From Rhodococcus qingshengii (lineage in GTDB: Bacteria; Actinomycetota; Actinomycetes; Mycobacteriales; Mycobacteriaceae): DNA of 64,000 bases. This document shows positions 1-64,000 of this stretch, one piece after another; position 1 is the stretch's first letter; every line of letters begins with the position of its first letter. The stretch spans positions 806,001-870,000 of the forward strand of contig NZ_JAJNCL010000001.1 in NCBI RefSeq assembly GCF_021025955.1. Direction: 5' to 3'. Both the position numbers and the translations under genes were made by a program. The notes beneath the pieces are model-generated. The model did not search any database and had not been told where the DNA came from. It was given only the letters and a program-made list of their open reading frames with translations.

Positions 1-765
1 CTGGTGACCAAAGCCGCCGGGCCCGGTCAGATTGTGCCGGTCGACTCGGAGCATTCGGCGCTGGCCCAATGTCTACGTGGTGGAACGGGCGACGAGGTGG
101 CTCGGTTGGTTCTCACCGCTTCGGGTGGGCCGTTCCGTGGTTGGAGCGCCGAAGATCTCGAAAGTGTGAATCCGGCTCAGGCAAAAGCGCACCCCACCTG
201 GTCGATGGGACCCATGAACACTCTGAACTCGGCAACCTTGGTCAACAAGGGGCTCGAGTTGATCGAGACGAACCTGCTGTTCGGGATCGACTACGACCGC
301 ATCGACGTCACCGTGCATCCGCAGTCGATCGTGCACTCCATGGTGACCTTCTTCGACGGTTCGACGCTCGCACAGGCAAGCCCGCCGGATATGAAGCTCC
401 CGATCGCTCTCGCGCTCGGCTGGCCCGACCGTATCGAAGGCGCGGCGTCGGCATGCGACTTCACCACGGCCTCCACCTGGGAATTCGAGCCGCTCGATTC
501 GTCGGTGTTCCCCGCCGTCGATCTGGCGCGAAGTGCGGGCAAATCCGGCGGCTGCTTCACTGCGATCTACAACGCGGCCAACGAAGTGGCGGCTCAGGCA
601 TTCCTCGACGGCGTCATTTCGTTCCCGGTGATCGTCCGCACGGTGGCTGCTGTTCTCGACGATGCAGGTCAATGGTCCGCGGAACCGGTTACCGTGGACG
701 ACGTTCTGGCCGCAGACGGCTGGGCACGCACACGAGCGCGTCAACTCGTGAAGCAGGAGGGCTAG
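1..765 (+). CDS. dxr: 1-deoxy-D-xylulose 5-phosphate reductoisomerase, C-terminal part (5' end outside window)
   Basis: Second enzyme of the non-mevalonate (MEP) isoprenoid pathway: NADPH-dependent conversion of DXP to 2-C-methyl-D-erythritol 4-phosphate in the cytosol. The frame is open from base 1, so the NADPH-binding N-terminus lies upstream; the GTG at position 4 is internal, not a start. Family signatures visible are [30 protein letters not shown] (substrate/metal region) and [11 protein letters not shown], followed by the helical C-terminal domain. It sits 7 bases before the rip-like protease gene and one gene before ispG, the conserved actinobacterial arrangement that clusters two MEP enzymes around a membrane protease. 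Family identity is certain; only the 5' end is missing. Confidence 0.96.
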
Positions 766-772
766 AGCTTTC

Positions 773-1984
773 ATGGTTTTTGCACTGGGCGTAGTGCTGT
801 TTGCCCTCGGCATCGGCGTGTCCATCGCCCTGCACGAAGCCGGCCACATGTGGACGGCCAAGGCTTTGGGAATGAAGGTTCGCCGCTACTACATCGGCTT
901 CGGACCGAAGATCTTCTCGTTCCGTCGAGGTGAGACCGAATACGGACTCAAGGCGCTCCCGCTGGGCGGATTCTGCGACATCGCAGGTATGACCGCCCTC
1001 GACGAGATGACGCCTGAAGAAGAGCCGCACGCGATGTACAAGAAGGCGGCGTGGAAGCGCGTCGTCGTCATGTCCGGCGGTATCGCGATGAACTTCATTC
1101 TCGGGTTCCTCCTGATTTACGCGTTGCTCCTCGGATGGGGGAGAACTGAACCTGCGCAGCCGGTAGTTCAAGAGGTCACGTGTGTAGCCCCTGATCAGTT
1201 GGGGCAGGACGGCGACTTCGAGCTGACGGAATGCTCGGGTGGAGGTCCTGCAGGCGATGCAGGTCTGCAAGCGGGCGATCGGATCACTGCAGTCGACGGG
1301 GAGTCGACGAGTACCTTCCCCGAGGTCGCAGCTGCTATTCGCGGTGTCGACGGCCCCATCGTGCTGTCGGTGGATCGCGACGGACAGTCATTGTCGATCA
1401 CGGTCGTCCCGGAACGTGTTCAGCGTTATGTGAATTCCGCCAGCGGCGCTCCGGTGAAGCAAGAAGTCTCGGCTGTGGGAATCGGCGGGCCGAGCTCCGC
1501 GATGGTCGAGTACAACGCCTTCACGGCTGTGCCGGCGGCCTTCGACTACACCGGCCAGATCATGGTTGACTCTGTGAAGGCGTTGGCTGACATTCCGTCG
1601 AAGGTCGGTGCTCTGTGGGAGTCGGTCACAGGCGGCGAGCGGGCGCAGGACACACCGATCAGCGTGGTCGGCGCCAGCGTGATCGGCGGCGAGGCTGCTG
1701 ATCGGGCCGAGTGGCCGATGTTCGTCGGATTGCTCGCGTCGATCAACTTCTTCCTCGGTGTATTCAACATCCTGCCGCTGTTGCCGCTCGACGGCGGTCA
1801 CATCGCGGTGGTCTTCTACGAGAAGATCCGCGATTGGTTCCGCGCCCGCCGCGGCTTGATCCCGGGCGGTCCCGTCGATTACACGAGACTCCTTCCGATT
1901 ACTTACGTATTCATCGTCATCGGTGGCGCGTTCATGTTGCTGACACTCACGGCTGACATCGTCAATCCGATCAAGATCTTCTGA
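773..1984 (+). CDS. rip: Site-2 (RseP/Rip1-type) intramembrane zinc metalloprotease
   Basis: Membrane protease of the M50 family; the mycobacterial relative Rip1 cleaves anti-sigma factors and other membrane proteins. The HEAGH zinc motif is at residues 21-25 within the first membrane helix, and the third-ligand motif LDGG is at about residues 339-342 in a C-terminal helix (NILPLLPLDGG). A PDZ-like domain lies between (roughly residues 130-220), and membrane segments occur near 100-120 and 380-395. The length of 403 residues is normal. The ATG follows dxr by only 7 bases, so the two are probably co-transcribed. The substrate cannot be told from this window: the ECF sigma gene at 37080 has no adjacent anti-sigma gene. 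Confidence 0.93.
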   Translation: MVFALGVVLFALGIGVSIALHEAGHMWTAKALGMKVRRYYIGFGPKIFSFRRGETEYGLKALPLGGFCDIAGMTALDEMTPEEEPHAMYKKAAWKRVVVMSGGIAMNFILGFLLIYALLLGWGRTEPAQPVVQEVTCVAPDQLGQDGDFELTECSGGGPAGDAGLQAGDRITAVDGESTSTFPEVAAAIRGVDGPIVLSVDRDGQSLSITVVPERVQRYVNSASGAPVKQEVSAVGIGGPSSAMVEYNAFTAVPAAFDYTGQIMVDSVKALADIPSKVGALWESVTGGERAQDTPISVVGASVIGGEAADRAEWPMFVGLLASINFFLGVFNILPLLPLDGGHIAVVFYEKIRDWFRARRGLIPGGPVDYTRLLPITYVFIVIGGAFMLLTLTADIVNPIKIF

Positions 1985-2071
1985 CCGTGTGAGCAGGGCG
2001 ACGGTTGCCGCGCGGTAGTGCGGTGATCGCCCGGCTAAACTTGCAGTGAAGCTATGAAAGAAGGCACAGAC

Positions 2072-3229
2072 GTGACCATCCCTATCGGACTGGGAATGCC
2101 CTCGGCACCCGCAGCGATTCTTGCTCCTCGACGCAAGACTCGGCAGCTGCAGGTCGGCACGGTAGGTGTGGGCAGCGATTTCCCCATCTCGGTGCAGTCC
2201 ATGTGCACCACGAAGACGCACGACGTCAACGCAACGCTCCAGCAGATCGCGGAACTGACCGCGTCCGGTTGCGACATCGTCCGTGTCGCCTGCCCGCGTC
2301 AAGAAGATGCGGACGCGTTGTCGATCATTGCGAAGAAGAGCCAGATCCCGGTTATCGCCGACATCCACTTCCAGCCGCGCTACATCTTCGCGGCAATCGA
2401 CGCGGGATGCGCTGCGGTGCGCGTCAATCCGGGCAACATCAAGGAATTCGACGGCCGTGTCAAAGAGGTAGCCAAGGCTGCCGGTGATGCAGGCATTCCG
2501 ATCCGTATCGGTGTCAACGCCGGATCGCTTGATCCTCGCTTGATGGAGAAGTACGGCAAGGCGACGCCCGAAGCGTTGGTCGAGTCTGCGCTGTGGGAAG
2601 CCGGGTTGTTCGAAGAGCACGGCTTCGGTGACATCAAGATCTCTGTCAAGCACAACGATCCGGTGATCATGGTCGAGGCTTACCGCCAACTTGCCGCCAA
2701 GTGCGATTACCCGTTGCACCTCGGTGTCACCGAGGCGGGTCCGGCGTTTCAGGGCACGATCAAGTCCGCGGTCGCCTTCGGTGCGCTGCTCGCGGAGGGC
2801 ATCGGCGACACCATCCGTGTGTCGCTCTCGGCCCCTCCGGCCGAGGAAATCAAGGTCGGTAACCAGATTCTGCAGTCGCTGAATCTGCGTCCGCGCAAGC
2901 TCGAGATCGTCTCATGCCCCTCGTGTGGTCGTGCACAGGTCGACGTCTACACACTCGCCGACGAGGTCTCCGCGGGTCTCGAAGGCATGGAGATTCCGCT
3001 TCGCGTGGCAGTCATGGGCTGCGTCGTGAACGGACCGGGTGAAGCGCGTGAGGCTGACCTCGGTGTGGCGTCCGGCAACGGCAAAGGCCAGATCTTCGTC
3101 AAGGGCAAGGTGATCAAGACGGTGCCCGAGGCGCAGATCGTCGAGACGTTGATCGAAGAGGCGATGAAAATTGCCGAGAGCATGGAGGGTGACGCTTCAG
3201 AGGGTGCGCCGGTCGTCACCGTGAGTTGA
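2072..3229 (+). CDS. ispG: 4-hydroxy-3-methylbut-2-enyl diphosphate synthase (IspG/GcpE)
   Basis: Penultimate MEP-pathway enzyme, reducing the cyclic diphosphate MEcPP to HMBPP with a [4Fe-4S] cluster. The cluster ligands expected for the family are visible: SCPSC (Cys282 and Cys285), GCVVNGPGE (Cys317) and Glu324. The N-terminal TIM-barrel part carries [13 protein letters not shown] and [11 protein letters not shown] chose GTG at 2072 because AAGAAGG lies 7 bases upstream and mycobacterial homologues begin at the equivalent residue; an ATG at 2054 in the same frame would place that ribosome site inside the gene. Length from the chosen start is 385 residues, usual for actinobacterial GcpE. 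Sits with dxr and rip. Confidence 0.95.
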
Positions 3230-3340
3230 GTGATTGCCGGATGAATCTTCCCCGTCGGTGTCAGGTTCGTGGCAATCTGAGTGCATCATGATCGGGTAGT
3301 GATATTCGTGGACGCGCAGTCGAGTCGAGGGGGTTGACGG

Positions 3341-4177
3341 ATGCTCAAACTCCTCGGAGCCAAGCAGGTCGGAAGTCGAGATCTCGAAGACGTCCGACGG
3401 GTACTCGACGCCGATCCGGTGGCCGCTTGCATGATTGCCGCGCGCGTCGAAGAATGCGGCGTCGACCCACGAATGATTCACGGCGAGCTGTGGAGTCGAG
3501 GCGGGCCGTTGTCCTCCCTGTGCTTTGCCGGAGCAAATCTGGTTCCGCTTCGAGGCGATCCGGATGACATTCGAGCATTCGCTGACCGTGCCTGTCGGAT
3601 TCCACGCATGTGCTCGTCGGTGGTCGGCCGCGCCGAGTTGGCGTTGCCGCTCTGGGAAATGCTCGAACTGGATTGGGGAACTGCGCGGGAGGTCCGCCCC
3701 GAACAACCGTTGCTCGCGGTGTCCGAGCCGCTGGCGTGCCCGTCGGATCCTCTGGTCCGGCAGGTCCGCTCCGACGAACTCGACATCTATCTGCCTGCCG
3801 CGATCGCGATGTTCATCGAAGAGGTGGGCGTCGATCCGCGTGCCAACGACGGTGGGCGTGGTTATCGGCATCGTGTCGCAAGCCTGATCGCAGCCGGACG
3901 AGCGTGGGCGCACATCGAGGACGGCCAGGTCGTTTTCAAAGCGGAGGTCGGTTCGATGTCCGCGCGCTGTGGCCAGATTCAGGGCGTATGGGTCAATCCC
4001 GAGTTTCGCGGACAGGGCTTCGGGGTGACCGGTACGGCGGCTGTAGCGGAGTCGATCATGGCGACCGGTCGCATTGCGAGCCTGTACGTCAACAGCTTCA
4101 ATACGATTGCGCGGTCGACCTATTCGCGGGTGGGGTTCCGACAGGTCGCAACTTTCTCGACGGTACTGCTCGACTGA
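3341..4177 (+). CDS. GNAT acetyltransferase with N-terminal DUF4081-type domain
   Basis: A 278-residue protein of the Rv2867c type. The C-terminal half (about 135-278) is a GNAT fold: the acetyl-CoA binding loop reads VNPEFRGQGFG, followed by a helix and SLYVNSFNTIARSTYSRVGF near the end, typical of the last strands of the fold. The N-terminal ~110 residues match the actinobacterial DUF4081 module that precedes GNAT domains. The acceptor substrate is unknown. The position directly after ispG is conserved in mycobacteria. The ATG at 3341 is preceded by a purine-rich GAGGGGG. Family assignment is good; the function is not known. Confidence 0.85.
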   Translation: MLKLLGAKQVGSRDLEDVRRVLDADPVAACMIAARVEECGVDPRMIHGELWSRGGPLSSLCFAGANLVPLRGDPDDIRAFADRACRIPRMCSSVVGRAELALPLWEMLELDWGTAREVRPEQPLLAVSEPLACPSDPLVRQVRSDELDIYLPAAIAMFIEEVGVDPRANDGGRGYRHRVASLIAAGRAWAHIEDGQVVFKAEVGSMSARCGQIQGVWVNPEFRGQGFGVTGTAAVAESIMATGRIASLYVNSFNTIARSTYSRVGFRQVATFSTVLLD

Positions 4178-4246
4178 CCGCACACGCTGGGTGCAATGGT
4201 CGCGCCTACCCTGACCGCGTCGGTTGCCGCCTTAGTATGGGGCTCG

Positions 4247-6061
4247 ATGAACACTCGGCATTTCTCTCGTAGTCGCTCGGCCCAACTGTTGGCCTCCTGC
4301 ACCGTGATTTTCTTGGCGGTGGGGATCAGTTCGTGTACTCCGAAACCCGCCGGCCCCGAGCCCGTCGCGCAGCAGTTCTTGAGTGCATTCGGTGACAGGG
4401 ACGTCGACGAGGCAGCAAAATTGACGGACCGGCCTGATTCCGCCGGGCCCGTGTTGAGCGATACCTGGGATGCGCTTCAGGCCGAGTCGATGACTGCTGA
4501 GACGACGTCGGTGAAGATGAACGGTGACACCGCGACGGTCGGCTACACGTACGAGTGGCACCTGCCGAAAGATCGCGTCTGGACCTACGACGGCGAGCTG
4601 CAGATGGGGCGCAAGGACGGCGACTGGTCCGTCCGTTGGAGTTCGACGGACGTTCATCCCCGTCTCGGTGACAAGCAGAGGATGTCGTTGCGGGCAACCG
4701 CTGCGCCGAGGGCGAGGGTCAACGAGCATTCGGGCACGGACGTCCTCGTGCCGGGAATTGTCTACCGCGTGAAGTTCGATCGCTCGAAGAGCAACGACAT
4801 CATCGGCTCCGCGAACGGTCTCGCAAGCGTTCTGGGCCGGTTCGATTCTTCGCTGACGGGTCAGTCGATCGCGGAATCGTCGACGGCCGTCAAGGGTGAC
4901 TACCTGGTGACCCGGTTGCGCAGTGACGATTACGACCAGGTTTCGGCGCAACTCGGAGCGATCTCGGGAGTATCGGTCTCGGACGAATCGGATCTCGTCT
5001 CGACCGACCCGGAGTTCGCACCTGACCTGCTCGGGCAGATCAAGAAGACGATCATCGACGAGGTCGACGGCAAGGCCGGCTGGAGTGTCGTCACGGTCAA
5101 CCAGAACGGCGTCGACACCGACGTGTTGACCGAGACTGCGCCGCAACCTGTTCCGTCGTTCACTATCAGTCTGGACCGCAACATTCAGATCGCTGCGCAG
5201 CGCGCGGTGAACGTGAACAAGGATCAGGCGATGATGGTGGTCATCGAACCGTCGAGCGGCGCCATTTTGGCCGTTGCGCAGAACAAGGCAGCAGACCGCG
5301 ACGGACCGGTCGCGACGATGGGTCAATACCCACCCGGTTCGACGTTCAAGATCATCACAGCAGGTGCGGCAATTTCGACGGGTCAGGCGAGCCCAGACAC
5401 GATGGTGCCATGCCCGGGCCGAATCGAGATCGGCGAGCGCAGCGTCCCCAACTACAACGAGTTCGCACTCGGCACGGTGCCGATGGCAACGGCCTTCGCC
5501 CGTTCGTGCAACACGTCCTTCGCAAAGCTGGCCAGCGAGATGCAAGCCGACACGTTGACCACTGCCGCAGCGCAGTTCGGCATCGGCCAGGACTACAACG
5601 TGGTGGGGTTGCCGATCGATTCGGGTTCGGTGCCGCCGGCGTCGGATCTGGTGCAGCGGACCGAGGACGGATTCGGTCAGGGCAAGGTCGTGGTTAGTCC
5701 GTTCGGAATGGCGATGGCGGCAGCGACGGTCGCGAACGGTTCGACACCGGTGCCGCAACTGATTTCGGGACGTGAGACCACTATCGACGGTGAGCGCCCG
5801 GCGATCACACCGGCCATGGTCGACGGTCTGCGCGGAATGATGCGACTCGTCGTCACCAGTGGTACCGCCGAACGCGTCGAAGATCAGGGTGAGGTGTACG
5901 GCAAGACCGGTGAAGCCGAGGTCGACGGGGGATCGCATGCGTGGTTCGTCGGCTATCGCGGCAACCTGGCCTTCGCCACTCTGGTTGTGCGGGGCGGAAG
6001 TTCGGACAACGCCGTCGCAGTCACCCGCGACATGCTCACGGCCCTGCCGGAAGGCTACTGA
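4247..6061 (+). CDS. Penicillin-binding lipoprotein, class B transpeptidase (Rv2864c type)
   Basis: Peptidoglycan DD-transpeptidase anchored outside the membrane. From ATG 4247 the protein is 604 residues and begins with a basic stretch, a hydrophobic segment and a lipobox (VGISSC, Cys at about residue 32), so it should be lipidated. An NTF2-like/MecA-N-type domain (about 40-150) and a dimerisation region precede the catalytic domain. That domain has all three penicillin-interacting motifs: STFK at 365-368, SCN at 420-422 and KTG at 553-555. An upstream in-frame start (4196) would bury the signal peptide 17 residues inside, so the inner ATG is preferred. Its gene neighbourhood matches the mycobacterial Rv2864c locus. 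Confidence 0.93.
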   Translation: MNTRHFSRSRSAQLLASCTVIFLAVGISSCTPKPAGPEPVAQQFLSAFGDRDVDEAAKLTDRPDSAGPVLSDTWDALQAESMTAETTSVKMNGDTATVGYTYEWHLPKDRVWTYDGELQMGRKDGDWSVRWSSTDVHPRLGDKQRMSLRATAAPRARVNEHSGTDVLVPGIVYRVKFDRSKSNDIIGSANGLASVLGRFDSSLTGQSIAESSTAVKGDYLVTRLRSDDYDQVSAQLGAISGVSVSDESDLVSTDPEFAPDLLGQIKKTIIDEVDGKAGWSVVTVNQNGVDTDVLTETAPQPVPSFTISLDRNIQIAAQRAVNVNKDQAMMVVIEPSSGAILAVAQNKAADRDGPVATMGQYPPGSTFKIITAGAAISTGQASPDTMVPCPGRIEIGERSVPNYNEFALGTVPMATAFARSCNTSFAKLASEMQADTLTTAAAQFGIGQDYNVVGLPIDSGSVPPASDLVQRTEDGFGQGKVVVSPFGMAMAAATVANGSTPVPQLISGRETTIDGERPAITPAMVDGLRGMMRLVVTSGTAERVEDQGEVYGKTGEAEVDGGSHAWFVGYRGNLAFATLVVRGGSSDNAVAVTRDMLTALPEGY

Positions 6062-6065
6062 CTCC

Positions 6066-6923
6066 TCAGGGGAGCAGTCCCAACCTGCGGGCGGTCACCA
6101 CGGCTTCGTGGCGTGAGCTCGCGTCCAGCTTTCCCATCGCGCTTCGCAGATAGCTCTTGACTGTTTCAGGTCGAAGGGAAAGCCTTTGGCCGGCTTCGAT
6201 GTTGGTGCAGCCGAGTGCGACTTGCGAGAGAACGTCCACTTCACGCGGGGTGAGCGCGACGTCGGATTCGGCGTCGGCGGTAGGGCGCAGCAGGTTGGCC
6301 AAACGCTGGGAAAGTCCGCGGAGCTTGGTCTGCAAGTCGGTATCGGTGACAGTCTGGGCGACACTGCGTAGTTCGGCGTGGACTCCGCGGATTTCTTCCG
6401 AAGACATACCGTCGGCGGTGGTTGCTGCGGCGGCCTGAAGTAGTTGCAGGCGACGGTCGACCTCGTCGCGGATGGCGAACTCCATGCCGAGGCGCCGGGA
6501 TGCGCTGACCATGACGTCTGCCGTGCGGTCGCCCAACGGAGCGGAATCACGGATAGCGGCGTACAAAACGGCACGCGATTTGCCGGAAACCATGACCGGA
6601 ACGGCGATGATCGAATGCAGGCCCTCGCTCAGAACAGGTCGGTCGAAGTGATGAGTGATGGACTGCGAATTGCCGTAGTCGTTGACGGTGATCGGTGAAC
6701 CCTGGGCGACGACGCGTCCGCCCATGCCCGAGCGCGGCGGGATGGCCAAGCCCTTGAGATTGTTGGTGCGGGTGCCGACGAATTCGCTCAGGTGCAGGGT
6801 TCCGTCCTGGACCTCGCCTCCGAACAGCACGGGAACAACGCCCTGAGCTGCAATTGTTCGGAGTTCACCTCGCATAGCGTCCCCGTCGCGGGGACGCAGA
6901 AGTGACGAAGCATGTCGATTCAC
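6066..6923 (-). CDS. GAF-domain LuxR-family transcriptional regulator
   Basis: A 285-residue regulator. Residues about 20-180 look like a GAF sensory domain (RSGMGGRVVAQGSPITVNDY, VPVMVSGKSRAVLYAA). The last ~60 residues are a LuxR helix-turn-helix opening LTPREVDVLSQVALGCTN and including LRPETVKSYLRSAMGKL. There is no receiver aspartate pattern. I placed the start at GTG 6923, preceded by GAAAGGGG; a longer reading to 7205 would run back into the divergent acyl-CoA synthetase gene. The 130-base gap to that gene probably holds both promoters, so it is the likely target (inference). The stop codon is 4 bases from the end of the convergent penicillin-binding gene. Confidence 0.85.
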   Translation of the reverse strand: MNRHASSLLRPRDGDAMRGELRTIAAQGVVPVLFGGEVQDGTLHLSEFVGTRTNNLKGLAIPPRSGMGGRVVAQGSPITVNDYGNSQSITHHFDRPVLSEGLHSIIAVPVMVSGKSRAVLYAAIRDSAPLGDRTADVMVSASRRLGMEFAIRDEVDRRLQLLQAAAATTADGMSSEEIRGVHAELRSVAQTVTDTDLQTKLRGLSQRLANLLRPTADAESDVALTPREVDVLSQVALGCTNIEAGQRLSLRPETVKSYLRSAMGKLDASSRHEAVVTARRLGLLP

Positions 6924-7053
6924 GCAGGTACCCCTTTCTGGGGGTAGTGAAGTTCTCTTGTGAGCTAGATCATAGGGGGTGAACAGTACGTATGACGAGC
7001 CGCCAACGTAACCGGTCGGGCCAACCATACGACGATCGATAAGGAGCAAGTTG

Positions 7054-8676
7054 ATGAGCACCGATCCCACCGCACGGGTGCGCGAGCTGCTGGACCAGTA
7101 CGACACCCCGCATGCCAGCGCCGCAGAATTGCTCTGCGATCGGCATCCCGCGGATGGCGTTGCATTCACCGTCGTCGAGGCAGACCTTAGCTCGGTGGAC
7201 CTCACTTACGGTCATCTACGTGAGCAGTCGGCGCGTTTCGCAGCAGCTCTGGCGGACCTCGGAGTCGAGCCGGGAGACAACGTGGCGACTCTCATGGGAA
7301 AGTCTGCGGATCTCGTGGTCGCGCTCCTCGGAATCTGGCGCCGCGGCGCGGTCCACGTGCCGTTGTTCACGGCATTCGCCTCGCCCGCCATCGCATTCCG
7401 CCTGACGGCCAGCGGCTCGAAGGTCGTCATTTCCGACGCGAATCAGCTCGACAAGCTCGCGCCGGGTGAGGACATCCCCGCCGACGCGGCGTGGCAGGTC
7501 ATCGTCGCCGGCGGCGCGGCCGGCGACGAACTGGACTTCGACGCCCTCCTCGCAGCTCAGGATGCAGAAGACCCGAAAGGCGCTGCTCAGGCCGTCGGCG
7601 GCAACGCGCCAATGGTGCAGCTGTTCACCAGCGGCACCACGGGAACACCCAAGGGCGTGCCGGTACCGGTGCGTGCGCTCGCGTCGTTCCACGCCTACCA
7701 GGAGTTCGGCCTCGACGTCCGCGGCGACGACGTGTTCTGGAACGCCGCGGACCCGGGCTGGGCGTACGGGTTGTACTACGCGTTGCTCGGCCCGCTAGCC
7801 GCCGGAACGCGAAGCATTCTGCTGCACGCCGGATTCTCCGCGCCCCTGACGTGGCAGATCATCGAGAAGTTCGGTGTCACCAATTTTGCCGCCGCTCCGA
7901 CCGTGTACCGCAGTCTGCGTGCCGACAAGGCACCCGTTCCGGAAGGCATTTCGCTGCGCCGCGCGTCCTCGGCCGGTGAGCCCTTGACCCCGGATGTGGT
8001 TGCGTGGTCGAAGAACTCGTTGGGCGTCGAGGTCCGTGATCACTACGGCCAGACCGAGCACGGCATGTTCATCGTCAACGCCTGGGCCGACGGGCTCCGT
8101 GAGGACGTGCGCCCAGGATCGATGGGTCGTCCGTTGCCGGGTTGGTCTGCTGCTGTGCTGGAAGACAATTCGGATGACATCGCACCGGCTCGCACTCAGG
8201 GCCGGGTGGCGATCGATACCCACAACAGCCCGTTGATGTGGTTCACCGGATACGTCGATGCTCCGGAGAAGACGAAGCAGCGATTCAGCGAAGACGGCCG
8301 CTGGTACATCACTGGCGATGCCGGAATGACGGACGAGGACGGATTCTTCTTCTTCTCCTCGCGAGACGACGACGTCATCATCATGGCCGGCTACCGCATC
8401 GGACCCTTCGACGTCGAGAGCGTGCTGGTCATGCACGAGCACGTCATCGAGGCCGCTGTCGTGGGCATGCCCGACGAGTTGCGCGGTGAGGTTCTCGAGG
8501 CGTTTGTCGTTCTACGAGAAGGCGTCGACGGCGACGACGAACTCGAGAAGGAACTGCAGACGTTGGTGAAGAAGAAGTTTGCAGCGCACGCGTACCCGCG
8601 CACCGTGCACTTCGTTCCGAACCTGCCCAAGACCCCGAGCGGCAAGGTTCAGCGGTACATCTTGCGGAAGGGATAA
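7054..8676 (+). CDS. AMP-forming acyl-CoA synthetase
   Basis: A 540-residue member of the ANL adenylate-forming superfamily that activates a carboxylic acid with ATP and CoA. Visible motifs: the P-loop-like FTSGTTGTPKGVP (about residues 190-202), DHYGQTE (A5), YITGDAGMTDEDG (A7) and the C-terminal KTPSGKVQR with the catalytic lysine. Size and N-terminal layout suggest a short- or medium-chain acyl/acetyl-CoA synthetase, but chain specificity cannot be read reliably. The start is ATG 7054, 7 bases after AAGGAG; the TTG at 7051 is less likely. It is divergent from the GAF-LuxR regulator and followed by a long hairpin at 8683-8730. Confidence 0.9.
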   Translation: MSTDPTARVRELLDQYDTPHASAAELLCDRHPADGVAFTVVEADLSSVDLTYGHLREQSARFAAALADLGVEPGDNVATLMGKSADLVVALLGIWRRGAVHVPLFTAFASPAIAFRLTASGSKVVISDANQLDKLAPGEDIPADAAWQVIVAGGAAGDELDFDALLAAQDAEDPKGAAQAVGGNAPMVQLFTSGTTGTPKGVPVPVRALASFHAYQEFGLDVRGDDVFWNAADPGWAYGLYYALLGPLAAGTRSILLHAGFSAPLTWQIIEKFGVTNFAAAPTVYRSLRADKAPVPEGISLRRASSAGEPLTPDVVAWSKNSLGVEVRDHYGQTEHGMFIVNAWADGLREDVRPGSMGRPLPGWSAAVLEDNSDDIAPARTQGRVAIDTHNSPLMWFTGYVDAPEKTKQRFSEDGRWYITGDAGMTDEDGFFFFSSRDDDVIIMAGYRIGPFDVESVLVMHEHVIEAAVVGMPDELRGEVLEAFVVLREGVDGDDELEKELQTLVKKKFAAHAYPRTVHFVPNLPKTPSGKVQRYILRKG

Positions 8677-8682
8677 ACCCCC

Positions 8683-8730
8683 TGCTGTGCGCCTTCACTA
8701 ACCGCGGGCGGTTAACAAAGGCGCACAGCA
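8683..8730. terminator. Long nested hairpin between two converging genes
   Basis: TGCTGTGCGCCTT (8683-8695) pairs perfectly with AAGGCGCACAGCA (8718-8730), a 13-base-pair stem. The loop itself contains TAACCG/CGGTTA. It lies exactly between the ends of the acyl-CoA synthetase (+) and the last phosphonate-operon permease (-). There is no T-run on either side, so it resembles a bidirectional, non-canonical terminator or an mRNA 3'-end stabiliser. Confidence 0.7.
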
Positions 8731-8733
8731 AGG

Positions 8734-9519
8734 TCAGCGCCGACGGATTCTGCCGACCACCATGAGGGCGACCAGGGTGACTGCAAGCAGCAGTGTCGTA
8801 TTTGCTGCGGCAAGAAATACCTGGCCGCGGTCGGTGAGTCCGAAGATGCTGACCGGCAAGGTCTTCCATGTCGCCGGATAGACCATGACGGTAGCGCCCA
8901 GTTCACCCATCGAGAGCGCGACGGAAAGTCCCGCGGCCGCACCCAATGCTGGGAGTAGCAGCGGAAGTGTCACTCGCGTCAGCACCCGTACGGGGCCTGC
9001 CCCGAGCGATTCCGCGGCCTGGCGGTACGCGGGATCAAGTCGTTCCAGTGCCGCAGAAACCGCGCTGAATGCAAAGGCGAGCACCAGAACGGTGTGAGCG
9101 AGAATCACGATCCACTTGGTACCGCCGAGCAGCAGTGGGCGCTCGTTGAAGGTGATCAGCAGACCCAAGCCGATGGCAACCGAGGGAACTGCAATCGGCA
9201 GGTGGAACACGGCGTCGGTGATGCGGCGCAGCCACATCGGTGCCTCACGAGAGGCCAGTGCGGCCCACGTTCCGACGACCAGTGCCAGCACTCCCGAGAT
9301 GAACGCAGTCTGCAAGCTGACGGTCAGGCTGGCGAAGTTCTCGTCGGACAGCGCAGTCGAGAAGTTCCTTCCGCCGAGATTCGAGGGCAATGGCCCCGTC
9401 CACGATCCGGCCAGCGCAGCCGCGACGACGGTGGCGATGGGTGCGACAAAAACGACCGCGACGACGAGGGCGAAGAATCCGAGAACGAGAGCCTTAGAGC
9501 TTCGTGTCCACAGCAGCAC
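8734..9519 (-). CDS. ABC transporter permease 2, aminophosphonate-type importer
   Basis: A 261-residue inner-membrane permease with about six hydrophobic helices and a cytoplasmic loop of the binding-protein-dependent transport type (AAESLGAGPVRVLTRVTLP, the EAA motif that docks with the ATPase). It resembles the PhnV/CysW class that works with the second permease and a lipoprotein binding subunit. Its GTG start overlaps the end of the preceding permease gene by 26 bases, implying translational coupling. It is the last gene of the six-gene minus-strand operon that starts at 14476. The substrate assignment comes from the operon's oxidase and phosphonatase-like enzymes, not from the permease itself. 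Confidence 0.87.
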   Translation of the reverse strand: MLLWTRSSKALVLGFFALVVAVVFVAPIATVVAAALAGSWTGPLPSNLGGRNFSTALSDENFASLTVSLQTAFISGVLALVVGTWAALASREAPMWLRRITDAVFHLPIAVPSVAIGLGLLITFNERPLLLGGTKWIVILAHTVLVLAFAFSAVSAALERLDPAYRQAAESLGAGPVRVLTRVTLPLLLPALGAAAGLSVALSMGELGATVMVYPATWKTLPVSIFGLTDRGQVFLAAANTTLLLAVTLVALMVVGRIRRR

Positions 9520-10396
9520 GGCTGCCTCCCATCAATCTGTTGAAGGTGAATCGGTAGAGGCGGTACAAGCCGAGTGAGAGTGCGACCTGGACTGTCGCGA
9601 TCACTGCCGCGCCCGGCAAGTCGAACGTGACGATGCCACGGGTGTAGATGAGGACCGGCAGAGTTACGACGTCTTTTGCTCCAGTGAAGAGCACGATGCC
9701 GAATTCGTTGAGCGTCAACAGAAGTACGAGTGACCCACCGGCCAGGAGGGCTGGCCACGCTTCCGGCATCACCACCTGTCGCAGAACCCGGATGGGTGAC
9801 GCTCCGAGGCTGGCCGCGACGTCGAGTTGTTCACGGGGAATCTGGGTGAACGCGGCCAATAGCGGACGTACGACAAAAGGTGTGAAGAAGGTGATTTCGG
9901 CCGCGATGACGCCGAACGGTGTGTTGAGGAAATTCAGCGGGCCGCTCGCGTCGCCGGTGATGCGGATGATGAAGGCGTTGACGGCGCCGGCCGTGCCGTA
10001 CAGAAACGTGAACGCCAGCGTGATCAGGAATGACGGCAGGGCGAGCACCGTGTCGATCAATCGCCCTACCACCTTGGATCCGGCGAATGGAACGAAGGCA
10101 AGCACCAAGGCGAGGAAGGTGCCGAGGACTAGGCAACCCAGGGTCGACGCCACGGCGATCTGGATGGTCCGCCAGAGTGCGGTCCTGAACAGTTCCGAAC
10201 CGAGCACGGACGACCACGTGGACAACCCGGTGCCGCTTCCGGTGCTCAGCGATTCCGTGAGGACACGCGCGGTGGGATACACCGCGAACACGAGGACAAG
10301 AAGCAGTGGTGGTAGCGTCCACCCGATCCGGCGCCACGGGATCGGGTCTTTGTGCTGGGGCACAGCGGTTTCGGGGCGTTCCAAGGTTGTCGTCAT
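9494..10396 (-). CDS. ABC transporter permease 1, aminophosphonate-type importer
   Basis: A 300-residue permease with an N-terminal cytosolic segment, about six membrane helices and an EAA docking loop (DVAASLGASPIRVLRQVVMP). It is the PhnU/CysT-like partner of the adjacent permease; together they would form the channel. The ATG at 10396 overlaps the stop of the ATPase gene (ATGA), so I reject the much longer upstream reading in this frame, which lies antisense-like across the ATPase gene. Position and spacing point to a single polycistronic mRNA. Confidence 0.87.
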   Translation of the reverse strand: MTTTLERPETAVPQHKDPIPWRRIGWTLPPLLLVLVFAVYPTARVLTESLSTGSGTGLSTWSSVLGSELFRTALWRTIQIAVASTLGCLVLGTFLALVLAFVPFAGSKVVGRLIDTVLALPSFLITLAFTFLYGTAGAVNAFIIRITGDASGPLNFLNTPFGVIAAEITFFTPFVVRPLLAAFTQIPREQLDVAASLGASPIRVLRQVVMPEAWPALLAGGSLVLLLTLNEFGIVLFTGAKDVVTLPVLIYTRGIVTFDLPGAAVIATVQVALSLGLYRLYRFTFNRLMGGSRAAVDTKL

Positions 10397-11568
10397 GGGT
10401 GGCGATCCGCCGGAACCAGGACACTGCCGTCCGTGGGTAAGACGACGCCCACTTCGGTGTCGGCCGGTCGCTCGTCGTGCCCTGGAACATCCGCGTCGAC
10501 GCGGACGTCGTCGAGGCCACGGACAGCCAGCGTCAGACGCGTCGTGGAACCGCGCCAGACGCTCGAGACGATGCGCGCCGGGAATGATCCTCGTGCGCCG
10601 ACGCCGGTTACGCCTACCGTGTGCGGGCGAACACAAAGGTAGGCGTCCATGTCGGACTCCCACTCGATGCGCCCGATCTCGGGTTGAGGGGCGTGAGCGG
10701 TGAACGGAGCGCCACCGATCGAGACTAGTGCGGAGGTGCCGATGACGCGTGTGACGGTGCAGGGCAGCAGGTTCGCACCCCCGAGGAAGGCCGCGGTGAA
10801 GCTGGACGGCGGGCGTTTCCACAAGGCCTCGGCGGTGTCGATGTCCGCGAGTCTGGCGTTGCGCATCACTGCGATTCGGTTTGCGAGCGCGAGGGCTTCA
10901 CTCTGATCGTGCGTCACATAGAGCATGGCTGTGTCAGGTAGTGCGGCGCGCAGTCTCGCCAGTTCGCCGAGCATGCTCTCGCGAAGTTGAGCATCCAGGG
11001 CGGCCAGTGGTTCGTCGAGGAGGAGTACTCCAGGGCGAATCGCCAAGGCGCGGGCGATGGCGATTCGCTGCTGTTGGCCACCGGAAAGCTCACGCGGCAG
11101 ACGCTTTCCGTATGCTGACATCCCGACCATGTCGAGGGCTTCGGCTACGCGAGGGCCGATCTCCGACCGCGGCACACGATGGGCTCGGAGTCCGAAGGCA
11201 ACGTTCTCGGAAACTCGCATGTGAGGGAAAAGAGCGTACGACTGAACGACGACGCCGATACCGCGTTGTGCGGGAGGCAGATTGGTGACGTCTCGGGTGC
11301 CGAGCTTGACGGAACCGGACGTGGGGCGGATAAAACCCGCGAGGGCCTTCAGGGCGGTCGACTTGCCGGATCCACTGGGCCCCAGCAGTGCCACAGTTTC
11401 ACCCGGTGCCACTCGCAGATTGAAATCGACGAGTGCATGGGTTGCGGTCTTCCCGCGGCCGTAGGCGACGTTGACGCGATCGAAGGTGATGGCCGGAGCA
11501 GAATGTTCGATCGCTCCGTGAACACCGACGGTCTCGGGGAGCGTCCGCCCCAGTCTGGTTCTTGCCAT
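10393..11568 (-). CDS. ABC transporter ATP-binding protein, aminophosphonate-type importer
   Basis: A 391-residue ATPase. It has Walker A GPSGSGKST, a Q-loop region (VVQSYALFPHM), the signature LSGGQQQRIAIARALA, Walker B VLLLDEP and a switch histidine in YVTHDQSEA. The C-terminal ~130 residues form a TOBE-type regulatory domain, as in MalK/PotA/PhnT-like importers. The start is ATG 11568; it follows the binding-protein stop by two bases. The family fits transporters for 2-aminoethylphosphonate, iron or polyamines. The neighbouring phosphonatase-like hydrolase and FAD amine oxidase favour an aminophosphonate. Confidence 0.88.
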   Translation of the reverse strand: MARTRLGRTLPETVGVHGAIEHSAPAITFDRVNVAYGRGKTATHALVDFNLRVAPGETVALLGPSGSGKSTALKALAGFIRPTSGSVKLGTRDVTNLPPAQRGIGVVVQSYALFPHMRVSENVAFGLRAHRVPRSEIGPRVAEALDMVGMSAYGKRLPRELSGGQQQRIAIARALAIRPGVLLLDEPLAALDAQLRESMLGELARLRAALPDTAMLYVTHDQSEALALANRIAVMRNARLADIDTAEALWKRPPSSFTAAFLGGANLLPCTVTRVIGTSALVSIGGAPFTAHAPQPEIGRIEWESDMDAYLCVRPHTVGVTGVGARGSFPARIVSSVWRGSTTRLTLAVRGLDDVRVDADVPGHDERPADTEVGVVLPTDGSVLVPADRHP

Positions 11569-11570
11569 GA

Positions 11571-12620
11571 TCAGCTCCCGGTGGCTTTCTGGTAGGCGGC
11601 GATGTCGGCGTCGAGCGAGCTGAGGACGTCGTTCCAGTTCGGGGTCCATACGTTGACGCCCTGCAGAACTCCCGAAGGCGTGTTCTTGTCGGTCGATTCA
11701 CCGGCACTGCTTCGGACGTCCTCGCGGACCGATACGCCGAGTGCATCGGTGGCGACGGTCTTCTGGGATTCTTCGGAGAGCAGGAATTCCATGAGCTTCT
11801 TCGCTTGTTCGCTACTCGGTGCGCTCTTGGCGAGCCCCATCACGTATGGCAGTGCAATGGTGGTGCGAGTGCCGTCGGCTCCCGCGGGGAAGAAGATGTC
11901 GAACTTGGATCCGTCGTCGGCGATGGAGGCGAGGTTCATCTGGACGTCACCGTTGGCGACCAACAGCTCTCCGTTGCTGACCTTGGGCTGGAGCTTTCCT
12001 GTCGAGGACGAGGGTCCGACGTTGTTGGCCTGGAGCTTTCCGAGGTAGTCGAGTGCGCCTTCCTTACCCATCAGGTTCTGGAGCAGCAAGAGCACCGCGG
12101 TACCGTCGCCGGCCTGGCCGGGCGTGGAGTACTGCAACTTGCCCTTGAACTGATCTGTGAGCAGGTCGTCCCAAGATTGTGGGGCGGGTGATGCAGTCGG
12201 ATTGGCAATGAAGGAGAGGTAGTTCTCGACGACGGGTACGTACTTGCCGGCGTCATCCTTCTCGTCGGCCGGAACGGCGGAGGTGTCGATTCCGCTGGGC
12301 TCGAGCAGACCTTGCGCGTCGGCCTTCTGGATGAACGGTGGCAGGGTGATGATGACATCGGCCTGTGGGTTGGACTGCTCCTTGTCGACGCGGGAGACGA
12401 CCTCGCCGGAACCGGCTTCCACCAGGTTGACAGCGATGCCGGTCTGCGCGGTGAAGGCGTCGAATCTGCCCTTGTACCAACCGGACAGTCCGTCGGCGCT
12501 GTAGACGGTGACGGTTTCGGTATCTGATCCGGCGGCAGTGCCGGTTCCACCACATGCTGTGGTGAACGAAAGGACGGACACGGCGAGAGCGGCCGCAGCG
12601 ATGCTCGGGCGTAGACGCAT
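11571..12620 (-). CDS. Periplasmic-type substrate-binding lipoprotein for the aminophosphonate importer
   Basis: A 349-residue binding protein of the iron/2-aminoethylphosphonate (PhnS-like, type 2 periplasmic-binding) class. The N-terminus is a signal peptide ending in a lipobox (FTTACGG, Cys at about residue 23), so it is tethered to the outer face of the membrane. Fold signatures include VTVYSADG at the mature start and a hinge region with PLPYVMGLAKSAP-like content. The ATG at 12620 lies 25 bases downstream of the hydrolase stop. Ferric-iron binding proteins share this fold, so an iron substrate is the main alternative; the operon context argues against it. Confidence 0.85.
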   Translation of the reverse strand: MRLRPSIAAAALAVSVLSFTTACGGTGTAAGSDTETVTVYSADGLSGWYKGRFDAFTAQTGIAVNLVEAGSGEVVSRVDKEQSNPQADVIITLPPFIQKADAQGLLEPSGIDTSAVPADEKDDAGKYVPVVENYLSFIANPTASPAPQSWDDLLTDQFKGKLQYSTPGQAGDGTAVLLLLQNLMGKEGALDYLGKLQANNVGPSSSTGKLQPKVSNGELLVANGDVQMNLASIADDGSKFDIFFPAGADGTRTTIALPYVMGLAKSAPSSEQAKKLMEFLLSEESQKTVATDALGVSVREDVRSSAGESTDKNTPSGVLQGVNVWTPNWNDVLSSLDADIAAYQKATGS

Positions 12621-12645
12621 GACGATTCCTTCTTCGGAGGTGAGA

Positions 12646-13323
12646 TCAGGGGTGGGTGAGGAGTTCGGCGAACTCCGTCACGGACGGGACGATGTGGGTG
12701 GCACCGGCGTCGCGAAGTTGTTGCTCGTCGTGAGCGCCGGTCAGAGTTCCGGCAACGATTGATGCGCCGGATCGAATGCCGCTGAGCACGTCGTTGGACG
12801 TGTCGCCGAGTACGGCGATCTGGTGGACGTCGTCGATCGAAAGTTTGAGCAGCGCAGTCAAAATCAAGTCAGGGAACGGGCGACCGCGACCGGCTTCGGC
12901 GGGGGAGAGGGTGAGATCGGCGAGGGTTTCCCAGCCGAGCGCGACGAGGAGTTTGTCCTGCGTCGATCGGCTGAACCCGGTGGTCAGGGCAACTTTGATG
13001 CCGGCCTCGCGGAGTGTGGTTATCGCCTTCTCCGCTCCGGAGATCGGCTCGGCGAGCCCCTGGTCGATGAGGGAGTCGTACGTGGTTTCGAAGGCGGCGT
13101 TCGCGGCCTGGGCGCGGTCTTCGTCACCGAAGATCGCCCGGAACACGACGATCTTCGACTGGCCCATCGTGTCGAGGACGTACTGGCGAGCGGCATCGGC
13201 TTCCGGGCCTTCGGCGGGCAGTCCGCCGGCTTCAGCGGCGGCAGCGAAGGCGCGAAGAACCAGTCCGTCGTCGGCGACGGTGGTGCCGGCCATGTCGAGA
13301 ACGGCGAGGGTGATGGGAGACAT
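12646..13323 (-). CDS. Phosphonatase-like HAD hydrolase (TIGR03351 type)
   Basis: A 225-residue haloacid-dehalogenase enzyme closest to phosphonoacetaldehyde hydrolase PhnX, which cleaves a C-P bond. Motif 1 reads DMAGTT (residues 10-15), the phosphonatase form DxAGT rather than the usual DxDGT. The cap region has MGQSK with Lys57, in the position of the PhnX lysine that forms a Schiff base with the aldehyde. Motif 2 appears in TTGFSRS, and the C-terminal acidic motif in VLGDTSNDV. Unlike true phnX loci there is no PhnW transaminase beside it; an FAD oxidase is the next gene. The likely substrate is phosphonoacetaldehyde or a hydroxy derivative (family knowledge plus inference). Confidence 0.88.
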   Translation of the reverse strand: MSPITLAVLDMAGTTVADDGLVLRAFAAAAEAGGLPAEGPEADAARQYVLDTMGQSKIVVFRAIFGDEDRAQAANAAFETTYDSLIDQGLAEPISGAEKAITTLREAGIKVALTTGFSRSTQDKLLVALGWETLADLTLSPAEAGRGRPFPDLILTALLKLSIDDVHQIAVLGDTSNDVLSGIRSGASIVAGTLTGAHDEQQLRDAGATHIVPSVTEFAELLTHP

Positions 13324-13348
13324 GAGAAGTCTTTCTTGTCGGAAGGAT

Positions 13349-14476
13349 TCAGAGACCGAGCTGGTCGGCGGATTGTTCCGCCAGTGCCGGGCCGAGCGTC
13401 ATGCCGCGGCCACCGGGACCGGCAACCACCCAGACGTTGTCGGCGGCTTGTGCGCGGTGAACAAGTTGTGATGGGTCGAGGCACTGGCTGTAGACGCCCG
13501 CCCATCGCTTGACGATGGGCGGAAGATCGCGTCCCAGAAGTGTTTCCACGACTCCGGACAGATGGCGATAGGGCGCCTCGTCGACGTCGAAGTCGAAGGG
13601 CTCCTCGTATTCGTGGGTGTCACCGATGGTCAGGCCGCCATGCAAGCGCTGCACGCACAGGAGCTGCATGCGGTGTTCCTCGGCAGTCGGTTCCTGCGGC
13701 TGCACTGTGCGAAGGTGATCAAGGGCAGATCCGGCGAAACCTGGGTAGTAGCGGAAGCTGTCACCGTCAGCGATTGCTGTGGTGAGCTTTTCGCCGAGTG
13801 GGGCTGTCTGCATCATCTGCAGGCGCACACGGCGCAACGGGAGATCGCCGGCGAGATCGCGAGCCAATCCGCCGAGTGTTGCTCCGGGGCAGACGATCAC
13901 CAGATCGGCGTCGAAGTTGCGACCATGGTCGTCGCGGATGTGTACGCCGGAGGTGTTCGTCGTGATCTCGCGGGCTTCCGTTCCGGCGTGGAAGGTGTAA
14001 CGGCCGGTGGATTCGAGATAGGAACGGATGGCGGGGAGCGCTTGCCGTGACTCGACAGCGGCGTCCAGGGTGCAGTGCAGTCCACCGAGAAACTTGCCCC
14101 GGAGTGCGGGGTTGACGGCGCGAACGGCGTCGGGATCCAAGAGCACGAACCCTCTGTTGTCAGCGTCGGGGCGGCCGAAGACTTCCTGCGCGACCGCGAC
14201 CTCCTCCTCGGTGCGCATGAGGGTGATGGAGCCGGCCGGGCGGTATCCGACGCCGGGGACACGGGCGGCAAGGTCCGCCCACAGCTCGCGCGAACGCAGC
14301 GCGGCTTCGAGTTCGTGCGGAGCGCGCCCGGATACCCAGACCAATCCGAAGTTCCGTACCGTGGCACCGCGGGCTTCGGGCTCGCGTTCGAGATGGATGA
14401 CGTCGTGTCCCCGGCGGATTGCCTCGTCGGCGTGCGCCGTTCCGAGGATTCCTCCGCCCACAATCAAAATTCGCAT
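13349..14476 (-). CDS. FAD-dependent amine oxidase of phosphonate clusters (TIGR03364 type)
   Basis: A 375-residue DAO-family flavoenzyme. The N-terminal dinucleotide fold reads LIVGGGILGTAHADEAIRRGHDV (split: GGGILG at about residues 7-12, acidic strand end HLERE at 29-33). The C-terminus has VAGPGGRGMTLGP, which contacts FAD in glycine/D-amino-acid oxidases. Members of this family occur beside phosphonatase-like hydrolases and are thought to deaminate an aminophosphonate (2-aminoethylphosphonate, a hydroxylated or N-methyl form) to the aldehyde used by the next enzyme. First gene of the operon; its ATG lies 17 bases from a 14-base palindrome, the probable GntR operator. Confidence 0.87.
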   Translation of the reverse strand: MRILIVGGGILGTAHADEAIRRGHDVIHLEREPEARGATVRNFGLVWVSGRAPHELEAALRSRELWADLAARVPGVGYRPAGSITLMRTEEEVAVAQEVFGRPDADNRGFVLLDPDAVRAVNPALRGKFLGGLHCTLDAAVESRQALPAIRSYLESTGRYTFHAGTEAREITTNTSGVHIRDDHGRNFDADLVIVCPGATLGGLARDLAGDLPLRRVRLQMMQTAPLGEKLTTAIADGDSFRYYPGFAGSALDHLRTVQPQEPTAEEHRMQLLCVQRLHGGLTIGDTHEYEEPFDFDVDEAPYRHLSGVVETLLGRDLPPIVKRWAGVYSQCLDPSQLVHRAQAADNVWVVAGPGGRGMTLGPALAEQSADQLGL

Positions 14477-14492
14477 GTAGAGATAGTGACGT

Positions 14493-14506
14493 TTGGTCTA
14501 GACCAA
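14493..14506. promoter_or_regulatory. Perfect palindromic operator, proximal to the phosphonate operon
   Basis: TTGGTCTAGACCAA is a perfect 14-base palindrome in the 96-base divergent region between the oxidase gene and the GntR-type regulator. A near copy lies 33 bases away. TGGT-TAGACCA-like sites are typical for UTRA-containing GntR (HutC/PhnF) regulators, so this is the likely operator for the minus-strand operon. Confidence 0.8.
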
Positions 14507-14539
14507 TAGGGGGAATCGAGACGAACTCCAGGTTAACAA

Positions 14540-14553
14540 TTGGTATAGACCGA
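14540..14553. promoter_or_regulatory. Second, imperfect copy of the GntR operator, proximal to the regulator gene
   Basis: TTGGTATAGACCGA differs from the perfect palindrome at 14493-14506 at two of 14 positions and lies 19 bases upstream of the regulator ATG. This placement suggests autoregulation, with both divergent promoters controlled by the same protein. Confidence 0.75.
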
Positions 14554-14572
14554 ATTCTTGTACGCTTGCGCC

Positions 14573-15316
14573 ATGAATCAGGAGACGTCCACCGGGCCGG
14601 GGACCTCGAGCGTCGTGATCGAACCGGAGCTGAAGTACTACCGGGTGCGCACCGAGATCGAGACCATTCTCAGTGGGCTCGAGGAGGGCGACGCAGTCCC
14701 GTCCGAGCGGGAATTGGCGGCACGGTTCACTGTCGCTCGCGAGACGGTCCGTCAAGCGCTTCGTGATCTGCTTGTCGAAGGACGGATCGAGCGGCGGGGG
14801 CGGGGCACTGTCGTCGCGAGTCCGAAGTTGGTTCAGCCGCTCTCGATTCGTTCTTATACCGAAGGCGCACTGAGTGCTGGGCGAGTGCCCAGTCGTAAGG
14901 TTGTGACGTTCGAACGAATGTCGGCCGACGACGGTCTCGCCACTGAGTTGGGTATCGAGTTGGGCGACACCGTCGTTCATCTCGAGCGTGTCCTCTTCGC
15001 CGACGGCGAGAAGATCGGACTCGAATCAACGTTCCTGCCGGACAGCAGGTTCGGTGAGATGCTCGACGCCTTCGATGCGACGACGTCGCTGTACGCGGCC
15101 ATCCGCTCCGCCGGCGTGGTCTTCGCCTCCGCTACCGAACGAATCGAGACGGTGCTCGCGTCACCGCGTGAGGCAACACTCGTCGAGTCCACGACCTCGA
15201 TGCCGATGCTTCTGCTGCACCGGACCTCCGTCGATCCGGAGGGTGTGCCGATCGAGCGGGTTCGCTCGCTTTACCGCGGCGACCGCATTGCCTTCTTGAC
15301 GACGTTGCGGGAGTGA
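14573..15316 (+). CDS. GntR-family (HutC/UTRA) transcriptional regulator
   Basis: A 247-residue regulator. The N-terminal winged helix (about 20-85) includes PSERELAARFTVARETVRQALRDL-type residues (recognition helix around VARETVRQAL) and the wing RIERRGRGTVV. The remainder is a UTRA ligand-binding domain, ending with the typical RSLYRGDRIAF. Divergent from the aminophosphonate operon with two matching operators between them; it probably senses an aminophosphonate or catabolite. ATG 14573 is chosen over an upstream TTG because the intervening bases hold the second operator copy. Convergent with the flavin monooxygenase gene, whose end is 33 bases away. Confidence 0.88.
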   Translation: MNQETSTGPGTSSVVIEPELKYYRVRTEIETILSGLEEGDAVPSERELAARFTVARETVRQALRDLLVEGRIERRGRGTVVASPKLVQPLSIRSYTEGALSAGRVPSRKVVTFERMSADDGLATELGIELGDTVVHLERVLFADGEKIGLESTFLPDSRFGEMLDAFDATTSLYAAIRSAGVVFASATERIETVLASPREATLVESTTSMPMLLLHRTSVDPEGVPIERVRSLYRGDRIAFLTTLRE

Positions 15317-15348
15317 TTGCGGTGGGCGATGCAGGCGACTCGATTCGA

Positions 15349-16476
15349 TCAAAGGTGTGAGTTGAACATGTCCAGGAGCCCTTGGGGTGCGTTCTCGCCG
15401 AAGCACATGTCCAGACCATCAGCCGACTGTCGCGCCGACGCGGCGCTGCGTGGGAAGAGTCGCTCCTCATAGGCGGCAAGTCCTTCCTCCCTTTCGCCGT
15501 ATGACGCGATCGCCTGGCCGAGCTCGGCGCCGTCGAGCATTGCCAGGTTCGCGCCCTCTCCGGCAAACGGCGACATGACATGCGCCGCGTCCCCGAGCAG
15601 AGTGACCCCGGGAGTGCGGCTCCAACTGTGCCCGATGGGAAGGGCATGGATGGGGCGAGGGGTTAGCGAGCTGTCCGCTTCGACGATCAGTGAACGCAGC
15701 GACTCGTCCCAGTCCGAGAAGTGTTCCAGCAGAATCTTCTTCGCGATGTGATCGTCGGAGAAGTCGACACTCGCTGACCAGTTCTCGGGAACTCGCAGGG
15801 CGGCATAGATGTGCAGACTGTTGTCGGTCTCACGGTGGGCTAGGAAGCCCTTGTCAGCGCTGAGCGCGAACATCATTCCGCCGCCGACTGTTTCAACGGA
15901 ACTTGCGTGCTGGTTGTCGGCGTCGTTGAGGTCGAACTCCACGAATGATATTCCGGTGTAATCCGGAGTGGCGTGTGAAACAAGTGGACGGATTTTCGAC
16001 CACGCACCGTCGGCGCCGACCAGGAGATCGGTGGTGAAGTGGGTGCCATCCGCGAGGTGGACTTCGTGTCGACCATCCGGCAACGGATGAGCACTGCGGA
16101 CCTTGGCTCCCCAGTGGATTGTTTCTTTCGGAATTGAGGTGAGCAGTAGGTCACGCAGCTGGCCGCGATCGATTTCCGGGCGGTCGCCGTCTCCGGTGTC
16201 CTGTTCGCTCAGGTGCACGACGGCATTTCGATCGAGGACGCGTGTCTCTTCACCGCCTTGATGAACGAGTGCGCGGAACTCGTCGTAGAGGCCGGCGGCA
16301 CGAAGCGCGATCTGGCCTGAGTTTTCGTGGATGTCGAGCATCCCGCCTTGAGTTCTGGCTGTCGGTCCGGATTCGAGATCGAATACCGCCGAATTGATTC
16401 CGTGCTGATGGAGGACTCGGGCGAGCGTGAGGCCACCGAGGCCGGCGCCGATGATTGCGATGGGGTAGTGGTTCAC
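15349..16476 (-). CDS. TetX-like FAD-dependent monooxygenase
   Basis: A 375-residue class A flavoprotein monooxygenase. The FAD-binding motif is IIGAGLGGLTLARVL (residues 8-22), followed by GGMLDIHENSGQIALR, which matches the GGTLDLHKGSGQEA region of Tet(X). The central DG motif is in LLVGADGAWSKIRPL, and the second FAD motif is GVTLLGDAAHVMSPFAGEG. Such enzymes hydroxylate aromatic or polyketide substrates with NADPH and O2; whether this one attacks tetracyclines or another compound cannot be told. It follows the TetR-type regulator by 9 bases on the same strand, so the pair is likely one operon controlled by the tandem palindrome at 17186-17214. Confidence 0.87.
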   Translation of the reverse strand: MNHYPIAIIGAGLGGLTLARVLHQHGINSAVFDLESGPTARTQGGMLDIHENSGQIALRAAGLYDEFRALVHQGGEETRVLDRNAVVHLSEQDTGDGDRPEIDRGQLRDLLLTSIPKETIHWGAKVRSAHPLPDGRHEVHLADGTHFTTDLLVGADGAWSKIRPLVSHATPDYTGISFVEFDLNDADNQHASSVETVGGGMMFALSADKGFLAHRETDNSLHIYAALRVPENWSASVDFSDDHIAKKILLEHFSDWDESLRSLIVEADSSLTPRPIHALPIGHSWSRTPGVTLLGDAAHVMSPFAGEGANLAMLDGAELGQAIASYGEREEGLAAYEERLFPRSAASARQSADGLDMCFGENAPQGLLDMFNSHL

Positions 16477-16485
16477 CGTGGGTTC

Positions 16486-17172
16486 CTAAGAAGTGAGAGG
16501 GGTGTTCTCGATGCCCGTAATGAGCGTTCGGAATCCCCAGGAGAGGCGTGCGGTGGGCTCCCCGGCAAGTAGGGCTGTGGCATGGCTCGCGACGAGGGGA
16601 TTCGTCTGCGGGTCTGCGTGCTGGATTGCGTCGGTCAAGGCGTTCCACCGGGCGTCCGTGTCCGAGGCGTTGTTCGGCGCCGAGTGCTCGGCAGCAGTGG
16701 ACGTCGCGTACTGAAGCAGAAGGTCCACGCCCCAGGCGGCTTGACCTGAGGGAACCTTGCCCTCGTCGAGCAATGCCAACAGGCGTTCGAGCAGGTGTAC
16801 GTAGTGAACTCCGCTTGGGCGCGAAACGAGAGCCGACTGCGCAAGGCCGGGATGATCGAACAATACGGCCGTGTAGGACGTCAAAACCCGTTCGAGGCGC
16901 GCTTGCCAAGTGCCGGAAATATTTTCGGCGAGGTCGACGACTCCGAGCAGCTCATCGAGAACCGCGGCGTGCAATTCGGCTGTGTTTCGCACGTACACGT
17001 ACAGCGACGCGGGTCCGGTGTCGAGTTCGAGGGCGAGTCGACGCATTGTCAACTTCTGCAACCCCTCCGAGCGCAAGATATCCACCGCCGCACTGACGAT
17101 GCCCTCGCGTGTCAGTGCGGGTTTGGCCGGGCGATTGCGTCGGCTCGATGGACTTGCGGGGTGAGTGGGCAT
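16486..17172 (-). CDS. TetR-family transcriptional regulator with TetR_C-like ligand domain
   Basis: A 228-residue repressor-type protein. Residues about 18-65 form the TetR helix-turn-helix (TREGIVSAAVDILRSEG, then LTMRRLALELDTGPASLYVYV). The C-terminal domain resembles the drug-binding TetR_C_1 family (ASLYVYVRNTAELHAAVLDELLG). It is first in a two-gene unit with the TetX-like monooxygenase. The region just upstream holds two identical 14-base palindromes, an obvious autoregulatory operator. By analogy with tetR/tetX-type pairs, the substrate of the monooxygenase may be the inducer (inference). Confidence 0.88.
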   Translation of the reverse strand: MPTHPASPSSRRNRPAKPALTREGIVSAAVDILRSEGLQKLTMRRLALELDTGPASLYVYVRNTAELHAAVLDELLGVVDLAENISGTWQARLERVLTSYTAVLFDHPGLAQSALVSRPSGVHYVHLLERLLALLDEGKVPSGQAAWGVDLLLQYATSTAAEHSAPNNASDTDARWNALTDAIQHADPQTNPLVASHATALLAGEPTARLSWGFRTLITGIENTPLTS

Positions 17173-17185
17173 GACTTAACCCTAC

Positions 17186-17214
17186 ACGAACATGTTCGTA
17201 ACGAACATGTTCGT
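17186..17214. promoter_or_regulatory. Tandem perfect palindromes, probable TetR-type operator
   Basis: ACGAACATGTTCGT occurs twice (17186-17199 and 17201-17214) separated by one A; each copy is a perfect palindrome and the 29-base array is itself symmetric. It begins 14 bases upstream of the TetR-family start codon at 17172. The centre-to-centre spacing is 15 bases, so two dimers would be offset by about one and a half helical turns. Confidence 0.85.
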
Positions 17215-17227
17215 CGGATCACGCGCT

Positions 17228-17266
17228 CAACCTCCACCGGTAGAGAAGAAATAGCGGTGGAGGTTG
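17228..17266 (-). terminator. Strong hairpin downstream of the serine hydrolase gene
   Basis: CAACCTCCACCG (17228-17239) is perfectly complementary to CGGTGGAGGTTG (17255-17266) around a 15-base loop. It lies 33 bases after the minus-strand serine hydrolase stop and before the tetR-type promoter. No T-run follows, so termination is inferred from position and stem strength only. Confidence 0.6.
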
Positions 17267-17299
17267 ATTACGGGCCCGTGAGCAGCCAGAGGAAATTGA

Positions 17300-18460
17300 T
17301 CAGCCGTAGACGTTGTCCGGGCTGATCAACTCGGTGATCGGTACCATCAAAGCGCTGGTCAGGTCAGTCTCGCCGTCGATGTCGGTGTTGATGAAGACGA
17401 CCAGTGTGGTGTCCTTCTCGGGCAAGTAGACCGAGACTGTCTTGTAGCCGGGCAGGCTTCCGTTGTGACCGATCCAGCCGCCGCTGTTGAACAATCCGAG
17501 TCCGTAGCCGGAGCTGTCGTCCCCTTCGCTCAAGCTCACGGTTTGCAGGCGCTGCTTCTGAGTGTCGTCGGTGAGGAGATCGCCCTTGGCCAGTGCCGGA
17601 GCCCAGATGCGCATGTCGTCCAACGACGAGATCATTGCACCCGCAGCGCCGCCCCACGACGGATTCCAGTCCGTTGCCGCGGTCACGGATTCGTCGAGCG
17701 TTTGGTTGGTGTACCCCTGTGCGTGTGGTGTCGGGAACGCGTTGGTGGTGGGAAAACTGGTGTGCTCCATTCCGAGTGGTGTCGTGATCTTGGTGTCGAT
17801 GACTTCCGACAGTTTGGAGCCGGAGACCTTTTCGATCACCATTCCCAGCAGGATAGTGTTGGTGTTCGAGTAGTCGACGGTGGTCCCTGGTCGAAGCTGA
17901 AGTGGGAGATCCTTGACGTACCCCACGAGCTCTTCGGGTGTGAAAGCTCGGCGAGGATCCGAAAGATATTCCATGACAAACTGTTCGGACGTCGTGTAGT
18001 CCACGAGCCCACTGCGCATCCCCGCCAGCTGGCGCAAGCTGATCGCATCGCCTTCCATGACGCCATCGACGTACTTGGAGATCGGGTCATCGAGACCGAT
18101 CTTGCCCTCGTCGACCAATTGCAGCAGGGCGGTCACGGTAAATGTTTTGGTGACGCTGCCGATCCGGTGGTAGAAGTCGGTTTCCATCGGTGCTTTGGTT
18201 GCCGTATCCGAGACTCCTGCAACCTTGACATAGTTGCCGTCGGGTCCCCAAATGCCCACCATCGCACCGGGAATCCCGGTCGAATTCACCGCTGCGTCGA
18301 TGATCGAATCGAGTTGGTCGGTGATGGCAGAGTCCATGACTTTGTCGGATGTGGCTGTCGGATTGTCTGCGGATTTGTCCGTGCTGCAGCTGATTACAGC
18401 TCCGGCAACCATGGCGCTGCACAGGCCGACAAGCATGATGCGTCTTGCTCCGGTTTTCAT
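17300..18460 (-). CDS. Serine hydrolase lipoprotein, class C beta-lactamase / DD-carboxypeptidase (R61) fold
   Basis: A 386-residue exported serine enzyme. From ATG 18460 it has a basic N-terminus, a hydrophobic stretch and a lipobox (AVISC, Cys at about 25). The catalytic SxxK is in IGSVTKTF, the tyrosine motif is YSN (VDYSNTNTILLG), and the third motif is HNG (IGHNGSLPGY). These are the three motifs of the Streptomyces R61 DD-peptidase/EstB group. It may trim peptidoglycan or cleave esters; a real beta-lactamase role is not implied. The reading frame extends 12 codons further upstream, but that would precede the signal sequence. Confidence 0.87.
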   Translation of the reverse strand: MKTGARRIMLVGLCSAMVAGAVISCSTDKSADNPTATSDKVMDSAITDQLDSIIDAAVNSTGIPGAMVGIWGPDGNYVKVAGVSDTATKAPMETDFYHRIGSVTKTFTVTALLQLVDEGKIGLDDPISKYVDGVMEGDAISLRQLAGMRSGLVDYTTSEQFVMEYLSDPRRAFTPEELVGYVKDLPLQLRPGTTVDYSNTNTILLGMVIEKVSGSKLSEVIDTKITTPLGMEHTSFPTTNAFPTPHAQGYTNQTLDESVTAATDWNPSWGGAAGAMISSLDDMRIWAPALAKGDLLTDDTQKQRLQTVSLSEGDDSSGYGLGLFNSGGWIGHNGSLPGYKTVSVYLPEKDTTLVVFINTDIDGETDLTSALMVPITELISPDNVYG

Positions 18461-18586
18461 GAGTCGAACTCTGCCTGTCCGAGGGCACTCACACATCGAC
18501 CCCGGGTACGGCAGACGCAGTCCCCAGGTACCTCCTCAACCGGTACTGGGGGACTACGGAACCCTGGCCTGAACCCTTGACTTGGG

Positions 18587-19507
18587 TCAGAGCCCGCCGT
18601 CGAAGAACGCCGCCAGCGCCGGTGCCGGATCTGCCGCGGTGCCCATGTTTGCTACGCCGACAACGATTAATCCCAGCGTGAACAGTGCAGCGAGAACACC
18701 GATCGACCCCGACACGAATCTCGTCCGTCTGTCGGATCGCGCAGTTTTCGCGAAGCGCACCCACAACAGCACGGACACGCCGAGTGATACTGCTGCCGCG
18801 ATCAGTGCGATCACAGCCATGGCCGCGTGATATCGAGCGAAGTCGCTGATCATTAGATCGAGCGCAGGGTTTTCCTGCCCTCTGGCGCCCGTGGACTCGG
18901 CGAGCTGATACCGAACTTGACCGAGAGTATCGGCGAGTTCCCCTTCCGTCTCGCCCACGGGCAGCATCGAGATCAGCGACGAGAAGGGTGCAACGACACC
19001 TTGGACATTTGCCATCACGAGCACCGAGGAGAACAGTGCGAGGATCGTGACCAGCCCTCCCGCCGAGACGAATGCGAGTTTCTTTCCAGCCGTCAGAGGG
19101 CCGGCGTTCACGAACGACGCCTTGAGCATCCGGCCGAGTGCGAGCAGAACCGTCAGCAGGATTACCGCGATCACGGCCTTGGCCACGTGGTACCGCAGCC
19201 AGTAGTCGACAGCGGACTCCAAGCTCGGAGAGAAGGCTTGGACACCGGAACTCCAGTATTCGACGAACGCGGCGCGGACCGTCTCGACGAGTTCCCCCTG
19301 GTCTGCGTACCCATCACCCGGCCTACTGGTCACCATGCCCGGGGCGAGAACGAAGGCAACGGAGAAACCGGCGACCAACGCGATCAACGCGGCGATCTTG
19401 CGACCGGAGGACTGCGTTGATCGCGACGGCCCTGCAGTGTTGTGCCGTGAAGCATTGTGAAGTGGGATTCCTCCAGCGTGATGAGCGATCATCTGGTTAC
19501 CGTCCAC
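18587..19507 (-). CDS. Unknown four-helix membrane protein
   Basis: I do not recognise a named family. The ~300-residue protein has four hydrophobic segments, near residues 38-58, 110-130, 150-172 and 225-250, plus one close to the C-terminus. The two extracytoplasmic loops look like internal repeats: one has AVDYWLRYHVAKAVIAVILL and the other ISDFARYHAAMAVIALIAAA, each starting with an RYH motif. This suggests duplication of a two-helix unit. GTG 19507 opens the frame; ATG 19492 is an equally plausible start. Same strand as the sdaA operon, 83 bases downstream of it, with no obvious link. Confidence 0.7.
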   Translation of the reverse strand: MDGNQMIAHHAGGIPLHNASRHNTAGPSRSTQSSGRKIAALIALVAGFSVAFVLAPGMVTSRPGDGYADQGELVETVRAAFVEYWSSGVQAFSPSLESAVDYWLRYHVAKAVIAVILLTVLLALGRMLKASFVNAGPLTAGKKLAFVSAGGLVTILALFSSVLVMANVQGVVAPFSSLISMLPVGETEGELADTLGQVRYQLAESTGARGQENPALDLMISDFARYHAAMAVIALIAAAVSLGVSVLLWVRFAKTARSDRRTRFVSGSIGVLAALFTLGLIVVGVANMGTAADPAPALAAFFDGGL

Positions 19508-19590
19508 AAAGTCATGTCACCGAGTGTAGAAATCGGTACACCGGACTTCATCCTTCGAGAGGATGATATTTCCGGCGATGGCATCCACCC

Positions 19591-20949
19591 TCAGCACTCG
19601 ACGACATTGACTGCGAGCCCGCCCTCACTGGTTTCCTTGTAACGCACGGACATGTCGTTTCCGGTTTGTCGCATGGTCTCGATGACGGTATCGAGGCTCA
19701 CCACATGTGTCCCGTCACCCAGGTATGCGAGTTCAGCTGCGGTGACCGCAGTGGAGGCAGCGACGGCATTTCGTTCGATGCACGGGATCTGGACCAGGCC
19801 ACCAACCGGATCGCAGGTCAGCCCCAGATGGTGTTCCATGGCAATCTCAGCTGCATTCTCGATTTGTCGTGGCGATCCGCCCATGACAGCGCACAAGCCG
19901 GCCGCCGCCATCGCGCAGGCAGCTCCGACTTCGCCTTGGCACCCCGCCTCCGCGCCCGAGATCGAGGCATTCGCCTTGATGATCGATCCGATTGCGGCTG
20001 CGGTGAGGAGAAAGGTTCGGACGTCGTGAACGCCGGCGCCCGTCGCGCGTATGTGGTGATAGAGCACCGCAGGCACGATGCCTGCGGCACCGTTCGTCGG
20101 AGCCGTTACCACGCGGCCACCTGCTGCATTTTCTTCGTTGACCGCCATGGCGTAGACGGTCAGCCACTCGCGTGAAGAGGGGGCGCAGTTACGTTGTTCC
20201 AGTTGAATGTTCGCAGACCGTGCTCTTCGGCGAACTCCGAGACGCCCGGGCAATACACCTTCGGTATGGGAACCACGCTCGATGCAGGCGCGCATCGCGG
20301 ACCAGATCGCGTCGATGCCGGCGAATGTCCGATCCTGGCCGTGTATCGCGAGTTCGTCAGACAGTGCCAGTTCGGCGATAGTTCCGGAACCGCATTCCGC
20401 CAGTAGCTCTTTCGCGGTTCGATAGCGTGAGTTGATCGAATGCGCGCTTACTTGCGTCTGAGTTCCGGCGCGCAGTACGAATCCGCCACCGATCGACAGA
20501 TATATACTCGTATAAACGATTTCGTGACCGTTGAAGGCGTTCAGTGTCATCGAGTTGGGGTGCCCGTGACGGCGAACGAGCGGCTCGAACACCATGTCCT
20601 CGTGAGTGAACACTACGTGTTCGAGTGGGCCGCCGACGAGCATCACCGATCCGCCGTCCGACAGCTCGGCCCATCGCCCGTGAACGTTGGTCGGCTCGCA
20701 CGTTTCAGGATCCAACCCACGAAGTCCCGCGATCACCGCGTCGGGAGTGCAGTGGCCTATTCCGGTGGCGGCGAGAGAGCCGTGCAGATTGCAGCGAATT
20801 CGGTCGACCGACGCGGTCAAGCCGGCGGCGGAGAGCTCGCCGACAAAAGTGCGGGCAGCGCGCATCGGACCGACCGTGTGTGAACTGGAGGGCCCGATGC
20901 CGACGGAGAAGAATTCGAGAGCGGAAACATAGACGCCGGTGGTGCTCAT
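19591..20949 (-). CDS. sdaA: L-serine ammonia-lyase, iron-sulfur dependent, single chain
   Basis: Deaminates L-serine to pyruvate and ammonia with a [4Fe-4S] cluster acting as Lewis acid. At 452 residues it is the fused bacterial type (beta plus alpha domains). The N-terminal [17 protein letters not shown] is the family signature, and cluster cysteines are expected in [19 protein letters not shown] and IPCIERNA. The protein ends in Cys, as in single-chain enzymes where the C-terminal residue reaches the active site. Its ATG overlaps the stop of the M20 amidohydrolase gene by 4 bases, so the two are translationally coupled, making it the terminal step of the operon. Confidence 0.94.
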
Positions 20950-22160
20950 TCGGCGCTCGTGACGGTGGTCGCTCCTGACTCGCGCTGGGCCGCAATCGTC
21001 AGGAGGTTGGAGCGCGAGTCCCCGGTGGCGGCTCGGATCACTGTGCGCGCCATCGCAATTGCTCCGTGCAGAACAGCTTCGTCGCCCGCTGCCGAGCGGG
21101 CATCAGCGGCAAACTTGATCGTGTGAGGAACTCCGGTAACGCCGCGTAACGCGATCATCGGGTGGATCGAGGGAACCGCCTTCGACACGTTGCCCATGTC
21201 TGTCGAGCCGCCTGTCAGGGGAGTTCGGGCGGCCGCGGTGCGGCCCAGGCTCGCGATCTCCTCGTCCCAGATCGTCGCCAGCACGCGATGTTGAACAAGC
21301 TCCTCGTAGCGAGGTTCGGCGCGTTCGGTTGACCAGGAGCAGTCGCTGGCCACAGCTGCGCCCTCGAAGCAGGCGAGCATGCGACGCTTGGCGTCCAATA
21401 GAACGTCGAGTTCTGCGGCCCGAACTTCCGCTCGCACCAACGTCGAGGCCGGAATGATGTTTGTTGCTTCGCCGCCGTGCTCGACGTAGGCGTTCAGTCT
21501 GACGTCGGACTGAAGTTGTTGGCGGAGGAGTCCGATGGCAACCAAGGCGATCGTGGCGGCGTCACCTGCGTTGATGCCCTTGTGTGGCGCAGCGGCGGCG
21601 TGTGCGGCTCTTCCGGTGTAGGTCACATCGAACCGATCGACTGCCTGCGTTCTGGTGGCGGTGCAACTGACGTCTTCGCCTGCAGCGCCGTGGACCATGA
21701 TCGACATCGCCGCACCCTCCCATGCGCCACGTTCGAGCAGCAAGACTTTTCCGCCACCATGTTCCTCGGCCGGCGTACCGAGGAGGACGACGGTCAGGCC
21801 GTGTTCCTCAGCGACCTCTCCGAGCGCGATAGCTGCTCCCAGTCCGGCAGCTGCGATGACATTGTGTCCACACGCATGACCGATGTCGGGAAGGGCGTCG
21901 TACTCGGCGCAAACGACGACGCGGAAGGGGCCGGAGCCTCGCACCGCTTCGAATGCGGTCTCGAGGCCGTAGGCGGCGCGAGTAACCGCGAAGCCGGCTT
22001 CCTGCGCGGCGTCCGCCAAGAGGGCCGACGCCCGATGCTCTTCGAATGCCAACTCTGGGTGAGCATGGATGGTGTGGCTGACGTCGATGAGGCGAGATGT
22101 CCACTTCTCGATCGTGCTCGAAACCGAGTCGGTGGGGGTGAGGGTGTCAGCGATGGACAT
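20946..22160 (-). CDS. M20-family amidohydrolase / aminoacylase
   Basis: A 404-residue zinc peptidase-like hydrolase of the M20D group (IAA-amino acid, N-acyl-amino acid and AbgB-like amidases). Visible are HAHPELAFEEHRAS near the N-terminus, DIGHACGHNVIAAAGLG with Cys/His metal ligands, GTPAEEHGGGK with a Glu pair, and a dimerisation-domain HGGEATNIIP. Such enzymes cleave an amide bond between an acyl or aryl group and an amino acid or glutamate. The overlapping downstream gene, L-serine dehydratase, suggests that the product could be serine (inference). Upstream on the same strand, 68 bases away, is a DUF3100 membrane transporter. Confidence 0.88.
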   Translation of the reverse strand: MSIADTLTPTDSVSSTIEKWTSRLIDVSHTIHAHPELAFEEHRASALLADAAQEAGFAVTRAAYGLETAFEAVRGSGPFRVVVCAEYDALPDIGHACGHNVIAAAGLGAAIALGEVAEEHGLTVVLLGTPAEEHGGGKVLLLERGAWEGAAMSIMVHGAAGEDVSCTATRTQAVDRFDVTYTGRAAHAAAAPHKGINAGDAATIALVAIGLLRQQLQSDVRLNAYVEHGGEATNIIPASTLVRAEVRAAELDVLLDAKRRMLACFEGAAVASDCSWSTERAEPRYEELVQHRVLATIWDEEIASLGRTAAARTPLTGGSTDMGNVSKAVPSIHPMIALRGVTGVPHTIKFAADARSAAGDEAVLHGAIAMARTVIRAATGDSRSNLLTIAAQRESGATTVTSAE

Positions 22161-22228
22161 GGAAATTGTTTCCTTTCAACGTCTTTTGTTCTCTGTATCT
22201 TTGGATCGCGGTGTCTTTGCGTGCAGTT

Positions 22229-23572
22229 CTAATGCCAGAGGCCGAGCGCGAACTCCGCGACGACCACGGAAAGTAGGTAAGAGGCGAGGATCGCGACGAT
22301 TCCGACGGGGACGATCTTCCAGCCGATCGTCTTGAGCAAGGGAAGGTCCTTGCCGAGGCTGAGACCTGCGACAGTCAAGGTGAGGGTGCAGATCGAGAGA
22401 AAATCGACGGTACCGACGGTGCTCGAGGCGAAGTCGCTGATGGGGGACCACGGAGTGGTCGCCAAGGCGCCGATGGTGATAATTGCGATCATCGCCGCGA
22501 TCTTGCCGCGCGTCAGGCGGGCCACGCCGACGCCCAGGAGCAACAATCCGGTGAGGATCAGGTAACCGACGATGATCGATCGAGATACGCCACCCGCTGC
22601 GATCGAGGAGACGATGACCCCACCGACGAACAGAATCGGAACGATGGTGGTCAGCGGCACGGTGACGCTCGGCGCAACCGCTTGTGGTGCAGTGTCGGCT
22701 TTCCGTTCGCTGGTCGCCTTCGAACGCTTGGTGAGTGCGCCGTAGATTCGATCGGCAAGCGGGAGTGCGACATACATGCCGACATACACGCCGAGGAGGC
22801 CGGTGATGATGTTGGATGTGGCCGCCACGGCGAGGACCTGGTCGGCCATCTCGGGGTGCGCCGAAACGACGCTGGCGGCGGCGGCAGCCATCATCGAGCC
22901 GGATCCGACCCCAGCGCCCATTGCCAACGCGAGGGGGTCAAAGATGTTGAAGGATGTAGCCAGCGACGCAATCAGGCTGATCAGCACGGCACCGAACAGA
23001 GTGCCGAAGACGTACATCGACAGGACTCCACGGTACTGGTCGGAATCGGGTCCGTAGCGTTCGCTGACCATCGCGAACGACCCCTCGCGGTCGATGGAAA
23101 AGGTTGCTCCGACGGTGGCCGGTCCCATCCGAAGGAGTACCGCCAGCGGGAGTGCAAGAGCGATAGTGCCGAACAAGTGCCCCAGTTCCTGCAGTAGCAG
23201 TGCGGGGCCCGCCTCGAACAACAGTTGGATGTTCGGGCCGATGGTGAAAGACAATCTTGCGCAAAGAAAGAGAACAGCCAGGCCCATGATTGCCGAGGCT
23301 GCGGCCTGAAGATCGAGGCCGAGAGGTTTCCACTTCTGACTCGAGACGACACCGCCGGCAATCAGTCCCCACACCATGGGCAAGATCGTGATGGCGGCAG
23401 CGCCGACGGGAATCACTGCAGGGCCGATCAGTTGGGCGCCTGCCGCAAGCCCGAGGAGCAGAATCACCACGATCCACAGGCGTGGTGACCGCATGGCGAA
23501 AACGACCTTTTGCATCGCGGTTTGATCGCTGACCGGAGAATCGTCATGCGAGACAGGGAATGCTTCGGTCAT
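22229..23572 (-). CDS. DUF3100-family membrane transporter
   Basis: A 447-residue integral membrane protein with about ten to eleven hydrophobic segments, a charged cytoplasmic loop around residues 285-310 and no ATP-binding or carboxy-terminal domains. I recognise it as DUF3100, a family often found beside M20 amidohydrolases; its substrate is not established to my knowledge. It heads the operon DUF3100-M20-sdaA and is divergent from a double Lrp/AsnC-type regulator. A role in taking up the amide that the M20 enzyme cleaves is plausible. Start ATG 23572; alternatives downstream would remove the short cytosolic N-terminus only. Confidence 0.82.
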   Translation of the reverse strand: MTEAFPVSHDDSPVSDQTAMQKVVFAMRSPRLWIVVILLLGLAAGAQLIGPAVIPVGAAAITILPMVWGLIAGGVVSSQKWKPLGLDLQAAASAIMGLAVLFLCARLSFTIGPNIQLLFEAGPALLLQELGHLFGTIALALPLAVLLRMGPATVGATFSIDREGSFAMVSERYGPDSDQYRGVLSMYVFGTLFGAVLISLIASLATSFNIFDPLALAMGAGVGSGSMMAAAAASVVSAHPEMADQVLAVAATSNIITGLLGVYVGMYVALPLADRIYGALTKRSKATSERKADTAPQAVAPSVTVPLTTIVPILFVGGVIVSSIAAGGVSRSIIVGYLILTGLLLLGVGVARLTRGKIAAMIAIITIGALATTPWSPISDFASSTVGTVDFLSICTLTLTVAGLSLGKDLPLLKTIGWKIVPVGIVAILASYLLSVVVAEFALGLWH

Positions 23573-23721
23573 GTCGGTGTCTTTCTCGAGGGGGCGAACG
23601 AACGCAAGAAGTAAGCGTTCTCGAGGTTCAGGATTTGGTGGACTATTGATGTGATGAAGTTAGGATCAACGCCTTTCGATCCCTGTTTCGGTGCAGCATT
23701 CTTTTGAAAGTGAGGTTCTCG

Positions 23722-24708
23722 GTGCAGGATCAGATGCTCAGGGACGAAGATCTTCGACTGTTGAACGCACTGCAGATCAGGCCACGAGCGTCGTGGTCCG
23801 AGCTTTCACGCGCGATCGGTTCCGACCCGGTCACCCTGACCAGGCGTTGGGAGCGTCTGCACTCGCAAGGAATAGCGTGGATCGCTGCGTACCGTGGGGG
23901 TCCCATCGTGTCGGCGACCGCACTTCTCGAGATCGAATGCGCACCGGCACAGACCCTGAGCGTTGCCGAACAGATCGCGCACGATCCCGAAGTTCTCACA
24001 GTCGATCTCACCACCGGCAATCGGGATCTGCTCGTCACGCTCACCTGCACTGACCTCGATCAATTGTCCCGGTACGTGTTGGAGCGAACACGATCGCTGC
24101 CGACGATCACCGCGATGCGAACTCAGATCGTGTCCTCGGCGAACTCCGACGCACGAAACTGGCGTCTACGTGCTCTCGATGCGGAAGAAATTGCCGCGCT
24201 CGAGTCGGCCCCGGCGGCGAAGATCCGTGGTGTACGCGCCAGCGAAGAGGAACAGTCGCAGCTGTTCGAGATCCTTTCTCGCGAACCACGAATTACCGTC
24301 TCGGCACTCGCTGCAGCACTCGGAGTCACGCCGGCTCGCGCCGGGGCGCTCCTTTCTCACGAGCTGTCGACGGGGCGTCTTGTCGTCCGCACGGAGATTG
24401 CTCGGCCATACTCCGGTTGGCCGGTTTACGCCTGGTACTTCTTACGTCTCGACGGGCGAAAGGAGGCAATTGCTCAGCGCCTTTCCCACCTGCGTGAGGC
24501 GAGGCTTGTTGCTTCTACGATCGGCAGCTACGACATCGCATTGGCGGTGTGGCTGCGCTCGATCGACGACGTGCAGCGTTTGGAAGGTTATCTCGCCGAG
24601 CAGTTTCCGGGCGTATCCGTGGTGGACCGGTCGATCGTCCTGCGTACGCCGCATCACCTACATCGAACGATCGATGTGTCTGGTCGAAGCATGCCGAAGC
24701 ACGGGTGA
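23722..24708 (+). CDS. Lrp/AsnC-family regulator with two tandem AsnC units
   Basis: A 328-residue regulator, about twice the usual Lrp size. The first helix-turn-helix (about 8-55) reads LRLLNALQIRPRASWSELSRAIGSD and is followed by a RAM-type effector domain (TALLEIECAPAQTLSVAEQIA). A second helix-turn-helix (LFEILSREPRITVSALAAALG) and second RAM domain (VYAWYFLRLDG, ASTIGSYDIALAVWL) complete it. GTG 23722 has AAAGTGAGG six bases upstream; TTG 23704 and ATG 23734 are alternatives. Divergent from the DUF3100-M20-sdaA operon, with a 150-base gap between. It is the likely regulator, perhaps responding to serine or another amino acid. Confidence 0.85.
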   Translation: MQDQMLRDEDLRLLNALQIRPRASWSELSRAIGSDPVTLTRRWERLHSQGIAWIAAYRGGPIVSATALLEIECAPAQTLSVAEQIAHDPEVLTVDLTTGNRDLLVTLTCTDLDQLSRYVLERTRSLPTITAMRTQIVSSANSDARNWRLRALDAEEIAALESAPAAKIRGVRASEEEQSQLFEILSREPRITVSALAAALGVTPARAGALLSHELSTGRLVVRTEIARPYSGWPVYAWYFLRLDGRKEAIAQRLSHLREARLVASTIGSYDIALAVWLRSIDDVQRLEGYLAEQFPGVSVVDRSIVLRTPHHLHRTIDVSGRSMPKHG

Positions 24709-24744
24709 TCCCCAACGCATTCGTGCGGGTCGGGTGCTCCCCGA

Positions 24745-25710
24745 CTACTCAGGGATGGTTACGTCGACGATCAAGCCGTGGTGATCGGAACCTTCGATCT
24801 GGATTCGTTCGAGCGACTTCGCCTGTGCGCCGCGCAGAACTACGTGGTCGATGCCGACTATCGCAGGGAACCGCTTGTCAGCGGGGTAGGTGGGAACGAT
24901 GCCGACGCCCAATTGGTCTGCGGTGTCGGAGTAACCGACGTCGAGGAGGTCTCGGAATTGTTTGTGCATGAAGGTCGTATTGAAGTCGCCGCTGACGATG
25001 ACGGTTTCCTCGGCGGCAGCGGTGTCGAGCGCGTTCCGTAGAGTGCTCAGCTCGGCAGTCCACACGTCGGGCGGGGTCACGTACGCCGGTCCGGGGTGTA
25101 CCGCCAGAAGCGTGAATGGAGTAGAGAAGCCCACTGTTGCAACAAGATTCGTGGGTCCGAAGCCGTTCAACTCTCGTGTATCCGTCAGCGGGAAACGGCT
25201 GTAAATCCCTGCTCCACCGCCGCCCGCGTTGTCCGGCATCAAGAAGTGGTAAGGCAATAATTGTTCGAGTCCCTGATCCCGCAGGGATCCTTCGAGTGAT
25301 TCGGTGAGTTCCTGAACTGTCAGGACGTCGACTGCTTTCTCGCGCACCGTCGCAGTCAAACTGGCGGGGTCCGCCTGCCCGAAGAGAAGATTCGCCTGCA
25401 TCACCCGCAGGGACGGCCCGTCGATTTCGGAACCGTTCGCGACGTACAACGGGCTGATCACCGAAGCGCCGATCGCAATGAGCGCAACCGAGATCGCCAG
25501 GAGAATCCAGCGCCGAAAGGCCAGGCAGATCAGAGACGCGACGAGTGTGACTGCAAGCAGAATTGGGACAAAAGAGGCCACGGCGATCAACGGGTTGATC
25601 GGCTTGGTGGAATACAAAGCGATCAGCGCGACAACGCCGACGGCAATACCTCCCACACCGGCGACCTGAGCCATACGGCGTGCCGGAACATTGTCCGTCG
25701 TGAATCCCAT
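24745..25710 (-). CDS. Membrane-anchored endonuclease/exonuclease/phosphatase-family protein
   Basis: A 321-residue protein. The N-terminus has three closely spaced membrane helices (about 12-95). The rest is the EEP fold facing out of the cytosol: QANLLFGQ, VLTVQELTE (metal Glu), LLAVHPGPAY, SGDFNTTF (catalytic Asp/Asn) and the final SDHHGLIV pair of histidines. EEP proteins include DNase, phosphodiesterase and lipid-phosphatase activities, so the substrate is not assignable. It is downstream of the SulP gene by 47 bases on the same strand; an operon is possible. Confidence 0.82.
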   Translation of the reverse strand: MGFTTDNVPARRMAQVAGVGGIAVGVVALIALYSTKPINPLIAVASFVPILLAVTLVASLICLAFRRWILLAISVALIAIGASVISPLYVANGSEIDGPSLRVMQANLLFGQADPASLTATVREKAVDVLTVQELTESLEGSLRDQGLEQLLPYHFLMPDNAGGGGAGIYSRFPLTDTRELNGFGPTNLVATVGFSTPFTLLAVHPGPAYVTPPDVWTAELSTLRNALDTAAAEETVIVSGDFNTTFMHKQFRDLLDVGYSDTADQLGVGIVPTYPADKRFPAIVGIDHVVLRGAQAKSLERIQIEGSDHHGLIVDVTIPE

Positions 25711-25757
25711 ACCAAACGGTACCTAATGCAGCCACGACTCCCGATTGCCTGGCGTTG

Positions 25758-27452
25758 TCAGTCACTGGGTCGGGTGCGGAATGCGTTCACGGCCGCTTCG
25801 ACGGTCGGGTAGAAGTGCGTCGAATCGAACCTGTCGCCGACGCCGAATCGGATGAGTCGATCCTTGATCGGACCTTTCATCTCCGCGAACGCCAATCGAA
25901 TTCCTTTGCCCTCCAGGAATGTATCCAGATCGACGAGTTCGTCGACGGCCGTTGTATCGAGTCCGGTGATCGGTTCGGCGGCAATAACCACCCAGTCGAC
26001 CGGATCTGGCGCCTTGGCGACGACGGAGCGAACGTACTCGTCGAAGATCTCGCCGTTCGCGAAAAACAGTGGTGCGTCAAACCTCACCAACACCAGGCCG
26101 GGGATGCGATGCCCATCTGGATGGCGTTCGACGTCGTGGAATCCGGCGGGTTCGCCCGTCTCGACGAGTTCGGTTCGATGTGGCTGCCATACCTGCGCGA
26201 TGACCGCTGCGAAGGACAGTCCGATCGCAACAAGGATGCCTTGAAGTACGCCGACCAGGGCGACGCCCAGAAACGCCGCGACGGCGAGCCCGAATTCCAC
26301 GGTGCTCATGCGCCACATGCGGACCATGCCGCCTACGTCGATCAGCGCACACGCGGCGATGATGACGACGGCGGCCAGTGTTGCATCGGGCAGATAGGCC
26401 GTGAGTCCCGGAGCAACGAGCACAAACACCAGTACGGCGAGCGCCCCGACGACGCCGGCCAATTGCGTATGCGCCCCGCTCTGTTCGGCTACCGGAGTTC
26501 GTGACCCGCTCGCCGAGATGGGGAATCCGCCGAAGAGACCGCCGGCCACGTTCGCGACACCGATCGCCTTCATTTCGGTACTGCCGTTCACGTCCTCGCC
26601 GTGTCGGGCGGCAAACGTGCGCGAGAGAACGCCGGTGTCGGCAAAGGCAATCAATGCGATACCGGCCGCCGGCCCGATCAGATGGCCGACGTCCCCCCAG
26701 GTGACTCCGCCGACAGAGGGGAGGGGAAGTCCTTCCGGCAATGCTCCCACCATGCCGATGTCATCGGTGAGACCGGCCGCAGCGGACAAAACTATTGCCG
26801 CGACAACGGCCACCAGCACGCCGGGCACAACAGGTACCCAGAGCCGGAAGGCGACTATGACAACGAGTGAACCGACACCTACGGCCGCAGCGAGGGGGTC
26901 GACATCGCCACCGATCAAGGCCTTTCCGATTTCACCGATCTCACCGAGGAGGCCGGACGCGTCGACGGAGAATCCGAGCAGCTTGGGAATCTGACCAACC
27001 ACGACGACGAGTGCAATGGCGTTGAGGTAGCCGAGACGGATCGGTTTCGAGAGGAGTTCGGTCACGAAGCCGAGACGAAGGAATCCGCCGATCACGAGGA
27101 TGAGTCCGACAAGAATGGCGAGAACACCGGCTAGTGCAAGCGCATTCTCCGAATCGCCGACTACAGCCAGCGGTATGACCGCGGCTGCAATCAGCGGTGC
27201 CAGCGACGAATCGGGTCCGAGTACAAGGATTTTCGACGGTCCGACTACCGCGTACGCGAGCAACGGCACGATGGTGGCGTACAGCCCGGCGTACGCAGGC
27301 AGCCCGGCGGCCTCGGCGTAGCCCATACCAGCGGGGATCAGAAGGGCCGTCAAGACGAGTCCGGCAGTGACATCTGTTCGCAACCACTCGCGGCGATACC
27401 CACGGGCAGTCGCGACGCCCGGTAGCCGACCTAGACTCTCCGCCCACATCAT
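25758..27452 (-). CDS. SulP-family inorganic anion transporter with STAS domain
   Basis: A 564-residue SLC26/SulP permease. The membrane domain (about 1-430) includes the signature near the N-terminus (PAYAGLYATIVPLLAYAVVG, split across helices 2-3) and about twelve to fourteen hydrophobic segments. The C-terminal ~120 residues are a cytosolic STAS domain (LVLVRFDAPLFFANGEIFDEYV, then LDTTAVDELVDLDTFLEGKGI). Substrates in the family are sulfate, bicarbonate or carboxylates, and sequence alone does not separate them. No carbonic anhydrase or sulfate-assimilation gene lies nearby. ATG 27452 start; a 143-base gap separates it from the divergent small gene at 27596. Confidence 0.9.
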   Translation of the reverse strand: MMWAESLGRLPGVATARGYRREWLRTDVTAGLVLTALLIPAGMGYAEAAGLPAYAGLYATIVPLLAYAVVGPSKILVLGPDSSLAPLIAAAVIPLAVVGDSENALALAGVLAILVGLILVIGGFLRLGFVTELLSKPIRLGYLNAIALVVVVGQIPKLLGFSVDASGLLGEIGEIGKALIGGDVDPLAAAVGVGSLVVIVAFRLWVPVVPGVLVAVVAAIVLSAAAGLTDDIGMVGALPEGLPLPSVGGVTWGDVGHLIGPAAGIALIAFADTGVLSRTFAARHGEDVNGSTEMKAIGVANVAGGLFGGFPISASGSRTPVAEQSGAHTQLAGVVGALAVLVFVLVAPGLTAYLPDATLAAVVIIAACALIDVGGMVRMWRMSTVEFGLAVAAFLGVALVGVLQGILVAIGLSFAAVIAQVWQPHRTELVETGEPAGFHDVERHPDGHRIPGLVLVRFDAPLFFANGEIFDEYVRSVVAKAPDPVDWVVIAAEPITGLDTTAVDELVDLDTFLEGKGIRLAFAEMKGPIKDRLIRFGVGDRFDSTHFYPTVEAAVNAFRTRPSD

Positions 27453-27595
27453 CCGTCGATTATCCCCCCGCAGTTGTCAGAAGTCTCGAACTATGCCCCA
27501 TCGGTCGGCCGGGCTGCGAGAGATACCTGAATTGTGTTGTTTTCGAACCCTTTCCGAGTCTTGACGCGCTCGGCTGTACAGACGACCATTAATGA

Positions 27596-27847
27596 ATGAC
27601 TGGCGACGAAGAGTTGCTCCACGTCGAGCGGGTGATCACTCGCCTGATTTCCCGGTATCCGAATGTTCCTCCACCGGAGATCGAAAACAGAGTGCGAACA
27701 ATTCACCAACGGTTTGCGGGCTGTCGGATACGTGACTTCGTGCCTCTCCTCGTCGAAAAGGCCGCCAGACACGAGATCTTGAACCGGATGATCGTGATTC
27801 CGATAGTGGATGAACGGTCCGCAGTCCTCAACCCTCTCGAACTGTAG
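27596..27847 (+). CDS. Small protein with three-helix-bundle dimerisation domain
   Basis: An 83-residue hypothetical protein. The pattern VERVITRLISRYPNVPPPEIENRVRTI, then CRIRDFVPLLVEKAARH, matches the short actinobacterial three-helix-bundle dimerisation family: a helix, an FP-or-YP turn, a helix with conserved basic residues, then RDFVPxLVEKxAR. No catalytic or DNA-binding motif is seen. Function unknown. It is followed by a 132-base gap and then the SHOCT membrane protein gene on the same strand. Confidence 0.72.
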   Translation: MTGDEELLHVERVITRLISRYPNVPPPEIENRVRTIHQRFAGCRIRDFVPLLVEKAARHEILNRMIVIPIVDERSAVLNPLEL

Positions 27848-27979
27848 CCGTAGCGGACGTCGTCGGCGCATACTGAAATGACCTTGGACCAGGGAGTTCT
27901 GGCCGCATGCAGAATTTCAGGCGCGGAACGTCAGCCTCCCGAACTCCTGATGTGTAAACCGAGTGCAGGGAGCGTTGAC

Positions 27980-28357
27980 ATGGAAGGCTTCTGGGAATTT
28001 TTCTGGTTCATCTTCGTCTGCTTTGCCTTTGTGGCGTACTTGAGCGTGTTGTTCTCGATCATCACCGACTTGTTCCGTGATCACGAGACTTCGGGCTGGG
28101 CCAAAGCGTTTTGGATGATATTCCTGTTCGTCATTCCATTCTTGTCCGCCATGATCTACGTGGTCGTCAAGAATGACGGAATGACTCGGCGGTCGATGGA
28201 GGCCGCTCAGCAGCACATCCACGCGCAGAGTGATTACATTCGAACCGTCGCCGGGAAATCTCCGACCCAGCAGATCGCCGACGCCAGAGAGCTTCTCGAC
28301 TCCGGTGCGATCAACGAAGTGGAATTCCAGGCCATCAAGGCAAAGGCGCTGGCGTAG
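27980..28357 (+). CDS. Small SHOCT-domain membrane protein with PLDc_N-like segment
   Basis: A 125-residue protein. Two hydrophobic helices (about 5-28 and 42-65) resemble the phospholipase-D nuclease N-terminal (PLDc_N) type; the last ~30 residues are a SHOCT motif (QIADARELLDSGAINEVEFQAIKAKAL). SHOCT units are short oligomerisation modules at the ends of membrane proteins. ATG 27980 with AGGGAG upstream is preferred over a 34-residue longer reading. The 3' end overlaps the convergent gene at 28335 by 23 bases, so the two mRNAs overlap antisense. Confidence 0.8.
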   Translation: MEGFWEFFWFIFVCFAFVAYLSVLFSIITDLFRDHETSGWAKAFWMIFLFVIPFLSAMIYVVVKNDGMTRRSMEAAQQHIHAQSDYIRTVAGKSPTQQIADARELLDSGAINEVEFQAIKAKALA

Positions 28358-29783
28358 TTTTCGCATCTTCTGCCGCAGGCCTGGCGTCCTCGGTTTCGGC
28401 GTCGTCAGGCCTGGCGTCCTGCGTGGCGGCGCGTGCGGGACGGACCAGCACTTCGAGACCTACGAGTGCAACCAGCGCGATGATGACGATCCAACCCACG
28501 ACCAATCCGGTGGGGTAGCGCCAGAAGAGCAGCAACAGTGCGGCGATGCCGATGATGGCGCAGCGCAGCGGAACACGAAGCTGATTGGCCCACCGCTCCA
28601 CCAGATTCGGCGTACGGCCGCTTGAAGAATGCCGGACGAAGTCCAACGCCTGCCCGTAGCCTCGTCGAACGGCGATCGCCGAGGACGACCCACCGACGAG
28701 GTAGGCCCCGAGCCCTATCACCACGCCGAGGACCGCAACCGCTCGCAGGCTCGTGCGCAGTGGGACCAGAACTGTGTCGATCACGGCAGTCGCGGCGTCT
28801 GGCGAGAGGATATCGGTAGGCACACTGTCGAGGTAGATTGCGCGTCCGATGAGAATTCCGATCGCGAGAACCAGCATTCCCAACGCAATCGACAGGCCGA
28901 CCAGGGACAGTGCGCGGAGCCTGCGACCTGTTGGCGCAACGGCGACAGCGGCTGCCGCGCACGCGATTCCGAACCACGGCAGCACCGCTGAGACCTTGTC
29001 GAGTGCCGAGACGGCTCGCTGAGCCTTCACCAGCTCGGGGGACTGGAAGAGAACAAATTCCTTGTCCACGGAGGGGATTTTGTCTGCGAAGGCGAAGCCG
29101 CGGTCGATCAAAGCTGTTTTGACCCTGTCGATGATCGTACTGAGCGAAATGCTGACTGTTCCGCTCTGATCGACTTCGACGGAGTTGGGGCCGTAATCTC
29201 CGGTCATGACCGAGACCAGTGCGTTGTGCGCCGATCGGTTCGCTTGAATCCACAAGTCCTCGAACTGTTGTGACCGAACGAGCGAGCCCACCGTGTCATG
29301 AACAAAGCTCTTTGCCTGACCGGCGATCACCGGTGCCAACCCCACCACGGCTTGATCCAGACGCGGCGCGTTGGCAGCAAGATTCGACACGTCGGTCAGT
29401 GCGGTGAGTGCCTCGGTGGTGAGCCCCTCGACGTCGACACGATCGAAGATCTCGTCGGTGATCTGATTCGTGATCTCGGCCTGAACGGCGGGATTCTCGC
29501 CAAGTGGCGCGACCGTACTGACATAGCGGTCCGTGTCGAGGATCTGACTTCGGACGAATCGGGTGGTTACCGACAAGACCGCGAGTAGTGCTACCAGCAC
29601 CAGCAGGATTGTCACCGCGGTCCACCGCAGCCCGTGTCGAGGTGGTCGGGAGACTTGCTCGACGGTCGTTTCGCGGGCGCTGGGAGTCTGCTCGCGAAGA
29701 GTTGTTACTTCTTCGCGCAACCGGGCCAGTTCGGCACGTTCGTCCTCCTGGAGTGGGCCGTCGTTCGTGCCGTTTGCCATCAT
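28335..29783 (-). CDS. Hypothetical large membrane protein with N-terminal coiled coil
   Basis: A 482-residue protein. A short cytosolic N-terminus has an acidic coiled-coil-like stretch (ERAELARLREEVTTLREQ). A membrane helix follows at about 55-78, then an extracytoplasmic domain of roughly 200 residues with repeated Val/Asp-rich helices (residues 80-270). Further membrane helices lie near 280, 305, 355 and 425-445. The architecture is seen in actinobacterial proteins without known function; I do not recognise a named family. Two adjacent ATGs (29783 and 29780) follow GAGAGGAAC. The C-terminal ~40 residues are rich in Ala, Glu and Asp. Confidence 0.75.
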   Translation of the reverse strand: MMANGTNDGPLQEDERAELARLREEVTTLREQTPSARETTVEQVSRPPRHGLRWTAVTILLVLVALLAVLSVTTRFVRSQILDTDRYVSTVAPLGENPAVQAEITNQITDEIFDRVDVEGLTTEALTALTDVSNLAANAPRLDQAVVGLAPVIAGQAKSFVHDTVGSLVRSQQFEDLWIQANRSAHNALVSVMTGDYGPNSVEVDQSGTVSISLSTIIDRVKTALIDRGFAFADKIPSVDKEFVLFQSPELVKAQRAVSALDKVSAVLPWFGIACAAAAVAVAPTGRRLRALSLVGLSIALGMLVLAIGILIGRAIYLDSVPTDILSPDAATAVIDTVLVPLRTSLRAVAVLGVVIGLGAYLVGGSSSAIAVRRGYGQALDFVRHSSSGRTPNLVERWANQLRVPLRCAIIGIAALLLLFWRYPTGLVVGWIVIIALVALVGLEVLVRPARAATQDARPDDAETEDARPAAEDAKTTPAPLP

Positions 29784-29858
29784 GTTCCTCTCCGGAGGGA
29801 AACTGCTGCCGCACAGATGAAAACGCTGAACCTGATGGTTGGAACCGAAGGCGTGGCC

Positions 29859-30257
29859 TCAGATCACGTCGGGATTCCATGTCGCGACAGCCCAGATGAC
29901 GAATACGTCGAGCGCGATGATGGTGATCGACCACCACGGAGAGTGGGGTAGCCACAGGAAATTCGCTAGGACCGACAGCGAACAGAAGATTATCGCGCCT
30001 ACCCGTGCCCACGTCGCGCCGGTGAAGAGCATGATTCCGACAGCGGTGACGAGCACACCGAGTACGAGGTGAATCCATCCCCAGGAGGTGAGGTCGAATT
30101 GGTACGTATATTCAGGGCCAACGACGGTCACATCGTCCTTGGATATCGCCGAGATGCCTTGGAGAATTTCGAGCACGCCGACGGTGACGAGAAGAACGGC
30201 TCCGCCCAGCGCGCTTCCTTTTGCCACACCTTGCTTTACCAGTGAATCCTCGGACAT
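29859..30257 (-). CDS. Small four-helix membrane protein, DUF7144 type
   Basis: A 132-residue membrane protein with four hydrophobic helices (about 15-38, 58-78, 82-102 and 107-125) and the recognisable WIHLVLGVLVTAVGIMLFTG and WWSITIIALDVFVIWA segments of DUF7144. It has no known function. The start ATG 30257 follows a GGGGCG purine-rich site. It is the upstream neighbour of the larger membrane protein ending at 28335, with a 75-base gap between them, and may share its transcript. Confidence 0.8.
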   Translation of the reverse strand: MSEDSLVKQGVAKGSALGGAVLLVTVGVLEILQGISAISKDDVTVVGPEYTYQFDLTSWGWIHLVLGVLVTAVGIMLFTGATWARVGAIIFCSLSVLANFLWLPHSPWWSITIIALDVFVIWAVATWNPDVI

Positions 30258-30440
30258 GAGCGCCCCTTGGTATCAAGTGCGAAATTGCCTGGCGTAACTC
30301 CGTATTGCGACTATTTACGGTGGTGAAGTATCCCGCCACGGGGCAAATCAAACATTGAGCGCTGGACATCCTCGCGATATTCGCTCGCCCACGAATTCGA
30401 GAGGATCTACCGTGACGGCATGGATGTGGAGGACGCAGGC

Positions 30441-31013
30441 ATGACGCCGACGACTGCGCCGGTAACAATTCGGACGGATCGACTGGTGCTTCGTACCTAC
30501 CGTCCCGGCGATCATCAGGATCTTCTCACCTTCTACGGGCGTAGCGACGTGTGCCGGTATTTGTTCAACGAACCCTGGAGCCCGGAAGATGCGCGAGAGG
30601 CAGTGCAGACCAGAATGTCTCGCCGCGACCTGGCAGCGGGCGCGGTGGCTCTCGTTGTCGAATACGAGGGCCGGGTTGTCGGAAGCGTGAGTGCCTGGCT
30701 AGTCGAAGAATCGGGTTGCACGGCCGAAACCGCGCACATGGCAGAAGTCGGGTGGGCATTCTCGCCCGAGTTCGGCGGTAGGGGATTCGCGATGGAAGCT
30801 GTGACCGCTCTGATCGACCTGGTATTCGCGACACCCCGATTGCGCCGCGTGGTCGCGCTAATGGATTCGAGAAACGAATCCTCGGCGCGACTCGCGCAGC
30901 GAATCGGTATGTGGCGAGAGGCACATTTTCGGCAGAATGCGTGGATCAAGAACGAGTGGACCGACACCGTGGTTTTCGCAATATTGCGCAGTGAGTGGCC
31001 TTCAGCTGCTTGA
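30441..31013 (+). CDS. GNAT N-acetyltransferase, RimJ/RimL-like
   Basis: A 190-residue GNAT protein of the ribosomal-protein-acetyltransferase-like class. The N-terminus is IRTDRLVLRTYRPGD, and the acetyl-CoA loop is in GWAFSPEFGGRGFAMEAV. The C-terminal segment RRVVALMDSRNESSARLAQRIGM is the usual strand-helix close of the fold. GGAGG sits 8 bases before ATG 30441, better supported than ATG 30420. The acceptor is unknown. Its end is 17 bases from the stop of the convergent siderophore-binding lipoprotein gene. Confidence 0.88.
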   Translation: MTPTTAPVTIRTDRLVLRTYRPGDHQDLLTFYGRSDVCRYLFNEPWSPEDAREAVQTRMSRRDLAAGAVALVVEYEGRVVGSVSAWLVEESGCTAETAHMAEVGWAFSPEFGGRGFAMEAVTALIDLVFATPRLRRVVALMDSRNESSARLAQRIGMWREAHFRQNAWIKNEWTDTVVFAILRSEWPSAA

Positions 31014-31030
31014 TCGGACCGAGTGGGCTG

Positions 31031-32107
31031 CTACTTCGCGACCAGTTCGGTCAACTGAGGCACGAGCTGGTCGGTTGCCCACGGGACGCTCAGAACGCTG
31101 ACGTACATGGTCGCGGCCGTCAGGCGATTGTCGGTGATCCACAAGTCTTTTCCGTTGGCGATAACCGGCCACCGTGCGAATAGAGTGTTGGCCAATGTGC
31201 TGTCGACTTCCGACTGATCGCTTGCCCAGCCGAGATAAACGTCGGTGTTGATCGTGTCCAGCTTCTCCATGCTGATGCCGAACAAGAACGAGTCGCCGGC
31301 GAAGTTCTTGGCGCCGTTCACCACGTCGGGAGCGACTGTGAGCCCGAGGTTTTCGACAAACTTGACGCGCGGATCGTCCGGGCCGTAGATGGCGGTTTCG
31401 GTTTCACCTTCGCGGATGTAGGACCCGAAGGCAAAGGTGACTCCGTTGAATTCGGGATGGCTCGCCTTCGACTCCTGGACCGTTTCCTCAACCGACTTGA
31501 TCAGCTCCGCGGTCTGAGCGGGACGTCCGAGGGCCTTGCCGACATCGGTGGCGAGGTTTTGCCACGAGCTCGGCTGGTACGGCTTGGTGTCGTAGGGGAG
31601 GGTTGGGGCGATCGAGCTCAGCCGCTGGTAATCCTGCTCGGAGAAGCCCGAGTAGGGGGCAAGAATCAGATCGGGCGCGGCATTGAGAATCTGTTCGAAC
31701 AGAAGCTCACCGCTGTCGGAGTAGTACGGCGCGGGGGTGGGCAGCGTCTGGCCTGATTTTTCGAGTTCGGCCCGGGTCCACGGCAGGAACCCGTCGGCGT
31801 CGCCGGCCCACGAGTCCTTCTGCATCGCGATCGGGGTTACGCCGAGGGCTATGACGGTGTCCGCCCCTGCGGAATCGAGGGTGAGGATCCGTGTCGGTTC
31901 CTTGTCGATGGTGGTCTCGCCGAATGCGTGCTTGATCGAGACGGGAAATGCGCCGTCCTCGACGGCGGATGCCGACGAACTATTTTCCTGGGCGTCCGAT
32001 GACGACTGTGTGCAGGCGGCCAGAGGCAGTGCTGCCGCCAGCATCAGCGCAACAACGATTCGCCGCCTCCGCTGGGGACGAATTCTCTGACGGGCAGATC
32101 TGAACAC
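31031..32107 (-). CDS. Iron-siderophore ABC transporter substrate-binding lipoprotein
   Basis: A 358-residue FecB/FepB-type type 3 periplasmic-binding protein. From GTG 32107 the signal peptide is short (basic, hydrophobic VVALMLAAALPLAAC) with the lipobox Cys at about residue 28. The mature part has VSIKHAFGETTIDKEPTRI at its start and ILNAAPDLILAPYSGF typical of the family. I chose GTG 32107 because GAGGAG precedes it by 6 bases; ATG 32164 or 32152 would add 15-19 odd residues. An IdeR/DtxR-like box lies at 32166-32184. No permease or ATPase is adjacent, so it must share one encoded elsewhere. Confidence 0.85.
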   Translation of the reverse strand: MFRSARQRIRPQRRRRIVVALMLAAALPLAACTQSSSDAQENSSSASAVEDGAFPVSIKHAFGETTIDKEPTRILTLDSAGADTVIALGVTPIAMQKDSWAGDADGFLPWTRAELEKSGQTLPTPAPYYSDSGELLFEQILNAAPDLILAPYSGFSEQDYQRLSSIAPTLPYDTKPYQPSSWQNLATDVGKALGRPAQTAELIKSVEETVQESKASHPEFNGVTFAFGSYIREGETETAIYGPDDPRVKFVENLGLTVAPDVVNGAKNFAGDSFLFGISMEKLDTINTDVYLGWASDQSEVDSTLANTLFARWPVIANGKDLWITDNRLTAATMYVSVLSVPWATDQLVPQLTELVAK

Positions 32108-32165
32108 GCGAAACTCCTCGGGATTGATCGGGGAAGTGCTTGCACGACTCATCGCAGGGTGCATA

Positions 32166-32184
32166 TGAGAGCAGGCTTACCTAA
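32166..32184 (-). promoter_or_regulatory. IdeR/DtxR-like iron box upstream of the siderophore-binding gene
   Basis: On the minus strand the sequence reads TTAGGTAAGCCTGCTCTCA. It matches the 19-base DtxR/IdeR consensus TTAGGTTAGSCTAACCTAA well in its first half (TTAGGTnAGCCT) and weakly in the second. It lies 58 bases upstream of the chosen start. Repression under iron sufficiency is the expected role. Confidence 0.6.
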
Positions 32185-32249
32185 GCGAATGTAAGGCGCG
32201 TTCGTGTAGCGAAGGGGCCAGCAGATGTCGACAACAGGTCAGGCTCGGG

Positions 32250-33086
32250 TCAATTGACGGCGGCGAGGGCATTGCCGGGGGTGTAGCCGACCGTCTTGCG
32301 AAAAGCAGCGATGAAGGAACTCGACGTCCCGTAACCGACTCGACGGCTCACGGCGTTCACACTCATCCCGGTCCCGAGCATCCCGAGGGCCGTGCTCATG
32401 CGAACCAGAGTGCGCCACTGCGCAAAACTCAGGGCGAGTTCCGCGGCAAAAATCCGGGTGACCGTGCGTCGGCTGAGGTTGAGCACGTGCGCCCACTGAT
32501 CGAGTGATCGATCGTCGGCGGGATCCGACAACACTTTGTCGACGAGTATCCGTAGCCGCGGATCGCGGGGGATCGGCACGTCGAAATGCGGGGCAGATGC
32601 GGGAGTGAGGAGATCGACGCAGACCTGCTGTGCCCGAAGGCGTTGTTCTGCAGGCATTCCGGTGTGCGCGAGGTGGATGAGCAGTACCCGGGCCGCTTCG
32701 CTCAGCGTCACGATGCACGGTTCGTTCCAGGCGGGAGTCCACAATTCGGGGGTGAAGAGGGTGGCACGGAATGCGACGTGGGGATTGGCCTGACCTTCGT
32801 GGAGGACTCCGCGAGGGATCCACAGGCCGACGCCGGGCGTGACGGTCCAGAGTTGATTGTCGATGATCATGTTGACGACGCCGCGGTCGGACCAGATCAG
32901 TTCGTGCTCGGCATGCGCGTGCTGTGGCCACTGGGTGATGTGGTCGGTCTCGACGATGTGCGTCGTCAGTTGAAATGGCGCCGGGACGGCACGCGCCATC
33001 GGAGTGTGGCGGTCGGGTTCCCGCACGTGGGGACGGTCGTCCAGGTGTGGACCGTCGTCGATTTCGCGAAGGGCAGGGATCAGCAC
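32250..33086 (-). CDS. AraC-family transcriptional regulator
   Basis: A 278-residue regulator. The N-terminal cupin-like sensing domain contains HITQWPQHAHAEHELIW and GLWIPRGVLHEGQ. The C-terminal ~100 residues carry the two AraC helix-turn-helix units (LSRRTVTRIFAAELALSFAQWR and VSRRVGYGTSSSFIAAFRKTVGYTPG). GTG 33086 follows GGAGG by about 9 bases. An IdeR-like box overlaps the region just upstream (33110-33128), so it may be iron-regulated and activate the adjacent siderophore-binding gene, whose upstream region begins 86 bases past its stop (inference). Confidence 0.86.
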   Translation of the reverse strand: MLIPALREIDDGPHLDDRPHVREPDRHTPMARAVPAPFQLTTHIVETDHITQWPQHAHAEHELIWSDRGVVNMIIDNQLWTVTPGVGLWIPRGVLHEGQANPHVAFRATLFTPELWTPAWNEPCIVTLSEAARVLLIHLAHTGMPAEQRLRAQQVCVDLLTPASAPHFDVPIPRDPRLRILVDKVLSDPADDRSLDQWAHVLNLSRRTVTRIFAAELALSFAQWRTLVRMSTALGMLGTGMSVNAVSRRVGYGTSSSFIAAFRKTVGYTPGNALAAVN

Positions 33087-33109
33087 CGCGGACTACCTCC
33101 AGAGCAAAG

Positions 33110-33128
33110 TTAGGTAAACCTTACACTG
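33110..33128 (+). promoter_or_regulatory. IdeR/DtxR-like half-conserved iron box upstream of the AraC gene
   Basis: TTAGGTAAACCTTACACTG: the first 12 bases fit the TTAGGTTAGSCT half of the DtxR/IdeR consensus, the second half poorly. The core AGGT..ACCT is palindromic. It lies 24 bases upstream of the AraC start, between that gene and the end of the SMR genes. Confidence 0.5.
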
Positions 33129-33141
33129 AAATGTGCTGGGC

Positions 33142-33468
33142 TCAGTGACCCGCTCCGAGTTCGATGAGAAGCACGCCTACGGCGATGAGACCGATCCCCA
33201 CGATCATGAGTTTGGTCAGTGGTTCGTGAAAGAGAATGCGGGATGCGATTGCCGTCAGCGCCACCCCGCATGCGGTCCAGATGCCGTACGCGACGCCTAT
33301 GGTGAGGCCCGCGTCGAGTGCGAGTGTGAGGAAGGCGAAAGCGGCGAGATACCCCACGGTGACAACTGCGACCCAACGCTTGTCGCTGCCGTCCTGCGAC
33401 GCCATCCTCAGCGACAGTGTTGCGGTGACCTCGGAAACAATTGCAGCGATGAGAAACATGAACGTCAT
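33142..33468 (-). CDS. SMR-family multidrug efflux protein, second subunit
   Basis: A 108-residue small multidrug resistance protein with four membrane helices. The active-site Glu lies in helix 1 (IAAIVSEVTATLSLRMA, Glu13), and VAYGIWTACGVALTA in helix 3 is the family packing motif. The ATG at 33468 overlaps the stop of the preceding SMR gene (ATGA). A pair of unequal SMR subunits encoded back to back usually forms a hetero-oligomeric pump (EbrAB/YkkCD type). Substrate unknown. Confidence 0.9.
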   Translation of the reverse strand: MTFMFLIAAIVSEVTATLSLRMASQDGSDKRWVAVVTVGYLAAFAFLTLALDAGLTIGVAYGIWTACGVALTAIASRILFHEPLTKLMIVGIGLIAVGVLLIELGAGH

Positions 33469-33815
33469 GCTGGGTCCGCCGGTCCGCTGTCGGCAGCTGC
33501 CTGAGAGCCGAGTTCGACGCACAGCACTCCGCCAATGACCAGGGCAATGCCGACGCCCATCATGGCTGTCAGAGGATCCCCGAATAGGAAAGTCGCGAAC
33601 ACCGCGGTCAGGACAACTCCGGTTGCGCCCCAGATTCCGTATGCAACACCGAGTCCCATGCCCTCCCGCAGGACAAAAGACAAGGCGGTGAACGCCGCCA
33701 GATACCCAGCGACGACCACGACGTACCAGGCGGGGTGATCGAGGGCCGCACGCAACGACAGAGTCGCAGACACCTCGGTCAGGATCGCGGTGATCAACAG
33801 CAGCCATTTCTTCAC
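33465..33815 (-). CDS. SMR-family multidrug efflux protein, first subunit
   Basis: A 116-residue SMR protein with four membrane helices. Glu14 lies in ITAILTEVSATLSLR of helix 1 and VAYGIWGATGVVLTA is the helix-3 motif. It is longer at the C-terminus than its partner, with a soluble tail of about 12 residues (ending in DSGPADPA), a common difference between the two members of a paired SMR pump. The gene overlaps the partner by 4 bases. Divergent from the transglutaminase-like gene at 33869, with only 53 bases between starts. Confidence 0.9.
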   Translation of the reverse strand: MKKWLLLITAILTEVSATLSLRAALDHPAWYVVVVAGYLAAFTALSFVLREGMGLGVAYGIWGATGVVLTAVFATFLFGDPLTAMMGVGIALVIGGVLCVELGSQAAADSGPADPA

Positions 33816-33868
33816 GAGTCGGATTCTGTCAGGCTCCGCGGATTCCGGTCGCGCACTACTGTTGAGTC

Positions 33869-34588
33869 ATGACGTGCGTGCTGCTCGGCGGAATCCGCGA
33901 CGGTGACATCCACCACGACGCGTCGGGCGGCGAAGTAGCCGCGACGCCGATTCTCGACTGGGGCAACGACGCCGTGGCCCGCCTCTACGACGACATTGCG
34001 GGAGGTGCAATCCGGTCGGCACAGGAGTTCCTGGTGTCGGGGCATCGCAGGGTCGGCGAAAGGATTCGGCCGGTGTACGGGCTCGACGACCGGCAACCCG
34101 TTTCGGTGACATTGAGTCGAGGACGCGGATCGTGCAGTCAGAGACTTGCCGTCGTCGAAGCGTTGGCTCGCCGCCGAGGTATCGCCACCCGAGTCCGCGG
34201 TCTCGTGCTTCGTGGGGAGTTCTGGTATCCGAGGTTTCGGCATCTACATGCGGTAATTCCGAAGTCAGTGCTGCTCGCGTGGCCGGAATTTCTGGTCGAC
34301 GGACACTGGCAGGACATCTCCGAGATCGTTTCACCTGCGGCGGTCTCAGCGGTGGAACCATTCACGAACACCGGCGAGGAAACACTGTTCGACGCGATCG
34401 GACGCGCTCCGATCAGTTGGGGCAGATCGGGTTCGTGCGATTGCTTGGACTTCTCCGAATTCGTCGAACGTGATCTGGGCACCTTCGAATCTCGCGACAA
34501 TCTCTTCGAGGAATTCGGACAGACGATGTCGACCCCCGTCCGGGTTCTCGTCGATCCTGTTTTCCGGAACTGGAGTGCATCCGGCTGA
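33869..34588 (+). CDS. Transglutaminase-like domain protein
   Basis: A 239-residue protein. The central [19 protein letters not shown] matches the active-site Cys helix of bacterial transglutaminase-like (Rv-type) proteins, where Cys is followed by a hydrophobic helix and a Gly/Ile turn. HLHAVIPK about 45 residues later would supply the histidine, and the acid could be the Asp of FLVDGHWQD. The family includes cysteine proteases and peptide cyclases with unknown substrates. No signal peptide. The gene is 29 bases upstream of map, but the substrate is not deducible and the family call is moderate. Confidence 0.65.
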
Positions 34589-34617
34589 CGCGCGACGCGA
34601 GGTCTAGGCTGTTCTGC

Positions 34618-35475
34618 ATGTCTGTGCGTACCCCATTGGTCCCTGGAACCGTCTCTCCTGTCCTCGCTGTGCCCTCGAAGATCGAGCGGCCCGAGTACGC
34701 GTGGAAGCCGACCGCCAAAGAGGGCAACGAGCCCTGGGTTCAGACGCCGGAGACGATCGAGGCGATGCGCATCGCCAGCAAGATCGCTGCAGGCGCGCTG
34801 CAGGAAGCCGGCAAGGCTGTCGCTCCCGGTACCACGACCGACGAGCTCGACCGCATCGCACACGAGTTCATGCTCGACCACGGCGCATACCCGTCGACGT
34901 TGGGCTACAAGAGCTTTCCCAAGTCGTGCTGCACGTCTCTCAACGAGGTGATCTGCCACGGAATCCCCGACTCGACCGTGATCCAGGACGGCGACATCGT
35001 CAACATCGACGTCACCGCGTACATCAACGGGGTGCACGGCGACACCAATGCGACGTTCCTCGCCGGTGACGTGTCCGAAGAGAACCGCTTGCTCGTCGAG
35101 CGCACACACGAGGCAACGATGCGGGCCATCAAAGCCGTCAAGCCCGGCCGCGCGCTCAACGTGATCGGACGTGTCATCGAGTCCTACGCCCATCGGTTCG
35201 GGTACGGCGTCGTCCGTGACTTCACCGGACACGGAATCGGTGAGACCTTCCACAACGGCCTCGTGATCCTGCACTACGACGAGCCCGCGGTAGAGACGAT
35301 CATCGAACCGGGCATGGTCTTCACGATCGAACCGATGATCAACCTCGGTGGTATCGACTACGAGATCTGGGAGGACGGCTGGACCGTCGTCACCAAGGAC
35401 CGTAAGTGGACGGCACAGTTCGAGCACACCCTGGTGGTCACCGAGACCGGTGCAGAGATTCTCACCCTGCCTTGA
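34618..35475 (+). CDS. map: Methionine aminopeptidase, type I
   Basis: Removes the initiator Met from nascent proteins; a dinuclear metalloenzyme in the cytosol. At 285 residues it has the actinobacterial N-terminal extension (MapB type). Metal ligands of the pita-bread fold are visible: Asp in NIDVTAY and HGDTN, His in GHGIGETFH, Glu in FTIEPMI and Glu in AQFEHT. The family signature [18 protein letters not shown] is present. It precedes cobQ by 8 bases, which could make a transcript, but the two functions are unrelated. Confidence 0.95.
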
Positions 35476-35483
35476 GTTCGGAG

Positions 35484-36995
35484 ATGCATGGCGCTCTGCT
35501 GGTAGCGGGCACCACGTCCGACGCGGGCAAGAGCGTTCTCGTAGCCGGACTGTGCCGCATGCTGGCGCGTCGAGGCGTCCGAGTTGCGCCGTTCAAGGCG
35601 CAGAACATGTCGAACAATTCCGTCGTCACGCTCGACGGCGGAGAGATCGGCCGTGCGCAGGCCCTTCAAGCACGGGCGTGCGGGCTCGAACCGAGTGTTC
35701 GATTCAACCCGGTGTTACTCAAGCCGGGCAGTGACCGGACGTCGCAACTTGTCGTTCGGGGCAAGGCGACGACCACGGTGGGTGCTCGCGACTACATGCA
35801 GCATCGCCAGTGGCTTCGAGGAGTCGTGGCCGAGGATCTCGAATCGCTTCGATCCGAGTTCGACGTCGTGATCTGCGAAGGCGCCGGTTCACCGGCCGAA
35901 ATCAACTTACGCGCAACGGATCTTGCCAACATGGGGTTGGCAGAGGCTGCACGGATTCCGGTCATCGTCGTCGGTGACATCGATCGCGGTGGGGTCCTGG
36001 CCCATCTTTTCGGCACCGTGGCGGTGCTCTCGCCGAGCGACCAGTCGTTGATCGCCGGGTTCGTGATCAACAAATTCCGTGGCGACGTTGCCCTGTTGGA
36101 ACCCGGCCTCGAGCAACTGCACAGCCTCACCGGCCGGCCGACGCTCGGCGTGATTCCCTTTGCCGACGACCTCTGGCTCGACGCCGAAGACTCGTTGGGG
36201 GTGACCGGGAATGCTCCGGTCGGCCGACCGCGTCCGCCTCTGGGGGATCGGTGGTTGAGCGTCGCCGCGATCAGGCTGCCGCGGATCTCCAATTCGACGG
36301 ATGTCGAGGCCCTGGCATGTGAACCGGGCGTTGCGGTTTCGTGGATCACCGACGCGGCGCGTATTCGCGACGCGGACCTCGTGGTGATTCCAGGGAGCAA
36401 GTCCACTGTCAGTGATCTCGAGTGGTTGCGCAGTACCGGCCTGGCCGACGAAATCATCGCTCGCGCAGGTCGCGGGCAGGCAGTGCTGGGAATCTGCGGT
36501 GGCTATCAGATGCTGGGCAAGTCCATCGTCGACGACGTCGAATCGGGATCGGGTACCACGGCGGGACTCGGACTGCTGGACCTCGAGATCGAGTTCGCGC
36601 CCAACAAGGTGTTGGCGCAGGTGACCGGTACGGCAGACGGGATCTCTGTGTCCGGGTACGAGATTCATCACGGCCGGGTAGTCCGCAACGGCGACCGTCC
36701 ACTGCTGGAGGGTTCCGAAGGCGCACCGGAAGGCAGCGTGCGAGGGTCTGTTCGAGGGACCCACTGGCACGGACTCCTGGAAAGTGACGACTTTCGGCGC
36801 AGACTGCTGCGGGAGATCGAGGTTGCCGGTTTTGTTGTTGCCCCCGACACTTCGGTTGCCGATGTCCGAGAGCAGCAACTCGACCTCCTTGCCGACCTTG
36901 TGGAACAGCATCTCGACCAGGATCTGCTCGAGAAACTGATCAACGGCGGGGCGCCGCGTGGGCTCCCCGGCATTGCCTCCGCACTCGAAGACTGA
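35484..36995 (+). CDS. cobQ: Cobyric acid synthase (CobQ/CbiP)
   Basis: Glutamine-dependent amidation of four side chains of adenosylcobyrinic a,c-diamide to form cobyric acid. At 503 residues it has a P-loop-like N-terminus ([17 protein letters not shown]) with the family string [12 protein letters not shown]. The C-terminal class I glutamine amidotransferase domain has its Cys in [10 protein letters not shown] and the catalytic His in [11 protein letters not shown] 35484 lies 8 bases after the map stop with weak Shine-Dalgarno signals; TTG 35472 is an alternative. It is separate from the cobalamin block headed by the riboswitch at 46012, so part of the pathway is split within this window. 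Confidence 0.94.
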
Positions 36996-37079
36996 GAGCG
37001 CTCCCGCAGTCGTCTGCGTGGACGCGGTAGAATAGCCAGGCCTCACTCCCGCGACGGCTCCCTAGTAGGAGTGTGCGCG

Positions 37080-37649
37080 GTGACAGATCAATTCGACGGC
37101 TTGCTGACCGACTTCAGTGACGAGGTGCTGGTCGACGCGGCAATACTCGGCGATCACGCAGCCTTCGATGTCATCGTTCGCCGACACGGCCCGCACTTGT
37201 ATCGATTTGCCCGTCGACTGCTCGCGAGCGAGAGTGACGTCGACGACATCGTCCAGGAAACCTGCGTTGCCGCGTGGCGCCAACTTCCGGGGTTTCAGCG
37301 GCGCTCGAGCATCAAGACCTGGTTGTTCGCGATCTGTTCCCGCAAGATCTCGGATTTCTATCGAAAAGTCGGCTCGTGCGCCGCTGACGTGGACGAACTC
37401 CGGGAAGGAGCTGATCCCCGATTGCGCGATCCGAGCGAAGAAGTTTGTGGCACAGCATTTCTCGACGCCTTGGAATCCGAACTCGATCGCCTGCCCCTGC
37501 ACCAGCGCGCCGCCTGGGTCCTGCGGGAAGTCGAGGGGATGACGTATCCGCAGATTGCGATTGTCCTGGAACTGAGCCCGGACGCGGTTCGCGGCCAACA
37601 CACTCGGGCGAGAAGAAATCTCGGCGCCGCACTCCACCGATGGCGATGA
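37080..37649 (+). CDS. ECF-type RNA polymerase sigma factor
   Basis: A 189-residue extracytoplasmic-function sigma factor. Region 2 (about 20-90) has DAAILGDHAAFDVIVRRHGP, LYRFARRLLASESDVDDIVQETC (core binding) and the -10-reading FQRRSSIKTWLFAICSRKI. Region 4 (about 125-185) has DRLPLHQRAAWVLREVEGMTYPQIA and LSPDAVRGQHTRAR. GTG 37080 has AGGAG 8 bases before it; GTG 37071 is a weaker choice. No anti-sigma gene is next to it: the neighbour 76 bases downstream encodes a GAF-ANTAR protein. The sigma target is unknown. Confidence 0.9.
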   Translation: MTDQFDGLLTDFSDEVLVDAAILGDHAAFDVIVRRHGPHLYRFARRLLASESDVDDIVQETCVAAWRQLPGFQRRSSIKTWLFAICSRKISDFYRKVGSCAADVDELREGADPRLRDPSEEVCGTAFLDALESELDRLPLHQRAAWVLREVEGMTYPQIAIVLELSPDAVRGQHTRARRNLGAALHRWR

Positions 37650-37725
37650 CAGCTCGCCGGTGTGCCGGGTTTTGTCGCCGAACTCACTCTCCTTCCTGCC
37701 CTCGAAACTGGAAGAATGCTTCGTC

Positions 37726-38559
37726 GTGGATACCGCTTTCGACCCCAGAGGCTTCGACCCGAGAACCGAGGATTCGGTCCCGTCGGTGATGCCGGACGAC
37801 GCGACGGCAGCCGGCGCTGACGTCGCCGTCGAGGCTGCGGAAACTCGACTGACCGCAAGCGCGGTCCGGGAGTTGCTGGCAGCGCTCGGGGGAAGTATCA
37901 GCGACGAGGACGAACTCGTGATCCTGCTCCAGCGCGCCGTCGAAATCGCGAACGACGCCATCGACGGGGCCGACAGCATCGGGGTCACGATCGATCTGGC
38001 GGGACAGACCTACACCGCCGTTCACACCGATTCGCGGACTCTGCGCGTCGACATCGAGCAGTACGACGCCGGGGACGGACCGTGTCTGCACGCAGCCCGA
38101 ACTGGTGAAACCGTTGTCGTCGACGCCGAGAGAAGTACGGAACGCTGGCCACGGTTCGCGGCGGCGGCGAAGGACGAAGGGATCAAGTCCTTTCTCGCGG
38201 CGCCGCTCTTCACGCCGGATCAGCGTCTGGGTTCGTTCAACCTGTACGGACGCGCTCCAGCGGCCTTCGACAGCGTCGACGCGGACGTCATGGAGATTCT
38301 CACGACAACAGTCTCACGCGCGATCGGCGACTTCTCTCGCTTCAAATCTGCCAGGGCGGTGGCTGATGCCTTGCAACGCGCGCTCGAGACCCGGGCGCCG
38401 ATAGAACAGGCCAAAGGCATGCTGATGGCCATCCATCGGATCGACGCCGACACCGCATTTCACATGCTGCGCAAGCAGTCTCAGACTACGAACACCAGAT
38501 TGCGCGACGTGGCAGCCGAGATCGTCGAGACGTATTCCGCGCCGCCAACCGCGGTCTAG
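37726..38559 (+). CDS. GAF and ANTAR domain protein
   Basis: A 277-residue cytosolic regulator. The GAF domain (about 60-195) includes SIGVTIDLAGQTYTAVHT and FLAAPLFTPDQRLGSFNLYG. The C-terminal ~60 residues are an ANTAR RNA-binding module (LETRAPIEQAKGMLMAIHR, then AFHMLRKQSQTTNTRLRDVAAEIV), which in other systems stops terminators from forming. GTG 37726 follows GGAAGAA; an upstream frame start at 37660 lacks a ribosome site. Coupled to the ECF sigma gene by position. Its stop shares CTAG with the stop of the convergent membrane protein. Confidence 0.87.
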   Translation: MDTAFDPRGFDPRTEDSVPSVMPDDATAAGADVAVEAAETRLTASAVRELLAALGGSISDEDELVILLQRAVEIANDAIDGADSIGVTIDLAGQTYTAVHTDSRTLRVDIEQYDAGDGPCLHAARTGETVVVDAERSTERWPRFAAAAKDEGIKSFLAAPLFTPDQRLGSFNLYGRAPAAFDSVDADVMEILTTTVSRAIGDFSRFKSARAVADALQRALETRAPIEQAKGMLMAIHRIDADTAFHMLRKQSQTTNTRLRDVAAEIVETYSAPPTAV

Positions 38560-38981
38560 TTCGACGGAGACCGACGTACAGCCTCGAGCGCGACGACCAC
38601 GCTCGCGGCGACAACCACGTGCATCAGCGCGAGCATGACCGTGCTGGCGGCGTCGAAGTCCGCGGCGATCGTCAGAGCGATGGTGCCGAGCGCACAAACT
38701 GCACCCACGACCTGAGCTACGCGGATGATTGGCTCCCACTTCAGTGAGATCAACATTGCGAGCGACAAACCGACCAGCAGCGGCACCACCGTCAGAGTGA
38801 TGACACCGCCGGGCGCGACGCTCGCCAGCTTTCCCTGATCTGTCATCTCGAACGATCCGCCCAACGCCAGGCCGATCAACCACAGGATCAGGTTGACGAC
38901 GAGGGCGATGACGGTGGCGCCGAGTACGGCACGCGGCTTGGTGAGGTGGGGGTTGTGTGCGGTTGACGCGATTGCGGACAT
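38556..38981 (-). CDS. Small four-helix membrane protein, DUF6069 type
   Basis: A 141-residue membrane protein with four helices (about 17-40, 55-78, 86-106 and 112-132) and the pattern VALVVNLILWLIGLALGG that marks DUF6069. No known function. ATG 38981 is chosen because a longer reading lacks a ribosome site and hydrophobicity starts after this Met. Stop codons of this gene and the GAF-ANTAR gene share the palindromic CTAG. Confidence 0.75.
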   Translation of the reverse strand: MSAIASTAHNPHLTKPRAVLGATVIALVVNLILWLIGLALGGSFEMTDQGKLASVAPGGVITLTVVPLLVGLSLAMLISLKWEPIIRVAQVVGAVCALGTIALTIAADFDAASTVMLALMHVVVAASVVVALEAVRRSPSN

Positions 38982-39066
38982 GTCGTTTCTCCCGGTTCGA
39001 TGCCATGGTCTTGTGATGGTGTGGTGATGTAGACCTTCGGACCCGGAGAAACTCATCGCCGGGCAG

Positions 39067-39945
39067 TTACCGCGGATCGGCGATGGGCACGGCGGTGCCC
39101 GTGACCGCGATGCCGCCGCCTGCCGGGATGTCGACCGCGAGAACACTGGGACGCCCGACGTGTCGGCCCTGCAAGATGGTGATCCGGCGAGGAGTGGCCG
39201 CCGGGTCGAGTTCGCGCAGGTAACCGCCGGTCGATGCAGCAGCAGAGCCCGTTGCCGGATCCTCGGTGATTGCTCCCACAGGAAAGAGATTGCGGGCTTC
39301 GAAAGTGGAGTCGTCCAGTGGATGCAGGATCGTCACCGTGCCGGCCCATCCCTGCGCGTCCATCAGAGTTCGCATTGCGGGTGGATCGAAGGTGAACTCG
39401 TCGAACGTCCCCTGATCACGAAGTACGACGACGGGGTGCGTGTTGCCGGCGTACGAGAGCATGGCGGGATACCGCTGGTCCAGTGCAGACGAATCGACGC
39501 CGATCAGCCCGAGCAGTGCCGTCAACACAGCATGATCGATCGGCGAGACCGACGGTTCGACGCTGGTGAAGGTCGCGGTGGATCGCCCGTCTTCGTCAGT
39601 CGCCGTGTCGATGGATACCGGTCCGATCGGTGTTTCGAAAGTGAAGGTTCCGCTGCCGTCGCGCTCGGTGAGTGCTACGGCTGTCGCGATGGTGGCATGA
39701 CCGCAGAACGGTACTTCGGCGATGGGGGAGAAGTAGCGGATCCGGCTGTGGCGCGGGTTGTCTCCGAGTTCCGGTTCGATGAGAAATGCCGTCTCCGCAT
39801 ACCCGATTTCGGCTGCAACAGATTGTAATTCGGAGTCGTCGAGCCCACGGGCGTCGAGCAGCACGCCGGCCGGATTACCGCCGGCCGGATCCGAACTGAA
39901 CGCAGTCAGCCGGAGGATGTCGCGAGAATTTGCCATGTCGACCAT
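39067..39945 (-). CDS. PhzF-family isomerase-like protein
   Basis: A 292-residue PhzF/DapF-fold protein: the two-domain fold includes TAFSSDPAGGNPAGV near the N-terminus, Glu in YAETAFLIEPE (catalytic in PhzF), PFCGHATIATA in the middle and ITEDPATGSAAAST at about 230. PhzF itself isomerises a dihydro-anthranilate; most homologues have unknown substrates. No phenazine genes are near. Start ATG 39945 or 39936 (no clear ribosome site for either). Divergent from the PPOX gene at 40057. Confidence 0.88.
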   Translation of the reverse strand: MVDMANSRDILRLTAFSSDPAGGNPAGVLLDARGLDDSELQSVAAEIGYAETAFLIEPELGDNPRHSRIRYFSPIAEVPFCGHATIATAVALTERDGSGTFTFETPIGPVSIDTATDEDGRSTATFTSVEPSVSPIDHAVLTALLGLIGVDSSALDQRYPAMLSYAGNTHPVVVLRDQGTFDEFTFDPPAMRTLMDAQGWAGTVTILHPLDDSTFEARNLFPVGAITEDPATGSAAASTGGYLRELDPAATPRRITILQGRHVGRPSVLAVDIPAGGGIAVTGTAVPIADPR

Positions 39946-40056
39946 CTTTGTCCGCCGCCATCGATCGGGGGAAGAGCAGTCATGCGATTGCGGTCCGCAA
40001 TCTTCGAACTGGACTGCCTCGGAACAAACCGGCCGCACGGCGTCGTTGGTGCAGTT

Positions 40057-40518
40057 ATGAGCAATGACACAGGCACTGACGACGCGTTGTTCGCACTCGT
40101 GGCCGAGGGAAAACAAGGTGTGCTGGCAACCGTCAAGCGTGACGGCCGTCCACAGTTGTCCAACATCATTTACCGCTGGGATGCCGAGTCGAAGACGGCT
40201 TCCGTGTCCATCACTGCCGATCGCGCCAAGAGCCGTAATGCCCTGCGTGATCCGCGGGTTTCCCTCCATGTCAGCGCGCCCGACTTCTGGAGCTACGCCG
40301 TGATCGAAGGACTTGCCGTGGTGACACCCGCAGCGGCCGATCCTCACGACGAAGTGTCTGACGCACTGGTCGAGCTCTACCGGGACATCAGCGGTCAGGA
40401 GCATCCCGATTGGGAGGAGTACCGCGAAGCGATGGTGGCAGAGCGTCGACAGATTCTCACGGTACGGGCTGATCACGTCTACGGAATGACGCGGCTCCCG
40501 AAGCCGTCCGGCACCTAG
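40057..40518 (+). CDS. F420-dependent PPOX-class oxidoreductase
   Basis: A 153-residue split-barrel flavin-type protein of the PPOX/FDOR-B class common in actinobacteria, in which cofactor F420 or FMN may bind. Seen: GKQGVLATVKRDGRPQLSNI and RAKSRNALRDPRVSLHVSA, then SYAVIEGLAVVTP. The substrate is not known. ATG 40057 is used; the frame extends further to 39982 but overlaps the divergent PhzF promoter region. The next gene on the same strand begins after 145 bases. Confidence 0.87.
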   Translation: MSNDTGTDDALFALVAEGKQGVLATVKRDGRPQLSNIIYRWDAESKTASVSITADRAKSRNALRDPRVSLHVSAPDFWSYAVIEGLAVVTPAAADPHDEVSDALVELYRDISGQEHPDWEEYREAMVAERRQILTVRADHVYGMTRLPKPSGT

Positions 40519-40663
40519 CCTGCCCTTCACCTGAGTTCGCCCCACCCCCCAACCCCGAGCGAACGGTACGTTCGTCGCCTCAGATGCGCCGAAAGCCACT
40601 TTCGCTCAGTGGGGAGGCGGTGCAGAGCGAACAAATCGGACTCGCAGGCGGTGGTGAGAATGT

Positions 40664-41275
40664 ATGAGTGGTCATACTTCTGTCGACTCCAGGGCCCTCG
40701 ACAGTGTGGATCGCGTACCGTTTCCAGACATGGAATTGACTCGAGTGGCGGTGGGCAGTGGTTCGTGCACCGTTCGGATCGACGGGCCGGTCAGCAAGCA
40801 CGCGGTACTCCTGCTCCCTGGCAAAGGCGACCCCGTCGACTTGTACGACGATGTGTGTGAGCGACTGCATCATTCGGATCTGCGGACCGTCGCGGTGGAA
40901 TCGATCGAGAATCTCGACGAGACATCAGCAGTGGTACTTCTGGACGAGTTGAACATCGCCTGGGTGAACCTGGTCGGTCACCGGGAGGGAGCCGATCTCG
41001 CCTGGCTGTTGGCGGCACGGCAGTTCGGCCGCTTCGCGAGTCTGATCGCGGTGGACCGCGGACATCCGTCGGCGAGCGATATTGCCGGCGTACCGCCGGT
41101 CGAAGTGCCGACCACCATCGTCGTGGGCAGTGGAGGTCGGGCCATTGCCGACGCCAGCGGTCGTTTCGTGTACTCCGATTTCCGCGTGACGGAACTTCCG
41201 GGTGTCGACGACGTCGTGAAGTCTGCACCGGCCGAACTCGCAACCGAGATCGTGCTGCGTACCAGCCCCTGGTGA
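40664..41275 (+). CDS. Alpha/beta-hydrolase-like protein lacking the nucleophile serine
   Basis: A 203-residue protein with alpha/beta-hydrolase-like order: AVLLLPGKGDPVDLYDDV as the first strand and oxyanion loop, then ELNIAWVNLVGHREGADLAWLLA where the nucleophile elbow should be. The elbow reads G-H-R-E-G, with Arg in the Ser/Cys/Asp position, so classical hydrolysis is not expected. VPTTIVVGSGGRAIAD corresponds to the later strand. ATG 40664 is used; ATG 40730 is an alternative. Non-enzymatic or altered function is inferred. Confidence 0.65.
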   Translation: MSGHTSVDSRALDSVDRVPFPDMELTRVAVGSGSCTVRIDGPVSKHAVLLLPGKGDPVDLYDDVCERLHHSDLRTVAVESIENLDETSAVVLLDELNIAWVNLVGHREGADLAWLLAARQFGRFASLIAVDRGHPSASDIAGVPPVEVPTTIVVGSGGRAIADASGRFVYSDFRVTELPGVDDVVKSAPAELATEIVLRTSPW

Positions 41276-41290
41276 AACACTGACCTATGG

Positions 41291-41330
41291 AAAGGCGGGC
41301 ACTCCCATCGCGCGGAGTGCCCGCCTTTTC
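41291..41330. terminator. Bidirectional intrinsic terminator between hydrolase-like gene and mtr
   Basis: GGCGGGCACTCC (41294-41305) pairs with GGAGTGCCCGCC (41314-41325); flanking AAA and TTTT extend the stem to 15 base pairs. The T-run follows on the plus strand and the A-run gives a T-run on the minus strand, so it can end both converging transcripts. Confidence 0.9.
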
Positions 41331-41353
41331 GGCGTCGTACGGGTTGCGGGGGC

Positions 41354-42730
41354 TCAGATGTCGAGGCCGAGCAGCGCGTTCTCGACTACTTCGGCCAGGG
41401 CCGGGTGGATCCAGTACTGACCGCGCGCCATGTCCTGAGCCGACAAACCGAAGCTCATCGCCTGGATGAGCGGTTGGATCACCGTCGGGGCCTGCGTGCC
41501 CATGACGTGGGCACCGAGAATGCGTCCGGTGCCGCGCTCGGCGATCACCTTGCAGACACCCTCCTGATCCTCCATCGCCCACCCGTACGCCACGTCTCCG
41601 TATGCCTGCACCTTGACGGCGATGTCGAGTCCGGCGTCGCGGGCCTGCTTCTCCGTCATGCCGACATCGGCGATCTGCGGGTCGGTGAACACTGCGGCGG
41701 GTACGAAGCGGTGGTCGGTGCTACGAAGTCCGGACGTGTCTTTCCACGCATCCTGAAGCAGGTTGTGCTGAACGACTCGCGCTTCGTGATTGGCGACGTG
41801 CTTGAGTTGGTACGGCGACGAGACGTCACCGAGCGCGAAGACGCCCTCTGCGGTGGTGCGCTGGTATTCGTCGACCACGATCGAGCCCTTGTCGTCGAGC
41901 TCGACGCCGGCCTTGTCGAGATCGAGTAGATCGCCGTTGGGCTGGCGGCCCACCGCGACGAGGAGGACGTCACCGGAAACGACTGTGCCGTTTGCCAGTT
42001 CGACGGCGATGTTGTCGCCGTCGCCGCGCACCGACGTGAGGGGGGAGCCCAGATGGACGTCCCACTTCTGTTCGGCCAACTCGGTGAAGCGCTCGGAGAT
42101 CTCGTCGTCGAGGTGCCGCAGCAGTCTCTGGCTGCGACCGATGATCGACACGCGTGAACCCAACGCGGAGAACACGTGTGCGAACTCGGTGGCAATGAAT
42201 CCGGAGCCGACGATCACGAGGTGCTCGGGAAGTTCGGGCAGTCGCATGATGTCTTCGTTGGTGTAGTACTTCACACCACTCGACGCGATCTCTTCCGGGA
42301 TGATCGGACGCGAACCGGCGGCGATGACCACCTGGTCAGCGGTGATCGTCTCGCCGGTTCCGGTGTCGATCGTCTTGTCGCCGGTGAACGTGGCGTGGCC
42401 GCGGTAGACGGTGGTGTTGGGACTGTCTTCGCTGCGGTACCGCTCACCACCTGCGGAAATGGGATCGATGCGGCCGAAGACGCGCTTGACGATGTCGGAC
42501 CAACGGACGCCGTTGAGCGTGGCGTCGACGCCGTACTTCTCGGCAGTGGTGATGGTGCGTGCCACCTCGGCGGCGTAGACGAACATCTTGGTCGGGATAC
42601 ACCCGACATTGAGACACGTTCCGCCGAAGGTGCCCTCTTCGAGGATTGCGATCTTCTTGCCGTCGAACCGCTCGTCGGGCAGCGAGTTTCCGGATCCGCT
42701 GCCGATGATTGCAAGGTCGTAGTGCGTCAC
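41354..42730 (-). CDS. mtr: Mycothione reductase
   Basis: NADPH-dependent flavoprotein disulfide reductase that regenerates mycothiol, the actinobacterial thiol, from its disulfide. 458 residues. FAD motif IIGSGSGN (residues 8-15), redox-active Cys39 and Cys44 in [13 protein letters not shown], the second dinucleotide fold [15 protein letters not shown] and the catalytic His in [15 protein letters not shown]. Unlike lipoamide dehydrogenase it has the GSGSGN N-terminus typical for mycothione reductase. GTG 42730 overlaps the alpha/beta-hydrolase stop by 4 bases (GTGA), after AGGAGATCG; a long upstream frame is only a shadow across the hydrolase gene. Confidence 0.94.
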
Positions 42731-43776
42731 TGCGCGATCTCCTGTGTGTTGCTTGCTGTGCTTGCCGAACTTTCTGCGGCCGGGGTGAGGTGGCCGTCGA
42801 GCCACTCCAACCACAGGTCGAGTTCGGAAAAGGCTGTGGCCAAGGGCTTCTCGGTCGAAAGGAACACGTCGTGACGGGCGCCGTCGATCGGGACGATGCT
42901 GGTTCGATCGCCGAGGCAACCGGCCCAACGTGCGATCTGCTTGACGTCGAGCACGGAATCGGCGAGGTCGACGCTCGGGTTGTACGCCTTCGCGAACTGC
43001 GACTTCTTCGAGCGCAGAATCAGCGCAGGCACTCCGATGTCGAGGCCGCGGTGCAGTTTTGCGTGACCCGCTCGGACGGCCCGCATCCAGCCGAAGGTGA
43101 CGGGGCAGCCGGCCAGTGGCTTCCAGTCGAGGTTGTAATCCCAGACTCCGTTGGCCGAAACATGAAGACTGGAACCGTAAGTCGGTAGCCCGGTGCCGGG
43201 GATCACGGTCTTTGCCGAGACCCGACCGAGGGCGTCGATAGCGGTGGTGCCGACGTTGCGAACGACCGAAGGTCCCTGAAGGTCGAACCACGGGCTGTTG
43301 AGTACCAGCCCGCAGATTCCGGCGCCAGCGCTGCCACCGGGCTTGCGCTGCAAGCGGTTCAGCCACAGCGGAACGATCAGACCACCAGTGGAGTGCGCCA
43401 TCGGCAGCACCTCGCTGCCGTCGGTCTCGTTGCCGACGATGCGCAGCGCCTCGTTCAGTTCGGCGTCGTAGAGCGCGAGGTCGGAGACGTAGTGCGCTGT
43501 GTGTCCCGGCTTGAGGGACCGGCCGCACTTACGCAGGTCGAGTGCAAAGAAGGCGTAGCCCTGCTCGGCAAAGTGCTCGGCAAGGTGCTTCTGGAAGAAG
43601 TAATCGGTGAAACCGTGCACGTACAAAACGGCACGGTGTGTCTTCACCGCCTCCTTCTGTGGTTGGTAGCGGACCAGTGTTGCGTCCACCTCGCCTTCGC
43701 CGTCCGGATCCGTTCCGAGCGGGATCGTCAGCTGCTGATATCCGTCACCGAGGACGTCTGGAACCCAAGTAGTCAC
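42727..43776 (-). CDS. Alpha/beta hydrolase, lysophospholipase-like
   Basis: A 349-residue alpha/beta hydrolase. The oxyanion strand is [13 protein letters not shown], followed by [15 protein letters not shown]. The nucleophile elbow AHSTGG is intact, and the His is in [11 protein letters not shown] near the C-terminus. It resembles monoacylglycerol lipase/lysophospholipase-like proteins; the mycobacterial counterpart beside mtr is Rv2854. It overlaps mtr, so both are probably translated from one mRNA. The link to mycothiol metabolism is unknown. No signal peptide. Confidence 0.87.
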
Positions 43777-43922
43777 AAATCACAATCTAATGGTCGTTTC
43801 GAGTCCGCGTTGTAGAGCACAATTGGGGGTGGTGAACCGCGCGTGTACGCACGGGTAACCTATTCGGCGTAACACAGCAGGCGGATGCGCGCACGGCTAA
43901 TGACAAGGAAGTCGATTCTCCA

Positions 43923-45461
43923 GTGTCGAATCAGAACGCGGTAGAGACGAAGACGGATGTAGTGCTCGTGGGCGCAGGCATCATGAGTGCCACGCTGGGC
44001 GCATTGCTGCGCCAGCTGCAGCCCGATTGGTCGATCTCGACCTTCGAGCGGCTCGATGCCGTCGCAGCCGAGAGCAGCGACCCCTGGAACAACGCGGGAA
44101 CCGGTCACTCCGCCCTGTGTGAGCTCAATTACACCCCGGAGAACTCGGACGGCACGGTCGACATCAAGAAGGCCGTCAACGTCAACGAGCAGTTCCAGGT
44201 GTCTCGCCAGTTCTGGGCACACGCGGTCGAGCAGGGCGTCCTGACTCAGCCCAAGGAATTCATCAACCCCATCGCACATGTGAGCTTCGTTCACGGTGAG
44301 GCCAACGCCAAGTACCTGCGTGCTCGCTACGACGCACTTGCCGGCCACACGCTCTTCCGCGGTATGGAGTACATCGACGATCCGGCCGAGTTCAGCGAGC
44401 GTCTGCCGCTGATGGCCAAGGGACGCGACTTCTCCGATCCCATCGCGCTGAACTGGAGCCAGGACGGCACCGACGTCGATTTCGGAGCGCTCACCAAGCA
44501 GCTCATCGGCTACATCGGTAAGACCGGCGGCAAGATGTACTTCGGCCACGAGGTCACCAACCTGACCCAGAATTCGGACAAGTCCTGGACCGTCAAGGTC
44601 ACCAACCGTCGTACCGGTGAAAAGCGCACCGTGCGCTCGCGCTTCGTGTTCGTCGGTGCCGGTGGCGGCGCCCTGCACCTGCTGCAGAAGTCGGGCATCA
44701 AGGAAGCCAAGGGCTTCGGCGGCTTCCCGGTCAGCGGCGCTTTCCTGCGCTGCACCAACCCCGAACTCATCGACCAGCACAGCGCCAAGGTCTACGGCAA
44801 GGCTGCTGTCGGCGCCCCGCCCATGTCGGTGCCGCACCTCGACACCCGCGTCATCGGCAACAAGCCGGGACTGCTGTTCGGCCCCTACGCCGGATGGTCG
44901 CCGAAGTTCCTCAAGCAGGGTCGCGTCACTGACTTGCCCGGCTCGGTCAAGCCCAACAACATCCTCTCGATGCTCGGCGTCGGTGTCAGCGAGCTCGGCC
45001 TGGTCAAGTACCTGGTCAGCGAACTCGCCAAGAACGAAGCCGGGCGTATCTGGGATCTGCGTGAATTCGCGCCCAAGGCGCAGGCCCAGGACTGGGAACT
45101 CATCACCGCCGGCCAGCGCGTCCAGGTGATCCGCCGGGCCAAGGGCAAGGGTGGTGTTCTCGAATTCGGCACCGCTGTGGTCGCCGCTGAGGACGGTTCC
45201 ATCGCCGGTCTGCTCGGTGCTTCGCCCGGTGCGTCGACGGCCGTCCCGGCGATGCTGGACGTCCTCGAGCGCTGCTTCCCGACCGAGTTCCAGGGTTGGA
45301 AGGGCAAGCTTCGTGAGATGGTCCCGTCCATCGGCGTCAAGCTCACCGACAACGAAGGCCTGTTCAACCAGGTGTGGGATTGGTCCTCGAAGGTCCTCGA
45401 GCTCGATTCCGCCGGCGTTTCCGAATCCGTTCCGGTCGCGGATACCGCCGCGACTGTGTGA
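43923..45461 (+). CDS. mqo: Malate:quinone oxidoreductase
   Basis: Peripheral membrane flavoenzyme of the citric acid cycle that oxidises malate to oxaloacetate and passes electrons to menaquinone. At 512 residues with the FAD motif [11 protein letters not shown] (about 18-28), the family strings [17 protein letters not shown] and [10 protein letters not shown]-type substrate region, and [20 protein letters not shown] near residue 375. GTG 43923 with AAGGAAG upstream. Followed by the ElaA-like gene (11 bases), then a strong terminator at 45971. The matching minus-strand long reading frame is an antisense shadow. Confidence 0.95.
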
Positions 45462-45472
45462 TAGTCCAACCC

Positions 45473-45949
45473 ATGACGGCAACAGCAGCTTTGAAGCGTT
45501 CATGGGCACTCGATCTCGACAACAAGACGTTCTACGAGTTGTTGAAGCTTCGAGTGGAGGTCTTTGTCGTCGAGCAGGCCTGCCCGTATCCCGAGTTGGA
45601 TGGGCGGGACCTGCTGACGGAAACACGCCACTTCTGGCTCGAACAGGACGGCCAAGTGGTGTGCACGCTCCGTCTGCTCGAAGAGCACGACGACGGAAAC
45701 AAGAGCTTCCGAATCGGGCGTCTCTGCACCTCGCGTCAGGCTCGTGGACAGGGTCACACGACCCGCCTCCTGCAGGCCGCACTGGCCGAGGTCGGTGAAG
45801 CGCCGTGCCGGATCAATGCGCAGACCTACCTGGTCGAGATGTACGCCAAGCACGGATTCAAGGCTGACGGCGAAGAGTTCATCGAAGACGGCATCCCGCA
45901 CACCCCGATGCGTCGTGGTGGGGGAGAGCCATTCGTGGCTGTCAGCTAG
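45473..45949 (+). CDS. ElaA-like GNAT acetyltransferase
   Basis: A 158-residue GNAT protein of the ElaA type. YELLKLRVEVFVVEQACPYPELDGRD near the N-terminus is the family signature (about residues 20-45), and the acetyl-CoA loop is RIGRLCTSRQARGQGHTTRLLQ. MYAKHGFKADGEEFIEDGIPH closes the fold. It is the second gene of an mqo-elaA unit, in the same order as mycobacterial Rv2852c-Rv2851c. The substrate is unknown. ATG 45473 is used; earlier frame starts lie inside mqo. Confidence 0.9.
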   Translation: MTATAALKRSWALDLDNKTFYELLKLRVEVFVVEQACPYPELDGRDLLTETRHFWLEQDGQVVCTLRLLEEHDDGNKSFRIGRLCTSRQARGQGHTTRLLQAALAEVGEAPCRINAQTYLVEMYAKHGFKADGEEFIEDGIPHTPMRRGGGEPFVAVS

Positions 45950-45970
45950 TTTGTTCGAGATTTGACCCTG

Positions 45971-46007
45971 GTCGGCTCATGGGAAAGTGAGCCGACTAGG
46001 GTTTTTT
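45971..46007 (+). terminator. Intrinsic terminator after mqo-elaA
   Basis: GTCGGCTCA (45971-45979) pairs perfectly with TGAGCCGAC (45988-45996); loop 8 bases. TAGGGTTTTTT follows, with a run of six T ending at 46007. It lies 21 bases after the elaA stop, just before the cobalamin riboswitch. Confidence 0.9.
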
Positions 46008-46011
46008 CGAT

Positions 46012-46125
46012 ACCGAATGTTCGCGGGGAAGTCCTGTTCGATTCAGGCGCGGTCCCGCCACTGTGAAAGATCTCTCCTCTACCGATCGTCCGGGAGATCT
46101 CAGCCAGGTTGCCGCGGCATTCGAG
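46012..46125 (+). promoter_or_regulatory. Cobalamin riboswitch upstream of the cobalt chelatase gene
   Basis: The cobalamin-aptamer core is recognisable: GGGGAAGTCC at 46025-46034, GCGCGGTCCCGCCACTGTGA around 46048-46064 (containing the B12-box-like GCCACTGTG) and CAGCCAGGTTGCC at 46101-46113. A closing helix CGAATG (46014-46019) / CATTCG (46118-46123) brackets it. It ends 48 bases before the chelatase GTG at 46174 and begins just after a terminator. The expected effect is repression of the cob genes when B12 is abundant, by blocking translation or by early termination; no obvious T-run hairpin follows, so translational control is more likely. Confidence 0.88.
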
Positions 46126-46173
46126 TGCAGCCAAATTCTCGGCGAGGAAACCGAGAGGTGGAGGGATATCGAC

Positions 46174-48120
46174 GTGCGAAGTGAAGAAGATCGACCAGTG
46201 GCGGGCTTCCCGTTCAGTGCTGTGGTCGGCCAGGATCAATTGCGATTGGCGCTGATCCTGTGTGCGGTACATCCGGGGATCGGTGGAGTTCTGGTCCGCG
46301 GTGAGAAGGGAACTGCCAAGTCGACGGTCGTGCGCGCGCTGACTGCGCTGCTGCCCGCAGTCGACGACGCCGGAACGACGCGACCGGCCCGCTTGGTGGA
46401 ACTGCCTGTCGGCGCCACCGAAGACCGGGTGATCGGTTCGATCGACTTGGAGAAGGTCCTCCGCGACGGGGAACGCGCTTTCCAACCTGGACTTCTCGCG
46501 GCCGCTCACCAGGGCGTTCTGTACGTCGACGAGGTGAATCTGCTTCACGACCACCTGGTCGACGTGCTTCTCGACGCCGCGGCGATGGGCCGGGTTCACA
46601 TCGAGCGTGACGGCATCTCCCATTCGCATCCGGCCAAGTTCGTACTCGTCGGCACGATGAATCCCGAAGAGGGAGAACTGCGTCCACAGTTGTTGGACCG
46701 TTTCGGTCTGGCGGTCGATGTCGCAGCTTCTCGCGACGTCGACGTTCGCATGGAAGTGGTGCGTCGCCGCCTCGACTACGAGCGCGACCCCGAGGCGTTT
46801 GTCGCTCGGTACGAATCAGCCGATCAAGAGTTGGCAGCCGAAATCCTCACGGCGCGTGAGAAACTGGACTCCGTTGAGTTGAGCAATCGGGAGCTTCGCC
46901 GTATCGCCTCACTGTGTGCGTCGTTCGACGTCGACGGAATGCGCGCTGACTTGGTGCTCGCGCGCACCGCGACCGCCCACGCCGCGTGGCGAGGCGACAG
47001 TGAGGTCACTGCGGAGGACGTGCGAGTGGCGGCAGAACTGACGCTGCCGCATCGCCGCCGCCGTGACCCGTTCGACGAGCCCGGCTTGGATCAGCAGCAG
47101 TTGGACGATGCACTCGAGCAGGCTGATCAGGATGCCCAGTCGCAGGTCGAGGACGACGCGCGTGACGGGGAGCCCGAACCTCCCGAGAATCCCGACGGTC
47201 GTGGCCCCGAAGATGGCGGCTCCGGTGATGGGGGACCAGGCGATGAGGGTCCGGACGATGACGGCCCTGAAGACCCTGACGGACCAGGTGGGGGAGTGCG
47301 CGCCACTGATCGACCCTCGGCTCCGCCTGCCGGCGAGTTCAAGGCCAAGCTCCTCGAGGTTCCTGGCGTCGGCGAAGGTGCACCGGGACGCCGCTCGCGA
47401 TCCATGTCGTCCCGCGGACGGGTCGTGCGATCCACCCGGGAGCGTGGTCACGGGTTGCATTTGACGAGCACGGTCTTCGCCGCAGCCGAGTCCCAAGTTG
47501 CGCGCGGTCGTACTACGGGGCGGCTGCGACTGGCACCGGATGATCTTCGCGGCGCGATTCGTGAAGGGCGAGAAGGCAATCTGATCGTCTTTGTTGTCGA
47601 CGCCTCGGGGTCGATGGCAGCACGCGATCGGCTCTCCGCGGTCACCGGTGCCGTCGTCTCGCTGCTCCGCGACGCCTACCAGCGCCGCGACAAGGTCGCC
47701 GTCATCACTGTTCGCGGCCGCGAAGCGGAGCTCGTACTGCCGCCGACGTCTTCGGTGGACATCGCCGTTCGCCGTCTGCAGTCCATGCGTACCGGCGGCA
47801 AATCCCCACTCGCAGAAGGATTCCTGCGTGCCCGCGAGGTGGTTCTGCGTGAGCGCCTTCGTGACCCACAGCGCCGCGCCCTCGTCGTCACGCTCACCGA
47901 CGGCCGAGCTACCGGTGGCAAGGACGCGCTGCATCGCGCCCGCGTCGCCGCGCATCTTCTTGCCGATGCGTCCGTCGCGTCCATCGTCGTCGACTGCGAG
48001 ACCGGCCTCGTTCGTCTGGGGTTGGCGGCCGAGTTGGCCCGAGAACTACGTGGCGGTTACGTCCGCCTAGCCGAATTGTCAGCGCAGCAGGTCGCGGGTG
48101 TCGTCCGCGCCGCAGCCTAG
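46174..48120 (+). CDS. Putative cobalt/magnesium chelatase subunit, fused ChlI-ChlD type
   Basis: A 648-residue protein joining an AAA+ ATPase (about 15-320) and a VWA domain. Walker A is [13 protein letters not shown], Walker B lies in LYVDEVNLL, and the sensor region in [21 protein letters not shown]. After an acidic Pro/Gly/Asp-rich linker (about 320-410) the VWA domain has the [16 protein letters not shown] and T/D ligands later. In actinobacteria this fused type works with CobN to insert cobalt into hydrogenobyrinate diamide. GTG 46174 follows GGAGGG by 9 bases and the riboswitch by 48. The large CobN subunit is not in the window. Confidence 0.88.
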
Positions 48121-48141
48121 ATCCCAGCTCAGGAGTTCACG

Positions 48142-48756
48142 ATGCCCAAGGGTGTTCCCGAGACAGTTCCCGACGACGGTCTGACCACGCGTCAGCGTCG
48201 TAACGCACCGGTGCTCGCCGTGCACACCGGCCCTGGAAAGGGTAAGTCCACTGCCGCTTTCGGCATGGCGCTGCGCGCCTGGAACCAGGGGTTCGACATC
48301 GGCGTCTTCCAATTCGTGAAGAGTGCCAAGTGGAAGGTCGGTGAGGAAGCCGCATTCCGCGCGCTCGGAAACTTGCACGACGAAACCGGCGTCGGTGGGC
48401 CGGTGCAGTGGCACAAGATGGGCGAAGGCTGGTCGTGGACACGCAAGGCCGGTAGCGAAGAAGACCATGCCGCTGCCGCCGCTGAGGGATGGCAGGAGAT
48501 CGCGAGAAGGCTTGCAGGCGAGGAACATCGATTCTATGTCCTCGACGAGTTCACCTATCCGCTCAAGTGGGGCTGGGTCGACGTCGACGAGGTCGTGCAG
48601 ACACTGCGTGATCGCCCGGGCAACCAGCACGTAGTCATCACGGGACGCGACGCCCCGCAGGCGTTGATCGACGCAGCCGACCTCGTGACGGAGATGACCA
48701 AGATCAAGCACCCGATGGATGCCGGCCGAAAGGGCCAACGGGGCATCGAATGGTGA
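48142..48756 (+). CDS. cobO: Cob(I)yrinic acid a,c-diamide adenosyltransferase
   Basis: Transfers the 5'-deoxyadenosyl group from ATP to the corrin cobalt. A 204-residue CobO/BtuR family protein: the P-loop is HTGPGKGKSTAAFG (about 30-43), followed by GFDIGVFQFVKSAKW, VLDEFTYPLKWGWVD and VVITGRDAPQALIDAADLVTEM, all family segments. It starts 21 bases after the chelatase gene and overlaps cobB, so belongs to the same operon under the riboswitch. Confidence 0.95.
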   Translation: MPKGVPETVPDDGLTTRQRRNAPVLAVHTGPGKGKSTAAFGMALRAWNQGFDIGVFQFVKSAKWKVGEEAAFRALGNLHDETGVGGPVQWHKMGEGWSWTRKAGSEEDHAAAAAEGWQEIARRLAGEEHRFYVLDEFTYPLKWGWVDVDEVVQTLRDRPGNQHVVITGRDAPQALIDAADLVTEMTKIKHPMDAGRKGQRGIEW

Positions 48757-50126
48757 GTTCTTCCACACCGGCCGTGGTGATTGCAGCCCCTGCCTCGGGT
48801 AGCGGAAAGACTACGGTGGCTACGGGATTGATCGGCGCGCTCCGGCGGTCCGGCAGCAGTGTCGCCCCTTTCAAAGTGGGGCCGGACTACATCGATCCCG
48901 GTTATCACGGGCTCGCCGCGGGGCGACCTGGACGTAACCTCGACACTGTCCTGGTGGGCCCGGATCGCATCGGCCCGCTCTACCGGCATGGAACCGCCGG
49001 CTGCCATATCGCAGTGGTTGAAGGTGTCATGGGCTTGTTCGACGGCAAGATCGACGAGGCCAACTCGCAGCCGTCAGCCGAAGGATCGACGGCGCAGGTC
49101 GCGTCGATCCTCGGTGCGCCGGTGGTTCTCGTGATCGACGCCCGTGGACACAGTCAGAGTCTGGCCGCCGTACTGCACGGCTTCGCGACGTACGACGCGG
49201 GTGTGCGCATCGGCGGCGTCATCCTCAATCGTGTCGGCAGTGCTCGCCACGAACAGGTGTTGCGGCACGCGTGCGACAAGGTCGGCGTCGCGGTGCTCGG
49301 AGTTGTGCCGCGGTTGACGGAACTCGAAGTTCCCTCCCGTCATCTCGGGTTGATCCCGGCGGCCGAGCACGGCGCGGCCGCCGTGGCCGCGGTGGACGCG
49401 ATGTCCGACCTGATTGCCTCGCACGTCGATCTCGGCGCTGTTCGCGCGCTGGCCGCATCGAACGTGAGTTCAGCTGTGTGGGATCCGGTTGCCGAAGTCG
49501 GCGAACACGGCGACTCTCGACCTGTGGTCGCCATGGCTGGTGGACCTGCCTTCACCTTCGGCTACGCCGAGCACCGAGAACTGCTGACCGCTGCCGGCGC
49601 CGACGTCCAGGTGTTCGATCCGTTGCACGAAGAGCTTCCCGCGGGAACTGCCGCTCTGGTCCTTCCCGGCGGTTTCCCGGAAGAGCACGCGGTCGATCTT
49701 GCGGCCAATACCGTTCTGCTACAGCAGGTTCGTGACCTGGCGGACGGCGGTGCGCCGATCCATGCGGAGTGTGCCGGTCTGCTCTACCTTGCTCGCAGCC
49801 TGGACGGTCACAGCATGGCCGGTGTTGTCGGGGTGGATGCGACGTTCGGGAAACGCCTGACCCTCGGGTACCGGGAAGCGGTCGCGATCAGCGAATCGAG
49901 CCTCTTCGGCCCCGGCGCCCGCGTCACCGGCCACGAGTTCCACCGGACCTCGCTCGTCTCGGCCGACGCCGACGGGTGTGCAAGTGCATGGGGTTGGCGG
50001 CCCTGGGACGGCGGCAGCGTCCGCGAAGGATTTGTTCGCGGCGGCGTCCACGCGTCGTATCTCCACACTCATCCGGTGGGGCAGCCCGAATCGATCGCGA
50101 AGTTCGTCGATGCCGCCCGAGGGTGA
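48750..50126 (+). CDS. cobB: Cobyrinic/hydrogenobyrinic acid a,c-diamide synthase
   Basis: ATP- and glutamine-dependent amidation of the a and c acetate groups. A 458-residue protein with N-terminal P-loop APASGSGKTTVATGL (about 10-24) and FKVGPDYIDPGYH. The class I glutaminase-like domain has the Cys in IHAECAGLLYL and VRGGVHASYLHTHP with the catalytic His. It overlaps cobO by 7 bases and is overlapped by the CobE-like gene, so translation is coupled. Whether cobalt is inserted before or after this step depends on the aerobic CobN-type chelatase inferred upstream. Confidence 0.94.
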   Translation: MVSSSTPAVVIAAPASGSGKTTVATGLIGALRRSGSSVAPFKVGPDYIDPGYHGLAAGRPGRNLDTVLVGPDRIGPLYRHGTAGCHIAVVEGVMGLFDGKIDEANSQPSAEGSTAQVASILGAPVVLVIDARGHSQSLAAVLHGFATYDAGVRIGGVILNRVGSARHEQVLRHACDKVGVAVLGVVPRLTELEVPSRHLGLIPAAEHGAAAVAAVDAMSDLIASHVDLGAVRALAASNVSSAVWDPVAEVGEHGDSRPVVAMAGGPAFTFGYAEHRELLTAAGADVQVFDPLHEELPAGTAALVLPGGFPEEHAVDLAANTVLLQQVRDLADGGAPIHAECAGLLYLARSLDGHSMAGVVGVDATFGKRLTLGYREAVAISESSLFGPGARVTGHEFHRTSLVSADADGCASAWGWRPWDGGSVREGFVRGGVHASYLHTHPVGQPESIAKFVDAARG

Positions 50127-50517
50127 CCTCTGTCTTGGCGTTGGATTCACGACGAGTGCCACCGCGAAGGACATCGTCGCTGCGGTGAACGCCGTACTGC
50201 GAGGGAAGATCGTGGTACTCGCCACTGCGACGGCAAAAGCTGAGTCTCCGGCTCTGCTGGCAGCGGCCGATGAACTGAACGTCCCGATTGTGAGTTTCGC
50301 CCCGGACGTACTTGGGCGAGTTCAGGTTCCGTCACCGTCGACTCGCGTCGAGCACGCGATCGGGACGGCAAGCGTCGCGGAAGCGGCGGCGATCCTCGCC
50401 TCCGGGGGCGGCCAGCTCGTAGTGACCAAGACTGCCAGCGATGGAGTGACCGTAGCCGCGGCCCGTAAAGTTCTCTCCAGCTTGAACAATTCTGACGACG
50501 AAACGGAGTGCGAGTGA
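50110..50517 (+). CDS. CobE/CbiG C-terminal-like cobalamin biosynthesis protein
   Basis: A 135-residue protein matching the CobE/CbiG_C fold: CLGVGFTTSATAKDIVAAVNAVL near the N-terminus (split GVGFTTSATA), ATATAKAESPALLAAADEL in the middle and VAEAAAILASGGGQLVV then KTASDGVTVAAA towards the end. In CbiG the domain is fused to a lactone-opening enzyme; here it stands alone as in CobE. ATG 50110 overlaps cobB by 17 bases. Its stop overlaps the next gene's GTG (GTGA). Confidence 0.85.
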   Translation: MPPEGDLCLGVGFTTSATAKDIVAAVNAVLRGKIVVLATATAKAESPALLAAADELNVPIVSFAPDVLGRVQVPSPSTRVEHAIGTASVAEAAAILASGGGQLVVTKTASDGVTVAAARKVLSSLNNSDDETECE

Positions 50518-51740
50518 GCGAGTCCACCGCAGACGAGACCAACTACCTGGTCGGCCTCAACCTGACCGATCGACGCGTGGTCGTGTTCGGCGGTGGCACG
50601 GTGGCTCAGCGCCGTCTCGGACTGCTTGTTGCATCCGGTGCCCGTGTTCATGTCATCAGCCGCGCGTTCACTCCAGCCGTCGAAGGCATGGCCACGGCCG
50701 GGCAGATCACGGTCGAAGAGCGTCCGTACGCCGATGGTGACCTCGAAGGTGCGTGGTACGCCATCGCGTCGACCGACGAACCGGAAACCAATGCGGCGAT
50801 CGTCGCCGAAGCGGAGCGTCGCCACATCTTCTGCGTGCGCGCCGACAACGCGAAGCACGGCACCGCAGTAACTCCCGCCAGTGCCGAGTACGACGGCATG
50901 AGCATCGGAATTCTGGCCGGTGGCGATCACCGTCGTTCGGCAGCGGTCCGCACCGCCGTTGTCGAAGGTCTCCAGTCGGGCGTGCTCGCCGATACGGCCG
51001 AGCCCGCCGCTGCGGGTGTAGCCCTGGTCGGTGGTGGCCCCGGTGACCCCGATCTGATCACCGTGCGCGGCCGCCGGTTGCTCGCTCGCGCCGACGTCGT
51101 CGTCGCCGACCGATTGGCTCCGCCGGAGTTGCTCGCCGAACTGGGTCCAGACGTCGAGGTCATCGACGCCGCGAAGATTCCGTACGGCCGCGCCATGGCA
51201 CAGGAGGCCATCAACGCCGCGCTGATCGACAACGCCAAGGCCGGCAAGTTCGTCGTCCGGCTCAAGGGCGGTGACCCGTACGTCTTCGGGCGGGGATACG
51301 AAGAACTCGAAGCGTGCGCCGCTGCCGGCGTTCCGGTGACCGTAGTGCCCGGAATCACGAGCGCGATCTCGGTCCCGTCGGCCGCAGGCATCCCGGTCAC
51401 CCACCGCGGCGTCACACACGAGTTCGTCGTCGTGAGTGGGCACGTGGCTCCGGATCATCCGGATTCGCTGGTCGACTGGTCGGCGCTGGCCAAGCTGCGC
51501 GGCACGATCGTGCTGCTCATGGCGGTGGAGCGCATCGATCAGTTTGCCAAGGCGCTCGTCGACGGTGGACGCCCGCCAACCACCCCGGTCATCGTCATCC
51601 AAGAGGGCACACTTCGTACTCAGCGAGAGGTGCGTGCCGATCTCGCGACCGTTGCTCAGCGCGTCAAGGACGAGGAGATCAAGCCTCCGGCGATCATCGT
51701 GATCGGGCCGGTCGCGGGCTTTTCTGTCGATGCTGGGTAA
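50514..51740 (+). CDS. cobA: Uroporphyrinogen-III C-methyltransferase fused to precorrin-2 dehydrogenase-like domain (CobA/CysG)
   Basis: A 408-residue two-domain enzyme at the branch point to siroheme and B12. The N-terminal ~160 residues are a CysG_N-like NAD-binding fold (VVFGGGTVAQRRLGLL) that would oxidise precorrin-2. The C-terminal ~250 residues are the SAM-dependent methyltransferase with VGGGPGDPDLITVRG, RLKGGDPYVFGRG, VPGITSAISVPSAAGIP and VELMAVERIDQ-like tail. GTG 50514 (overlap GTGA with the CobE-like gene, ACGGAG upstream) is preferred to GTG 50508. The mycobacterial counterpart is Rv2847c. Gene symbol cobA/cysG is used interchangeably. Confidence 0.92.
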   Translation: MSESTADETNYLVGLNLTDRRVVVFGGGTVAQRRLGLLVASGARVHVISRAFTPAVEGMATAGQITVEERPYADGDLEGAWYAIASTDEPETNAAIVAEAERRHIFCVRADNAKHGTAVTPASAEYDGMSIGILAGGDHRRSAAVRTAVVEGLQSGVLADTAEPAAAGVALVGGGPGDPDLITVRGRRLLARADVVVADRLAPPELLAELGPDVEVIDAAKIPYGRAMAQEAINAALIDNAKAGKFVVRLKGGDPYVFGRGYEELEACAAAGVPVTVVPGITSAISVPSAAGIPVTHRGVTHEFVVVSGHVAPDHPDSLVDWSALAKLRGTIVLLMAVERIDQFAKALVDGGRPPTTPVIVIQEGTLRTQREVRADLATVAQRVKDEEIKPPAIIVIGPVAGFSVDAG

Positions 51741-51751
51741 CGTGAAGTCTT

Positions 51752-53248
51752 GTGTCTGATTCCCCAACATCTGAAACCGCTTCGGCGAATGCCCCGGTAG
51801 CGACTCGAGTCATCGGGCTCGCCATCATCGTCCTGAGTGGTTTGCAGATGATGGTGGTGCTCGACGGCACTGTCGCGAACCTCGCGCTGGCGCCATTGCA
51901 GGCAGACCTCGGGCTGAGCGACAGTGGTCGTAATTGGGTGTTGACCTCGTACGCGCTTGCGTTCGGTGGGCTCATGCTCCTCGGTGGTCGCCTCGGTGAC
52001 GCGTACGGGCGCAAGAAGATGTTCATCGCGGGAGTCTCGCTGTTCACGGTGGCATCGTTGCTCTGTGGTCTCGCCCTGAACGAGGGCATGTTGATCGCAG
52101 CGCGGGCGCTTCAAGGTGTCGGCGCAGCCGTGGCGTCGCCCACCGCCTTCGCCCTTGTTGCCACGACTTTCGCCGCGGGTCCGGCTCGTAATCAGGCCAT
52201 CGCGATTTTTGCCGCCATGACGGGCGTCGGATCGATCGCCGGTCTGATCATCGGCGGCGCATTGACCGAGGTGTCATGGCGTCTGATCTTCCTCATCAAC
52301 GTCCCGATCGGTATCGCGCTCGTCGGCATGGCGTTCCGCGCCCTTCGCGAGACGAATCAGACGCGTCTGGCTTTGGATGTCCCCGGCGCGATTCTCGCGA
52401 CCCTCGGTTGTACCGGTGTTGTTTTTGCTCTCACCGAAGGCCCGGAAATGGGATGGGGGAGTATCGCCGTCATCGGTGCACTGGCGGCCGGATTGGTCGC
52501 CCTCGCCGCCTTCCTCTTCGTCGAGCGAACTGCGGACAACCCGCTGTTGCCCTTCTCGTTGTTCGCCGATCGCAACCGTGTCGCGACGTTCCTCGCCATC
52601 TTCTTCGTCGGTGGCGCGATGTTCAGCATGACGGCCTTCGTCGCGCTGTTCGTGCAGGACATCATGCAGTATTCGCCGTTGCGTGCCGGTATCGCGTTCA
52701 TTCCGTTCGCGTTCGGATTGGGCGCCGCCGCGTCGGTTGCTTCCAAGCTCGCCGTGAAGGTTCAACCCCGTTGGCTTGTCCTCACCGGCGTTGTGATCAT
52801 GATCGTCGGACTCCTCTACGGATCTACTCTCGATTCCGATTCCACCTACTTGGCCAACTTGTTCGTGCCCGTGATCGGGATCGGATTCGGTATCGGCCTC
52901 GCGATGGTGCCCTTGCCGCTGTGCGCGATCGCCGGTGTCCCGGAGACCGAGATCGGCCCGCTGACGGCCATCGCTCAAGTTGCCCAGACGCTCGGTGGAC
53001 CTCTGGCGCTGTCGGTGATCGGTGCGATGGCGACGTCGAAGACGCTCTCGCTCGGCGGCACTTCGGGCAAGGCCGCGGACATGAATCCGGCGCAATTGAT
53101 CGCACTCGGAGAGGGATACACCTTCGCACTTGTGGGCTGCGCGGTCTGCGCCGTGTTCGCCGGTATCGCGGCGCTGTGCATCAGGTTCACACCTTCTCAG
53201 GTAGCCCAGGCACAGGCTGCGGAGAAGGCAGCTCAGGGAATCGCCTGA
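51752..53248 (+). CDS. efpA: EfpA-like DHA2-family MFS exporter
   Basis: A 498-residue drug:H+ antiporter of the 14-helix DHA2 family. The motif-A region reads GGRLGDAYGRKKMF, motif C is GVGSIAGLIIGGALT and TM1 has MVVLDGTVANLAL. Membrane helices are spread evenly and there is no large soluble domain. It follows cobA/cysG by 11 bases and precedes proS at a distance, the position of mycobacterial efpA (Rv2846c), so I use that symbol by synteny and family. The exported compound is unknown; the gene may be transcribed from the cob operon by readthrough. Confidence 0.87.
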   Translation: MSDSPTSETASANAPVATRVIGLAIIVLSGLQMMVVLDGTVANLALAPLQADLGLSDSGRNWVLTSYALAFGGLMLLGGRLGDAYGRKKMFIAGVSLFTVASLLCGLALNEGMLIAARALQGVGAAVASPTAFALVATTFAAGPARNQAIAIFAAMTGVGSIAGLIIGGALTEVSWRLIFLINVPIGIALVGMAFRALRETNQTRLALDVPGAILATLGCTGVVFALTEGPEMGWGSIAVIGALAAGLVALAAFLFVERTADNPLLPFSLFADRNRVATFLAIFFVGGAMFSMTAFVALFVQDIMQYSPLRAGIAFIPFAFGLGAAASVASKLAVKVQPRWLVLTGVVIMIVGLLYGSTLDSDSTYLANLFVPVIGIGFGIGLAMVPLPLCAIAGVPETEIGPLTAIAQVAQTLGGPLALSVIGAMATSKTLSLGGTSGKAADMNPAQLIALGEGYTFALVGCAVCAVFAGIAALCIRFTPSQVAQAQAAEKAAQGIA

Positions 53249-53328
53249 TCAGTCCTGTTTTTCCGCTTCGCTAGCCGATACGATCGTTGCAGGACGTGCC
53301 GAGAGTCTCGACGAATCGGGGTGCCGTG

Positions 53329-53757
53329 ATGCGGATCGCGGACATATTGCGAAACAAGGGCAACAGCATCGTCACCATTGAAGCCCACACGACGGTCAAC
53401 GGGTTGCTGTGCGATCTTGCCCGTCACAACATCGGAGCCATGGTGGTCGTCGACGACGGCGCGGTTGTCGGCATCATCTCCGAACGCGACGTTGTGCGAC
53501 GCCTGCACGAGCGTGGCCCGGACCTTCTCGGGATCCAGGTTTCCGAGGTCATGACTGCCCTTATGTACACGTGCGTTCCGGCAGACGCCGTGGACAGCAT
53601 TGCCGCGATCATGACCGAGCGTCGAATCCGGCATCTGCCGGTCATCGAGGACGGCAGCCTTCTTGGCATCGTGAGTATCGGTGACGTCGTGAAGAGCCGC
53701 ATCGACGAGCTCAAGAGCGAACGCGATCAGCTCGAGTCGTACATCGATCAGGGCTGA
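53329..53757 (+). CDS. Two-CBS-domain protein
   Basis: A 142-residue protein made of two CBS units (about 3-60 and 72-130): [22 protein letters not shown] and [18 protein letters not shown] in the first, [30 protein letters not shown] in the second (split IRHLPVIED). CBS pairs bind adenine nucleotides and regulate partners; no partner is fused here. ATG 53329 is chosen over GTG 53326 and an upstream TTG, since no ribosome site supports them. Followed after 35 bases by the SelO gene on the same strand. Confidence 0.88.
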
Positions 53758-53792
53758 TCGATAGTCCATCGCACGGTGACTACTCTCGTGTG

Positions 53793-55301
53793 ATGGCCGC
53801 AATCCAGGAATCCACAACAGACACGGTCACCATTGTGGCCGGCCTCGAGAGCACCTTCGCTGACGAACTCGGCGCTCTGACGGTGCCGTGGCAAGGTGCT
53901 GCCGCCCCTGACCCGCAGTTGCTCGTGCTGAACGAGCAGCTCGCTGCGTCGTTGAGATTGGACGTAGCAGCGCTGCGAAGTGCGGACGGGGTTGGCGTCC
54001 TGTCCGGGTCGACGGTGCCGGTCGGGGCCACTCCGGTGGCGATGGCGTATGCGGGTCATCAGTTCGGTGGGTACGCACCAATTCTCGGGGACGGTCGGGC
54101 GTTGTTGCTCGGAGAACTCGTCACCAGTGACGGGCAGCGAGTGGACTTGCATCTGAAGGGCTCCGGGCGCACGCCGTTCTCTCGGGGCGGCGACGGGTAC
54201 GCGGTCGTAGGGCCGATGCTGCGCGAATATCTGGTCAGTGAGGCGATGTACGCCCTCGGTGTCCCCACTACGCGCGCGCTGTCGGTGGTGGCGACGGGCC
54301 GAGACGTTCGCCGCAACGGCGCAGAACCGGGTGCTGTGCTTGCACGGGTTGCGTCGAGCCATATTCGAGTGGGGACCTTCGAGTTCGCGGCCCGGCAGGG
54401 CGAGGTCTTGCAGTCGCTCGCCGATTACGCGATCGCCCGGCACTATCCGGAGCTGACCGAAGTGCCGGCAACGGGTACACACAATCGCTACCTGAGGTTC
54501 CTCGAGGCGGTCGTCGAGGCGCAGGCGTCACTGGTGGCGAGGTGGATGCTCATCGGTTTCGTTCACGGGGTCATGAACACCGACAACACGACAATTTCGG
54601 GGGAGACCATCGATTACGGTCCGTGTGCCTTCCTCGACGTGTTCGATCCGGCGGCAGTGTTCAGCTCGATCGACCACGGCGGCCGCTATGCGTTCGGCAA
54701 TCAGCCCGCTGTACTGAAGTGGAATCTGGCGCGCTTGGCAGAAACACTGTTGCCGCTGATCGATTCCGCACCCGACAATGCGATTTCCGCGGCGTCGGCA
54801 GTTCTCGACATCTTCGACGAGCGTTACGAGGGCCACTACGCGGCCGGCATGGCGGCAAAGCTCGGTCTGGCCCAACCGTTTGTCGATCGAGCGCTAGTCG
54901 ACGATCTGCTGACATTGTTGGTGGAACACGGTGCTGATTGGACGGGCAGTTTCCGTGCTCTCGCGGACGAGTTGCGCGGAAATTCGGCGCCCCTCGACGA
55001 CCTCGTGCCACGGGACCACATCGCGCCCTGGTTGCAGCGGTGGCAGGGCGCCCTGACGGAACAGGGACGCGAGGCCGTGGAGACCGCTGGCGCGATGGAT
55101 CGCGTCAACCCGCTGTACATTCCGCGTAATCATCACCTCGATGCTGCCCTGCGCGCCGCGACCGACGGTGACCTCGCTCCATTCGAGAAGCTGTTGGAAG
55201 TGGTCACGCATCCATTCGACCGACGCGACGAATGGGCTGACTACACCGCGGCGGCTCCGCAGTCTTTCAGCGAGACGTTCCAAACCTTCTGCGGCACTTG
55301 A
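53793..55301 (+). CDS. SelO/YdiU-family protein adenylyltransferase (UPF0061)
   Basis: A 502-residue pseudokinase-fold enzyme; SelO homologues transfer AMP from ATP to Ser/Thr/Tyr of proteins, often in redox stress. Family strings: [21 protein letters not shown] (about 80-100), [58 protein letters not shown] and [20 protein letters not shown]. The C-terminus ends in FCGT; bacterial SelO proteins often carry a Cys near the end. ATG 53793 is used, although a GTG lies directly before it. Convergent with yaaA. Confidence 0.93.
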
Positions 55302-55313
55302 TAGACGACGCCA

Positions 55314-56057
55314 TCAATCCGTCAGGATGATCAGTTCACGCTCCGACGCGATCTCCACCCGCAGGCCTGCCTTCGACGCCACCCGCGCAACACCCTTGAT
55401 ATCGGTCGGTTCGGCGCGCGAGACCACCAGTGCACGGGCGAGCAAACCCTTGTGGTGCTTGTTGAAGTGACTGACCACCGTCCGGGTGCCGTCCGGCTTT
55501 TCGGTGAGCACGGTGGCTATCAATGCGTCCGGGACCGGTCCGAGGTCTTGGTAGGTACCCGATCGCAGATCGATCACAAGGCCGTCGGCTTCGGCGGCCA
55601 ACGCCTTCGGCAGTTCCGGCTTCCACAGTGAGCGGAGCGTGCCCATCCCGGGCAGTTTGGACCCACCGGAGAGGCGGTAGGCGGGGATCAGATCACCGGC
55701 GCGGACCGCACCGAACAGGGCGGAACCGATAGCGATCCGGTCGAGAGCCTTGGCCTTCTGGGCGCGGGTGAACGTCTTGGCGTCGAGTGCGTCGAAGAGC
55801 ACCCCGGTGTAGCGCTGCAGCGCGGGCCGCGTTGCGGACACCCACAGCTGGGCGTTGCGCTCCACTTCGTCCGCTTGCGTCGGACCAAGGCCAAGCGCTT
55901 CGCACGACGCCTCGACGTCAGCGGCCAGATCGACGAGCGTCTGAACCAGCAATTCGCGCGTTTCGGTCAACTGTGGCATCGACAGTTCGGCCAGATCGAG
56001 GGGCGCATCCTTGCCGCCGTCGGACTTGGTTTCTGAGGGAGGCAGCAGTACAAGCAC
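55314..56057 (-). CDS. yaaA: YaaA-family peroxide stress protein
   Basis: A 247-residue UPF0246 protein; E. coli YaaA limits iron-driven oxidative damage. The N-terminus LVLLPPSETKSDGG is the family start, and RYTGVLFDALDAKTFT, FGAVRAGDLIPAYRLSGGSKLPGMG and LVIDLRSGTYQDLG are family strings. GTG 56057 begins VLVLLPPSE; a 44-residue longer frame has no ribosome site and no family residues. Its end is 12 bases from the end of the convergent SelO gene. Confidence 0.93.
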   Translation of the reverse strand: MLVLLPPSETKSDGGKDAPLDLAELSMPQLTETRELLVQTLVDLAADVEASCEALGLGPTQADEVERNAQLWVSATRPALQRYTGVLFDALDAKTFTRAQKAKALDRIAIGSALFGAVRAGDLIPAYRLSGGSKLPGMGTLRSLWKPELPKALAAEADGLVIDLRSGTYQDLGPVPDALIATVLTEKPDGTRTVVSHFNKHHKGLLARALVVSRAEPTDIKGVARVASKAGLRVEIASERELIILTD

Positions 56058-56112
56058 GCTGTAACCGTACCGAGGCCCGCTCGGCCGACTGCGGCGACTA
56101 TCCTTACACCTC

Positions 56113-57858
56113 GTGATTACCCGTCTGTCCCACCTGTTCCTGCGTACCCTGCGTGACGATCCCTCGGACGCCGAAGTTGCCAGCCACAAACTGCTGGTAC
56201 GTGCCGGCTACGTGCGCCGTATCGCTCCAGGCGTCTACTCGTGGTTGCCGCTGGGACTGCGGGTGCTGCGCGAGGTAGAGCGTGTTGTCCGTGAAGAAAT
56301 GAATGCCATTGGCGGACAGGAAATCCTGCTGCCTGCTCTGCTCCCGCGCGATCCCTACGAAGCGTCGAACCGCTGGACCGAATATGGCCCCAACCTGTTC
56401 CGCCTCAAGGACCGCAAGGGCAACGACTACATGCTCGGCCCGACCCACGAAGAGCTCTTTGCTCTGACGGTCAAGGGTGAGTACAACTCCTACAAGGACT
56501 TCCCGGTCACCCTGTACCAGGTGCAGACCAAGTATCGCGATGAAGAGCGTCCGCGTGCGGGCATTCTGCGCGGTCGCGAGTTCCTCATGAAGGATTCCTA
56601 CTCCTTCGACCTCACCGACGAAGGCCTGACGGAGTCGTACCAGGCGCACCGCGGCGCCTACGAGAAGATCTTCACGCGTCTGGGCGTCAAGTACGTCATC
56701 GTCTCGGCTACCTCCGGTGCGATGGGCGGCAGTGCGTCCGAGGAGTTCCTCGCCGAGAGCGAGATCGGCGAAGACACGTACGTACGCTGCCTCGAGTCGG
56801 GCTACGCCGCCAACGTCGAGGCAGTCAAGACGGTTGTTCCCGACTCGATTCCGTTCGACGGACTGCCCGAAGCCAAGGTGTACGACACCGCGAACACACC
56901 CACCATCGACACCCTGGTGGACTGGGCCAACGGTGCCGACCTCGGCCGCACCATCACCGCCGCCGACACTCTCAAGAACATCATGGTCAAGACGCGCCTG
57001 CCCGGCGGCGAATGGGAACTGCTCGGTATCGGCATCCCCGGCGACCGTGAGGTCGACGAAAAGCGCCTCGAAGCTTCGCTGGAGCCGGCTGAGTTCGTGA
57101 TGATCACCGAGACCGACTTCAAGAACAACCCTTTCCTAGCCAAGGGCTACATCGGTCCGAAGGCGCTGCAGGCCAACGGTGTTCGCTACCTCGTCGATCC
57201 GCGCGTCGTCGACGGCACGAGCTGGATCACCGGCGCCGACGAAGACGGCAAGCACGTGGTCGGCCTCGTTGCCGGTCGCGACTTCACCCCCGACGGAACC
57301 ATCGAAGCCGCCGAGGTTCGTGACGGCGACGCCTCGCCCGATGGAGCCGGCACGCTGGTCTCGGCTCGCGGTATCGAAATCGGGCACGTCTTCCAGCTCG
57401 GCCGCAAGTACACCGACGTCTTCACCGTCGACGTCCTCGCGGAGAACGGCAAGCCCGTCCGCCCGACCATGGGTTCGTACGGCGTCGGAGTCTCGCGCCT
57501 GGTGGCCGTCATCGCCGAGCAGCATCACGACGAAAAGGGTCTGCGCTGGCCTGCCGAGGTTTCACCGGCCGATGTCTACCTCGTCATCGCGAACAAGGAC
57601 GAGACTGCTCGCGCCGGTGCCGAAGGCCTCGCCGCGGAGCTCGACCGCGCGGGACTCGAAGTGATCCTCGACGATCGCAAGGCATCGCCGGGCGTGAAGT
57701 TCAAGGACTCCGAGCTGATCGGCATTCCACTGATCGTTGTCGTCGGACGCGGTTGGGCGGACGGCAAGGTCGAAATTCGCGACCGCTTCACTGGCGAGAG
57801 CCGTGAGATCGACGCCGACTCGGCGATCGAGGAGATCATCAGCGCAGTTCGCGGCTGA
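56113..57858 (+). CDS. proS: Prolyl-tRNA synthetase
   Basis: Charges tRNA-Pro in translation. A 581-residue bacterial-type class II synthetase with an editing insertion. Motif 1-like [22 protein letters not shown], motif 2 [21 protein letters not shown], the INS editing domain (about 230-390), motif 3 [16 protein letters not shown] and an anticodon-binding domain at the end. GTG 56113 is used. Follows a position conserved in mycobacteria (Rv2845c). A strong terminator stands just downstream. Confidence 0.97.
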
Positions 57859-57873
57859 TTCGAATAGTTGTCA

Positions 57874-57922
57874 GGGCCGCCGCAGCCACCTTCCGAGGTG
57901 TCTGCGGCGGCCCTTCTTTTCT
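57874..57922 (+). terminator. Intrinsic terminator after proS
   Basis: GGGCCGCCGCAG (57874-57885) pairs perfectly with CTGCGGCGGCCC (57902-57913), a 12-base-pair stem with a 16-base loop, followed by TTCTTTTCT. It lies 15 bases after the proS stop and ends 16 bases before the methyltransferase start. Confidence 0.9.
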
Positions 57923-57937
57923 GCCACAATCGTGGCT

Positions 57938-58609
57938 ATGGAACGCGAACCGGATTGGGCAGAAGTCGACGGCTATCTCGTTTCCACGTTGGTAGGTGAA
58001 GATCCGGTTCTCGACGCGGCACTCGCCGCCAATTCCGAGGCCGGTCTCCCACCCATCGACGTGGCGCCGAACCAGGGCAAGCTCCTCAACCTTCTGGCGC
58101 GAATGTGCTTGGCGCGCAATGTTCTCGAGATCGGAACGCTCGGCGGATACAGCACGATCTGGCTCGCTCGCGCGGTCGGTCCCTCGGGCCAGGTCATCAC
58201 GCTGGAATTCGATCCCACCCACGCGGACGTCGCGCGGTCCAACATCGAGCGGGCCGGCGTGGCGGACCGGGTCGACATTCGCGTCGGCGCGGCGCTCGAC
58301 AGTCTTCCGTCGATCGCGAAGGAGGAGTTGGGACCTTTCGACTTGGTCTTCATCGACGCCGACAAGGAGAACAACACCGAGTACGTGCGGTGGGCTTTGG
58401 CACTCTCGCATCCCGGAACCGTCATCATCGTGGACAACGTGGTGCGTGGGGGACATGTGTCGAACCCGGATATCGACGACGAGCGCGTCAAAGCGAGTCG
58501 AGCAGTGTTGGAGATGATCGCGGCCGAACCGAAGCTCGACGGCACTGCCATTCAAACCGTGGGTTCGAAGGGGTGGGACGGGTTTGCCGTTGCAGTAGTG
58601 AACGAGTGA
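57938..58609 (+). CDS. SAM-dependent O-methyltransferase (family 3, catechol/caffeoyl type)
   Basis: A 223-residue class I methyltransferase. LEIGTLGGYSTIWLARA is the SAM-binding motif I (about 65-81), TLEFDPTHADVA gives the acidic loop, and LVFIDADKENNTEYVRWAL is the metal-site region of Mg-dependent O-methyltransferases. IIVDNVVRGGHVSNP near residue 165 closes it. The acceptor is unknown. ATG 57938 is preferred to an in-frame start inside proS. The rhomboid-like gene begins 16 bases downstream and could share a transcript. Confidence 0.9.
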   Translation: MEREPDWAEVDGYLVSTLVGEDPVLDAALAANSEAGLPPIDVAPNQGKLLNLLARMCLARNVLEIGTLGGYSTIWLARAVGPSGQVITLEFDPTHADVARSNIERAGVADRVDIRVGAALDSLPSIAKEELGPFDLVFIDADKENNTEYVRWALALSHPGTVIIVDNVVRGGHVSNPDIDDERVKASRAVLEMIAAEPKLDGTAIQTVGSKGWDGFAVAVVNE

Positions 58610-58625
58610 GCGCAGACTCGAAGCG

Positions 58626-59291
58626 GTGAGGATGCTGGGGGCAGCAAAAGCGGCGTGGCGGTGGGTGCGCAGTGCACCCGGTACGTATGTCTGGCTGTTG
58701 GCCTTGCTGTTCACCACACTGTTCCTGCGGCATCTGCCCGATAACGTCGAGGAACGATTTCTCGGCAAGCGCTCGACCAATCTGCATCACCTCGCCGAAG
58801 ACCCGCTACGAGTCCTGTTTTCGAGCGCCTTCTGGCTCGAAGGTGGCGGATGGTTGGGATACCTGGTGCTGTTCACGATCTTTCATGCCACAGCTGAGCG
58901 TTGGCTCGGGACGTGGCGGTGGTTGTGTGTTGTCGTCATTGCCCACGTCGGAGCCACGTATATCAGCGAAGGTGTTCTGTACGAAGGTATTCGGCACGGC
59001 TACGTGGCGGAGTCGGCGGTCAATACTCTCGACGTGGGTGTGAGCTACGGTCTGGCCGGCGTCATGGGGATTCTGGTGTACCGCATCGTCGATCCGTGGC
59101 GGTACGTCTACCTCGCGGGTTTGTTGCTCTTCTACGGGGTACCTCTGATTTTTGCCACCAATTTCACCGCCATCGGCCACATGTCCGCGTTGTTGCTCGG
59201 GTTGGCGTGCTACCCGATCACGCGTGCTCGCGCCGGTACGTGGAACCCGATGGACCTGTGGCATTCGCGAAGAATCGCAGGTCTTCCATGA
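58626..59291 (+). CDS. Rhomboid-like membrane protein
   Basis: A 221-residue membrane protein with about six helices. It begins with a hydrophobic helix after a basic N-terminus. The candidate active-site Ser is in DVGVSYGLAGVMG (helix 4-like) and a His in GHMSALLLG (helix 6-like), 50-55 residues apart, as in rhomboid proteases. The Ser motif is GVSYG rather than the usual GxSG, so activity is uncertain. Substrates unknown. GTG 58626 starts the frame; ATG 58632 is a close alternative. Confidence 0.75.
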   Translation: MRMLGAAKAAWRWVRSAPGTYVWLLALLFTTLFLRHLPDNVEERFLGKRSTNLHHLAEDPLRVLFSSAFWLEGGGWLGYLVLFTIFHATAERWLGTWRWLCVVVIAHVGATYISEGVLYEGIRHGYVAESAVNTLDVGVSYGLAGVMGILVYRIVDPWRYVYLAGLLLFYGVPLIFATNFTAIGHMSALLLGLACYPITRARAGTWNPMDLWHSRRIAGLP

Positions 59292-59349
59292 ATCGCACCG
59301 CGGAAAGTTACCCGCTGGTAGTTTAGCGTCATCGACGAAAGGTAATGAC

Positions 59350-61080
59350 GTGTCAGGCACCGATGGATTGCTCTTCAACCCCCATACTTACGACCCCGCT
59401 CAGTTCGATCCGGAGACCCGCCGGTTGCTGCGAGCCACCATCGAATGGTTCGAGAGCCGCGGCAAGAAGCAACTGCTTCAGGACGACCTCGACGCCGTGT
59501 GGGTCTCCGACTTTCTCGAGTTCGTCGGCAAGGAGAAGTTGTTCGCCACGTTCCAGACTCCGGCGGCATTCGCCGACGGTGACGAGAACCGTCGTTGGGA
59601 CGGAGCCCGCAACGCAGCCTTGAGTGAGATCTTCGGTTTCTACGGGCTCGCGTACTGGTACGCGTGGCAGGTCACGATCCTCGGACTCGGACCGATCTGG
59701 ATGAGTGACAACGACGCTGCGAAGAAGCGTGCAGCACAGGAACTTGCCGACGGCGGTGTCATGGCGTTCGGGCTGTCCGAGCGCGATCACGGCGCCGACG
59801 TCTACTCCACCGACATGCTTCTGACTCCCGCCGACGGTGACGTCGTCTTCCGCGCGAGCGGCGAAAAGTACTACATCGGAAACGGCAATGTCGCCGGAAT
59901 GGTGTCCGTGTTCGGGCGTCGTACGGATGTCGAGGGTCCCGAAGGCTACGTGTTCTTCGTCGCCGACAGTGCACATCCGAACTATCAGCTCGTGGACAAC
60001 GTCCTGCGCGGGCAGATGTACGTCAGCAACTTCCGCCTCGACGACTACCCGGTGCGTGAGGAAGACATTCTGCACACCGGCGTCGCCGCATTCGAGGCCG
60101 CACTCAACACCGTCAACGTCGGAAAGTTCAACCTCTGCACAGGCTCCATCGGGATTACCGAGCATGCGTTCTTCGAGGCAATCACTCACGCGCAGAATCG
60201 GGTTCTCTACGGCAACCCGGTCACGGACTTCGCCCACGTTCGCGCCGCCTTTGTCGATGCCTACTCACGTTTGGTCGCGATGAAGCAGTTCAGTGCGCGG
60301 GCGGTCGACTACTTCCGCAGTGCCAGCCTCGAGGACCGTCGCTATCTGCTGTTCAACCCCATGACCAAGGCCAAGGTCACCTCCGAAGGTGAAGAGGTGG
60401 TCGGGTTGCTGCACGACGTGATCGCGGCCAAGGGTTACGAGAAGTCCACGTACTTCCGCGAGGCCGCGCAGATGATCGGCACGCTGCCCAAGCTCGAGGG
60501 CACCGTCCACGTCAACGTCGGTCTGATCCTCAAGTTCTTGCCGAACTATCTGTTCAATTCAGCGGAGTTCCCGAAGGTCGTCACTCGCGACGACGCCGCC
60601 GACGACGAGTTCTTCTGGAATCAGGGGCCTACCCGCGGCGCTGCGAAGATTCAGTTCCACGCGTGGAAGCCCGTCTACGAGAAGCACTCGTCGATTCCGA
60701 ACGTCGCTCGTTTCTATGAGCAGGCGATCGCGCTCACCGAATTGCTCACTGCCGCAGCGCCGGACGCGCAGCAGCAGAAGGATCTCGATTTCATGCTCAA
60801 CGTCGGGCACCTGTTCTCCCTCGTCGTCTACGGTCATCTGATTCTCGAGCAGGCCGAGATCAGCGGGCTCGACGCCGACGTCGTCGATCAGATCTTCGAC
60901 TTCCAGATTCGTGACTTCTCGGGATACGCGATCGCACTGCACGGAAAGCCGTCGTCGACGCCGGAGCAGCAGAAGTGGGCCTTGGCCGCAGTGCGGAAGC
61001 CTGTCGTCGACAGTGAACGATTCGACCGGGTGTGGCAGCAGGTCAAGGCGTACGACGGTGCATACGAGATGCGCGCATGA
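59350..61080 (+). CDS. Acyl-CoA dehydrogenase-family protein
   Basis: A 576-residue acyl-CoA dehydrogenase-family flavoprotein, longer than the usual ~380 residues. It has GGVMAFGLSERDHGADVYSTDML (about 133-155; FAD/substrate loop), GEKYYIGNGNVAGMVSVFG and LCTGSIGITEHAFFEAITHA in the helical region. The C-terminal extension of about 150 residues is unusual and includes LNVGHLFSLVVYGHLI. The GTG at 59350 is used; the open frame reaches back into the rhomboid-like gene. The next gene, a SnoaL-like protein, overlaps by 4 bases (ATGA), so they probably act together, perhaps in a lipid or steroid-like pathway (inference). Confidence 0.87.
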   Translation: MSGTDGLLFNPHTYDPAQFDPETRRLLRATIEWFESRGKKQLLQDDLDAVWVSDFLEFVGKEKLFATFQTPAAFADGDENRRWDGARNAALSEIFGFYGLAYWYAWQVTILGLGPIWMSDNDAAKKRAAQELADGGVMAFGLSERDHGADVYSTDMLLTPADGDVVFRASGEKYYIGNGNVAGMVSVFGRRTDVEGPEGYVFFVADSAHPNYQLVDNVLRGQMYVSNFRLDDYPVREEDILHTGVAAFEAALNTVNVGKFNLCTGSIGITEHAFFEAITHAQNRVLYGNPVTDFAHVRAAFVDAYSRLVAMKQFSARAVDYFRSASLEDRRYLLFNPMTKAKVTSEGEEVVGLLHDVIAAKGYEKSTYFREAAQMIGTLPKLEGTVHVNVGLILKFLPNYLFNSAEFPKVVTRDDAADDEFFWNQGPTRGAAKIQFHAWKPVYEKHSSIPNVARFYEQAIALTELLTAAAPDAQQQKDLDFMLNVGHLFSLVVYGHLILEQAEISGLDADVVDQIFDFQIRDFSGYAIALHGKPSSTPEQQKWALAAVRKPVVDSERFDRVWQQVKAYDGAYEMRA

Positions 61081-61856
61081 CCGCCTCGGTGACGCGCGAG
61101 CAGTTGATGGCCGTCGTGGAGGGATCCCCGAAGGCCGTCGGCGCGCATGACCGCTCGACCTGGGTGGCCCTGTTTGCCGGCGACGGGCAGGTCAATGACC
61201 CCGTAGGTTCACGTCCGCACAACGGTCAGGCGGCGATCGAGAGTTTCTACGACACGTTCATCGCTCCCAATTCGATCACCTTCCATGTCGAGCGAGACAT
61301 CGTGTGCGGCCGGACGGTGTGGCGCGATCTGAGCCTCGCTACCGAGATGTCGACCGGAGTCGTTCTCGACGTTCCGATGCACTTGCGCTACGACTTGGTG
61401 GGGGAGCCCGATTCCTTGCGGATCGGAACCCTTTATGCGCATTGGGAATTGGCGACGATGTTGAGTCAGCTCGCTACTGCTGGTGTGGCGGGGGTGAAGG
61501 CGGCCGCGAAGTTGACCCCGCAGTTGCTCTCGAACCAGGGGATCGGCGGGGCGCTCGGGTTCTCGCGCGGCATCTTCGGCGTCGGAGACAAAGGCAAGAA
61601 GGCGGCGTCGCGGTTCCTCGATGCGGCCGCTGTCGGCCGAACGCCGCCGGTACCCGTCGAGCTTCCGGCGGGGACGCAGTTGTCCAACGCTGATGTCAAC
61701 GCTCTGCTCACCGGCGTGACGAAGAGCAAGATGCTGGTTGCCGGTCGCACCGTGACGGCGAGCGTCATCGTCTGCGGGGAACCGGCCATAGCATTGTTCG
61801 GCTTCGAGGCTAGCGGTCATCGCCTCAACCGGGTGCGTTTCTTTACCGAGAGCTGA
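61077..61856 (+). CDS. SnoaL-like (NTF2-fold) protein
   Basis: A 259-residue protein whose first ~125 residues resemble the SnoaL/ketosteroid-isomerase NTF2 fold (WVALFAGDGQVNDPVGSRPH with the His/Asp-bearing cone, then SFYDTFIAPNSITFHVE). The rest is a less recognisable region with a Gly/Lys-rich hinge and hydrophobic end. It starts inside the stop of the acyl-CoA dehydrogenase gene. Such small domains can be isomerases, hydratases or binding proteins. The substrate is unknown. A terminator hairpin lies 28 bases after the stop. Confidence 0.78.
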   Translation: MTASVTREQLMAVVEGSPKAVGAHDRSTWVALFAGDGQVNDPVGSRPHNGQAAIESFYDTFIAPNSITFHVERDIVCGRTVWRDLSLATEMSTGVVLDVPMHLRYDLVGEPDSLRIGTLYAHWELATMLSQLATAGVAGVKAAAKLTPQLLSNQGIGGALGFSRGIFGVGDKGKKAASRFLDAAAVGRTPPVPVELPAGTQLSNADVNALLTGVTKSKMLVAGRTVTASVIVCGEPAIALFGFEASGHRLNRVRFFTES

Positions 61857-61884
61857 TATCGAGAGCCCTCCACATACAGGTCAG

Positions 61885-61917
61885 GCTCGGCGTGCCACTC
61901 CGGCGCGCCGAGCTTTT
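61885..61917 (+). terminator. Intrinsic terminator after the SnoaL-like gene
   Basis: GCTCGGCG (61885-61892) pairs with CGCCGAGC (61906-61913); loop 13 bases, followed by TTTTC. The T-run is on the plus strand only, so it ends the dehydrogenase-SnoaL transcript. Confidence 0.8.
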
Positions 61918-61933
61918 CGGGTTCCGGTTGTTG

Positions 61934-62359
61934 TCAGAGGGCCCCGAGGTCCGCGGACAGCCAGTGCTGCGGGTCCATGAAGATCGCTACCTGCTCGCCC
62001 AACTGAGATCGTGCGAATTCGAGGTATCCGTCGACCTTGTCCGGAGTCAGGTAGCGCCGCGAGACTTCGACCAGCATCTCGTCGGTGCCGGGAACGATCT
62101 CGTCGACGGATCCGCTGACGCTGACGTAACGGATTGTCGGATCGAGCCTTTCGGCCATCAACGAGAAATGCCCGGCTGACTCGATGAGTCGTGTCTTTCG
62201 CGAATCCTTGCCTGTGAGGATCCATGGTTTGCCGCCGGGTGAGTACAGGTACCAGATCGGGACGGTCAACGGACCGCGCTCGGTGCCGTCCGCTACGGAC
62301 AGCGCCCCGATGTGGGGTTCGGCCAGAAACTGTTCACGCTCATTTTCGGAGAGTGCCAT
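61934..62359 (-). CDS. F420-dependent PPOX-class oxidoreductase
   Basis: A 141-residue split-barrel protein of the PPOX/FDOR class (F420 or flavin). Seen: HIGALSVADGTERGPLTVPIWY near the N-terminus, WILTGKDSRKTRLIESAGHFSL in the middle and VSVSGSVDEIVPG later. The class includes nitroreductase-like and biliverdin-reductase-like proteins; substrate unknown. ATG 62359 is used. It is divergent from the frameshifted MFS transporter with a short intergenic region that contains a promoter-like TTGACA sequence for the latter. It is the second PPOX protein in this window. Confidence 0.88.
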   Translation of the reverse strand: MALSENEREQFLAEPHIGALSVADGTERGPLTVPIWYLYSPGGKPWILTGKDSRKTRLIESAGHFSLMAERLDPTIRYVSVSGSVDEIVPGTDEMLVEVSRRYLTPDKVDGYLEFARSQLGEQVAIFMDPQHWLSADLGAL

Positions 62360-62380
62360 TCCTCGAGATTACCGCGACGT

Positions 62381-62409
62381 TTGACACGGCGTTGTGACTC
62401 CGTACACAA
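62381..62409 (+). promoter_or_regulatory. Candidate promoter for the MFS transporter
   Basis: TTGACA (62381-62386) is a perfect -35 match, followed after 16-17 bases by TACACA/ACACAA at about 62403-62409 as a weak -10. It points toward the transporter gene and lies just upstream of the palindrome at 62434-62448. Confidence 0.45.
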
Positions 62410-62423
62410 TCGATGTGCTCATT

Positions 62424-63720
62424 ATGAACAGGCGTTTGCAATGCAAACATGTATCGATCTGGACTACTGGATCCGAACCGGTAGCGAACGCCCACAAGCG
62501 GTGTTGGATCGCTGTGCTTCTGGACGGATTCGACCTGGTCGTACTCGGCGCGGTCATTCCTTCGCTTCTCGACTACGGACGCATGGGGATTGAGCACAGG
62601 CACGATCACGATGATCTCGACCTTCGGGCTCATCGGCATGACCATCGGCGCCCTCGTCATCGGCACTCTCACCGACGTCATAGGTCGACGCCGCGCGCTG
62701 CTGTACGCCGTTGCCGCATTCTCGATTCTCACTCTGTTGTGCGCAATTGCGCCTAACCCCTTCATTTTCGGTCTGCTGCGCTTCCTGGCCGGTGTGGGAC
62801 TGGGTGGCGCCCTGCCAACGGCATTGGCTCTGGTCAACGAATTCTCGAAGAAGCAAGGCGGCGGATCTGCGTCGACCATGCTGATGACCGGCTATCACGT
62901 CGGCGCCGTTGCCACCGCCGGGCTGGCGCCCGTCGTGATCGAACCTTTCGGTTGGCGAGCAATGTTCGTTGTCGGCGCACTTCCTGCCGTCGTCTTGATT
63001 CCACTCATATTGCGGTATCTGCCGGAATCTCCGTCGTACCTTCTCGCTCACGGAAAGCATGCCGAAGCCGAAGACATCGCTGCCCGTTACGGAGTCGGAC
63101 TCGAGGCCGCGCCTGCGTCCGAAGCTGGGCGTGCCGAAGCCGCCAATCCTGTTCGTGCACTGTTCTCTTCGAAGTTCCTGCGTAACAGCATTGCCATCTG
63201 GATCACCAGTTTCATGGGCTTGCTGCTCGTCGACGGATTGAACACGTGGCTTCCGACAATCATGCGTGAGGCCGGTTACAACCTCGGAGCGTCGTTGACG
63301 TTCCTCCTGATCCTCAATGCCGGCGCTGTCGTCGGACTCTTGATCGCCGGGGGCTTCGCAAACAAGATCGGCCCGCGTACCGCCGCCATCGTGCGGTTCG
63401 CCGGAGCGGCATTGTTCCTGGCACTTCTGAGTGTGAAGGTGTCGTTCGGGATCTACGTGATGGTCTTTCTCGCCGGATGCTTCGTGTTCAGTGCACAGGT
63501 GTTGGTCCACGCCTTCACCAGCGCCAATCATCCTCCTCGAATTCGCGCGACAGCGCTCGGATGGTCGGCCGGTGTCGGTCGGGTCGGTGCGATCTGTGGC
63601 CCGATTCTGGGCGGAGTTCTCCTGGGCGCGGGTTACGCCGTGCCGTGGGGCTTCTACGCATTCGCGCTTGTCGGTCTGCTCGGTGCAATTTCGATCTCCT
63701 GCACACGGGTACGCATCTGA
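62424..63720 (+). pseudogene. Aromatic-acid:H+ symporter-like MFS transporter with an apparent frameshift
   Basis: The protein resembles AAHS-family MFS transporters. TM1 with LLDGFDLVVLGAVIPSLL is read from about 62424 in one frame; from 62590 onward another frame continues LSTGTITMISTFGLIGMTIGA and TDVIGRRRALLYAVAAF (motif A). The frames join if one G is removed from the GGGG run at 62585-62588, giving GRMGLSTGT, the expected family sequence. Downstream about 375 residues are intact with the helices of an MFS protein. The very start may carry a second problem: ATG 62424 lies before a palindrome, and frame 2 from ATG 62441 (MQTCIDLDYWIR) looks like an AAHS N-terminus. Broken gene or sequencing error. 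Confidence 0.7.
62434..62448. promoter_or_regulatory. Perfect palindrome overlapping the start region of the MFS transporter
   Basis: GTTTGCA, one central A, then TGCAAAC: a perfect 15-base inverted repeat. It lies about 25-40 bases downstream of the candidate -10, within the first codons if ATG 62424 is the start, or containing the start if ATG 62441 is used. Operator of a dimeric regulator (for example IclR or LacI type) is the likely reading; the regulator itself is not in the window. Confidence 0.6.
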
Positions 63721-63763
63721 AATACCAGTTTCGCAGGTTGGTGCGCTACTGCTATCGTAGAAC

Positions 63764-64000
63764 ATGAGTATCAAGAGTAGCGCTATCATCGCGCCGCAGG
63801 CACTGCTACCGACCACATCGTCTCGATCCGGTTTGTGGTGGGGCTTGCTCGGAGTGCTGGCGTTCTCGTTCACCGTTCCGCTCACGAGGGTCGCCGTCGC
63901 GGATCTCGACCCGTTGTTTGTCGGTGCGGGCCGCGCCGTCGTTGCCGGAGTCCTTGCGATTGTGATGCTTTCGGTAACTCGCGCGACGCTTCCGACGCTT
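63764..64000 (+). CDS. EamA/DMT-type permease, N-terminal fragment (3' end outside window)
   Basis: From ATG 63764 the frame is open to the window edge for 79 codons and starts MSIKSSAIIAPQALLP. Residues about 24-42 form a hydrophobic helix (GLWWGLLGVLAFSFTVPLT), followed by the short loop RVAVADLDPLFVGAGRA and a second helix (VVAGVLAIVML). This is the pattern of EamA/drug-metabolite transporters, where the first helix is followed by a phrase like DPLFVGAGRAVVAG. The substrate is unknown. It lies 43 bases after the frameshifted MFS transporter gene. Confidence 0.75.
   Translation, partial: MSIKSSAIIAPQALLPTTSSRSGLWWGLLGVLAFSFTVPLTRVAVADLDPLFVGAGRAVVAGVLAIVMLSVTRATLPTL

Follow-up and report, generated by a model that had tools for sequence, protein, structure and literature searches.

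In Escherichia coli, the abgR-abgABT system is devoted to the utilization of p-aminobenzoyl-glutamate, which involves the AbgT transporter and a two-subunit hydrolase, with glutamate as the product and no deaminase. HmrA of Staphylococcus aureus, an M20 enzyme, is a carboxydipeptidase for Met-X dipeptides according to a title in the reference list of PMC11511702. The window analyzed here, a 64,000-nucleotide stretch of Rhodococcus qingshengii DNA, contains a locus in which four intact open reading frames are arranged as follows:

19591-20949, minus strand: sdaA, 452 aa, monomeric [4Fe-4S] L-serine ammonia-lyase; final gene of the presumed operon
20946-22160, minus strand: 404-aa M20 metallopeptidase, HmrA/Xaa-Arg dipeptidase type; TIGR01891, PF01546, PF07687
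22229-23572, minus strand: DUF3100 membrane protein, 447 aa, PF11299, predicted elevator-type secondary transporter; opening gene of the presumed operon
23573-23703, no strand: divergent intergenic region, 131 bases; presumed home of the regulator site and of both promoters
23704-24708, plus strand: divergent regulator of 334 aa starting at TTG, double Lrp/AsnC type with the ligand-binding stretch present twice

The M20 gene and sdaA share four bases (ATGA, 20946-20949), and 68 bases separate the DUF3100 and M20 genes; this spacing suggests that the three minus-strand genes form a single transcript. The four-gene layout and the overlap given in the sequence-only reading are confirmed by the open frames, the profile matches and the coordinates. 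No description of this gene set (Lrp, DUF3100, M20, SdaA) and no mention of DUF3100 or PF11299 was found among the open-licence PMC papers searched.

SdaA scores 549.8 bits against TIGR00720 (cut-off 345.1), which places it over the curated equivalog threshold, and also matches PF03313 and PF03315. Its nearest PDB chain is the L-serine dehydratase 4rqo (E 1.1e-118), and Cys337, 379, 390 and 452, which I take to be the ligands of the iron-sulfur cluster, are kept in 21/21 aligned rows. A link between SdaA and SUF-type Fe-S assembly was considered and discarded: the neighbors at L046 and L084 are transport genes and an aminotransferase, and a SufB/D-type gene is found in L143 only. The M20 protein exceeds the TIGR01891 cut-off (183.7 bits versus 153.75). 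Its closest solved relatives are HmrA (3ram, 8e-52) and the Xaa-Arg dipeptidase (7yh4, 5.7e-47), the latter presumably PM20D2, and its best three PDB matches, all from this group, lie far above 3io1, 1xmb and 6slf. Seven residues, presumably the metal ligands (C97, H99, E132, E133, H157, H187 and H346), are identical in 51 aligned rows, 21 from SdaA-linked and 30 from RpiR-linked loci. The regulator carries PF01037 in two stretches and the AsnC-type helix-turn-helix PF13404 once, as befits an Lrp/AsnC protein; a second winged helix is hinted at by a weak MarR_2 match at 185-229, under the Pfam cut-off. The 131-base divergent region is nearly identical across four Rhodococcus genomes, and comparison of these four sequences did not single out an operator; an AACGC-N9-GCGTT inverted repeat spotted by eye upstream of DUF3100 was rejected, as it is not conserved in all four. 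Searches for promoters and terminators gave no signal exceeding shuffles, and a sigma-70-like site was not found.

The third minus-strand protein belongs to PF11299 (288.4 bits, gathering cut-off 27) rather than to the AbgT family, and no other Pfam family matches it at E 0.001. Its sequence gave chance matches only in the PDB. DUF3100 is predicted to be a secondary transporter of the elevator type, with a putative CitS/NhaA/ASBT-like fold; the structure alignment covered 56 of the 80 surveyed loci plus the window. Sequence identity to CitS, NhaA/NhaP-type exchangers and ASBT-type transporters is 8-15%, with a Foldseek E-value that is not significant, and such a fold gives no substrate. Members of the family are known from haloarchaea, actinobacteria, proteobacteria (E. 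coli and Klebsiella plasmids among them) and a Sporosarcina.

The sequence-only reading proposed counting how often DUF3100, M20 and sdaA co-occur, and would have been refuted had DUF3100-M20 pairs never accompanied a serine dehydratase elsewhere. Among the best 80 of 504 DUF3100 loci, searched for neighbors within 6 kb, M20 is present in 70, a homologue of the regulator in 35 and SdaA in 21. All four genes are together in 19, and one further locus has DUF3100, M20 and SdaA; the refuting case did not arise. Their orders are Lrp|DUF-M20-SDA (6 loci), Lrp|M20-DUF-SDA (10), M20-DUF-SDA with a co-directional Lrp (1), SDA-M20|Lrp-DUF (2) and SDA-M20-DUF (1). About 0.4 SdaA-linked loci would be expected by chance, assuming some 1.5 SdaA copies per genome of about 4 Mb and a 13 kb search space. 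Within the genus, DUF3100 occurs in 5/28 genomes, the window's own included; all five carry the complete set, one of them at only 45-54% identity. The four-gene arrangement therefore exceeds chance, given these five complete genomes out of five and the 21 SdaA-linked loci. A search for relatives centered on G363 yielded little.

SdaA is, moreover, associated with the regulator: it occurs in 19/35 Lrp-bearing loci versus 2/45 Lrp-free ones (Fisher p 8e-7, uncorrected for kinship). When the labels are mapped on a tree of DUF3100 proteins, SDA requires at least nine changes without eight contig-cut rows (12 with them), by contrast with only two for Lrp versus RpiR/dehydrogenase; the SdaA-DUF3100 link has therefore been repeatedly kept, lost or regained. 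L051, which has a single stop within the match, was excluded from the tree and from the 79-row label count, and retained in the 80-locus table. The presence of SdaA elsewhere in the genome was also considered as support: for Lrp-linked loci devoid of a local SdaA, 11/11 genomes tested have one elsewhere. This was not counted as evidence because 17/18 genomes of the other loci have SdaA too (G740 is in both sets).

The slots of the unit can be filled by other families. Three Rhodococcus genomes without a DUF3100 match (G006, G009, G027) have the organization Lrp|MFS-M20-M20-SDA, with identities of 55-56% for M20, 58-60% for SDA and 38-39% for Lrp. Of the eight SdaA neighborhoods fetched from the genus, three have this MFS-type unit and five lack it; in two of the latter (L129, L133) an adjacent gene among those scanned encodes serine hydroxymethyltransferase. 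Ten further M20 neighborhoods contained Lrp in four cases, DUF3100 in one and SdaA in none; an MFS gene lies between Lrp and M20 in two of the four, and one of these two stops at a contig edge. Conversely, the enzymes are replaced in two Sulfitobacter species, where genes annotated as threonine/serine dehydratase and Rid adjoin an aspartoacylase-family gene and a DUF3100 split in two parts. DUF3100, SdaA and M20 also recur in another phylum, as DUF3100a-DUF3100b-SDA-M20 on one strand of a plasmid of the alphaproteobacterium Tistrella, and in Agrobacterium leguminum, where SdaA and M20 are close to DUF3100. The genes flanking the unit vary from genus to genus; some loci have iron-linked neighbors, namely siderophore-type ABC genes (L084), a DyP peroxidase (L047, L103) and an imelysin (L103). 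The several orders, both swaps and the alphaproteobacterial recurrence support the proposal that transporter, amide hydrolase, serine deaminase and amino-acid-type regulator work as one functional unit.

The most probable explanation, in which I have reasonable but not high confidence, is that these genes form an operon for the catabolism of an amide that contains serine. DUF3100 would carry this compound, presumably inward; the HmrA-type M20 enzyme would cut its amide bond and thereby free L-serine, which SdaA would convert to pyruvate and ammonia; and the double-Lrp regulator may control the operon by sensing serine or the conjugate. The computed support consists of the genes themselves, intact catalytic residues, conserved linkage and the slot swaps. 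The sequence-only reading named N-acyl-serine or a serine peptide as the substrate. A serine dipeptide appears at least as likely, because M20 is nearest to HmrA and the Xaa-Arg dipeptidase and not to aryl- or acyl-amino-acid hydrolases; an Xaa-Ser or Ser-Xaa dipeptide would thus be the first guess, and N-acyl-serine the second.

That M20 accompanies DUF3100 far more often than SdaA does, and that its closest solved relatives are dipeptidase-like, would also suit a general importer and hydrolase of peptides or acyl-amino acids that is largely indifferent to serine, SdaA having been recruited since serine, one of several released residues, most often needs disposal. Other neighbors of DUF3100 point the same way: an aminotransferase (L112), a DAO-type oxidoreductase near M20 (L099) and dehydrogenases. 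I nevertheless consider this rather unlikely, as the Lrp-linked class has SdaA in 19/35 loci and a hydroxyacid plus aldehyde dehydrogenase pair in none, and as 16 columns, each fixed at 90% or more within its own group, distinguish SdaA-linked from RpiR-linked M20s, which suggests class-specific specificity.

That dehydrogenase pair is present in 29/80 DUF3100 loci, from actinobacteria and alpha/betaproteobacteria. Because these loci have the pair instead, DUF3100 is not serine-specific and is better read as a carrier of amide-type substrates, serine conjugates being one class. The function that the sequence-only reading offered for DUF3100 was thus too narrow. Two or more catabolic programs share this transporter family, which cautions against a serine-based family name. 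A broader hypothesis, which I advance tentatively, is that DUF3100 proteins are widespread, unrecognized elevator transporters devoted to conjugates in which a hydroxylated amino or carboxylic acid is held by an amide link, with two downstream modules setting the fate of the product: SdaA (or threonine/serine dehydratase plus Rid) for serine, and, for a second product that bears a hydroxymethyl group, a beta-hydroxyacid dehydrogenase together with an aldehyde dehydrogenase. If so, the dehydrogenase class could be a catabolic route without a known gene. Pantothenate, whose breakdown involves an amidase and then oxidation of pantoate, is one candidate substrate for this class. Its candidacy comes from this biochemistry; PMC10393543 says only that the pantothenate hydrolase was unidentified in 2023.

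It is improbable that DUF3100 carries free serine or the product pyruvate while M20 has a separate role, for instance in the turnover of dipeptides inside the cell. This Rhodococcus genome has no second SdaA, so that the locus could be a general serine utilization locus, and free amino acids are common ligands of Lrp-type regulators; however, M20 remains with DUF3100 at most loci without SdaA, the SdaA-M20 pairing survives replacement of DUF3100 by MFS, and a serine carrier leaves the dehydrogenase-linked class unexplained. A serine-bearing specialized molecule, such as the 2,3-dihydroxybenzoyl-serine of catechol siderophores or an acyl-serine lipid, is highly improbable: aryl/acyl amide hydrolases are among the M20 relatives, with much weaker scores, and iron-linked genes adjoin some loci, but flanks differ between genera and the neighbor families scanned include no recurrent aromatic or fatty-acid degradation gene.

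For DUF3100, a family of unknown function, the conserved, slot-swapping neighborhood narrows the compounds worth testing to a few. Among described proteins, SdaA resembles the monomeric L-serine dehydratase 4rqo, aligning over its full length to the C-terminal cysteine, and differs in gene placement, as it sits here with an amidase and a transporter. The locus is like abgR-abgABT in that a regulator, a dedicated secondary transporter and an M20 amide hydrolase form one unit. It differs by its transporter family and by the addition of a deaminase, and its M20 enzyme matches the aminobenzoyl-glutamate utilization protein 3io1 only weakly.

The four-gene set described in the sequence-only reading was confirmed: all four open frames are intact, and each family assignment was supported by a profile match.

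19591-20949, minus strand: sdaA, L-serine ammonia-lyase (TIGR00720, 549.8 bits)
20946-22160, minus strand: M20 peptidase gene (TIGR01891, 183.7 bits)
22229-23572, minus strand: DUF3100 gene (PF11299, 288.4 bits)
23704-24708, plus strand, divergent: 334-aa regulator with two Lrp/AsnC ligand-binding stretches, one well-defined HTH and a second, weak one

The 4-base overlap of the M20 gene and sdaA is a real ATGA overlap. The R. qingshengii genome (6.48 Mb, 48 contigs) has one DUF3100 match and one SdaA match, both at this locus; among named relatives, Rhodococcus erythropolis NBRC 15567 comes nearest (98% for DUF3100). Since SdaA is the sole copy in the genome, the locus may be used for free serine as well. 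Just downstream of sdaA, a 306-aa protein (18587-19507) gave no Pfam or NCBIfam match, and its cluster was seen only in close Rhodococcus loci. The region 15349-17172 holds a FAD-binding monooxygenase-type gene (PF01494), adjoined by a regulator of TetR-like appearance, as judged by eye.

DUF3100 is rare and patchy, being above cut-off in just 4 of the 396 genomes of the phylum sample. It was found in 5 of 28 Rhodococcus genomes, the window's own counted, and all 5 hold all four genes; three of the other sets are 94-99% identical to that of the window, and the fifth is only 45-54% identical and has different flanks. An 84,980-species collection scanned with a nine-sequence DUF3100 alignment gave 504 relatives. 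Neighbours within 6 kb of DUF3100 were counted at the best 80 of these 504 loci, a sample in which actinobacteria are over-represented and three loci (L026, L027, L105) match genomes of the genus search (G002, G001, G026) and are thus not new evidence. M20 was present at 70 of the 80 loci, Lrp at 35, RpiR at 34 and SdaA at 21, the last against about 0.4 expected by chance (my own arithmetic); a hydroxyacid dehydrogenase and an aldehyde dehydrogenase occurred together, at the same 29 loci. SdaA, Lrp and M20 were all near DUF3100 at 19 loci, which bears out the co-occurrence of DUF3100, M20 and sdaA across genomes. Gene order has shifted while the members stayed together: Lrp is divergent from DUF3100-M20-SdaA at 6 loci and from M20-DUF3100-SdaA at 10, is co-directional with M20-DUF3100-SdaA at 1, and heads Lrp-DUF3100 divergent from SdaA-M20 at 2; one further locus has SdaA-M20-DUF3100 without Lrp. 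At one locus (L038) SdaA is split over two open frames.

Some results speak against the link to SdaA. SdaA was absent within 6 kb at 16 of the 35 Lrp-linked loci, three of them cut by contig ends. It was found elsewhere in 11 of 11 genomes checked among these 16. However, genome-level presence is non-discriminating, because 17 of the 18 genomes of other DUF3100 loci also carry SdaA (two of the 18, G740 and G756, also have an Lrp-linked locus); the background in the class is 110 of 340 genomes. In Rhodococcus, SdaA was matched in 15 of 28 genomes, once by a short fragment, and 10 of these 15 lack DUF3100. On the DUF3100 tree, built by a quick method with branch support by SH-aLRT alone, the SdaA label requires 12 or more changes when all 80 rows are used, 8 of them forced by starred branches, and 9 or more over the 72 rows left after removal of contig-cut loci. 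SdaA has therefore been repeatedly gained or lost by the Lrp class. By contrast, 2 changes (70 rows) suffice to separate Lrp from RpiR/dehydrogenase neighbourhoods, which are thus old and separate classes.

The strongest evidence for the putative roles in transport, amide cleavage and serine deamination is that each part has elsewhere given way to an unrelated protein that fills the same role. In Rhodococcus, three genomes that lack a DUF3100 match (G006, G009, G027) have Lrp divergent from an MFS transporter, a second M20, M20 and SdaA, with an aldehyde dehydrogenase after SdaA; the enzyme in that position in neighbourhood L128 is of the succinic semialdehyde type. Identity to the window proteins is 58-60% for SdaA, 55-56% for M20 and 38-39% for Lrp, and the MFS-linked SdaA is in these genomes the one most like that of the window. 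This unit makes up 3 of the 8 SdaA neighbourhoods taken from the genus, the M20 unit being absent from the other 5. Ten further M20 neighbourhoods contained Lrp in 4, DUF3100 in 1, an MFS gene between Lrp and M20 in 2 (one stops at a contig edge) and SdaA in none. In two Sulfitobacter species, a two-part DUF3100 is flanked by a Rid protein, a deaminase that carries the annotation threonine/serine dehydratase, and an amidase assigned in the annotation to the aspartoacylase family. Two Actinacidiphila loci (L085, L097) have an Lrp homologue without M20; at L085, the one scanned, an Amidohydro_1 protein gene precedes DUF3100. Tistrella mobilis has DUF3100a-DUF3100b-SdaA-M20 on one strand, and in Agrobacterium leguminum DUF3100 adjoins a dehydrogenase and has SdaA and M20 a few kb away. 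On an Agrobacterium plasmid, a threonylcarbamoyl-AMP synthase-like gene (L019, 1560-2534) lies between SdaA and M20. Linkage and slot swaps thus support well the functional unit implied by the serine-amide reading; its chemistry, namely uptake of a serine amide, release of serine by M20 and deamination to pyruvate, is an inference.

Extending this function to the whole DUF3100 family is not supported, given the dehydrogenase pair at 29 of the 80 loci and SdaA at 21. The second unit (e.g. L052, L056, L062, L066, L077, L092) combines RpiR and an enzyme resembling 3-hydroxyisobutyrate dehydrogenase with an aldehyde dehydrogenase, DUF3100 and, at 25 of the 29 loci, M20; it was seen in Arthrobacter, Pseudarthrobacter, Streptomyces, Leucobacter and others. 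Lrp stood beside RpiR or the dehydrogenase at none of the 80 loci, and SdaA beside the dehydrogenase type once (L091), in antisense orientation some 3 kb downstream, which could be a chance placement. The dehydrogenase accompanied DUF3100 at 14 of 26 further loci examined, and at 13 of these the aldehyde dehydrogenase was there too, in Paraburkholderia, Caballeronia, Burkholderia, Ensifer, Ochrobactrum, Paracoccus, Agrobacterium and others, including alpha- and betaproteobacterial plasmids. The class dehydrogenases scanned fell below the curated cut-offs of all families listed. Since Leucobacter sp. wl10 (L065, L092) and Saccharopolyspora oryzae (L060, L075) each hold both classes, these are probably not redundant.

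In some proteobacteria and one archaeon (L022, L024, L106-L112, L154-L158), neighbouring genes for products of about 270 and 155 aa take the place of a single DUF3100 gene, which means that the Pfam domain spans no more than the initial part of the transporter. DUF3100 also occurs on conjugative enterobacterial plasmids of E. coli (L106), where M20 and a TdcA-annotated LysR regulator accompany it, and of Klebsiella (L020).

SdaA Cys337, 379, 390 and 452, which I take to be the cluster-binding residues, are kept in 21 of 21 rows, and the alignment with 4rqo runs through the C-terminal Cys. M20 residues C97, H99, E132, E133, H157, H187 and H346 are identical in 21 SdaA-linked and 30 RpiR-linked rows; 16 other columns are fixed differently between these groups, and there the M20 of the 11 Lrp rows without SdaA is mostly like the SdaA-linked group. 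M20 relatives 44-46% identical have RidA, DUF1028 and a FAD oxidoreductase as neighbours (L114, 5914-8522, and L115), and in Streptomyces SAT1 genes for aspartate ammonia-lyase and an MFS transporter come after such a relative, making a parallel unit of amidase and amino-acid lyase. The best PDB matches of the window M20 are HmrA (8e-52), which the title of a work cited in a review (PMC11511702) names a carboxydipeptidase for Met-X dipeptides, and an Xaa-Arg dipeptidase (5.7e-47), with aminobenzoyl-glutamate, IAA-amino-acid and acyl-glutamine hydrolases scoring far lower. Of the two substrates first proposed, this likeness tilts the balance away from N-acyl-serine and to a serine dipeptide, though it does not settle the choice.
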